A DNA stretch of 35,576 nucleotides from Acidimicrobiaceae bacterium (GTDB taxonomy: Bacteria > Actinomycetota > Acidimicrobiia > Acidimicrobiales > RAAP-2), in assembly GCA_003134515.1 (NCBI GenBank), contig PLBM01000102.1, positions 7,105 to 42,680 of the forward strand, read 5' to 3'. Under the pieces are notes generated by a model, which saw only the letters and a program-made list of their open reading frames with translations, had not been told where the DNA came from and did not search any database. Position numbers and translations under genes: made by a program. Numbering within the stretch: position 1 is the stretch's first letter; every line of letters begins with the position of its first letter. Below, one piece after another: positions 1-35,576 of this stretch.

Positions 1-127
1 GATCAGCTCGCCGCGTTTCTCGGTCGTCAAGTCTAAGAGTTCGCCCCACGCCAATCGGCAGCGTCATCATTTCATTGAGTTGCTGGAACTTTCTTGGTAC
101 TGAGCCGGGTGAGCGACCCTCGTTCGG
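1..127. other. Left edge, unresolved partial reading frames
   Basis: Two short edge-truncated frames are possible and neither can be confirmed. On the plus strand a frame open from base 1 ends with TAA at 34-36 and would be the last 11 residues of an upstream gene (ending LGRQV). On the minus strand an ATG at 70 opens a frame that runs out of the window. Neither shows a recognisable motif or a good ribosome-binding site. The sequence beyond the window would decide. Confidence 0.25.
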
Positions 128-1207
128 TTACTGTCCGCGTTGGTTCGATGGCCCGAACAGCGGTTGTACGGAAGCCGTGTGCCAATCGGTTCGAGGGCAG
201 GTGAACCGGTCGTAGAAGGCTTCAATGATTGCGTCGTAGTTCACTCGCCAGCCCACGAAGTCGTTCCAGGCCGCGTCGCGATTGGCGACAATTGGCACGC
301 CGCTACGTTCGAGACGTTGAATGACCAAGTCGAACTCTTCGCGGGTGATGGAGATTGGAACGGAGCGATGAAGATCCACCGGATAGGGAATGCGAAAGTA
401 GTCGGCCAGCCTTCGAAGTGTGAGCCACCCGGCGCGAATGCACAGTCCGGCCGTGGGTGACGGGGCGACGTCGACGGCGGCGTTGAAGAGTGCCGCGGCG
501 TCGAGCACGGTGGCCGCGGATCCGACCCAGGTCTGATCGGGATTCGGTGATCGGTAGAAGTTGAGGATTGGGAGTGTGGAGTGCGTTTCGCCAACTTCAA
601 TGAACCACTGCTCCCACTCTCGCCATATCTCATCGAGCCGGTCGTAGGACTCGACGCTTTGGGCGATCTCGAGCACGCCCCACGGAGTTGCCGGAATGCC
701 CGCACGAACGGTGAGTCGTGAGACGGAGAACTCACGGCGTTGGAAGGCTCCGTACAGTGCCGGGATGAAGGCGATGAGCAGAGCCAACAATGTCAGCCCA
801 ACGCCGGCGGCAACATACTCAAGCACCGTGAGGGCGCCACCGTGAGCGGCGGTGGTGCCAAGCGTGAAAAGAGACGACCCTGACATCTCGAAGGCGAGCG
901 AGAGATTTGGTGCGCCAGCTGCGACGAAGCCCAGAGCAAAGGCCACCAAGCTGAGTGCCAGCCAAGTGGCCTGATACGCCAACAAGACCATCGACGCGTA
1001 GAGCGACATAATTCGATCTCTGACGGGGTAAGACTTGCTTGAACGCGCCAGTGCATGGAATACGACGCCCACCGCCTTGGCGATGAATCGGCTGAGGCGA
1101 ACGTTCGCCGCCCGGGGGAGAAGGAAAGTGCGAATGGCGGCGTCCAACACCAGCATTTCAAGAAGTAGGCCGAAGAGCCCCGCGAGTACGCGGATCCAAA
1201 CGTTCAT
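128..1207 (-). CDS. Membrane protein with a K+-channel-like two-helix module
   Basis: 359 aa protein of unknown function. Hydrophobic segments lie at about residues 2-24, 72-97 and 126-152. The piece between the last two contains SGSSLFTLGTT (109-119) and runs into a helix ending in ALYGAFQRRE. This resembles the outer helix/pore loop/inner helix plan of two-TM potassium channels, but the GYG filter is absent. The C-terminal 200 residues are soluble and contain Trp/Glu-rich helices. No partner gene is adjacent; the next gene is divergent. The likely role is an ion-channel-related membrane protein; ion transport is inferred only from the fold-like pattern. The ATG start directly precedes the first hydrophobic segment. 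Confidence 0.6.
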   Translation of the reverse strand: MNVWIRVLAGLFGLLLEMLVLDAAIRTFLLPRAANVRLSRFIAKAVGVVFHALARSSKSYPVRDRIMSLYASMVLLAYQATWLALSLVAFALGFVAAGAPNLSLAFEMSGSSLFTLGTTAAHGGALTVLEYVAAGVGLTLLALLIAFIPALYGAFQRREFSVSRLTVRAGIPATPWGVLEIAQSVESYDRLDEIWREWEQWFIEVGETHSTLPILNFYRSPNPDQTWVGSAATVLDAAALFNAAVDVAPSPTAGLCIRAGWLTLRRLADYFRIPYPVDLHRSVPISITREEFDLVIQRLERSGVPIVANRDAAWNDFVGWRVNYDAIIEAFYDRFTCPRTDWHTASVQPLFGPSNQRGQ

Positions 1208-1504
1208 ATCAATGAGCTCCGGTCACGAGTGAGAGAGGCCGCGATGGTGTGGCGTAGATGCGAATGATTGAATGCGCGGGTCGCCGTGGCGGTGTCAAGA
1301 ATTTGCAGTATAGACCTCAGTGACTTTACGCCATTGATGGCACTACCTTCGCGGTGCGAACGAGGCCTCCTTACATTGAATAAATTGAGTCCCGCCACCC
1401 AAGTCCACCGATTCGCCACTAAAATGCTGAGAACGTATCGCGGACATTGACGATGCTTTGGCATCTGGCTGTTGATATCCGAAGGTAATTGAAATGGCGG
1501 CCGT
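1208..1504. other. Intergenic region between divergent genes
   Basis: About 300 bases with no supportable gene. It must hold the promoters of the channel-like gene (leftward) and the GH15 gene (rightward). A TTGACG hexamer at 1447-1452 is a possible -35 for the GH15 gene, but no well-spaced -10 follows. A small hairpin GATGC-TTTG-GCATC lies at 1452-1465. Several short overlapping frames here have no start signal or family resemblance. Confidence 0.4.
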
Positions 1505-3595
1505 GTGACGAATGAATTCAATGAACCTCGAGGGGCCCCTGATGGTCAAAGTGCACTGGGGCCACGTCAACTGCAGCCCTTGAATATCGCTCGTTTGGGA
1601 GAGTCGCGCTTGAGGGGCATTCCGACTCAAGAAACCCTCGAGACCATATTCCCACCAATATCGGATTACGCGTTTTTATCCGACTGCGAGAACAGTTGTC
1701 TCGTTGCGCCTAACGGGACCGTGGAGTGGTTCTGTATTCCCAAGCCGCACGATCCGAGCGTTTTTGGCACGATGCTCGACCGTTCAGCCGGGTCGTTCCG
1801 TCTGGCGCCCGTCGACAGTGCCGTTCCCGCGCACCGTCAGTACGTGCCCGGTACCATGGTGCTCGCGACCACGTGGCAGACCCGTAGCGGATGGCTCATT
1901 GTCAACGACTTCTTGGCCATCGCGCCCTGGTATCGAACGGGGGACCGCTCCAATCACCACCGTCGCACGCCCGGTGACTCTGACGCCAAGCACGTACTGG
2001 TGCGTACGGCGACATGCCTTCACGGCAACGTGGACGTCCTGCTCAACTGCGAGCCGTCGTTTGACTACGGTCGGGTGGACGCGCAGTGGGAGTACGAAGG
2101 TACCTCGTATGACAAGGTCACGTCTACTAACCAGGACTTTACGAAACTTACCTTGACCGGGGATATGAGGTTTGGCATCGAGGGCCGAGCGGTGCGCGCC
2201 CGGCACCGTTTGACCGAAGGCGAGTCGTCGTTCGTCGTCTTGAGCTGGTCCGACGCGCCGGCGCCGTCGAACCGAGCGGAGGTTGATACCTGTCGCGCCG
2301 AGACCAGTCGCTTCTGGCGAGATTGGATCGACGGCGGCCGATTCCCCGATCACCCGTGGCGCGAGTATCTCCAGCGAAGCGCGCTCACTCTTAAAGGACT
2401 CACTTATGCGCCGACGGGAGCGCTGCTGGCCGCGCCCACGACCTCACTGCCCGAGACGTTGGGCGGGGGACGAAACTGGGACTATCGCTTCACCTGGATC
2501 CGCGACGCGGCCTTCACGCTGCGCGAGCTACACGCCCTCGGGTTTGATACCGAGGCGGATGATTTCCTCGCGTTTCTCGGCGATGTGCTCGAACCTCAAG
2601 TGAGCCACGTGAAGGGCGCTAAGAACGTGCGCGGGGACCTTCAAGTCCTATATCCGGTGGACGGGGTTGGCACTCCCACTGAGGTTGAGCTTGATCATCT
2701 CACGGGCTACGGCGGGAGCCGACCGGTGCGGGTGGGCAACGCCGCCTTTAACCAAGTCCAGTTTGACATTCTTGGCGCCATTGTCGACTGCGTGTTTGAA
2801 CACACCCGCTCACGAGACTCATTGAGTGAACGGTCATGGCGGATCGTCGTGCAAGCGGTGGAAGCGGCACTTCAATGTTGGAAGGGCCCCGATCGCGGCA
2901 TCTGGGAAGTGCGAGGGGAGCCACAGAACTTCACTTTCTCCAAAGTCATGTGTTGGGTCGCGGCGGACCGGGGCGCACGCCTCGCGGCGTTGCGGGGCGA
3001 AAAGGACCGAGCCGACCGTTGGTGGAAGGGCGCCAAAGAGATTCACGCCGACGTGTGCGCCAAGGGGTTGGGCGAACAGGGCTACTTCACGCAGTCCTAT
3101 GAATCGAGTGAGCTCGACGCGTCACTACTGCTGTTGCCGCTGCTGGGATTTCTGCCACCAAACGATGAGCGGATTCGCAAAACCGTCATGGCGATCGCCG
3201 ATAATCTGAGCGACGGCGCGTTCGTCTATCGTTACCGACCCGAAACCACTGACGACGGCATTAGCGGTCCCAACGAGGGCAGCTTTACGGTCTGTTCGTT
3301 CTGGCTCGTCTCGGCGCTGGTCGAAATTGGCGAACTCGATCGCGCACGAACCCAGTGCGAGAAGTTGATTGGCGCGTCGAGCAATCTGGGACTCTTTGGC
3401 GAAGAGCTCGATCCCTCGACGGCTCGACACTTGGGAAACTTCCCGCAAGCGCTCACACATCTCTCGCTGATCAACGCGGTTCTGCACGTCATTGAAGCGG
3501 ACCAACGATTAAACGAAGCAGTCATCGGTCCGGCCGGGTCTCCGAATTGGTGGGGCGGGGCAGGAAATGGCGATCGTACGACTACGATTACCTGA
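1505..3595 (+). CDS. Glycoside hydrolase family 15 protein (trehalase/glucoamylase-like)
   Basis: 696 aa. The N-terminal GH15 beta-sandwich starts at about residue 49 (PISDYAFLSDCENS) and the (alpha/alpha)6 catalytic domain covers about 290-660. Recognisable motifs are RNWDYRFTWIRD (323-334), GIWEVRGEP (465-473, probable catalytic acid Glu468), EGSFTVCSFW (591-600, probable catalytic base Glu591) and GNFPQALTHL (644-653). This is the actinobacterial type; characterised mycobacterial relatives hydrolyse trehalose to glucose, while others act on alpha-glucan ends. otsA follows 88 bases downstream on the same strand, which favours a role in trehalose turnover. The first 46 residues are not part of the family, and the GTG start has only a weak ribosome-binding site, so the true start may lie further in. 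The protein is cytoplasmic, with no signal peptide. Confidence 0.9.
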   Translation: MTNEFNEPRGAPDGQSALGPRQLQPLNIARLGESRLRGIPTQETLETIFPPISDYAFLSDCENSCLVAPNGTVEWFCIPKPHDPSVFGTMLDRSAGSFRLAPVDSAVPAHRQYVPGTMVLATTWQTRSGWLIVNDFLAIAPWYRTGDRSNHHRRTPGDSDAKHVLVRTATCLHGNVDVLLNCEPSFDYGRVDAQWEYEGTSYDKVTSTNQDFTKLTLTGDMRFGIEGRAVRARHRLTEGESSFVVLSWSDAPAPSNRAEVDTCRAETSRFWRDWIDGGRFPDHPWREYLQRSALTLKGLTYAPTGALLAAPTTSLPETLGGGRNWDYRFTWIRDAAFTLRELHALGFDTEADDFLAFLGDVLEPQVSHVKGAKNVRGDLQVLYPVDGVGTPTEVELDHLTGYGGSRPVRVGNAAFNQVQFDILGAIVDCVFEHTRSRDSLSERSWRIVVQAVEAALQCWKGPDRGIWEVRGEPQNFTFSKVMCWVAADRGARLAALRGEKDRADRWWKGAKEIHADVCAKGLGEQGYFTQSYESSELDASLLLLPLLGFLPPNDERIRKTVMAIADNLSDGAFVYRYRPETTDDGISGPNEGSFTVCSFWLVSALVEIGELDRARTQCEKLIGASSNLGLFGEELDPSTARHLGNFPQALTHLSLINAVLHVIEADQRLNEAVIGPAGSPNWWGGAGNGDRTTTIT

Positions 3596-3683
3596 CGAGC
3601 GGGCGGGCACTTCTCCTTTCGCTCCGTTGTAGGGCCCTCACAACGTCGGGCGAGGACCATTAGTTCTTGATCAGGTAGCAACC

Positions 3684-5138
3684 ATGTCAAAACCAGTCGC
3701 GAATCGTGTGAGACCGGTGCCGGCTCAAGGCCTGATATCCAATCGTGAATCGGAAAGAGCGGACTTAGTTGTCGTCGCGAACCGGTTGCCGGTCCAACAC
3801 TCGTCGTCGAACGGAAGTGAAGGTTGGCGCCCGAGCCCGGGCGGATTAGTTTCGGCGCTCACGGCGGTTTTGCAAAGCCGTAATGGTCTGTGGATCGGTT
3901 GGTCGGGGACCTCGGAGCATCAAGACGCTCCATTGACCTTTGAGGGAATACGGCTGAAAGCGGTCAACTTCAGCAAGGCCGAGTTCGACGACTTCTACCT
4001 CGGATTCTCCAACGCGACGCTCTGGCCCCTCTACCACGACGCCATTCGCGCACCCACCTTTCACCGAGCGTGGTGGCAGACGTACTCCAACATCAATATG
4101 CGTTACGCCATCGCCGCCGCCGAATCGGTGGCGCCGGGTGGTTCGGTGTGGATTCACGACTATCAACTTCAACTCGTCCCACAGATGCTTCGCCAATTAC
4201 GCCCGGACGTGCGCATTGGATTCTTTCTGCACATCCCCTTTCCACCGATTGAGCTGTTCATGCAGTTGCCGTGGCGACGTGAAATATTGGCCGGCCTGCT
4301 CGGTTCCGACCTGATCGGTTTTCAAGTTCGTCAAGCCGCGTCGAACTTTTCGCGGATGGCGAGGCGTCAGTCGTCCGCGACGGGTACTGACTCGTCCCTG
4401 GATTTTCACGGACGCGTCATTCGTGTCGGGGCGTTTCCCATCTCCGTTGACTGTGAACAGATCGTCGCACTGGCCAACGATCCAACGATTCGAGCGCGAG
4501 CCAGGGAGATCAGAAAAGATTTGGGCGACCCGGAGTTGGTACTTCTCGGCGTCGATCGACTGGACTACACCAAGGGCATCCAACAGAGAATCAAGGCCGT
4601 CTCCGAGCTTTTCCAGGACGGTTCGCTCAGTGCGGATAAGCACATCATGGTCCAAGTGGCCGTGCCCAGTCGAGAGACTGACGCGCACTATGACCTGGAG
4701 CGTCACAGTCTCGAGCAGATCGTGAGCGAGGTGAATGGCGAACACGGCCTCGTCGGACGGCCCACCATCAACTATCTTCACCAAAACCTGCCCTTTGAAG
4801 AGTTGGTGGCCCTCTATTTGGCGGCCGACATCATGATCGTGACGCCGTTTCGAGACGGGATGAATTTGGTGGCTAAGGAATACGTGATGTGTCGCACCGA
4901 CTTGACGGGACGGCTCGTGCTGAGCGAATTCGCCGGCGCGGCCGCGGAGCTCGGCGGCGCGTTCATGGTGAATCCCCACGATCTCGAGGGAATCAAGGAG
5001 GCGATTCGACTCGCCATCATCGTGGGTCCCAAGGAAGAGAAGGACCGGATGTCACGTATGCGCCGAAAGATCGTTCGCCGCAACGTCTACGACTGGGCCG
5101 AGTCATTCTTGGCGGCCCTTCAGCAGACCGGTTCGTAA
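3684..5138 (+). CDS. otsA: Trehalose-6-phosphate synthase (GT20)
   Basis: 484 aa, the usual OtsA length plus a 26-residue N-terminal extension. It transfers glucose from a nucleotide sugar (UDP-, GDP- or ADP-glucose) to glucose-6-phosphate, giving trehalose-6-phosphate. GT20 landmarks are all present: VANRLPV (31-37), IHDYQLQLVP (157-166), FFLHIPFPP (180-188), DRLDYTKGI (291-299, with Arg292 and Lys297 as the expected donor-phosphate contacts), DGMNLVAKEYV (391-401) and LSEFAGAA (413-420). It lies 88 bases downstream of the GH15 gene in the same direction and ends before a strong hairpin. No OtsB-type (HAD-IIB) phosphatase is in the window, so the second step must be encoded elsewhere or done by another phosphatase. 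Confidence 0.95.
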   Translation: MSKPVANRVRPVPAQGLISNRESERADLVVVANRLPVQHSSSNGSEGWRPSPGGLVSALTAVLQSRNGLWIGWSGTSEHQDAPLTFEGIRLKAVNFSKAEFDDFYLGFSNATLWPLYHDAIRAPTFHRAWWQTYSNINMRYAIAAAESVAPGGSVWIHDYQLQLVPQMLRQLRPDVRIGFFLHIPFPPIELFMQLPWRREILAGLLGSDLIGFQVRQAASNFSRMARRQSSATGTDSSLDFHGRVIRVGAFPISVDCEQIVALANDPTIRARAREIRKDLGDPELVLLGVDRLDYTKGIQQRIKAVSELFQDGSLSADKHIMVQVAVPSRETDAHYDLERHSLEQIVSEVNGEHGLVGRPTINYLHQNLPFEELVALYLAADIMIVTPFRDGMNLVAKEYVMCRTDLTGRLVLSEFAGAAAELGGAFMVNPHDLEGIKEAIRLAIIVGPKEEKDRMSRMRRKIVRRNVYDWAESFLAALQQTGS

Positions 5139-5142
5139 CCAA

Positions 5143-5172
5143 CTCGGGTTCACCCTGTTGGTGAACCCGGTA
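5143..5172. terminator. Hairpin terminator between convergent genes
   Basis: A perfect 10-bp stem CGGGTTCACC (5145-5154) / GGTGAACCCG (5160-5169) with a CTGTT loop begins 6 bases after the otsA stop and lies 27 bases from the end of the convergent HAD gene. It has no clean U-tract in either direction, but its position and stem strength fit a shared terminator. Confidence 0.7.
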
Positions 5173-5196
5173 TTTCGCGAGTTGTCGAGCGCTGAT

Positions 5197-5985
5197 CTAG
5201 AGTTCGTCGATCAGGTCCGCGATTGAATCCACCACTCGCGTGGGTTGATAGGAGAAGCGACCTATCTCCTCACGTTGGGCGACGCCGGACAAGACCAAAA
5301 TAGTCTCGATACCGGCTTCAGTTCCCGCGAGAATGTCGGTATCCATCCGATCGCCAATCATGACGGTCGTCTTGGAGTGAGCGTCAAGTATCTTCAACGC
5401 GTCGCGGATCATGACGGGATTGGGTTTGCCGACAAAGTAAGGTGTAACACCCGTGGCACTCTCGATCAGGGCCGCCAGCGCGCCACACCCGGGGAGCGAT
5501 CCCGCAGAGGTGGTACCGGTCGTCTCGGGATTGGTGGCCACGAAGGAGCTTCCCGCGTCAATGAGCCTGATCGCGGTGGTGATGTCGTCAAAGGAGTAGT
5601 GCCAGGTCTCACCGAGTACGACGTAGTCGGGGCTCGTCAAGCTTTCGTGGTAGCCAATGTCGTTGATCGCCTCGTGAAGGCTGGTCTCGCCAATGACGAA
5701 CGCGCAGCCCTTTGGGCGTTGATCTTGGACGAATTGCGCGGTCGCCAGGGCGGACGTCCAGAGCTGCTCTTCGCCGACCATGACGCCTAGCGCCGACAGT
5801 TTGGCGCACAACTCGCGGGGCGTGAACAAGGAGTTATTCGTGAGCACGAGAAACGGTAGTTTCGCCGATCGAAGGCGGTCTAAGAATCGGTCCGCACCAG
5901 GAACCATGCGACCGTTATTGATGAGCACTCCGTCCATATCGCAGAGCCAATTGGTAGCGGTGGTCACAACTTCCATACTCTCCAT
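5197..5985 (-). CDS. HAD-IIA family phosphatase (NagD-like)
   Basis: 262 aa cytoplasmic phosphatase of the NagD/4-nitrophenylphosphatase branch. Motif I is DMDGVL (nucleophile Asp16, acid Asp18), motif II TNNS (49-52), motif III Lys187 in GKPNP (186-190) and motif IV GDRMDTD (211-217). The large cap between motifs II and III (about residues 80-185) defines class IIA. Substrates in this family are sugar- and nucleotide-phosphates and cannot be assigned here. It faces otsA convergently, so it is not in the trehalose operon. A second in-frame ATG at 5974-5976 is an alternative start three codons downstream. Confidence 0.88.
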   Translation of the reverse strand: MESMEVVTTATNWLCDMDGVLINNGRMVPGADRFLDRLRSAKLPFLVLTNNSLFTPRELCAKLSALGVMVGEEQLWTSALATAQFVQDQRPKGCAFVIGETSLHEAINDIGYHESLTSPDYVVLGETWHYSFDDITTAIRLIDAGSSFVATNPETTGTTSAGSLPGCGALAALIESATGVTPYFVGKPNPVMIRDALKILDAHSKTTVMIGDRMDTDILAGTEAGIETILVLSGVAQREEIGRFSYQPTRVVDSIADLIDEL

Positions 5986-6080
5986 TTGATCGTGGCGCAG
6001 GCGGATGGCAACTTCTTGGGGAAACCGACGGTTCCAAACTTACCGCTCTCTTGCATATCCCCGTGCAGTGAACGTGAAAG

Positions 6081-7133
6081 ATGACACGTACACTGTGTTC
6101 CTCATACGAATGCGAGGTTGATTTGCCTGCCGTGATGCCCGAAAAATTGACTGATCTCCCTCACCTTGACGCCGTCAACGCCAGCGGGAGTGGTGAGCGC
6201 TCGGTTAAGTCAGTGACAACCGCGCCAACTGGTCTGGAGGGCGAAGGTTTCCCCGTTCGACGGGCCTTCGCCGGACTCTCGATGCAGGAACTCGATCCCT
6301 TTGTCCACATGGATCAGATGGGTGAGGTGGACTACGCCCCCGGTGAACCCAAGGGAACGCCGTGGCACCCACACCGGGGCTTTGAAACCGTGACCTACAT
6401 GATCGACGGGACGTTTCAACATCAAGACTCGAACGGAGGCGGCGGGCTGATTACGAACGGTTCCACGCAGTGGATGACCGCCGGCAAGGGGATACTGCAC
6501 ATCGAGACGCCGCCCGAGGATCTTGTGGTGTCTGGCGGACTTTTCCACGGCATTCAACTTTGGGTCAACTTGCCCGCGAAAGAAAAGATGATCGCCCCGG
6601 CGTATCAAGGGCTTGAAGCCGATGACGTGGTGTTGGTCTCTTCACCCGACGGCGAATCGCTAGTGCGCGTCATTGCGGGCGATGTCGGGGGACATCGTGG
6701 TCCAGGCTCCACTCACACACCCATGGCCATGACGCACGTCTCGCTCTCACCCGGAGCGCAATTGGATCTGCCGTGGAAACCCACGTTCAATGCCCTCGTC
6801 TACGTGTTAGCCGGCTCTGGCTCAGTAGGAAGTGAACGACGTCCCGTGAGATCCGGCCAACTGATTGCCTTCGGTGGGGGTGAGTGGTTGCGTGTACAAG
6901 CCGATGATCGCCAAGATTCGCGGACGGTTCACTTGGAACTCCTCGTCTTGGGCGGCCAGCCGATTGGTGAACACGTCGAACACTACGGGCCCTTTGTCAT
7001 GAATTCCCGAGCCGAGATCGTTCAGGCCCTCGAGGACTTCCAGGCCGGTCGACTGGGCACCGTGCCAGCCAACGCCTTGATGCCGCACGTCCCTGATCCC
7101 CATTCGCTGAGAGTTGAGAATACCGGAATCTAG
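6081..7133 (+). CDS. Pirin family protein
   Basis: 350 aa bicupin. The N-terminal cupin carries the metal site: His96 and His98 in HPHRGFE and His140 and Glu142 in GILHIE, matching the Fe-binding residues of human pirin. The C-terminal cupin spans about 205-300. Some bacterial pirins have quercetin dioxygenase activity and others modulate enzymes or transcription; the substrate here is unknown. The ATG at 6081 gives an extra N-terminal stretch of about 35 residues before the conserved core; a downstream ATG at codon 19 is an alternative start. It is divergent from the NagD-like gene, with about 95 bases between them. Confidence 0.9.
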   Translation: MTRTLCSSYECEVDLPAVMPEKLTDLPHLDAVNASGSGERSVKSVTTAPTGLEGEGFPVRRAFAGLSMQELDPFVHMDQMGEVDYAPGEPKGTPWHPHRGFETVTYMIDGTFQHQDSNGGGGLITNGSTQWMTAGKGILHIETPPEDLVVSGGLFHGIQLWVNLPAKEKMIAPAYQGLEADDVVLVSSPDGESLVRVIAGDVGGHRGPGSTHTPMAMTHVSLSPGAQLDLPWKPTFNALVYVLAGSGSVGSERRPVRSGQLIAFGGGEWLRVQADDRQDSRTVHLELLVLGGQPIGEHVEHYGPFVMNSRAEIVQALEDFQAGRLGTVPANALMPHVPDPHSLRVENTGI

Positions 7134-7251
7134 GTCGTCAAAGGGGCCAAGGAATAACTCGAGGCGTGATGGACCTTGATTTTCGCTGGAAAAGTCAGTG
7201 CGTAGTGTGGGGGGCAACGAGCCGTTATAAGTCGCGTTGAAAGGAAGGACT

Positions 7252-7494
7252 GTGGAAGACGAAACCATTTTCGAGCGAATCGAGAGACTTTCGAATGAAG
7301 AACAACAGCTCGAGGAGTCGCATCACGGTCAGGCTCTCTCGGATTCACAACTTGTTCGGCTCAAGGCTGTAGAAGTCGAGTTGGATCAGTGCTACGACTT
7401 ATTGCGTCAGCGGAGAGCTCGGCGAACCGCGGGACTCGACCCCAATCAGGCCACTGTTCGCCCGGGTGGCGTGGTCGAGAACTACCTGCAGTAA
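7252..7494 (+). CDS. DUF2630 family small protein
   Basis: 80 aa when started at GTG 7252. That start is chosen because AAGGAAGG (7241-7248) lies just upstream; an in-frame TTG at 7237 would add five residues. The pattern of an acidic N-terminal helix (ERIERLSNEEQQLEES), a heptad-like helix ending in VELDQCYDLLRQRRARR, and a tail GLDPNQATVRP ending in VENYLQ is the DUF2630 signature common in Actinobacteria. It is probably a small helical-hairpin cytoplasmic protein; no function is known for the family. Confidence 0.85.
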   Translation: MEDETIFERIERLSNEEQQLEESHHGQALSDSQLVRLKAVEVELDQCYDLLRQRRARRTAGLDPNQATVRPGGVVENYLQ

Positions 7495-7582
7495 TGGGAC
7501 ATTGAGTTTTATCACTGTTGCGGGCTTCACGACGGCGTCGCGACGGTCCGTCTTGGTAATGATTGCGCGATCGTTTCGTTTG

Positions 7583-7594
7583 TAGGATGAGCGC
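7583..7594 (+). promoter_or_regulatory. -10 element placing the SDR transcript start at its GTG
   Basis: TAGGAT at 7583-7588 is followed by six bases and then the GTG at 7595. A -10 hexamer at this distance puts the transcript start at, or next to, the start codon, so the message would be leaderless. The embedded AGGA could alternatively act as a weak ribosome-binding site. No clear -35 is seen. Confidence 0.45.
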
Positions 7595-8362
7595 GTGAAT
7601 CTGGAACTGCGAGATCGTGTTTTTCTCATCACTGGTGGCAGCGACGGGCTCGGACTCGGGCTCGCTCGAAAGTTGGTTGAAGAGGGCGCGCGCGTCGCGG
7701 TGTGTGGACGTGACCGAGCACGATTAGGGCGAGCTCAAACACTCCTTGGTGACGATGCATTGTGTTTTCAAGCGGACGTGACCAAAACGTCGGAATTGGA
7801 TGCGTTCATCGATGAGACGTTTTCGCGCTTTGGTTCCTTGGACGGAGCCGTGAACAACGCCGGGCGCAGCGCGGGCAGTTCAATTGCTGACTCTGACGAC
7901 GAGGCGTGGCGCCAGGACTACGAACTAAAGGTGATCCCGACGCTGCACCTGTCGCGTCGGGTGTTGGGGGCGTTAGCGGAAACCGGTGGATCGATTATCA
8001 ACGTGTTGGCGATCTTGGCGCGCGCGCCAGGAGCGAATTCGACTCCAACGGCGGCATCGCGTGCGGCGGGACTGGCCCTCACCAAAGCCTTGGCTCACGA
8101 AATGGGTCCTCGCGGCGTGCGCGTGAACGCAATATTGATTGGTCTTATTGAATCCGATCAATGGGTGCGCCGAGCAAAAGGCGCTGGCGTCGATCTACAG
8201 GAGTTTTACGCGAACATGGTCAAAGGTTCGAAGATTCCACTCGGACGAATCGGCAGAGCCGAAGAGTTCGCCGACCTCGCAGCGTTTCTCTTGTCGCCGC
8301 GGGCGAGTTACATTACTGGCGTGGGCGTCAGCATCGACGGGGGACTGTCGCCCGTCATCTAA
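7595..8362 (+). CDS. SDR-fold protein lacking the canonical catalytic residues
   Basis: 255 aa Rossmann-fold protein. The cofactor motif TGGSDGLGLG (13-22) and NNAG (87-90) are intact, and the C-terminus has the usual RIGRAEEFADLAAFLLSP and ITGVGVSIDGG segments. The active site differs: the Ser position is Ala139 (NVLA), the YxxxK motif is replaced by Thr152-A-A-S-Arg156, and this continues into RAAGLALTKALAHE. A similar RAAG-LALTKAL pattern occurs in a distinct SDR subfamily, so this looks like a family trait rather than decay. It probably binds NAD(P), but classical dehydrogenase chemistry is doubtful. It stands alone, convergent with the NAD(P)HX repair gene. Confidence 0.85.
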   Translation: MNLELRDRVFLITGGSDGLGLGLARKLVEEGARVAVCGRDRARLGRAQTLLGDDALCFQADVTKTSELDAFIDETFSRFGSLDGAVNNAGRSAGSSIADSDDEAWRQDYELKVIPTLHLSRRVLGALAETGGSIINVLAILARAPGANSTPTAASRAAGLALTKALAHEMGPRGVRVNAILIGLIESDQWVRRAKGAGVDLQEFYANMVKGSKIPLGRIGRAEEFADLAAFLLSPRASYITGVGVSIDGGLSPVI

Positions 8363-8454
8363 GGCTGAACTAGTGGCGTCATGAGCGCACGCCGGTCAGT
8401 ACGGGATGCCCACCTCGTGGTCCCCGTGAGGTTACCCCGGAGGACGACGTCGAA

Positions 8455-9783
8455 TCAGCGGTGACCCACTCGATCTAGTTCACCGAGGATCTCGCGAACT
8501 TTTACCACGACGTCACTGGCTGTGGCGTAGGGCCGGAGTCGTGCGCCGGCACGTCCGTGAAGATGCGCCGCCAGCGCCGCAGCGTTGAGGGGGTCGTGGC
8601 CTCGAGCGACCGTTCCAGCGATAAGCCCCGCCAGGACGTCGCCACTGCCCGCGGTCGCCAAGGCGGCGGTTCCAGAATTGACTACGCGCAGCGCCCCGGC
8701 GGCATTCGCGATGACGGTGGTCGGACCCTTTAACAAGACGATGCATTGGGTTGCTCGAGCGAGTTCTCTCACGGCGTCGAATCGCTTTAATCCCAGGGGC
8801 TGGCCGGTGAGGCGGACGAATTCTCCTTCATGAGGGGTGAGTATCCATGAGCCGTTTCTTGGTGACAGTTTGTCAATCGATGCTCGGTCGAGTCCGTCGG
8901 CGTCGAGTACCACGGGAACCTGCACGTTCGCCATTCGCTCTCGCAACCAGGTCCAAGCGGAAGGTCCGAGACCGGGTCCCGCGACGACGGCTCGACAACG
9001 AGGGTCTACCTCGAGATCTGTCGTGTGAACCACTTCAGGCGGCAAGCGAACGAGCGCTGACACGTCGCCCCGACTGGCGAGGCGAATCATTGACGCGCCG
9101 CCGGCGAGGGCACCGCGCAGCACCAATTCGGCGGCCCCGGGCATCAGCGTCGACCCGGCAAAGGCTTGCAAGGCATGAATCCATTTGTGATCATGTGGGC
9201 CGAGGCGAATGAGCGAACCGAGGTCGTGATCATTGACCAGACCGTCCTCAAAGCTGTTCACGATACCCAATCCCGCGAAGCGGATATCGCCGACATATTC
9301 GGTCGAGGGGCCATCGAGGTGAGCGGGCTTGATCGCGCCGAGGGCGAGCGTGGCGTCGGCGATCATCGGTTCACCGAGCACGGCGCCAGAGTCCGTATCA
9401 ACCCCGGAGGGAAGATCGACGGCCAGGACCAACGTGCCGGAGGTCACCTTAGGAGCAATGAAAGGTCGTGAACAGCCGGTGCCGAAGGCAGCGTCGATCA
9501 CCAGATCGTGCCCGTGAAGCAGGGCCGGGGCTCGGTCCCACTCGACAATTTCGACCCGGGCACCGCGCGACTTCAGCCATCGACTTGCGACTCGTCCGTC
9601 AGCGCCGTTCAGGCCGGGCCCCACGAGGACGGCCACCCGAGCGCCGTAACAAGAGCGCAGCAGTCGTTTCGCCTCGAGACCCACGGCGATGCCCGCGGAT
9701 TCCACCAACGCGTCGACCCCGACTTCTGCGGCGGCGGCGGCGTCAGCTTCGCGCATGGCGGCGTACGTCAGTATGGGGATCAT
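8455..9783 (-). CDS. nnr: Bifunctional NAD(P)HX epimerase/dehydratase
   Basis: 442 aa. The N-terminal YjeF-type epimerase domain (about 1-190) has GPGLNGADGR (55-64), DAAFGTG (97-103) and DLPSGVD (123-129). The C-terminal ribokinase-like dehydratase domain (about 200-440) has LDADGLD (293-299), LTPHEGE (315-321), KGPTTVI and GSGDVLAG (379-386). Together they repair hydrated NADH/NADPH: the epimerase interconverts R and S forms and the dehydratase restores NAD(P)H from the S form using ATP or ADP. The epimerase loop usually reads GNNGGDG; here it is GLNGADG, so epimerase competence is worth checking. The protein is cytoplasmic and stands alone between convergent and divergent neighbours. Confidence 0.93.
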   Translation of the reverse strand: MIPILTYAAMREADAAAAAEVGVDALVESAGIAVGLEAKRLLRSCYGARVAVLVGPGLNGADGRVASRWLKSRGARVEIVEWDRAPALLHGHDLVIDAAFGTGCSRPFIAPKVTSGTLVLAVDLPSGVDTDSGAVLGEPMIADATLALGAIKPAHLDGPSTEYVGDIRFAGLGIVNSFEDGLVNDHDLGSLIRLGPHDHKWIHALQAFAGSTLMPGAAELVLRGALAGGASMIRLASRGDVSALVRLPPEVVHTTDLEVDPRCRAVVAGPGLGPSAWTWLRERMANVQVPVVLDADGLDRASIDKLSPRNGSWILTPHEGEFVRLTGQPLGLKRFDAVRELARATQCIVLLKGPTTVIANAAGALRVVNSGTAALATAGSGDVLAGLIAGTVARGHDPLNAAALAAHLHGRAGARLRPYATASDVVVKVREILGELDRVGHR

Positions 9784-9922
9784 TCGCCGTCTCGAATCAT
9801 GGTCGCCGTGACCCTCACCTTACTGTCGCCGGTCTCAGCTCGTCAGAGGAGCATCGCGTGACGTCGTTGACTGGTGGGCCAACGCATTGCCTCGTGGTGT
9901 GACGTCAACTTGGCCGCGCGCA

Positions 9923-9960
9923 GCACAACGCCCCGCCCAATATTGGGCGGGGCGTTGTGC
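9923..9960. terminator. 38-bp perfect palindrome, livK terminator
   Basis: Arms 9923-9941 and 9942-9960 are perfect 19-base reverse complements (GCACAACG through CCCAAT), with no unpaired loop in the DNA form. It begins 16 bases past the stop of the leftward livK gene. It lacks a U-tract, but the GC-rich stem and position fit transcription termination for the liv operon. The 192-base gap 9784-9975 holds no gene. Confidence 0.7.
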
Positions 9961-9975
9961 CTTAGCGGATTGGCG

Positions 9976-11343
9976 TTACTTCAACCAACTCGGAATCGGG
10001 TTGATGATGAAGTGCGAGGTAACCGTGATTGGTGACGACTTCGTACCCCCAGTGGTGAACACGGTGTGGCTCAACTCGAGGGCCTTGAATGGTACCTTTC
10101 CACCGTTATAGGCGATGATGGCGATGGCGCCGCCCTGCATGCCCTGGTGATTGGTTTTCGAGTACTTCAAAGGCGTAATCGAGGGCGTGGCGAACGTTGT
10201 CGACAACATTGACTTTACAATGCCCGCTCGAGTCACGTTCTTACCTTCAGCTTTGAGCGCCTCGACGAACGCCACAGCCCAGCCAGCGCCGTAGAACTCG
10301 TTACCGGTCAACGGCGACGTTGCCGTGAGGCCGGGGAAGTACGACGCGTCAGCCGTATCGGCGCGCAGTACCTTGCGCACCCACGGGACCCAAGGGTCAG
10401 AGGTGGTGGTGATCTCGGGGAAGTAGTCGGTCGTGATCGCCGATGCTTCACTCGCGTTGTTCACCAGGTCGGGCGCCGAACCCACCGAAGAGATGATCCA
10501 CTTCGGCGAGTACCCAAAGGCCTTCGCTATCGTTAAGAACCCATTGGTGAAGCCCGGCACCGCGTCGAGCACGACCACTTGGACGCCGTTCTTCTGAAGC
10601 GTGCCGATGTCGGCAATGAGGTCAGCGGACGAGCCGGTGATGCCGTCGGCTGCGTTGTAGGTCAGGGTGTTGGCCGGGAGAAGGTTGAGGCCTCCGTCTT
10701 GTAGACCGAGCAATCCGTTAGTCCCGAAGTCGTCATTCTGTCCGATGAAGCCAATCGTCTGGCCGACGTCGTTGGCCTTGATGTACTTGGCGAAAATCTT
10801 GCCCTCGGCGACGTAGCTGGGTTGATAGCCAAAGAGACTGGGATACTTTGAAGGCTGGTTCCAGTCAATCGAACCGGAGTTGACGAATAACTGAGGTACG
10901 CCATTGGTCTTCAGGTAGCTAAGAACGCTATCTTGGGCCGCCGTACCGAGTGAGCCGACCGTCGCAAAAACGTGATCTTGCGCGACAAGAACCTGGGTTT
11001 GGCTGAGCGTGGTGACGCTGGCGCCCGCCGTGCAACCGAGACCGTACGCCGCAAGGTTGTAGCAGTCGTCAAGGCGAATGAACTTAATCTTGCGCCCGTT
11101 GACACCGCCATGCTTGTTGACCCACGTAAAGACGGCGTTCGCGGCGGCCGAAACCGGGGCGTAAGTCGCCGCCAGACCCGAGAGCGGTACCGTGGCGCCG
11201 ATCGTGATGCTGTTAGCGGTCACGCCGGGCGTGGAGTTGGCAGCGTTGGCGCTGCCAGTAAGTAGACCCGTTGACACCATTCCGAGCGCAAGCGCCGAAA
11301 CGGAGAGCAACGTCATTGTGCGTCGTAAACGACCTTTAAACAT
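9976..11343 (-). CDS. livK: Branched-chain amino-acid-type ABC transporter, substrate-binding protein
   Basis: 455 aa periplasmic-binding-fold (Peripla_BP_6, type I) protein. The signal peptide is clear: basic start MFKGRLRR, hydrophobic core 10-30 and a likely SPase I site after SANA (34). No lipobox Cys is present, which is unusual for a Gram-positive binding protein, where most are lipoproteins. The mature protein starts with an ITIGATVPLSG strand typical of LivJ/LivK. The start is supported by GGGAG seven bases upstream. It is the last gene of the leftward livG-F-H-M-K cluster and is followed by the strong palindrome. The substrate may be a branched-chain amino acid, an amide, urea or an aromatic acid; sequence alone does not tell. 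Confidence 0.9.
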   Translation of the reverse strand: MFKGRLRRTMTLLSVSALALGMVSTGLLTGSANAANSTPGVTANSITIGATVPLSGLAATYAPVSAAANAVFTWVNKHGGVNGRKIKFIRLDDCYNLAAYGLGCTAGASVTTLSQTQVLVAQDHVFATVGSLGTAAQDSVLSYLKTNGVPQLFVNSGSIDWNQPSKYPSLFGYQPSYVAEGKIFAKYIKANDVGQTIGFIGQNDDFGTNGLLGLQDGGLNLLPANTLTYNAADGITGSSADLIADIGTLQKNGVQVVVLDAVPGFTNGFLTIAKAFGYSPKWIISSVGSAPDLVNNASEASAITTDYFPEITTTSDPWVPWVRKVLRADTADASYFPGLTATSPLTGNEFYGAGWAVAFVEALKAEGKNVTRAGIVKSMLSTTFATPSITPLKYSKTNHQGMQGGAIAIIAYNGGKVPFKALELSHTVFTTGGTKSSPITVTSHFIINPIPSWLK

Positions 11344-11383
11344 TGAATTCTCCCTGTGTGAATTTTGAGTTACAACTTCATGC

Positions 11384-12457
11384 CTAATGTACTTCTTTCG
11401 CGGCGGGGGCGAGGGGTCGGGCTCGAAAGAGTCGGCGAAGCGGAGTTTTCAGGCTGACGATGCCTCGGGGGGCGAAGAGCATTGTCACGATGAGTAGGAC
11501 GCTAAAGATCATGCCCTGCATATTCGCGCCCACGTTAGAAGTCGGGTTGACGCCGGTGAGTGAGTTCACATGGGCCACCAGATTGGTGCTGAAGGAGTAG
11601 ATGATGCCGCCGATTACGGCTCCACTGAGGGTACCGATTCCGCCCAGGACCATCAGCGTTAAGAGAGTGATGGACAGTCCGATGGGGAAGGTCTCTGGTC
11701 GAACTGAGGCCTGCAAGAGCGAGTAGAGGGCCCCGCCAATCCCCGCAAAGGCCGCCGAAACGACGAAGGCCGAGGTCCTCGCGCGTGCCAGGTTGACGCC
11801 CATCAACTCCGCGGCGACGTCGTTATCGCGCACTAGGCGCATGGCGCGACCCGTGCGGCTATGAAAGAGATTGGCCATGAAGAAGAACATTACGCCGGCA
11901 ACCACCACGGCGAGATCGGCGCTCCACTGCGCATTGGCGTTAATGGCGGCGTAGGGGCCGCTGAAGAGATGCAAAAACCACTTAGGGGTCACGAGAGAGT
12001 TAAAGAACAGCCCACCTTCGCCGCCAGTCACTGACGAGAAGTTCTGGGCGAGTGGAGTCACGGCCGCCGAAAAGGCCAAGGTCATGCCCGCGAGGTACGG
12101 ACCGCGAAGCCGAGTGGAGGGAATCGCGATGATCAGCCCGCTGATGCCCCCCACCACGAGGGCCAAGATCAAAGTAAAAACGAGCGGCGTCGAAGTGTGG
12201 TGGTGCGCCCAGATTCCCGCTGCGTACGCGCCCACCGCCATGAAGCCCGAGTTGCCCAGCGAGATCTGGCCGCTCCAGCCGGTCAGCCAACTCAGTCCCA
12301 AGACGACGATGGCGATGGCCGCGCCTCCGGCGAGTTGCGAGTCGGCCACTGGCGGCAAGAAAAACGTGATGACCAGTGTCAGTACCGTCAATGACAACAT
12401 TCCGATGAAACGCGAGTGCGTCGTCTCTTGAGTTCTCAGCGAGCGCCACCAGTCCAT
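11384..12457 (-). CDS. livM: Branched-chain amino-acid-type ABC transporter permease LivM
   Basis: 357 aa inner-membrane permease with about ten hydrophobic helices. The LivM hallmark WLTGWSGQISLGNSGFMAVGAY occupies roughly 57-78. A cytoplasmic loop carries RTGRAMRLVRDNDVAAELMGVN, the coupling-helix region that contacts the ATPases. Its ATG overlaps the livH stop by one base (TAATG), so translation is probably coupled. It pairs with LivH as a heterodimeric pore. Confidence 0.93.
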   Translation of the reverse strand: MDWWRSLRTQETTHSRFIGMLSLTVLTLVITFFLPPVADSQLAGGAAIAIVVLGLSWLTGWSGQISLGNSGFMAVGAYAAGIWAHHHTSTPLVFTLILALVVGGISGLIIAIPSTRLRGPYLAGMTLAFSAAVTPLAQNFSSVTGGEGGLFFNSLVTPKWFLHLFSGPYAAINANAQWSADLAVVVAGVMFFFMANLFHSRTGRAMRLVRDNDVAAELMGVNLARARTSAFVVSAAFAGIGGALYSLLQASVRPETFPIGLSITLLTLMVLGGIGTLSGAVIGGIIYSFSTNLVAHVNSLTGVNPTSNVGANMQGMIFSVLLIVTMLFAPRGIVSLKTPLRRLFRARPLAPAAKEVH

Positions 12458-13353
12458 TACACCCTCCGAATGGTGTTCTTGGTAAAGAGACCCTGGGGGC
12501 GAATCATGAGCGCGATAACCAAAATAATGATGCCGCCCAGCGGCGCAACGTCGGGCGACCAGTAGGCCACAATGAACTGTTCGGTGAGTCCAATGATGAG
12601 TCCACCCGCGACCGCGCCGAGTGGCGATTCCAGTCCGCCCACGGCGGCGGCGATGAAACTCGCGACAAAGATTCCGTCCATGTTGGCGGGAAAGAGTCCA
12701 AAGTTCCCCGACGCGATGATGACCGCGGCGATGGCCCCAACGCCTGCTGACAAGGTCCAGCCAATGGTTAGCATTCGGCTCACTCGCACACCGAGCAACC
12801 GAGAAACTTCCGGGGCGAGAGCGGACGCGCGAAGTTGAAGACCTAATTTGGTGAAACGAAAGAGTGCAGCGACGGACAACATGATGCCCATCGCGAGAAC
12901 AATCTGAAAGATGACAAAGGATGAGAGGAAGACCAAGTGACCGTTGGATTTAAAGTAAATCTGCGAGAAAGGTTCGGCAATATTGCGCGTCGTACTCGTC
13001 CATATCGCAGCGGCTAGCGCTTCAAGAAATCCGAGAAACCCGATCATGACGACGATGGGATTGATTTCGGGCTTACCGTACAGCGGTCGAATCAGCACCC
13101 GTTCGGTGACGCCACCCAACGTCATTCCCACTACCACTGAGATAATCACGCACCACCAGTATCCGATACCTCGATCGATCTCAGTCATGCCGATATAGGT
13201 AGCAATCATCGCCATCGCGCCTTGAGCAAAATTCAAAACGTGGGTCGATTGCCAGATGATGACGAGGCTGAGCGCGACAAGGGAGTAGATGATCCCTTGA
13301 GCGAATCCCGCAAAAATGTTGTGCATGAGAGGTGACGACAGGAACACGCTCAT
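12457..13353 (-). CDS. livH: Branched-chain amino-acid-type ABC transporter permease LivH
   Basis: 298 aa, about eight hydrophobic segments. LivH-type features include the N-terminal GFAQGIIYSLVALSLVIIW segment, NFAQGAMAMIATYIG, and the loop LGLQLRASALAPEVSRLLGV that forms the ATPase-coupling helix. The start codon overlaps the livF stop by four bases (ATGA), and its own stop overlaps the livM start. It forms the membrane channel with LivM. Confidence 0.93.
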   Translation of the reverse strand: MSVFLSSPLMHNIFAGFAQGIIYSLVALSLVIIWQSTHVLNFAQGAMAMIATYIGMTEIDRGIGYWWCVIISVVVGMTLGGVTERVLIRPLYGKPEINPIVVMIGFLGFLEALAAAIWTSTTRNIAEPFSQIYFKSNGHLVFLSSFVIFQIVLAMGIMLSVAALFRFTKLGLQLRASALAPEVSRLLGVRVSRMLTIGWTLSAGVGAIAAVIIASGNFGLFPANMDGIFVASFIAAAVGGLESPLGAVAGGLIIGLTEQFIVAYWSPDVAPLGGIIILVIALMIRPQGLFTKNTIRRV

Positions 13354-14060
13354 GTCACCACGACCCCTAAGTAGTAACGGCGCAGATCCTCGTCATCAGC
13401 GACCGAAGAGGCGTCACCGATGGCGACGACCGATCCGAGGTGCAAGACTAGGGCCTGGTGGGCGATGCGCAAAGCACTCTTGGCGTTTTGTTCCACCAGA
13501 ATGACCGTGAGACTTTGGGTTTCACAAAGCTTTCGAATGGCCTTCATCAGTTGTGACGTCACTTGTGGCGCGAGACCCAGGGAGGGTTCATCGAGTAGCA
13601 GGACTCGCGGTTTGGCGATGAGGGCGCGCGCCATGGCGAGCATCTGTCGCTCACCACCCGAGAGGGTTGCGCAGTATTTTCTTCGGCGCTCGCCCAGAAC
13701 GGGAAAACGTGCGTACTGCTCTTCGAGTCCTTCGTTCAGATTCACTTTGCTCGAAAGCGCGCCGAGTCGAAGGTTCTGTTCGACGGTCAGCTCTTCGATG
13801 ACGCCGCGACCTTCGGGCACGTGACCCACGCCAAGACGCGCGATATTCTCCGTGGCCATGCCCACGAGGGCAACGTCGTCCAGATGGATGGTGCCGCTCT
13901 GGGGCGAAACGAGTCCGGAAATGGTACGAAGCAGAGTGGTTTTCCCAGCCCCGTTGGCACCCAACACCGCGGTGATCTGGCCCGTCGGTGCCTCAAAACT
14001 GACATTGCGCAGTGCCTTGACGGCGCCGAAGTTGACCGACAGGCCCTCGACGCGAATCAC
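13350..14060 (-). CDS. livF: Branched-chain amino-acid-type ABC transporter ATPase LivF
   Basis: 236 aa cytoplasmic ATPase of the LivF type. Walker A is GANGAGKT (34-41), the ABC signature LSGGERQMLAMARAL starts at 133, and Walker B is VLLLDEP (153-159) followed by SLGLAP as usual in LivF. The segment GVGHVPEGRGVIEELTVEQN is typical of this subfamily. The start codon overlaps the livG stop (ATGA). It would form a heterodimer with LivG. Confidence 0.94.
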   Translation of the reverse strand: MIRVEGLSVNFGAVKALRNVSFEAPTGQITAVLGANGAGKTTLLRTISGLVSPQSGTIHLDDVALVGMATENIARLGVGHVPEGRGVIEELTVEQNLRLGALSSKVNLNEGLEEQYARFPVLGERRRKYCATLSGGERQMLAMARALIAKPRVLLLDEPSLGLAPQVTSQLMKAIRKLCETQSLTVILVEQNAKSALRIAHQALVLHLGSVVAIGDASSVADDEDLRRYYLGVVVT

Positions 14061-14836
14061 TCGTCAATTCCTAAGTAGGCCGCGAGGACGTCAGGATTGT
14101 TACTGATCTCGCTCGGCGAACCCTGGGCGATGACCTGACCAAAGTTCAACACGACGAGTTGATGGACGAGCTGCATGACGAAGTCCATGTTGTGTTCAAC
14201 TAGTAACACGCTCATTGAGTCGTGTAGTTCCGTGATGAGTTGAATAAAGTCTTCGAGCTCATTCTCGTCGAGACCCGACGCCGGTTCGTCCAACATCAAC
14301 AACACGGGTCGCTCCATTAAGGCTCGCGCGATGGAGACCTTCTTGGCGATGCCGTAGGGGATGCCGCTGGGCAACGCGCCCGCGAACCTGGCGACGCCCA
14401 GTCGTTCGAGTTGACCCATCGCCTCATCGCGCAGGGCGCGCTCGTGTCGCGTTCCCGAAGGCTGACCGACCAGCGAACTCCACAGGCCCCCGCCGGGCCG
14501 ACTCTGTGCTCCCGCCATGACATTTTCGAGAACGCTCATATGGCTGAAGAGCCCGACCCCTTGAAGGGTGCGCGCGATCCCCGCTTTGGCCAATTGGGGA
14601 GGCTTTAAATGGCTCCGACCTAACTGGGGAAACGTCACCGATCCCGACGTCGGTTTTTGGAAGCCGCAGGCGACGTTGAAGGCAGTCGTCTTGCCGGCGC
14701 CGTTCGGACCGATGAGGCCGACAATCTCGTTTTCACCGACGTGAAAGGAAACGTCACTGAGGGCGAGCAGACCGCCAAAGTTCACGGACACGTGTTCGAA
14801 CTCGAGGGTGAACCGGCGTGTGTCCGTGTCGGTCAT
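14057..14836 (-). CDS. livG: Branched-chain amino-acid-type ABC transporter ATPase LivG
   Basis: 259 aa from the ATG at 14836, chosen because GGAG lies four bases upstream; an in-frame GTG at 14869 has no ribosome-binding site. Walker A is GPNGAGKT (43-50) and Walker B VLLMLDEP (178-185). The signature region is atypical: LPSGIPYGIAKKVSIARAL instead of LSGGQ; LivG proteins commonly have LPYG-like versions. It is the first gene of the five-gene liv cluster, about 100 bases downstream of mscL on the same strand. Confidence 0.92.
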   Translation of the reverse strand: MTDTDTRRFTLEFEHVSVNFGGLLALSDVSFHVGENEIVGLIGPNGAGKTTAFNVACGFQKPTSGSVTFPQLGRSHLKPPQLAKAGIARTLQGVGLFSHMSVLENVMAGAQSRPGGGLWSSLVGQPSGTRHERALRDEAMGQLERLGVARFAGALPSGIPYGIAKKVSIARALMERPVLLMLDEPASGLDENELEDFIQLITELHDSMSVLLVEHNMDFVMQLVHQLVVLNFGQVIAQGSPSEISNNPDVLAAYLGIDE

Positions 14837-14937
14837 CGCGCTCCAAACTAGCCCGAAGTCGAGAGACACATCGTGTGCCTGCCTTGTAACTCACGACGGC
14901 CTAAGTGAATTTTAGTGTTCGCGCGTATCTTCACGGG

Positions 14938-15357
14938 CTACGAGACCACGCAAGCGCAGTAGCGACACCTGGTGGCAGCGAGCGGCAGATCGGACGAGAG
15001 ACACTCGGGACAGGTCTTCGTCGGTGGCGTCGTCTCGGGGCCGCCAAAGACGGTCGTGCCTTGACGGGCCATGTAGGAGCGGTACGGCACGACGAGTACG
15101 AAGTAGATGACGGACATAAAGACAGCGAAATAGATGATGGCGGAGATGAAGTCGCCCAGGTCAATGAAGTGTCCATTGAGTGTCCAACCGAGCCCCGGTT
15201 TGCCGGAGGCATTTCCCGCCAGGGCGTTGATCAAGGGCGACACGATATCGCCGGTAAACGCTTTGATGAGGTTGCTAAAGGCGAGCGCGACGACCAGTCC
15301 CACCGCAATGACGATTAGCTCTCCTCGCATAAGGAAGTTCCTGAATCCCCGAAACAC
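14938..15357 (-). CDS. mscL: MscL-type mechanosensitive channel with C-terminal zinc ribbon
   Basis: 139 aa from the GTG at 15357. This start is chosen because AAAGGGG (15362-15368) sits four bases upstream and the protein then begins MFRGFRNFLMRGELIVIAVG, the normal MscL N-terminus. The pore helix (about 11-45) has the small-residue pattern and DIVSPLI motif, and the second helix is at about 70-92. Homopentameric MscL releases solutes on hypo-osmotic shock. Instead of the usual C-terminal helix bundle, the tail (116-134) has Cys116-P-E-Cys119 and Cys131-R-Y-Cys134, a zinc-ribbon-like knuckle. Several Actinobacteria carry MscL with such a tail; its role is unknown. Confidence 0.88.
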   Translation of the reverse strand: MFRGFRNFLMRGELIVIAVGLVVALAFSNLIKAFTGDIVSPLINALAGNASGKPGLGWTLNGHFIDLGDFISAIIYFAVFMSVIYFVLVVPYRSYMARQGTTVFGGPETTPPTKTCPECLSSDLPLAATRCRYCACVVS

Positions 15358-15381
15358 GTTGCCCCTTTTCGATAGATGACA

Positions 15382-15432
15382 CGACTCTAATGAGTCGACG
15401 CGTTCGCGTTCGAGTGCTGGCGGCGGCACTCG
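15382..15432. terminator. Two small hairpins between mutase and mscL genes
   Basis: CGACTC-TAAT-GAGTCG (15382-15397) and CGAGTGC (15411-15417) / GCACTCG (15426-15432) are two perfect hairpins in the 123-base gap downstream of the mutase small subunit. Neither has a U-tract. They may partly terminate the mutase transcript ahead of mscL. Confidence 0.4.
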
Positions 15433-15480
15433 CGAGGGCGCGCGAAGTCTACGGTCGCCTTCTGGCCATTGTCGGCTCGA

Positions 15481-15873
15481 TCAGGCGGACAGAGTGACGA
15501 TGTCCGTAATCGTGCGAACGATCTCCTCGGCGCTCGCGCCGGGCCCAAAGACGGCAGCGATGCCGAGATCTCGCAACTCGTCGAGGTCTTGAGGCGGCAC
15601 AATGCCACCAAGTACCACGGGTATCTCTGAACCGCGCTCGCGCAACGCTTGCACGACGAGAGGTGCCAGCGTCATGTGCGCGCCCGACAACATCGATAAC
15701 CCGACCACGTTCACGTCTTCTTGAATGGCGGCGCTCGCGACGGTCTCGGGAGTTTGAAAGAGACCGGTATAGACAACCTCCATGCCGGCATCTCGAAGCA
15801 GTCGTGCCACTACCTTGATGCCCCGGTCGTGGCCGTCGAGGCCGACTTTGGCGACGAGTACCCGCAGGCTCAT
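15481..15873 (-). CDS. icmB: Acyl-CoA mutase B12-binding subunit (IcmB-type)
   Basis: 130 aa, a stand-alone cobalamin-binding domain. The base-off/His-on motif is present: DGHDRG (14-19, with His16 as the lower cobalt ligand), then LSML (59-62) and the GG of VVLGGIVP. Length and sequence match the small subunits of isobutyryl-CoA mutase and split methylmalonyl-CoA mutases. Its ATG overlaps the large-subunit stop (ATGA), so the two are made together and should assemble as a heterotetramer. Confidence 0.92.
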
Positions 15874-17510
15874 AGAGAAGGAACCTCGACGTAGCGTCCA
15901 AAGACGTCGGCGAGCGTCGACATCATCTCACCAACGGTGGCGTACGCCTTGGCGGCGTCGATCAGGGCCGGCATGAGATTGACCGAGGGATTGCTCGCCT
16001 CGAGGCTCAGCCGTGCGAGGGCGTCTCGCACTTGGTTCGCGTCGCGATCGAGACGGACTTTATCGAGACGCGCCCGTTGTTTTCGCTCGTCTTCATTGGT
16101 GATGCGCAACGTCGCCAGATCGTTGTCATCGTTGCCTTCGAGGAAGTCGCTCACGCCCACGATGACGCGCTCGCCGGAGTTAAAGGATCGCTCGAGTTCG
16201 TAGGCCGAATCGGCGATACGTCCCTGAAACCAGTTCTCTTCGATGCCGCGGATGCAACCCTCGAGCATCGAGCCTTCGCCCATCTTGCCAATGAGCCCAA
16301 AGATGAGCTCGGCCTCGCGTTCCATCTCGTCGGTCAGTTCTTCAATGAACCACGAACCACCGAGGGGATCGGCGACGTTGGCCACATTGGTCTCGTGCGC
16401 GATGATCTGTTGAGTGCGAAGCGCGATCCGGGCCGCCTTCTCCGAGGGCAGGGCCAGAGCCTCGTCCATAGAGTTGGTGTGCAACGACTGAGTGCCACCA
16501 AGGACTCCCGCCAACGCCTCAATGGCGGTGCGCGCGATATTGATCTCGGGCTGCTGGGCGGTGAGTGAAACGCCGGCCGTCTGGGTGTGAAAGCGCAGTT
16601 GCCACGATCGCTCGTCCTGGGCGCCGTAGTGCTCTTTCATCCACTTCGCCCACAGTCGACGGGCCGCGCGGTACTTCGCGATCTCTTCGAAGAAGTCGAT
16701 GTGGGCGTTGAAGAAGAAGGAGAGACGCGGGGCCACTTCGTCAACAGTGAGCCCGGCCTCGCGCGCGAGCTCCACGTAGGCAAAACCGTTGGCCAGGGTG
16801 AAGGCGAGCTCTTCGACGGCCGTGGACCCGGCCTCGCGGATGTGATACCCCGATACCGAGATCGAGTTCCACTTGGGCATCTCCGCGGCCGTAAAGGCGA
16901 TGGTGTCGCGCACCAGGCGCATTGACTGGCGGGGTGGAAAGATGAACTCCTTCTGTGCCTGGTACTCCTTCAAGATGTCGTTCTGCAACGTGCCACCAAG
17001 GCGCGCTCGGGCGACGCCCGTCTCTTCGGCCTGGGCGACAAAGAGCGCCAACATCACCGCGGCCGGTGAGTTGATGGTCATCGAGGTCGTGATGTTCCCC
17101 AGATCGATGCCGGCAAAGAGATCGCGCACGTCGGCCAGAGAGTCGATGGCGACGCCGCATCGCCCGACCTCACCTAATGACATCGGATCGTCCGAGTCCA
17201 GTCCTAACAGCGTGGGCATGTCGAAAGCCGTCGAAAGACCCGTGCCCCCGGAGCGAATGATCTCTCGAAACCGGGCGTTGGTGTCGGTCGCGATGCCAAA
17301 GCCCGCGAACATTCGCATCGTCCAGAGTTTGGTGCGGTACATCGAGGCGTGCACCCCTCGGGTGTAGGGGTACAGTCCGGGGAACTCCCCGTCGCTCGGA
17401 CCATAGACCGGGGCTAAGGGGATGCCCGACATCGTCGCGAACCTCCCCGATCGCAACGATTCTTCGTTGAAAAGTCGGCGCCAGCGCTCTTGAGCATTTT
17501 CACTAGCCAC
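15870..17510 (-). CDS. icmA: Acyl-CoA mutase large subunit, isobutyryl-CoA mutase type
   Basis: 546 aa TIM-barrel subunit of a B12-dependent acyl-CoA mutase. The start is the GTG at 17510 because a perfect AGGAGG (17518-17523) lies seven bases upstream; a longer frame reaching 17639 is not needed. Specificity positions are of the isobutyryl-CoA mutase type: Phe68 in MRMFAGFG (Tyr in methylmalonyl-CoA mutase) and Gln186 in KEYQAQKEF (Arg in methylmalonyl-CoA mutase), with the same 118-residue spacing. Other landmarks are [37 protein letters not shown] and [19 protein letters not shown]. It should interconvert isobutyryl- and n-butyryl-CoA, or a similar uncharged branched acyl-CoA such as pivalyl/isovaleryl. 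No MeaB-type G-protein chaperone gene is in the window. Confidence 0.9.
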
Positions 17511-17547
17511 GTGGTCACCTCCTCGCCTGAGACTTCGGTCAGGTTTC

Positions 17548-17553
17548 AGCATA
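17548..17553 (-). promoter_or_regulatory. Possible -10 of the mutase operon
   Basis: TATGCT on the minus strand would give a 5' leader of about 30 bases that contains the perfect AGGAGG. The -35 is poor. The leader is too short for a cobalamin riboswitch, and none is recognisable upstream to 17777. Confidence 0.35.
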
Positions 17554-17777
17554 GAGTGCGCCACCTCGGTAACTTTCGCCGCACTTGCACGCAGATGAAG
17601 GCACATTCGAAACTCACTCTCGCGAGATCCCTTTGACACTGGTCGTACCGCCGAGCGATCTTACGGCTGCACTCTCGACACCATTGGCGAAGAAGTGAGA
17701 GCGGCCGTGCGGGCGAGGGTGACGCGAGCGATCTGCGAGGACTCGCGAAGAGGCCACGAAGGTTCGCGAGGGCGTCC

Positions 17778-18551
17778 TCAGGGATGGAAACGAAGGTACA
17801 CCAGAGCAAGCGCTAACACCACGCTGGCCCAACAGAGCGAGGTGAGCGCGCGTTCCAAGGGACGCAACATTGACTGGGTCGTCAGCGGCACGACCGTTCC
17901 GTCGACCAGCACTTGTTGGCCCTCAACAAAAGAGGTTCCACGACGGATCTGGCGCGCGGGCGTCGACAGTTGTCGTTGGGCCAGGGAGATGAACGCCGCA
18001 TAAGCGCCGGCTCCCAGAGCCGAGACGCCGAGATCGCCGTGCTGAGCGAAGTACGCGGTCAGCACGGGAAAGGCACCCCAACCCAGGGCGAACACGACGT
18101 CGGAGTGCAGTCGCGAGTGGAAAAGCTCGAGATTGTAACTCAGTGCAATCGCCACTCCGGCGACGATGAAGAGCGCGAGGTAGGGGCTGACGAGAAACAG
18201 ACCTACGGCGCCCAGAACTATCGACCCTCCGAGACCGAAGCACGCGGCGCACACGAGCTGCCACGTGGGAATTGAGGTCGAAAGTGGTCGTCCGTGTAAT
18301 TCGTCGAGCGCGTGAGCCCCCACGCCGACCGCGAGGAAGAAGGCGAGCACCGTGATCGTCAGGCGAACAGCGTTAACGGGCCCGACGAGACACGCCCCCA
18401 CCACGACGAACGAGAGATGCATCGCCGTGTAGGGGGGGTGCAGCAAGGTCCACCACTGTTGAGTCCGGGGGTGGGTCAAAAATTTTGGCCGAGCGTAAAA
18501 GGCCGGACCGTCAGTGCGTGACTTCTTAGACGAGGGCCGAAACGTGGTCAT
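17778..18551 (-). CDS. UbiA-like multi-pass membrane protein
   Basis: 257 aa from the ATG at 18551, which overlaps the stop of the upstream methyltransferase gene (ATGA). About seven hydrophobic helices follow a soluble N-terminus. The motif GVGAHALDELHGRPLSTSIP (around 76-95) sits where UbiA prenyltransferases have their first Asp-rich motif, and LSYNLELFHSRLHSD (around 160) sits near the second. The Asp pattern is reduced, so prenyl transfer is not certain. Coupling to a UbiE-like methyltransferase hints at quinone or isoprenoid metabolism. If it is not a prenyltransferase it is simply a conserved membrane protein. Confidence 0.65.
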   Translation of the reverse strand: MTTFRPSSKKSRTDGPAFYARPKFLTHPRTQQWWTLLHPPYTAMHLSFVVVGACLVGPVNAVRLTITVLAFFLAVGVGAHALDELHGRPLSTSIPTWQLVCAACFGLGGSIVLGAVGLFLVSPYLALFIVAGVAIALSYNLELFHSRLHSDVVFALGWGAFPVLTAYFAQHGDLGVSALGAGAYAAFISLAQRQLSTPARQIRRGTSFVEGQQVLVDGTVVPLTTQSMLRPLERALTSLCWASVVLALALVYLRFHP

Positions 18552-19297
18552 GATGATCGGTAACCCCACATCACCAGTCCCCCGCCCAAACTCATCGATC
18601 GGTGTTCGACGTGTTCGATGCCGGCGTGCTCCCAGGCGTTGACGGTCCAGTCAACGGGGTAAGCCTTGTAGTGCGCAGAGATGCTTGGACCGAGAAAGCG
18701 CCCCACGTCCCACCAGCCTTTGCCCCCGGTCACGTAGCCCGCGACCGGCAACCCAATTCGCGTGTAGAGCCACCACGCTCCGCGCCATCCCCTTGACGTG
18801 GGCACGGCGAACTCCAGGTTCGCGATCGCCCCGCCGGGCTTCACGACTCGAGCGAGTTCATTCATCGTCGCTTTGGGGTCTTCGACGTAGCGAAGCAGGT
18901 ACGTAAAGGTGAGCGCGTCAAACGTCGCGTCGGCGAAAGGTAGTTGCTCGCCGCGACTCAAAACCAGTGCGACGCGCTCAGTGAGCCCAGAGGCCCTGAC
19001 GTTGGATTCGCCCTCTCGAAGCATCGCTTCACTCAGGTCAACTCCCACTATTCGAGCGGACGTTCTCTTGGCGAGTGCCTTGACGACCGCGCCCGGTCCA
19101 CTGGCGACGTCGAGCACTAGTTGGGGCTCTGAGCCGACCACGTGGTCGAGCATCGCCGCACGCCACCGACGATCTTGACCCAGGGAGAGCAGCGCCGCGA
19201 GCAGGTTGTATCGAGATGGCAATGGCGCAAAGAGATGCGTCGCAAACTCATTCGGCGTGGCTCGAGAGGCCGACACACTTCGCGATCGCCATTTCAT
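18548..19297 (-). CDS. UbiE/MenG-like SAM-dependent methyltransferase
   Basis: 249 aa class I methyltransferase. The N-terminal FAPLPSRYNLLAALLSLGQDRRWR (23-46) is the UbiE-type lead-in, motif I is VLDVASGPG (61-69), the acidic ribose-binding strand is IVGVDLSEAM, and FDALTFTYLLRYVEDP corresponds to the UbiE LRN region. UbiE/MenG methylates demethylmenaquinone in the last step of menaquinone synthesis. The sequence is somewhat divergent and a paralogous quinone-like substrate is possible. It is coupled by ATGA to the UbiA-like membrane protein. Confidence 0.8.
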   Translation of the reverse strand: MKWRSRSVSASRATPNEFATHLFAPLPSRYNLLAALLSLGQDRRWRAAMLDHVVGSEPQLVLDVASGPGAVVKALAKRTSARIVGVDLSEAMLREGESNVRASGLTERVALVLSRGEQLPFADATFDALTFTYLLRYVEDPKATMNELARVVKPGGAIANLEFAVPTSRGWRGAWWLYTRIGLPVAGYVTGGKGWWDVGRFLGPSISAHYKAYPVDWTVNAWEHAGIEHVEHRSMSLGGGLVMWGYRSS

Positions 19298-19751
19298 GAT
19301 TCGTACGTCGTGTTGAAGGGGTCTGGACTTCGAGGGCGAAGAGCATACGCACGGGCGCCAGATAGATTCATCGCAGTACCTCCCGTACCGATCTCAGGCC
19401 AGCGAAGGGTCAAGAGCAAGACAAACGCCGGCAACGTCAATTTTCATACCCTAATCGGCGCGCTTTCGCGGCTGGGGCTCGTCGTTGGTCCGGCTCACCG
19501 ACGCCGGGGCGTCGCCAAATGGAGAGAGCGTTAAGAAAAGGTGATGAGTGGGGGAGTTCTCAATTGACGGAGTTCGAAAGTTGGCAGAAGAGTGCCCGCA
19601 CGAAGTAGGCTTGGTTAACCATCTCGAATCTGAGATTGTGAAACGCTGAATCCAGCCCCTGTTAAGCGTCGTAGCGTGGCGAGGAGAGCGTTCATGGTGC
19701 TAACGGCTTTGCGAATTGGATCAGTGAAGCAGTTCACCGTGGAGTCTCTCA
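19298..19751. other. 454-base intergenic region
   Basis: No gene is supported. It separates the leftward methyltransferase from the rightward GAF-ANTAR gene and must hold both promoters. An isolated TTGACG occurs at 19565-19570 without a good partner hexamer, and a small inverted repeat ATCTC-N6-GAGAT lies at 19621-19636. AAAGGTG followed by ATG near 19544 opens only a seven-codon frame. Confidence 0.4.
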
Positions 19752-20492
19752 GTGACTACTGATCGATTAATTGACATCTTTGCGCTGATAGCGCAACACG
19801 AACGCGAAGATCCTCACGGTGTGTCGCTCTGTGAGGTCGCCGCGGAGATTACCGAACTGAGTGGCGCTGGTATCGCCATCACCTCTGGCGGTGAACACGC
19901 GGCGCGATTGTGCACCAGTAACCGCATCGCCGGTGACCTGATGAACTTAGAGATCACCGTGGGAGAGGGTCCCGGCACTGACGCCGGACGAACTGGTTTG
20001 GCCGTGGACGAACAGAATCTTCTTCAAACGGAGATCGCACGATGGGTGATTTACAAGCCCGGGGCCGTGGCCGCGGGCGCTCAGGCGGTCTTTGGTTTCC
20101 CCATTCGTATTGGGGCAGCGCGATTTGGCTCGCTTAGCCTCTTTCGCGACCAACCGGGTCCCTTGAGCGAACCACAAGCGTCGGACGCGTATCTGATGGC
20201 CTCCGTGATTGGCCGGGCCATTCTGGCGATGCAGGCCGGGGCTCATCGCGGCGGCTTGGCGAGTGAACTCGAGGGCCAGTCGAATTTCGACTTTTCGATA
20301 CACCAGGCGGCTGGAATGGTGGCGGTGCAGGGATCGATGACGGTCAAGGATGCCCTGGTCATGCTGCGCGCGCACGCCTTTGCTATCAACAAGGATCTCT
20401 CCATGCTCGCCATCAGTGTCGTAGCCCGCCGCACCCATTTCGATCAGGAGGTCGGCAACTGGATCGAGGTATCGGGGGCTTCTGACCAGTGA
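19752..20492 (+). CDS. GAF-ANTAR regulatory protein
   Basis: 246 aa. A GAF sensory domain (about 20-160, including GEGPGTDAG and GFPIRIGAARFGSLSLFRDQPGPL) is followed by an ANTAR RNA-binding domain (about 182-230: HQAAGMVAVQGSMTVKDALVMLRAHAF and following residues). ANTAR proteins bind paired RNA hairpins and prevent transcription termination; in Actinobacteria many GAF-ANTAR proteins exist with unknown ligands and targets. The GTG start has GGAG seven bases upstream. A second GAF-ANTAR gene follows 85 bases downstream. Confidence 0.9.
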   Translation: MTTDRLIDIFALIAQHEREDPHGVSLCEVAAEITELSGAGIAITSGGEHAARLCTSNRIAGDLMNLEITVGEGPGTDAGRTGLAVDEQNLLQTEIARWVIYKPGAVAAGAQAVFGFPIRIGAARFGSLSLFRDQPGPLSEPQASDAYLMASVIGRAILAMQAGAHRGGLASELEGQSNFDFSIHQAAGMVAVQGSMTVKDALVMLRAHAFAINKDLSMLAISVVARRTHFDQEVGNWIEVSGASDQ

Positions 20493-20577
20493 AGATACTA
20501 ATGTTTGAGGTAGGGGTCGTGGCGATACATCTTGGGTCGTCAATCGTTTCCCCACGGTGGAAGGGCGGGTGGAGATA

Positions 20578-21321
20578 ATGGCGAGAGAGTCTCTTTTGAT
20601 TGCAACGCTCGTTGAACTGGCGGACAATCTTGTCGATAATTACGACGTGATTGACGTGCTCACGGTCCTCAGCGACCGCTGCGTCGAAACCATCGATGTT
20701 GACGCGGCGGGGGTGATGTTGGCCTCACCGGGCGGTGAGTTGCAATTCGTGGCGTCGTCGAGTGAATCGATGCGGGTACTGGAGTTGTTTCAGATACAAG
20801 CCGACGAAGGTCCGTGTGTTGACTGCTATCGAAGTGGTGAAGCAATCGTCAACTATAACCTGAACGAGGACGATAATCGATGACCGCACTTTACGCCGCG
20901 AGCGCTGGCCCAGGGATTCGTCTCGGTGCACAGTCTTCCGATGCGGCTCCGTGGACGAACGATTGGTGCGCTCAATCTCTTTCGAACACATCAAGGTCCT
21001 ATGGGCGTTGATGACGTCGCCGCCGCTCAAGGTCTCGCCGATGTAGCCACCATTGCAATTCTTCAGCACCAGTCATCGATGAACGCGAGTGCACTCAACG
21101 ATCAGCTGAGCAACGCTCTCAATAGTCGCATCATTATTGAACAGGCGAAGGGCATGATCAGTCAGGCAACGGGCGGTGACATGGATCAAGCCTTCGGGCG
21201 CCTGCGCGCCCACGCGCGAAACCACAACGAAGGGCTCACTGTCGTAGCTACTCGCGTCGTCGAAGGGGAACTTCTCCCTAACGAACTCGACCACCCTCTG
21301 CCACCCAGGCCAAAGAAATAG
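20578..21321 (+). pseudogene. GAF-ANTAR protein interrupted by an in-frame TGA
   Basis: Reading one frame from ATG 20578 to the stop at 21321 gives a full-length 247-codon GAF-ANTAR protein with a single internal TGA at 20881-20883. The N-terminus MARESLLIATLVELADNLVD and the GAF core DEGPCVDCYRSGE precede it. PHFTPRALAQGFVSVHSLPMRLRG and the ANTAR domain (RIIIEQAKGMISQATGGD) follow. Relatives carry Trp exactly here (RWPxF), so TGG has become TGA by one base. Without readthrough the product is a 101-residue partial GAF domain. An internal GTG at 20926 could start a separate 131-residue ANTAR protein, but it lacks a good ribosome-binding site. It may be a genuine nonsense mutation, a sequencing error or programmed readthrough. 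Confidence 0.85.
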
Positions 21322-21361
21322 GGCCCTCGGGCGGGGCAGTTCGCGTCGCTCAGAAAGTGAC

Positions 21362-21376
21362 CGGCCGCTTCGGCCG
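21362..21376. terminator. Possible terminator hairpin
   Basis: CGGCCG-CTT-CGGCCG forms a compact 6-bp GC stem 40 bases after the GAF-ANTAR stop, followed by an AT-richer stretch (CATTTCTTG) a few bases on. It is plausible as an intrinsic terminator but short. Confidence 0.4.
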
Positions 21377-21490
21377 TGCACATTTCTTGTTTGAAATCCT
21401 CGCCTAAGTGGTACTGTCCAGACAGGACGTCAAGACCTCGCCTCCTACACACCCGACACTTGCTCGGACCAACTAGTTGAGGGAATGAAA

Positions 21491-21754
21491 ATGGGTCTTC
21501 CAGGAATGGTCCTTAGCGGTATTGCCGCAGTGGCGGGCGCAATTATGTACTGGGCCGTCACCTACCACGGAACGGGATTTCGATTTTCCACCGTCGGTGT
21601 CATTCTCATGATCGCGGGCATCGCGGGTTTCGTAGTCTCATCGATTGTGTTTGGCGTATCGAGAAAATCGGTAGGCACGGGGCGTCACACCTTGGATCGT
21701 CGAGTCGTTGATCCGCAAGGTCACGTGAGTTCGGTGCACGAGGAGACCAAGTAG
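21491..21754 (+). CDS. Small two-helix membrane protein
   Basis: 87 aa from the ATG at 21491, six bases after GAGGGA; an in-frame ATG at 21485 is too close to that site. Two transmembrane helices (about 4-22 and 34-57) are joined by a short loop with GFRFSTVGVILMIAGIAGFVVS, a pattern shared with small actinobacterial DUF6458-like membrane proteins. The C-terminus is a soluble basic and polar tail. Function is unknown. It heads a run of small genes including CsbD and may belong to a stress response. Confidence 0.65.
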   Translation: MGLPGMVLSGIAAVAGAIMYWAVTYHGTGFRFSTVGVILMIAGIAGFVVSSIVFGVSRKSVGTGRHTLDRRVVDPQGHVSSVHEETK

Positions 21755-21863
21755 GCGCTGATGAGGTCGAAGCACGCCGCGCAGATCGAACCGACGCTCT
21801 TGTACGACGTCAGTACTCGCTGAGTGAATGTGACGAGAGACGTACGGGACTCGACGAATTCGA

Positions 21864-21879
21864 GAGGGAACTTTCCCTC
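21864..21879. promoter_or_regulatory. Inverted repeat upstream of csbD
   Basis: GAGGGAA-CT-TTCCCTC is a perfect 7-bp inverted repeat with a two-base spacer, 24 bases upstream of the CsbD start. The tiny loop makes a DNA operator more likely than an RNA hairpin. Confidence 0.35.
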
Positions 21880-21902
21880 CGCAAGTGAATAGTGAAGAAC
21901 AT

Positions 21903-22079
21903 ATGTCCATGAAAGACAAAGCCAAGAATCTGGCGCAGGTTTCCAAAGACAAGGTGAAGGGGGCCATCGACAGCGCCAAGGGTAATGACCATCTCGATAA
22001 CGAAGGGGTCGTCGACCAGATGAAGGGCAATTTCAAGCAAGCGGGGGAGAAGGTTAAAGATGCTTTCAAGAAGCGATAG
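21903..22079 (+). CDS. CsbD family stress protein
   Basis: 58 aa. The sequence MSMKDKAKNLAQVSKDKVKGAIDSAKGNDHLDNEGVVDQMKGNFKQAGEKVKDAF matches the CsbD pattern of two amphipathic helices rich in Lys, Ala, Gly and Asp. CsbD is a general-stress protein of unknown mechanism. The start at ATG 21903 gives the normal family length; an upstream in-frame GTG (21885) would add six residues and lacks support. The end overlaps the next small gene by 20 bases. Confidence 0.88.
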   Translation: MSMKDKAKNLAQVSKDKVKGAIDSAKGNDHLDNEGVVDQMKGNFKQAGEKVKDAFKKR

Positions 22080-22431
22080 ATCAGACGGTGGGTATGACGA
22101 GGACGCCGATGTGGGTCTTGAATCTCTCGCGAGTTCGCGCGGGGATCTTCACCAGGAGTTCACGACAATTCAAGACGACGTTGAGCGATTGATTCACGTT
22201 GCGGCGCAGCTGTTTTCTGCGATTGAACGTCAGATTCATGACATCGAATCGGATCTGCAGCCGACGGTGGGTGAGCAAATATGGCAGAGCGAACGGACGA
22301 TCTTCAAGGAACGCCTTATTCAATCCGCGCAGGACCTAGAACATTCCCTGCAGGAAATTACTAAGCACTTGGGTCAAAGGGTTTTCGATTCCACCGGCGC
22401 CACCGGTAGTCCGCTGGAACTCGTTCGGTGA
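22060..22431 (+). CDS. Small coiled-coil protein, unknown
   Basis: 123 aa with no recognised family. Residues about 28-110 are predicted by eye to be a continuous amphipathic helix or coiled coil (DLHQEFTTIQDDVERLIHVAAQLFSAI, then ERLIQSAQDLEHSLQEI). The start ATG lies inside the end of csbD (20-base overlap) and is preceded by GGAGAAGG (22046-22053) six bases upstream, a good ribosome-binding site. The overlap suggests co-translation with CsbD. Confidence 0.6.
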   Translation: MLSRSDRSDGGYDEDADVGLESLASSRGDLHQEFTTIQDDVERLIHVAAQLFSAIERQIHDIESDLQPTVGEQIWQSERTIFKERLIQSAQDLEHSLQEITKHLGQRVFDSTGATGSPLELVR

Positions 22432-22456
22432 TGAACCGCGAAGGGGTACCACGACC

Positions 22457-22762
22457 GTGAAGCGATTTGATCGGAATCAAACGCTCGATGATCGTCAATT
22501 GCGATCACTGGCCAGGTCCGATCAACGCCGGGCTGAACTCCGTCGCAACGTTGCACCTCGGCGCGTCGAAGGTCGGCCAATCGGTCAGTACGAGTTCGGC
22601 GGGCTCTTGGAGCTAGAGGAACGATCGACAACTTCAGATGGTCCAGTGGGCGATTACTTCTTTGCGAACCGCAGTTCTCCTTGGGTTCCTCGCTACTGGC
22701 GGCGGGTCACCGCACGTTGGCGTTCGCGTGTCGCCGGCGCCGATCGGCGTCAGTATCTATAG
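22457..22762 (+). CDS. Small Arg-rich hypothetical protein
   Basis: 101 aa, GTG start, 25 bases after the coiled-coil gene. It is very basic (many Arg) with a Trp/Arg-rich end (RYWRRVTARWRSRVAG). No family is recognised. AAGGGG lies upstream but about ten bases away. It is kept because it fits the spacing of the small-gene run and ends just before a hairpin, but it could be a chance frame. Confidence 0.35.
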   Translation: MKRFDRNQTLDDRQLRSLARSDQRRAELRRNVAPRRVEGRPIGQYEFGGLLELEERSTTSDGPVGDYFFANRSSPWVPRYWRRVTARWRSRVAGADRRQYL

Positions 22763-22772
22763 GTTTTTGCGT

Positions 22773-22795
22773 GTTGAGCGGTGGGCCGCGTCAAC
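22773..22795. terminator. Hairpin between convergent small genes
   Basis: GTTGA-GCGG-TGGG-CCGC-(G)-TCAAC folds into a 9-bp stem with one bulge, 11 bases after the Arg-rich gene and about 40 bases beyond the end of the convergent iron-permease gene. No U-tract follows it. Confidence 0.4.
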
Positions 22796-22837
22796 AAGGA
22801 AGGCGAGTTGGCGTCGCGTAGCCCAAGGAGCTGGCAG

Positions 22838-23233
22838 TTATTTCTCTTCGGCGTCGGTCTCTCGCAACGATTCGTGATGGGCTACTTGACTTTCTTCGCG
22901 CTCAATCAACTCTGCGTCGTCCGCCCCTTCTAGATGAACAAGGAGGTCGTCCGCGTTCGGCGAAGTTCGAATTAACTCGTCGAGCTTTAGCTGCAGAACC
23001 ATTTGCTGGCGACTTTGGGTGTGTTGGATAACGAACAACATGACCAGCGTGATTGACTCCGCTACGGTCGAAAAGCCCACTTGCCATCTACCCGGGAAGC
23101 TGTTGATCGCTAAGACGAGCAGGTAGACGAGGAGGACAAAGGCGACCACCAGGGCCGCGCTCGCTCGTGAGGTGATGTCGCCAAGCCAATGCAACACCCG
23201 ACTTATGCGCTGGGGAAGTGCCGAATGCTCCAT
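22838..23233 (-). CDS. Low-affinity iron permease family protein
   Basis: 131 aa. Two hydrophobic helices (about 23-46 and 54-70) are followed by the family hallmark FVIQHTQSRQQMVLQLKLDELIR and an acidic C-terminal tail. This is the bacterial half-size relative of yeast Fet4 (PF04120). Iron transport by bacterial members is not established. It is monocistronic, convergent with the small-gene run. Confidence 0.85.
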   Translation of the reverse strand: MEHSALPQRISRVLHWLGDITSRASAALVVAFVLLVYLLVLAINSFPGRWQVGFSTVAESITLVMLFVIQHTQSRQQMVLQLKLDELIRTSPNADDLLVHLEGADDAELIEREESQVAHHESLRETDAEEK

Positions 23234-23520
23234 GGGTTCTCCGATCAGTCCGGACGCACGGACTAGACGAGTCTACGTTTTGGCCGATTTGCAGCGGTGT
23301 CCAGCGGGCAAGATCCGGCGTCGGTCCAGCGCCGAGCGTTGTGGTGGATCAGGGTTTGGCGAGGTAGCTAATGGCTGGTTTGATCTCAAGAACTGCCGTA
23401 TAGTGTGTCGTAAGTGGAGGGAAGTCTCCTTCGGTTTTAAGACGCCAGGTTCGGGTCGGACGATCTAGACGATTGTCGCCCGTCCGGACACGACGACTTC
23501 ATGCTCAGTGGAGGAATTGT
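23234..23520. other. 287-base intergenic region
   Basis: No coding frame is supported. It holds the promoter of the iron-permease-like gene (leftward). For the rightward micro-operon, TGGTTT (23376-23381), then 17 bases, then TATAGT (23399-23404) make a plausible promoter. Confidence 0.35.
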
Positions 23521-23712
23521 GTGTCCAATCATCAAATGACGGCGCAGGGCAGCACAACGCCCACACTTCGATGTTTGACGCCGAGAAGTCGCGTACGTGC
23601 GGTGTCAAAAGGGCTCTTCGCCCAGACGCTGATCACCGCTCACGCCATCGTCTCGCTGGTTTTCAACATGAAACCTCTGACGTGGCTAGCCACGGACCGA
23701 GGTGCGAGATGA
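23521..23712 (+). CDS. Possible small orphan protein A of a micro-operon
   Basis: 63 aa, unrecognised. GTG start with an excellent GGAGG (23510-23514) six bases upstream. Residues about 31-58 (GLFAQTLITAHAIVSLVFNMKPLTWLA) form one hydrophobic segment, so it may be a small membrane protein. Its stop overlaps the next ATG in an ATGA junction. The signals are good, but the composition is not typical of a conserved protein. Confidence 0.35.
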   Translation: MSNHQMTAQGSTTPTLRCLTPRSRVRAVSKGLFAQTLITAHAIVSLVFNMKPLTWLATDRGAR

Positions 23713-23939
23713 GAGACGCCTCGAAGCGGATGAGGTTGTTCGCCGGTCGCGCCCGAGACGGCGACGGCGTCGGCGTCGGCGTCGCGTCCGATAGTCAAGA
23801 AAGTGTCTCATTTTCCATTGATCAACAAGACCAGAGTGATACGGGCCTACGCGTCGCCACACCCTGGGCTGAAAGCACGATACGCAACAGCGTGCAAGAG
23901 GCGAGTGACTCACTCGCCGCGCGACGGAAGGCTCTTTAG
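23709..23939 (+). CDS. Possible small orphan protein B of a micro-operon
   Basis: 76 aa, unrecognised. The ATG overlaps the preceding stop (ATGA) and has GAGGTG a few bases upstream. A GGCGTC-type microrepeat encodes DGDGVGVGV. The C-terminal part (SIRNSV-like polar helix ending in AARRKAL) is amphipathic. A strong hairpin begins 14 bases after the stop. It is either a real lineage-specific gene or an open frame sustained by GC bias. Confidence 0.35.
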   Translation: MRDASKRMRLFAGRARDGDGVGVGVASDSQESVSFSIDQQDQSDTGLRVATPWAESTIRNSVQEASDSLAARRKAL

Positions 23940-23952
23940 CCGTCGAAACTTC

Positions 23953-23992
23953 TCACACAGCCTCGGACGGTTCCCCCTCCGAGGCTGTGTGA
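23953..23992. terminator. Strong hairpin terminator, trpE 3' side
   Basis: A perfect 15-bp stem TCACACAGCCTCGGA (23953-23967) / its complement (23978-23992) with a ten-base C-rich loop. It lies 57 bases past the trpE stop on the minus strand and 14 bases past small protein B on the plus strand, so it could serve both. U-tracts are weak. Confidence 0.7.
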
Positions 23993-24048
23993 AGTTCCTC
24001 CAAAGATCGTCATCGCAGGACGACGTAATTTTCAAGAGTGTGTGGGCG

Positions 24049-25548
24049 TCACCGATCGGCGATTTCCAGGGCTAACAATGGCGCGGACGCCTTATTGAGA
24101 CACTCTTCATACTCAAAGTCGCCACGGCTGTCCGCGACGACGCCCCCGCCGGCTTGGACGGTGGCGACGCCGTCACGAAGCGAAACCGTGCGGATAGTGA
24201 TCGCAAAGTCCGCGTCGCCGGAGAGCGAAAAGTATCCCACGGCCCCTCCGTAGGGTCCCCGATATACCGGCTCAAACTCATCAATGAGTTCCATCGCGCG
24301 AACCTTCGGAGCGCCGGTCAATGTTCCGGCGGGAAAGAGTGCGTCAAAGGCGTCAAAGGCGTCCAAACCCTCTCTTAGTTCCCCGTCCACGTGGCTGACC
24401 AGATGCATGAGATGCGAAAATCGCTCGACGTGGGCGAGTCGCTCGACGCGTACCGTGCCTGGCGCCGCGACGCGGCCCACGTCGTTTCGCCCGAGATCTA
24501 CGAGCATGACGTGCTCGGCAATCTCCTTCTCGTCAACGAGCATCTCGGCTTCCAGGGCAAGATCCTCGGCGTCGTTCGCACCCCGCGGTCGCGTGCCAGC
24601 GATGGGCCTGGTACTGACCACCCGTTTGTGCACGCGCATCAACATCTCTGGAGACGCGCCCACAATTTGGTTGTCCCCCGAATCGAGCAAGTACATGTAG
24701 GGCGAGGGATTGAGGGCTCGCAACACCCGGTACAAGGTGAGAGGTTTCACTTGGCTGGGACGTTGGAACTGTTGGCTCGGGACCACCTGAAAGACGTCGC
24801 CCGCGACGATGTACTCCTTGGCGCGTTCGACGACTAATTCGTACTCGTGAGCGCTGAAGTTAGAAAGAGTTTTTGCGATATCTCGGATGTTGATCGTCGA
24901 TCGCTGGAGCGGGGCGGTCGCGATGAGCCGCTCGGTCGCGGGGTCACTCGCCGGTGGTGGTTCGAGCAAGGTCGTGACGAGTTCGTCGAGCCGTTCGCGG
25001 GCTGCTCGATAGACCTCTATCGCATCGTGCTGCTCGAGCAGAGCAAGCACCACGATCGTTGTCGTATGACGCAGGTGGTCGCAGATAAGTATCACGTTGG
25101 GAAAGGAGAAGTCGACGTCGGGCCAGGTGGGCTCACTGACTCGAGCGGGCAGTCGCTCGAGGCGACGAACGTAGTCGTAGGACACAAAGCCGACGGCGCC
25201 CCCAATGAAGTCGGGCAGTTCATTGGTGACGTACGTTCGATAGCGAGATAAGAGCGCTCGCAGCTCCACTAGGGGCGCGAGTTCACTGACGCGGGTTTCG
25301 TCTCTTTCCACCACGGTCTTGTGGTGACGAGTCGTCAGGCGCCAGCGCCGATCGAGCCCGATGAACGAGTAGCGTCCCGTGGCCTCGCCGAGGGCGGCGC
25401 TCTCCAGGAGAAATACCGCGCGCTCGCCGAGTCGTTGATAGAGCGAGACGGGGGTCTCACGGTCAAGTTGCAAGGTGACGTGCAGCGGCACCACGTTGAA
25501 ACCCTGCTCGACGAGTTCGAGAAATGACGAGAGCTCGAGGGGTTCCAT
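24049..25548 (-). CDS. trpE: Anthranilate synthase component I
   Basis: 499 aa. It converts chorismate to anthranilate using ammonia delivered by TrpG, the first committed step of tryptophan synthesis. The N-terminal LLES (47-50) with RYSFIG is the tryptophan feedback site. The catalytic domain has FQVVPSQ, GASPEM, RPIAGTRPRG and PAGTLTGAPKVRAMELI. The Ala in PIAGT, where PabB enzymes have Lys, supports anthranilate rather than aminodeoxychorismate synthase. Unusually, the amidotransferase gene is divergent rather than downstream. The start has no ribosome-binding site but a -10 hexamer lies six bases upstream, suggesting a leaderless message. Confidence 0.95.
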   Translation of the reverse strand: MEPLELSSFLELVEQGFNVVPLHVTLQLDRETPVSLYQRLGERAVFLLESAALGEATGRYSFIGLDRRWRLTTRHHKTVVERDETRVSELAPLVELRALLSRYRTYVTNELPDFIGGAVGFVSYDYVRRLERLPARVSEPTWPDVDFSFPNVILICDHLRHTTTIVVLALLEQHDAIEVYRAARERLDELVTTLLEPPPASDPATERLIATAPLQRSTINIRDIAKTLSNFSAHEYELVVERAKEYIVAGDVFQVVPSQQFQRPSQVKPLTLYRVLRALNPSPYMYLLDSGDNQIVGASPEMLMRVHKRVVSTRPIAGTRPRGANDAEDLALEAEMLVDEKEIAEHVMLVDLGRNDVGRVAAPGTVRVERLAHVERFSHLMHLVSHVDGELREGLDAFDAFDALFPAGTLTGAPKVRAMELIDEFEPVYRGPYGGAVGYFSLSGDADFAITIRTVSLRDGVATVQAGGGVVADSRGDFEYEECLNKASAPLLALEIADR

Positions 25549-25588
25549 GGAGAAAGATTAGTGACTGTCCGTCGTAGGATTGTTTTCA
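25549..25588. promoter_or_regulatory. Divergent leaderless promoters of trpE and trpG
   Basis: On the minus strand TAATCT (25555-25560) is six bases from the trpE ATG. On the plus strand TAGGAT (25575-25580) is eight bases from the trpG ATG. Both distances put transcription starts at the start codons. The two start codons are only 40 bases apart, so the promoters overlap and the pair could be regulated together. No trp attenuator fits in this space. Confidence 0.5.
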
Positions 25589-26257
25589 ATGCCCGCGCCA
25601 CCGGCGATTCTCGTCATCGACAACTACGACTCGTTCGTCTATAACTTGGTGCAGTACCTGTCCGAACTTGGCGCCACCGTCAGCGTGCGACGAAACGACG
25701 AGATCAGCACCAGCGAGCTCGAGGCATTGCACGTCGATGGCGTTCTCATCTCACCCGGTCCCGGCCATCCGCGCGCGGCGGGCAACTGCGTGGCGATCGT
25801 TCATCAATGCGTTGAAACTGGCGTGCCGCTGCTGGGCGTTTGCCTGGGCCACCAGGCGATCGCCGAGGCGTATGGCGCAAGCGTCGTTGTCGCGCCGGAG
25901 TTACTGCACGGTCGAGCGAGTCTGGTGGAGCATGACGGCCTGGGTGTGTTCTTAGGTGTGGCTAATCCACTCGTCGTGGGTCGTTATCACTCGCTCGTTG
26001 TCGTGGACCAAGAGTTACCCCCGGATCTCGTTGTCAGCGCGCGCTCGAACGGTCTCATTATGGGGATACGACACCGGTCGCTCGCGCTCGAAGGTGTGCA
26101 GTTTCACCCTGAGTCGGTACTGACCCAAGACGGGTACTTGATGCTGGCCAACTGGCTGGAGCGCTGCGGCGCGACGGACGTCGTCGCCAGGGCCGAGGTG
26201 CTGAGCCGCCGCGCTGATGACGTGCGCTCGCGGTTGCCGCGCCCACGAGGTAGGTGA
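25589..26257 (+). CDS. trpG: Anthranilate/aminodeoxychorismate synthase glutamine amidotransferase
   Basis: 222 aa from ATG 25589. Class I glutamine amidotransferase: ILVIDNYDSFVYNLVQYL at the N-terminus, LISPGPGHP, nucleophile Cys in LLGVCLGHQAIAEAYGA, and the His-Glu pair in GVQFHPESVLT. It hydrolyses glutamine and channels ammonia to TrpE. In many bacteria the same subunit also serves PabB, so a dual role is possible. It is divergent from trpE with a shared 40-base promoter region. The last 25 residues after the domain are Arg-rich and lead into a tandem repeat just after the stop. Confidence 0.93.
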   Translation: MPAPPAILVIDNYDSFVYNLVQYLSELGATVSVRRNDEISTSELEALHVDGVLISPGPGHPRAAGNCVAIVHQCVETGVPLLGVCLGHQAIAEAYGASVVVAPELLHGRASLVEHDGLGVFLGVANPLVVGRYHSLVVVDQELPPDLVVSARSNGLIMGIRHRSLALEGVQFHPESVLTQDGYLMLANWLERCGATDVVARAEVLSRRADDVRSRLPRPRGR

Positions 26258-26258
26258 C

Positions 26259-26303
26259 GTCCGTGGCGTCCGTGGCGTCCGTGGCGTCCGTGGCGTCCGC
26301 GGC
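26259..26303. repeat. Five tandem copies of a 9-bp repeat
   Basis: GTCCGTGGC is repeated five times without a gap, the last copy having one T-to-C change, followed by a partial GTC. It fills the gap between the convergent stops of trpG (26257) and the peptidase gene (26309). It is a minisatellite likely to vary by slippage; it has no spacers and is not a CRISPR. Confidence 0.9.
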
Positions 26304-26308
26304 GTCTG

Positions 26309-27046
26309 TTAGTTGAACCTCTCGCCGACGCCCACGCGCGTCTCCACTACCTCGCCGTCTTGCAGCTCGACGCGGTAGGCCGCGGGGCCTTCTTCCACAC
26401 ATACGATGCTGTCGGCGACGACGAGCGTGGCCTCGATTCCCTCGTACCAGATACCAACGTGATCGTCCGTGGCGTAGGCCAGTGGCGCCAGCACGCCGTC
26501 CTTCATCAGTTGGTGCAGCAGTGGGCGCCTTTGTTCCTCGGAGTTGTAGTGCACGCCATTGGCGTAGGGCAAGAAACCGAGTCCGTTCGTGACGGGTTGC
26601 AACGTGGGACCAAAGGAGTCAGTGGTGCCACCGAGGTGCCAACAGAGACTGCCCGCCGAAACGCCGCCCAGGATGACGCCTTGTTGCCACGCTTCGCGCA
26701 TCGCGTCGTCCACACCGTGAAGACGCCACAGCGCCAGCAAGTTCGCCACCGAACCGCCGCCGACCCAGACAAAGTCACTACCGCAGAGTCGCTCGGTGGG
26801 ATCGGCCGAGGGTTGCGGGAAGAGTTTGAGCTCGGTGACATCGCAGCCCGCCACGTTGAAGGCTTCGTAGGACATGGCGTAATAGAGGCTGGGATCGCCA
26901 CTGGCCGTTTCGACGAGACAGACCCGGGGTCGATCCTTCTTCGTTTTCGCTAGTGCGTCCAGTACCATCGTGCCCATTCGCACAGACATCTGTACCGGAC
27001 CGGCGACCCAGCCCCCCGACGTGGCGAGTATTCGCGGTGTGGACAT
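26309..27046 (-). CDS. Peptidase E-like serine peptidase (family S51)
   Basis: 245 aa from ATG 27046, with an adjacent in-frame GTG at 27049. The fold resembles class I glutamine amidotransferases. Nucleophile elbow GGVSAGS with Ser130; WVGGGSVANLLALW (94-107) forms the oxyanion/substrate loop; His166 in NGVHYNSE is the expected triad His. E. coli peptidase E cleaves Asp-X dipeptides. The C-terminus extends with a beta-rich segment (YRVELQDGEVVETRV). It is cytoplasmic, convergent with trpG and divergent from the acyl-CoA dehydrogenase. Confidence 0.87.
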   Translation of the reverse strand: MSTPRILATSGGWVAGPVQMSVRMGTMVLDALAKTKKDRPRVCLVETASGDPSLYYAMSYEAFNVAGCDVTELKLFPQPSADPTERLCGSDFVWVGGGSVANLLALWRLHGVDDAMREAWQQGVILGGVSAGSLCWHLGGTTDSFGPTLQPVTNGLGFLPYANGVHYNSEEQRRPLLHQLMKDGVLAPLAYATDDHVGIWYEGIEATLVVADSIVCVEEGPAAYRVELQDGEVVETRVGVGERFN

Positions 27047-27138
27047 CACTCTGTTTTACTCCACCTTGACGAAGCGTTCGCGATTCGGCGAAGTACTGCC
27101 TAGTATTCGATGCACGCGCACATTTTCGAAGGAGATCT

Positions 27139-28338
27139 ATGCCAACCAGTGAAGTGGACCTCGACGCCTCAGTCGACGACTTAGTGGCGGCGTTCCCTCC
27201 CGCGTCAACCGATCCCGTCGTTTTTTTGGGTGAGCAGTTCGACCGGGGACTGGCGTGGGCGCAGTTTCCCCGAGGAAACGGAGGATTGGGACTCACGCCA
27301 AGCGACCAGTCACAGGTCCAGCGTCGCCTCGCTCGGCTCGGGGCACCCAACGCTGGCGGGCGCAACATCATTGGCTACGGCATGGTCGCTCCCACCCTCG
27401 TCACCCACGGTACCGAGGAACAAAAACAGCGTTTTCTTCGTCCGCTGTTCACCGGCGAAGAGATATGGTGTCAGCTCTTTTCTGAACCGGGCGCGGGATC
27501 TGACGTCGCGACGCTCGCCACCCGGGCGCAGCTCGATGGTGATGAGTGGATTGTGACCGGCCAAAAGGTCTGGACCACGCTCGCGCACTTGGCGGCCTAT
27601 GGACTCATCATCGCTCGAACGAATCCCGATGTGCCCAAGCACAAAGGCATTACGGCGTTCCTCGTCGATATGCACGCGCCGGGCGTGGAGGTTTTGCCGC
27701 TCTTTCAGGCGACGGGCGAAGCCGAGTTCAACGAGTGTTTCTTCAACGAGACGCGTATCCCCGATACCCGACGCTTGGGCGGCGTGGGCGAGGGCTGGGG
27801 CGTGTCGATCACCACGCTGATGAATGAGCGGGTGTCGATTGGTGGCACCGTGCCGCCACGAAGTTCGGGTCTCATTGGCGAAGCCCTGAAGATATGGCGC
27901 AAGCATTGGATGACCCGGCGCGACGCGCACGCGATCGCGGTACGTAGCGATTTAATGCGCGCCTGGGTGCGCAATGAAGTGGGTCGTCTCACCAACTGGC
28001 GCGCCAACGATCTGCGCAAGGCCGGTACACCCGGTCCCGAAGGTTCGGTGGCCAAGTTGGCCTTCGCCGAGGAGAATCAGCGCACGAGTGAACTCTGCGT
28101 GAACCTGCTGGGCGCTGAGGGCATGCTCTATGGCTCGAACTATCCGCAGGTTCGCCCCACGGAATCGGCGATGTCCGGTGGCGACATGCGCAAGGCCTTT
28201 ATTCGAATGCGTGCGAACTCCATCGAAGGCGGCACCAGCGAAGTCATGCGCAACATCATTGGCGAACGGGTACTCGGGCTTCCGGGTGAACCGCGCAACG
28301 ATAAGGACGTCGCGTGGAAGGACGTTCCGCATAGTTAG
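27139..28338 (+). CDS. Acyl-CoA dehydrogenase
   Basis: 399 aa flavoprotein of the FadE/ACAD family. Landmarks are LFSEPGAGSDVATLATRA (FAD/substrate loop), WIVTGQKVWTT, the middle beta-domain, and the C-terminal helical domain with SIEGGTSEVMRNIIGERVLGLP. It oxidises an acyl-CoA to the trans-2-enoyl-CoA, passing electrons to ETF. The substrate is not identifiable; mycobacterial relatives act on steroid side chains or branched acyl-CoAs. A strong AAGGAG precedes the ATG, and TAGTAT at 27101-27106 is a likely -10. It is monocistronic. Confidence 0.92.
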   Translation: MPTSEVDLDASVDDLVAAFPPASTDPVVFLGEQFDRGLAWAQFPRGNGGLGLTPSDQSQVQRRLARLGAPNAGGRNIIGYGMVAPTLVTHGTEEQKQRFLRPLFTGEEIWCQLFSEPGAGSDVATLATRAQLDGDEWIVTGQKVWTTLAHLAAYGLIIARTNPDVPKHKGITAFLVDMHAPGVEVLPLFQATGEAEFNECFFNETRIPDTRRLGGVGEGWGVSITTLMNERVSIGGTVPPRSSGLIGEALKIWRKHWMTRRDAHAIAVRSDLMRAWVRNEVGRLTNWRANDLRKAGTPGPEGSVAKLAFAEENQRTSELCVNLLGAEGMLYGSNYPQVRPTESAMSGGDMRKAFIRMRANSIEGGTSEVMRNIIGERVLGLPGEPRNDKDVAWKDVPHS

Positions 28339-28421
28339 TTACAGGTGGGACCGACGCGAGAAACGTCGAGAACGCCTCGCTCGAACAAGTGCCAAGGCAT
28401 CAGAACGACTTGATCAAGTAC

Positions 28422-29024
28422 TCAGTCGAAACTTGGTCCATCGGTTCTCGTTCGTTTGAGCTCGTAGAACCCCGGGGTACTCGCCACCAAGAGCACGCCG
28501 TCAAAGAGTTTGCCGGCGGCTTCGCCTTTCGGGGCCGGGGTCACGACGGGACCGAAGATGGCGACTTCACCCACGTGAATGACCGGCGTGCCCACTTCGT
28601 AGCCCACCGGGTCCATGCCTCTATGGTGGCTCTCGCGCAGCGCTTGGTCGAACTCGATACTGGTCGCGGCGTCCGCAAGATCGGCGTCGAGCCCGACATC
28701 TTTAAGCGCGTTCGCGATGAGCTCATCGAGATCCTTTTCACCTTGGACGTGATAGCGCGTGCCCATCGCGCCGTAGAGGGGCTCGACGACCTCGTGGCCG
28801 TGACGTTCCTGGGCGGCGATGAGCACTCGCACGGGTCCCCAAGCCTTCTTCAGCAATTCGATGTACTTTTCTGGTAAATCACGTCCGTCGTTGAGCACGG
28901 CCAAGCTCATGACGTGAAAGTTGATTTTAAAGTCGCGCACCCGGGCAGCTTCAAGGAGCCATCGCGAGGTAACCCACGCCCAAGGACAGACAGGGTCCAC
29001 CCAGAGATCTACCGTTTGAGTCAT
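28422..29024 (-). CDS. DsbA-family, mycothiol-dependent reductase-like protein with a single active-site Cys
   Basis: 200 aa thioredoxin-fold protein of the Rv2466c type: VDLWVDPVCPWAWVTSRWLLE at the N-terminus, a helical insertion, and GTPVIHVGEVAIFGPVV with the cis-Pro (Thr-Pro). The active site is Cys13-P-W-Ala16, where mycobacterial Rv2466c has CPWC. With only the nucleophilic Cys it would work as a monothiol, with mycothiol as the likely resolving thiol. AAGGA, overlapping the M20 stop, lies six bases before the ATG. It is the last gene of the lysR-alkA-M20-dsbA operon. Confidence 0.87.
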   Translation of the reverse strand: MTQTVDLWVDPVCPWAWVTSRWLLEAARVRDFKINFHVMSLAVLNDGRDLPEKYIELLKKAWGPVRVLIAAQERHGHEVVEPLYGAMGTRYHVQGEKDLDELIANALKDVGLDADLADAATSIEFDQALRESHHRGMDPVGYEVGTPVIHVGEVAIFGPVVTPAPKGEAAGKLFDGVLLVASTPGFYELKRTRTDGPSFD

Positions 29025-29033
29025 GAGGCGTCC

Positions 29034-30428
29034 TTACTTGGCGGCGTGTGCTTCCAACACAGTAATGACGGCGTTGGTGACCCCAACCGCGGTGGGAAGA
29101 TCGAGCATCTCGTCGATCGCGTGCGCGTTGGACTGCGGTCCGCCGACGCCGGTCGCCACGAACTGTACGCCGGGGTAGCGCTTGGCGAGTGAGCCGAGAA
29201 AGGGAATTGATCCGCCTTCGCCGGTGAATCCCACCGAGCGTCCAAAGGCGTCGAGCGACGCTCGCTCGAGAGCCGGCGCCAACCAGGGGGCGAGTTCTGG
29301 CGCGACCCAACCGTCGGCGGGGTGCAGCGCCACACTCACTTTGGCGTTTGACGGCACGTCGGTGGTGAGCAGGCTTTTCACGGCCGCCCCGGCCACCACG
29401 GCGTCGGCGCTCGGCGGGAGGCGAAACGAGAGTACGGCCGTCGTAAAGGGGCGCAGCACGTTGCCCGCAATGTCGGGAGTGGGTATGCCGCCCATGCCAA
29501 TCACTGAGAGCGTCGGGTACCACGTGCGCCGTAGAAGCCGCTCTTCGGCGCTGGCTCCCATCAACGCCACACCGGGCAATGTCGGCAATTCGCGCGCGAT
29601 GACGTCGCCGAACTCTTCAGCGATGTCGTGCGCTGACTTGACGTGCGCTATGGGGATGTCAGCGTGCATCTCCTGGACGAGAATGTCGCCGCTGTCGGCG
29701 TCTTCGAGGCGATCGAGGAGTTGGCGAAGTATGCGAAACGACGAAGGTACGATGCCGCTCACCGAACCGCTGTGCTGTCCCTGGGCTAGTACCTCGACCG
29801 TCACTTCGACGTTCAAAACTCCGCGTAGCGAACTGGTCACCCACAATCGGTCGTAGGTGAGTGCCCCCGAATCAAGACAGATGAGTAGCTCCACGGCGCC
29901 CAGTTGTTCGGCCAACGCATCGAGGTAGGCCTCGAGGTCGGGGCTGCCGCTCTCTTCGCTGGCTTCGATCAGCACGACGCAGCGACCGTGAGGAAGGCCG
30001 TTAACTTCCATCGCTTCGAGGGCGCTGAGCGCGGAGAAGATCGCGTAGCCGTCGTCCGAGACCCCCCTCGCGTAGAGACGATCGCCGCGGCGCACCGGCA
30101 CGAAGGGATCTAGACCGTCGGACCAATTGCCAAGGGGTGGCTGCTTATCGAGATGCCCGTAGAGGACCACCGTGCCGCCGGGGCCTGACGTGGATTCGAC
30201 CGTGACAACGAGGGTCGGAGTACGACCTTTGAGTCGGTGAATCTCGACGTCAAAGTTGGCGAGTTGGCGTTTTCTCGCCCACGCGGCGAGAAGTTGCGCC
30301 GCTTGCTCTAAGTACCCGTGATCTTCCCAATCGGCGTCGAACATCGGTGATAAAGCGGGAATTGCCCCGAACTCGCTCAGCGTTTCGAGGGCGTCGCGTT
30401 CGAAGTCACTGAGAGAAAGGAGAGCCAC
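29034..30428 (-). CDS. M20 family metallopeptidase (dipeptidase-like)
   Basis: 464 aa from the GTG at 30428. A longer frame to 30590 would overlap the whole end of the glycosylase gene and adds only non-family sequence. Di-zinc ligands by motif: His92 and Asp94 in LYGHLDKQPP, bridging Asp125 in ARGVSDDGYA, general-base Glu158 and ligand Glu159 in EASEESGSPD, and C-terminal NAHAIDE. The dimerisation/lid domain is inserted at about 215-370. Relatives cleave dipeptides or small amides; the substrate is unknown. It starts ten bases after the glycosylase stop with no clear ribosome-binding site, so translation may depend on coupling. Confidence 0.9.
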   Translation of the reverse strand: MALLSLSDFERDALETLSEFGAIPALSPMFDADWEDHGYLEQAAQLLAAWARKRQLANFDVEIHRLKGRTPTLVVTVESTSGPGGTVVLYGHLDKQPPLGNWSDGLDPFVPVRRGDRLYARGVSDDGYAIFSALSALEAMEVNGLPHGRCVVLIEASEESGSPDLEAYLDALAEQLGAVELLICLDSGALTYDRLWVTSSLRGVLNVEVTVEVLAQGQHSGSVSGIVPSSFRILRQLLDRLEDADSGDILVQEMHADIPIAHVKSAHDIAEEFGDVIARELPTLPGVALMGASAEERLLRRTWYPTLSVIGMGGIPTPDIAGNVLRPFTTAVLSFRLPPSADAVVAGAAVKSLLTTDVPSNAKVSVALHPADGWVAPELAPWLAPALERASLDAFGRSVGFTGEGGSIPFLGSLAKRYPGVQFVATGVGGPQSNAHAIDEMLDLPTAVGVTNAVITVLEAHAAK

Positions 30429-30438
30429 GCTTGCGAGG

Positions 30439-31068
30439 TTACTTTGCGCGTGCCAGGCCCACGGCCTCCCAGCAGTACCACGCCACGTCAGAGCGAACGC
30501 CAGCGAAGACGTCGCCTTCACTTCGCAGATCTCTCTCGCTGATGAGTTCGTCGAGTTCGTGCACGATCGACCAGCCATTGCGCACGCCAAAGTCGCCCGC
30601 CGGCCACACGTCGTGGCGCGCCAGGGTGTGCATCAAGTACATCTGCGCGGTCCAGGGACCCACGCCACGCACGGCTACCACGTCGACAAGGACGTCGTGA
30701 TCGCTCATTTTGCCGTGTCGGGCCAATTGAATGCGTCCGTCAAGGGTGCGCGCGGCCAAGTCCAACATCGCGGCCGCTTTCGCGTTCGACAGCCCGACAG
30801 CGCGCAATCTCTCATGACCCGCGCTCGTGATCGTTTCGGCGCTGACGGTGCCGTCGCACAGGTCGATCACGCGCTGGTGAATCGTATTGGCCGCCTTGCC
30901 CGCCAGTAGCTGGTAGGTGATCGAACGGGCCAATGTTGGAAAGCGTTGCGCGACGGCGGCACTGCGCCGAGGCGGCGGCGGACCCACTTCCTTGATGAGT
31001 TTCTTAAAGGCTCGGTCACGTTTCACGATCGAAGCAGCGATCTCTTGGCGCGACAAGGGTGCGGGCAC
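30439..31068 (-). CDS. DNA-3-methyladenine glycosylase II (AlkA-like)
   Basis: 209 aa HhH-GPD DNA glycosylase. The helix-hairpin-helix is VAVRGVGPWTAQMYLMH (131-147) and the catalytic Asp is Asp159 in WPAGDFGVRNGW. No Cys4 iron-sulphur cluster is present, consistent with AlkA rather than Nth/MutY. It excises alkylated purines in base-excision repair. The GTG start is seven bases after the lysR stop. Confidence 0.92.
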   Translation of the reverse strand: MPAPLSRQEIAASIVKRDRAFKKLIKEVGPPPPRRSAAVAQRFPTLARSITYQLLAGKAANTIHQRVIDLCDGTVSAETITSAGHERLRAVGLSNAKAAAMLDLAARTLDGRIQLARHGKMSDHDVLVDVVAVRGVGPWTAQMYLMHTLARHDVWPAGDFGVRNGWSIVHELDELISERDLRSEGDVFAGVRSDVAWYCWEAVGLARAK

Positions 31069-31075
31069 CCTATGA

Positions 31076-32005
31076 CTATTGCAGAGAAGTCGCCGAGGGC
31101 AGGTAGACGCCTTGGGGCACGTTCGTGGCGTTCGCGACGACGTCGAGTAGCAGCGCGTGGATGGCCCTTACTGGCGCCGCGGGAAAGCCGAACTGCCGAG
31201 TCGCGAGAACGACGCGCCGTTTGGCGATGTTTTCGATAGGTAAGGCCACGAAGTTGGCTCGAAGGTGAGGTGACAACATGGTGGCCGGCAAGATTGATGG
31301 TCCGTGGCCGTCGAAGGTCATCGACGCGATCGTCCGGATGCCGTCCAATTCGATTGAGGGGTTCAACTCAACACCAACTTGGTGAGCCGCTTCGTCGATC
31401 TCGCGGCGAATGGGCGTGCCGCGCATTGGGAGAAGGATCTCGTAGTGGGCGAGGGTTGAAAAAGAGAGGGGACCCTTCAGCTGGGCGAGGGGATGATCGC
31501 GCGCGGCGATCACGACGAGATCTTCTGTAAAGAGATCGACCTCGGTGAGTTCATCAGCTTTGACGGGCCACGCGAGTACCGCCAGGTCGAGTTGGCCGTT
31601 GACGAGGCGCGGCTCGAGCGCCGAGTTGGTTCCTTCACTTATTTGAAGGTTTATATGCGAGTACCGCTGTCGCAAATTCTCCAGTAGTAATGGCACGATC
31701 CAGCGCCCCGCCGTGCCGATCATCCCGAGGGTCACTTGACCGTAGATGTCCGCGTTGAGTTCGGAAACGTCCGAAGCGATCGCGCGTAACTCAACAAGAA
31801 TTCGCTGCGCGCGCCCTACAACAATCGCGCCTGATTCGGTCAAGTTTCCCGTGGCCCGATCGACCAACTCAGTGGCGAGCTCGCGTTCCAGTCGGGCCAC
31901 GCGGTTCGAGATATTGGACTGCACGGTGCCGAGCGCCTCAGCGGCGCGAGAGAAGGTGCCGTGTTCACTAATGCTGATCAAGGCCTCTAACTGGCGAAAC
32001 TCCAT
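31076..32005 (-). CDS. LysR-family transcriptional regulator
   Basis: 309 aa from ATG 32005; a frame open to 32323 runs through the small RNA and is not coding. Winged HTH at 1-60 (MEFRQLEALISISEHGTFSRAAEALGTVQSNISNRVARLE), linker helix, then a periplasmic-binding-type effector domain (about 90-295). It heads the operon with alkA, the M20 peptidase and dsbA. A TATAGT -10 lies exactly six bases upstream of the ATG, and an ATAC-N9-GTAT inverted repeat overlaps it, a typical arrangement for autorepression. The effector is unknown; targets may include the divergent small RNA. Confidence 0.92.
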   Translation of the reverse strand: MEFRQLEALISISEHGTFSRAAEALGTVQSNISNRVARLERELATELVDRATGNLTESGAIVVGRAQRILVELRAIASDVSELNADIYGQVTLGMIGTAGRWIVPLLLENLRQRYSHINLQISEGTNSALEPRLVNGQLDLAVLAWPVKADELTEVDLFTEDLVVIAARDHPLAQLKGPLSFSTLAHYEILLPMRGTPIRREIDEAAHQVGVELNPSIELDGIRTIASMTFDGHGPSILPATMLSPHLRANFVALPIENIAKRRVVLATRQFGFPAAPVRAIHALLLDVVANATNVPQGVYLPSATSLQ

Positions 32006-32011
32006 GTATCT

Positions 32012-32031
32012 ACTATACAGATGTAAAGTAT
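32012..32031. promoter_or_regulatory. lysR leaderless promoter and probable LysR operator
   Basis: TATAGT on the minus strand (32012-32017) is six bases from the lysR ATG. ATAC-N9-GTAT at 32015-32031 overlaps it and is a LysR-type box by geometry. A partial direct repeat (TAGTAGA/TAGTAGAGATAC) is also present. The box lies 14 bases upstream of the -35 of the rightward small RNA, so it could control both. Confidence 0.5.
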
Positions 32032-32044
32032 CTCTACTATTCGC

Positions 32045-32073
32045 TTGCCAGATACTTGTTAGAACGCCATACT
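32045..32073 (+). promoter_or_regulatory. Promoter of the 6C-type small RNA
   Basis: TTGCCA (32045-32050), 17 bases, then CATACT (32068-32073). Spacing is optimal and would start transcription at about 32080, just before the C-rich hairpins. Found by eye. Confidence 0.55.
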
Positions 32074-32079
32074 GATGGA

Positions 32080-32160
32080 AGCCTGCTTTACTCAAACCCC
32101 CCCATTGAGTAACACCAAGGTTTTGTAAAAGGACCAACCGCCCCCCGGTTGGTCCTTTTG
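32080..32160 (+). ncRNA. 6C-type small RNA
   Basis: About 80 nt, non-coding. Two hairpins both have C-rich loops. The first is TTACTCAA (32088-32095) / TTGAGTAA (32105-32112) with loop ACCCCCCCA (seven C). The second is AAAAGGACCAACC (32127-32139) / GGTTGGTCCTTTT (32147-32159) with loop GCCCCCC (six C), which doubles as the intrinsic terminator. Two stem-loops each with six or more C is the definition of the actinobacterial 6C RNA. In mycobacteria 6C RNA is reported to regulate messages by pairing its C-rich loops with G-rich sites. It lies between leftward lysR and rightward murT, with its own promoter. Confidence 0.85.
32127..32159. terminator. Rho-independent terminator of the 6C RNA
   Basis: Perfect 13-bp stem with a seven-base C-rich loop, an A4 run opening the 5' arm and a T4 run closing the 3' arm. 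It can act in both directions, and it separates the small RNA from murT, which starts 30 bases later. Confidence 0.85.
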
Positions 32161-32188
32161 CCGCATAGGTGTTGTTAGCGTTGCGCTC

Positions 32189-33403
32189 ATGCCACTCGGG
32201 TCTTCTTTTCGCCTCCACGTCGCCCGGAGAGCCGTTGTTAAGGTCAATTTCCTTTCCCGCCTCATTTCTCGGGGCTCGGGAACCGTCATTGGCGGACGAA
32301 TCGGACTCGCTCTCGCCCCTCAACTCTTGGCGTATCTCGCCCGGGAGCGAGACGTGATTCTGGTGAGCGGTACGAACGGTAAAACGACGACGTCGGCCAT
32401 GATCGCCGCAGGGTGGGGCGGGGCCGTGGCGACCAATGACACCGGTTCGAACATGCCTGCCGGGCTCGTCGCGGCGCTCGCGGCGAACAAGAGTTCTTCG
32501 GCCGTACTCGAAGTTGACGAATCGTGGCTCGCGCAGGTCTCAAAGTCGACCAGCGCAGGCGTGATTACGTTGTTGAACCTTTCGCGGGATCAGCTCGATC
32601 GCGCGAACGAGGTACGCCAAATCGCCGAAAAGTGGCGCGTACTGCTCGCGAGCGCGAATGAGACCGAGGTCGTCGCGAACGCGAACGACCCCTTGGTCGT
32701 GTACGCCGCGGAGCTCGCGACAAACGTGGCCTGGTGCGACGTACCGACGCCGTGGACGACCGACGCCGTTTCGTGCCCTCACTGCACTCAGTCCCTTCAC
32801 TTCACTGATGATTCATGGTGGTGCGACTGTGGTTTCGCCAAACCGACAACCGCGGTGACGGTGCTTCGCGACGGGCTGGTCGTGCGCGGTACACGGCTCG
32901 AGCTCGACTTGAAACTGCCGGGTGAGTTCAATCGGGCCAATGCGGCCATGGCGCTGACCGCACTCTCGCTCGTCAATGCCGATTTGACAGGGGCATTGAC
33001 GAGAATCAATGCCCTGGCGAGCGTGGCCGGGCGCTTTAGCCTTCGTCGTTGGCGGGGCCATCGCGTTCGCCTCTTGCTGGCTAAGAATCCGGCCGGTTTC
33101 GCGGCCATGCTCTCGACACTCGAGCGCGACGACTCAAACGTATGGGTCGCCATTAACGCGCGTGTCGCCGACGGTCATGACCCTTCGTGGCTGTACGACG
33201 TGCCCTTTGAGTTGTTGATGGGTCATCGAGTGTTCTGCTTCGGAGAACGCCGACTTGACCTAGCGACGCGACTCGATTACGCGAACGTCGACTACGTCGT
33301 GGTGAGCGACGAATCGCTGATTCCAGTGTCGCCTGATCCGATCTCGCTACTGGCCAACTACACCGCTTTTCAAGAGTGGCGAGAGAGGTCGAGCGTGTGC
33401 TGA
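32189..33403 (+). CDS. murT: Lipid II isoglutaminyl synthase, Mur-ligase subunit
   Basis: 404 aa. With GatD it amidates the D-Glu of lipid II to D-isoglutamine at the cytoplasmic face. The ATP-binding motif is VSGTNGKTTT (59-68), a middle domain contains a Cys-rich insert (Cys196, Cys199, Cys212, Cys214), and the C-terminal DUF1727 domain has ADGHDPSWLYDVPFELL with Asp337 near the expected catalytic acidic residue. The insert normally has two CxxC pairs; here the second is CxC (WWCDCG). The ATG is preceded at seven bases by TAGCGT, so this too may be leaderless. It overlaps gatD by seven bases. Confidence 0.93.
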   Translation: MPLGSSFRLHVARRAVVKVNFLSRLISRGSGTVIGGRIGLALAPQLLAYLARERDVILVSGTNGKTTTSAMIAAGWGGAVATNDTGSNMPAGLVAALAANKSSSAVLEVDESWLAQVSKSTSAGVITLLNLSRDQLDRANEVRQIAEKWRVLLASANETEVVANANDPLVVYAAELATNVAWCDVPTPWTTDAVSCPHCTQSLHFTDDSWWCDCGFAKPTTAVTVLRDGLVVRGTRLELDLKLPGEFNRANAAMALTALSLVNADLTGALTRINALASVAGRFSLRRWRGHRVRLLLAKNPAGFAAMLSTLERDDSNVWVAINARVADGHDPSWLYDVPFELLMGHRVFCFGERRLDLATRLDYANVDYVVVSDESLIPVSPDPISLLANYTAFQEWRERSSVC

Positions 33404-34074
33404 AGATTGGCCTCATCTATCCCGAGTTGTTGGGAACCTACGGAGACGGGGGGAACGCCCTGGTCTTGGCTGAGCGCGCGCGACGGCGCCACATCTCAGC
33501 CGAGATCATCAGCGTTGGAATCGACGACGACGTGCCCGACGCGTCGATCTATCTACTGGGTGGAGGAGAAGACGGCCCCCAACGCCTGGGGGCTGAGCTT
33601 TTGCGCCGATCATCGTTTTCCTCGCGAGTTCGTGACGGGAGTTACGTCCTGGCGGTCTGCGCTGGTCTGCAGATTCTTGGCGCGAGCTTTGCCGTGGCGG
33701 GTAACGACGAATTCGAAGGATTGGATCTCGTGGACGTCGTCACCCGCCGTGGAGCGACTCGCGCGATCGGCGACCTCGTCGTTCGTGTCAACGAAAGGGT
33801 CCTCGTCGGCTTTGAGAATCACGGGGGCGTTACCACGTTGGGCGTGGGCGTGCAACCCCTCGGCACGGTCGAGCGAGGGCGCGGTAATGACGGCACGCTC
33901 GATGGATATCGGACGTCTACCGTCTGGGCGAGCTACGCGCACGGCCCAGTGTTGGCGATGAATCCCTGGTTCGCCGACACTGTGCTCGAAGGAGTCTTGG
34001 GTCACGAGCTTGCACCCTTGGCGTCGGAGGCCGATCGACTCTACGAAGAACGTCGCGCGCTACTCGTGCGCTAG
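33397..34074 (+). CDS. gatD: Lipid II isoglutaminyl synthase, glutamine amidotransferase subunit
   Basis: 225 aa from GTG 33397, which overlaps the murT end by seven bases and has GAGAGAGG eight bases upstream. It starts MLKIGLIYPELLGTYGDGGN, as GatD proteins do. Nucleophile Cys88 in AVCAGLQILG and His182 in YAHGPVL; the third triad residue is missing, as in known GatD. It supplies ammonia to MurT for peptidoglycan stem amidation. Its stop shares a CTAG with the convergent acyltransferase stop. Confidence 0.93.
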   Translation: MLKIGLIYPELLGTYGDGGNALVLAERARRRHISAEIISVGIDDDVPDASIYLLGGGEDGPQRLGAELLRRSSFSSRVRDGSYVLAVCAGLQILGASFAVAGNDEFEGLDLVDVVTRRGATRAIGDLVVRVNERVLVGFENHGGVTTLGVGVQPLGTVERGRGNDGTLDGYRTSTVWASYAHGPVLAMNPWFADTVLEGVLGHELAPLASEADRLYEERRALLVR

Positions 34075-34805
34075 TCGTCCTCGACGACGATCCCGTAGGT
34101 GGGGTCACCGCTGACTTCTCGGCCAAGGACTTCCACCGCGTGTTCAATTCGATCGCCGAAGCGGCGCATATTCTCCTCCGCTTCGCATCGCATCGGCGGA
34201 CCAAAGGCCACGATGACGTGATGACGGCGCTGATTGGGCGAGTTGACGTACTGGGGCGCCTTGGCGTACTTCGGTCCTTTGAGCATCCCGGCTTCGTGAA
34301 GATAGGTGGGGATGACCGTCGCCTTGGAGCGTTCCGCCAGGTACGCCGCCCCGCCCTTGAACTCGTGAAGGTTGCCGTCGGGGGTGCGACCGCCCTCAGG
34401 ATAGATCACGAGATTCCAGTGGTCTTGGACGAGTTCGAGGGCCAGCTGGGCGCTGCGCCGATTCACCTTCAGCCGATCGACGGGAATCGCGTTGTAGACC
34501 AGGACGGTCTTGAAGGCGTCGCGGGCGTTCATAAAAAAGCTGTCCATCGCCGCGGCGACCACGGTACGTTGGCGAACCTTGACCGGAAGGGCCGACAGAA
34601 GAATGATGGTGTCGGCGTTGCTCGAGTGATTCGCAACGAATATAAAGGGTCCACTGCCCACAATGTTCTCGACGCCGCGAACTTCGAGCGTTGTCAGGTA
34701 ACGGACGTACGGTCCCATGAAGTAGGAGTGAATGATGTGTCGCGCGAACCGCGCGCTGTATCCCCGACCCCACTTCGTTGGATAGTCCATGCCGAGCTTG
34801 GTCAT
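34071..34805 (-). CDS. 1-acyl-sn-glycerol-3-phosphate acyltransferase (PlsC-type)
   Basis: 244 aa. Acyltransferase motif I is NHSSNAD (59-65, His60 and Asp65 of HX4D) and motif III is YPEGGRTPDG (135-144). It should transfer a fatty acyl group to lysophosphatidate or a related lysolipid at the membrane surface. It has no strong transmembrane helix, as in many actinobacterial members. The ATG is three bases after the stop of the upstream membrane-protein gene (TAAGTCATG), so they form an operon. The stop overlaps the gatD stop on the other strand. Confidence 0.9.
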   Translation of the reverse strand: MTKLGMDYPTKWGRGYSARFARHIIHSYFMGPYVRYLTTLEVRGVENIVGSGPFIFVANHSSNADTIILLSALPVKVRQRTVVAAAMDSFFMNARDAFKTVLVYNAIPVDRLKVNRRSAQLALELVQDHWNLVIYPEGGRTPDGNLHEFKGGAAYLAERSKATVIPTYLHEAGMLKGPKYAKAPQYVNSPNQRRHHVIVAFGPPMRCEAEENMRRFGDRIEHAVEVLGREVSGDPTYGIVVEDD

Positions 34806-34808
34806 GAC

Positions 34809-35474
34809 TTAGCGACGGCGGGGAGGCTTCTTTGGGGTGTAACGCTTCGAAGCCGTCGGCGCCGCCGCGGTTTTCGTCGTGGTGGGGCTGGACTCAGTTT
34901 TGGAAGCTGCCCTTGTCGCGCGGTGGGCTCGTCTAGCTTGCCCGGTCTCTTTGGCCACCCGATTTGAGCCAAAGAAACTCGCGTCACCATACTTCTGGAG
35001 TCGATAGGCCCGCACAATGAGCCACGCGCCCAAAAAGAAGAAGACCAGCCCGGTAGCAACCCCGAGGCCCAAGCCCAAAAAAATGGAGAAATAGGCGACG
35101 CCGGCCCGCTTGCGCCGTAGGGCGAAGTAAAGAATGCATAGGGCCACGATCGTAATGAAGAGGAATCGCACTTCCCATTGACCGCGCGAGGTATGGGTCA
35201 CTTTTTCACACAATGACTTTACTTTGACAAAGTGATAACCGGTCGGACAGGTATTGGTCGTCGAAGGTGCCGCCGTGGCGATAGTGGCGGCGTTCTTTAT
35301 CCATTCGGTTACCGTGGCGAGGGCGAAAATTACGGCGGTACCCGCGCCGACGAGACTGATCTTGCGCTCGAAACTATCGAGGCCGAGGACCGCTTCTCGC
35401 GGCGCCAACGATGGACGGCGTGCCCGACGCAGTCTTGAGCTCAACGGGGACGACGAGTCACTGTTTTCTGGCAC
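34809..35474 (-). CDS. Hypothetical membrane protein with basic C-terminal tail
   Basis: 221 aa, no family recognised. Hydrophobic segments lie at about 39-57, 101-118 and 125-155. The loop between the first two has two Cys (76 and 89) that could form an extracytoplasmic disulphide. The C-terminal 60 residues are Ala/Lys/Arg/Thr-rich and end KKPPRRR, possibly binding nucleic acid or acidic lipid. It is coupled to the downstream acyltransferase, suggesting an envelope role. TAGCCT (35481-35486) is six bases before the GTG start, consistent with a leaderless message. Confidence 0.6.
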   Translation of the reverse strand: MPENSDSSSPLSSRLRRARRPSLAPREAVLGLDSFERKISLVGAGTAVIFALATVTEWIKNAATIATAAPSTTNTCPTGYHFVKVKSLCEKVTHTSRGQWEVRFLFITIVALCILYFALRRKRAGVAYFSIFLGLGLGVATGLVFFFLGAWLIVRAYRLQKYGDASFFGSNRVAKETGQARRAHRATRAASKTESSPTTTKTAAAPTASKRYTPKKPPRRR

Positions 35475-35522
35475 GGCTGAAGGCTACAGCGCGGCGTAAA
35501 TGAAGTCGACTCTGTATGCCGG

Positions 35523-35528
35523 TAGCAT
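35523..35528 (+). promoter_or_regulatory. -10 element of the tRNA-Val gene
   Basis: TAGCAT lies nine bases before the mature 5' end of the tRNA. The -35 is poor by eye. Confidence 0.4.
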
Positions 35529-35537
35529 TGGTGACTC

Positions 35538-35576
35538 GGGCGCTTAGCTCAGTTGGTTAGAGCGCAGCCTTCACAC
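35538..35576 (+). tRNA. tRNA-Val (CAC), 5' half, cut by window end
   Basis: The 39 visible bases are the acceptor strand GGGCGCT, TA, D-arm GCTC/GAGC with an AGTTGGTTA loop, G26, anticodon 5' stem CAGCC and loop TTCACAC. The anticodon is CAC, reading the valine codon GUG. The 3' half lies outside the window. Confidence 0.9.

Follow-up and report, generated by a model that had tools for sequence, protein, structure and literature searches.

The window analysed here, a stretch of 35,576 nt, carries a short element in which two perfect hairpins expose runs of cytosines, flanked on one side by a divergent lysR gene and on the other by murT. The features of the locus are the following.

31076..32005, minus strand: lysR, 309 amino acids, divergent partner of the RNA gene (PF00126 and PF03466)
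32028..32055, no strand assigned: inverted repeat GTATC-N18-GATAC (AAGTATCT/AGATACTT when extended), candidate LysR operator
32045..32073, plus strand: predicted sigma-70-type promoter of the RNA, TTGCCA-N17-CATACT, from a motif scan and kept in relatives
32080..32163, plus strand: putative small RNA gene of about 80 nt, from its match to covariance model R1 and from covariation
32088..32112, plus strand: hairpin 1, stem TTACTCAA/TTGAGTAA with 8 perfect pairs, loop ACCCCCCCA with C7 at 32097-32103
32113..32126, plus strand: linker, with GGTTTTG at 32119-32125 (each column at least 90% conserved in the genus alignment)
32125..32161, plus strand: hairpin 2, terminator-like, 13 perfect core pairs AAAAGGACCAACC/GGTTGGTCCTTTT and two closing pairs
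32189..33403, plus strand: murT, downstream neighbour outside the RNA unit (PF08245 and PF08353)

The 5' end of the RNA is placed from the -10 hexamer and its 3' end from the terminator-like hairpin. The loops hold C7 in hairpin 1 and, within GCCCCCC, C6 at 32141-32146 in hairpin 2. The element (32080-32163, plus strand) scores 87.1 bits with R1, a model that we built on this element and whose training set includes the window sequence, and its minimum free energy of -39.1 kcal/mol compares with -18.2 +/- 3.0 kcal/mol in dinucleotide shuffles (z = -6.9; none of 200 as low). A preliminary description of this locus had reported two adjacent perfect hairpins with seven and six consecutive C between lysR and murT; the position is correct, and sequence, fold energy and the covariation reported below all bear out the hairpins. 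The same description called hairpin 2 a classical terminator, which holds in part. The hairpin is terminator-like, but its only U run (UUUU) sits within the stem, so that in the window it lacks textbook terminator status, and it is absent from the output of a terminator scan of the window sequence. In many relatives a T run is added 3' of the hairpin (for example ...TTTTGTGTTTT), and a terminator role therefore remains likely.

No ORF of at least 60 amino acids crosses the element on the plus strand. On the minus strand the element is spanned by an open extension of the lysR frame (415 amino acids from a TTG) and overlapped by a 65-amino-acid ORF. Homology to other lysR genes starts at the inner ATG, not at the TTG of the 415-amino-acid frame, and loop and stem lengths differ by single bases among relatives; both observations argue against the element being coding, in agreement with the earlier statement that no protein-coding frame explains it.

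The lysR gene is probably transcribed without a leader, from a TATAGT at 32017-32012, six bases before its ATG. Its product is a full-length member of the LysR family with zero cysteine and is therefore not a thiol sensor of the OxyR kind. By sequence, its nearest relatives of solved structure are a Rubisco-operon regulator (E = 2.7e-21) and peroxide-response activators (E = 4.4e-20), and the protein falls below the cut-off in all 25 NCBIfam matches listed of 50, the best being CynR with 144.6 of 277 bits. Matches at E <= 1e-40 occur in 199 of 248 genomes of the order, one per genome among the matches listed; at E <= 1e-45 they occur in 14 of 198 genomes of the phylum, all 14 within the class.

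Conservation within the genus

At E <= 1.7e-5, blastn finds the element in 70 of 172 genomes of the family (its own included), all of them in the window's genus, a recurrence that sets it apart from chance; further genomes of the genus give no blastn match at this threshold. The lysR gene lies divergently beside the element in all 70. Loss of the C-rich loops at homologous loci had been named in the preliminary description as evidence that would tell against it; two runs of at least five C are retained at 69 of the 70 homologous loci, the exception being L066.

In an alignment of 70 non-identical sequences (without the duplicates L008 and L068, and with L089 and L093 in addition), 92.6% of the cells are paired and 18 of 26 pairs show two-sided changes, while hairpin 2 has 100% of its cells paired and two-sided changes in 7 of its 15 pairs; the structure having been named by hand and the sequences refitted to R1, these counts lean towards the structure, and shuffled and slid alignments serve as their control. 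The covariation score is 0.378; the shuffles give 0.168, with none of the 500 as high, and the slid controls no more than 0.087. Not one of the 500 shuffles reaches any of five structure measures. RNAalifold run on a MAFFT alignment did not fold hairpin 1, where that alignment is out of register. An exact pattern drawn from the linker and hairpin 2 was also found in 39 stretches of a named genome collection. Nearly all of these bear the title Acidimicrobiaceae, Acidimicrobiales, Actinomycetes or uncultured actinobacterium, and palsa, bog and fen are among the isolate names; the two exceptions, titled Acidobacteria and Saccharibacteria, are perhaps mislabelled bins.

TTGCCA-N17-CATACT, which had been proposed to start the RNA just before the hairpins, is indeed present there and is the sole sigma-70-like site in 31000-33000; because 0.6 such sites are expected by chance, the match taken alone means little. 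A -35/-10 pair recurs in 70 of 70 genus relatives, with a spacing of 17 in 64 of them, by a permissive pattern that we wrote after seeing the sequences. The right half of the inverted repeat at 32028-32055 overlaps the -35 region, at the site of a box, CTGTT-N-GACAGAT, found throughout the order. Both half-sites, GTATC and GATAC, are exact in 25 of the 70 genus sequences and are thus kept less strictly than the order-wide box; covariation of their outer bases within the genus is not significant (Fisher p = 0.18).

Measured from the start of the element match, the murT match begins 66-180 nt downstream in 63 of the 70 genomes and 317-750 nt downstream in the other seven. Outside the genus murT also lies downstream at L096 and L103; in other genera the downstream gene encodes a HAD-acyltransferase at L100, L106, L108 and L109 and is a HAD gene at L104. 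In the window murT is preceded by TTGTTAGCGT (32172-32191), in which a TAGCGT, kept in most relatives, stands 7 bases upstream of the start codon and resembles the -10 hexamer expected for a leaderless transcript.

These comparisons support a putative independent small RNA gene, led by a conserved promoter of its own and made up of two C-loop hairpins, the second terminator-like.

Pairing with lysR across the order

Over 395 genomes of the class, R1 gives a match at E <= 0.1 in 50. Sixteen matching loci (L094-L109) and 20 further stretches were inspected, weaker matches in G194, G228, G484, G211, G266, G322, G479 and G483 being set aside. Outside the genus, 13 of the loci have a divergent lysR homologue (L094, L096, L100, L101, L103, L104, L106-L109 and L178-L180). 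Eight matches, one in the window's genus (L183) and seven outside it (L177, L181 and L184-L188), were rejected as false positives for their low scores, the lack of a C-loop pair and their resemblance to ordinary terminators.

The converse search started from the regulator. C-loop hairpins were sought with our own script (loops of up to 16 with five or more C, on stems of five or more unbroken pairs) in nt 40-300 of each lysR 5' stretch. On the strand divergent from lysR, such a hairpin is found in 80 of 99 regions, with two or more in 51 and three or more in 15. The 99 regions (30 loci of the order-wide LysR search, 60 from about every second further row listed there and nine from the phylum search; six in the genus) cover part of the 199 lysR-carrying genomes of the order and favour the better matches. 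On the opposite strand the count is 8 of 99, and in a far window of equal length 5 of 98, with no region showing two or more in either control; over 400 nt, two or more hairpins occur in 46 of the first 90 regions, as against 2.7 of 90 expected in mononucleotide shuffles. By this detector 17 of 84 non-genus regions lack a C hairpin, and 7 of the 17 still have a box-like match. One region scored as hairpin-less, L219, has C-loop hairpins just below the thresholds, and at L347 the detector finds one hairpin, to which inspection by eye adds a bulged second.

The CTGTT-N-GACAGAT box lies over the -35, at up to 4 mismatches, in 69 of the 84 non-genus regions. Hairpins occur in 62 of these 69 and in 5 of the 15 without the box (Fisher p = 1.3e-5, for related genomes that are not independent and against a background in which 20% of shuffled stretches show the box at up to 4 mismatches). 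Boxes with at most 3 mismatches number 61, and 48 of them stand at 33 or 34 nt from the lysR start. By eye, the order regions share one layout: the lysR ATG, a GAT...TATC-like dyad and a box close to AACTGTTGGACAGAT over the -35, followed by a -10 such as CATACTGG and two or three C-loop hairpins. From position, conservation and co-occurrence, we infer that LysR controls the RNA promoter. This order-wide pairing with lysR, with a conserved operator-like box on the promoter of the small RNA, is the main point of the locus, and the preliminary description missed it.

C loops also occur away from the regulator, as 11 copies in ten loci without lysR. One is L099; the other ten belong to five genomes of a single family, f42, as multi-copy RNAs (two at L169, one each at L098, L171, L172, L105, L174, L175, L176 and L182), and we count their separation from lysR in favour of an action of the RNA in trans. 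CTATC...TTGAC...GATAG-like sites lie upstream of the copies L174 and L176, as if LysR controlled them in trans. Among the lysR 5' regions of f42, five of the seven seen have neither box nor hairpins (L220, L221, L233, L270 and L271).

The number of hairpins varies as well. Families of the order have three C-loop hairpins (up to four by the detector) instead of two, as at L104, L106, L108 and L180 by eye and at L225, L227, L236, L252, L255, L265, L266, L274, L277 and L351. In these three-hairpin families the first loop is often GGAUCCCCCCUCCGG-like and contains CCUCC, the anti-Shine-Dalgarno core. In genus g33 of family f6 (L229, L235, L247 and L253) the RNA is missing and the box, where any trace of it is left, is degenerate (for example AACTGTTACAACGAT), an apparent decay of the lysR/RNA pair. 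In another order of the class, CTGTTGGACAGAT stands upstream of a lysR relative at L346, with no C-loop hairpin by the detector.

Relation to 6C RNA

The preliminary description assigned the element to the 6C type, proposed a scan with the Rfam 6C model and counted the lack of a model hit among the observations that would speak against the assignment. The known 6C RNA consists of two stem-loops with typically six C each (PMC4046766), and the element likewise has two stem-loops with about six C each. This plan is the part of the assignment that stands; family membership is the part that falls. None of 4227 Rfam 15 models reaches its gathering score anywhere in the window, and the 6C model (RF01066) gives no match even at E <= 10 in a 301-base stretch around the element; its best score in the same genome, away from the element, is 17.4 bits. 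At the cut-off of 47 bits, RF01066 matches none of 148 genomes of the class and, as a positive control, 12 of 296 genomes of the phylum, searches of more than 40 genomes having used stricter filters. Weaker matches in eight of the 148 (L072-L079) were rejected as 6C genes, as they look by eye mostly like GC-rich terminators and have neither lysR nor murT. At L012, positions 2550-2601 give a sub-threshold Rfam match to the C/D-box RNA sR45 (29.6 of 40 bits), probably by chance.

A true but strongly diverged orthologue of the actinomycete 6C RNA, moved beside lysR, would share just this order of parts, with two hairpins, two C loops and the terminator last. Corynebacterium glutamicum, which carries a known 6C RNA (PMC4046766), was matched by RF01066 only below the cut-off, so that the cut-off can miss a real 6C and may miss diverged ones. 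In the reverse direction, R1 matches the exact site in 16 of 20 loci found with the 6C model (11 of the 12 above cut-off) at 15.8-25.7 bits, with a best E-value, rough as these are, of 4.8e-5 for 61.5 kb. The distant member L106 reaches 40.9 bits with the 6C model, the best of 20 loci scored; yet it scores as high with the alphaproteobacterial families ar7 (42.2 bits) and ar14 (40.0 bits), all three below cut-off, so that C-rich loops as such account for at least part of these cross-hits. The neighbourhood, judged by lysR alone, also differs from that of known 6C genes: this lysR is found in the 1.5-kb flanks of none of the 20 6C-model loci, 12 of them above cut-off (best tblastn E = 0.82), and all its matches at E <= 1e-45 among the 198 phylum genomes fall inside the class. 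With no model match in the window, its genome or the 148 class genomes, and with lysR absent from the 6C-model loci, we rejected 6C membership; descent from 6C is an unlikely account of the element, if one that keeps some weight. By the tests used, the element follows a 6C-like plan, probably with a 6C-like function, without being a 6C member.

Proposed function and comparison with known systems

Covarying structure, C loops, a promoter-like sequence, the order-wide link to lysR and the box that accompanies the hairpins are the computed part of the picture; what we infer is that the RNA is expressed and controlled by LysR, that it pairs with its targets and represses them, and which targets these are. 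We consider it rather likely that the element encodes a LysR-controlled, trans-acting small RNA of about 80 nt whose C loops mask G-rich ribosome-binding sites. Its promoter, with the -35 embedded in a LysR-type operator, would drive transcription in the direction divergent from lysR, and LysR together with a small-molecule signal would switch the RNA on or off. Folding would give two hairpins, or three in the order's other families, with loops holding runs of 5-8 C, the last hairpin also terminating transcription. The exposed C runs would then pair with G runs at or beside the ribosome-binding sites of target mRNAs and block translation, by analogy with B11/6C. In the published accounts, either C loop of Mycobacterium abscessus B11 pairs with G tracts in 5' UTRs and represses the targets, with loop and compensatory mutants as evidence (PMC10470900), and in Mycobacterium marinum the terminator loop of B11 acts beside ribosome-binding sites (PMC12395582).

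Candidate targets were sought in the same genome, where G6-N3-11-ATG occurs 56 times (overlaps counted), as against 35 for the reversed pattern. Thirty of the 56 places were inspected, and real-looking starts, named by sequence appearance, include those of an amino-acid permease, an ABC substrate-binding protein, cytochrome oxidase subunit I and a DegV-like gene. All seven orthologues of the permease (L309) have G5-7 immediately upstream of the start, the gene being present in only 7 of 46 genus genomes. The DegV-like gene has 43 matches; in 19 of the 30 loci inspected it keeps a run of at least five G, which may reflect no more than ordinary variation of the Shine-Dalgarno sequence. As targets of the RNA, these G-run genes are suggestive leads.

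CsrB acts as a sponge on CsrA, and the C loops might similarly titrate a C-binding protein instead of pairing with mRNAs. Two to three single-stranded C loops per RNA, and several copies in one family, would suit such multivalent capture; the best-studied look-alike, B11, works by base-pairing (PMC10470900, PMC12395582), and we regard a sponge as improbable. Least probable of all, and very unlikely in our view, is that the element has no function as a free RNA and acts only as a terminator, in one or both directions, or as a murT leader or attenuator: hairpin 2 is terminator-like and ends 27 bases before a murT that follows closely in 63 of 70 genus genomes, but we rejected this reading since murT is displaced in the other seven and replaced by another gene in five other-genus loci where promoter, C loops and lysR persist, since in most relatives it has its own conserved TAGCGT -10-like motif, and since a terminator needs neither hairpin 1, nor two conserved C loops, nor a dedicated promoter.

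With a LysR-controlled C-loop RNA as the preferred reading, the locus would represent an RNA gene conserved across the order beside its LysR-type regulator, a putative new family and a new combination of known kinds of parts. Our search of the open-access literature found no description of such an RNA, nor of a trans-acting small RNA of this actinobacterial group. Trans-acting small RNAs of actinobacteria are poorly known. If the reading is true, an RNA family spanning an order is joined to the gene of its own regulator, which would allow signal, control and targets to be studied in one system, and the family bears on whether the 6C/B11 mode, C loops acting on G tracts, arose more than once.

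The nearest likeness is to 6C/B11 of mycobacteria, corynebacteria and Streptomyces, which shares with the element two C-loop hairpins of which the last is, here probably, the terminator, a length of about 80-100 nt and a gene of its own; pairing with G tracts is shown for B11 and, by analogy, probable here. The element differs from 6C in that the 6C model does not find it, its GGTTTTG linker is conserved, a divergent lysR adjoins it, the number of C hairpins is two or three depending on the family, and it occurs, as far as sampled, in the window's class only.

Among alphaproteobacteria, ar7, ar14 and CcsR1 (Rfam) are small RNAs with C-rich loops. The distant member L106 cross-matches the first two below their cut-offs; these RNAs belong to another phylum, the scores lie below the gathering scores of their families, and we know of no LysR link for alphaproteobacterial C-loop small RNAs.

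In gene layout the counterparts are enterobacterial. In oxyR/oxyS, by gene layout and operator positions, a LysR-type regulator gene stands divergent from the small RNA gene that the regulator activates. The gene of GcvB is likewise described as divergent from the LysR-type regulator gene gcvA and activated by GcvA (PMC12101431). The present locus is alike in that a LysR-family gene diverges, conservedly, from a putative small RNA gene with a conserved dyad near its -35, as in a pair of the gcvA-gcvB type. It differs in that the RNAs are unrelated and the LysR protein is not an OxyR-type thiol sensor. Going further, we hold open, at slightly less than even confidence, that this is an ancient module found throughout the Acidimicrobiales: a single-copy LysR-type regulator with a divergent C-loop RNA that gained hairpins (from two to three) and in one family became detached from lysR as several stand-alone copies with operator-like sites. 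Such a module would be an actinobacterial counterpart of gcvA-gcvB with an independently evolved 6C-like RNA, possibly controlling nutrient transporters.
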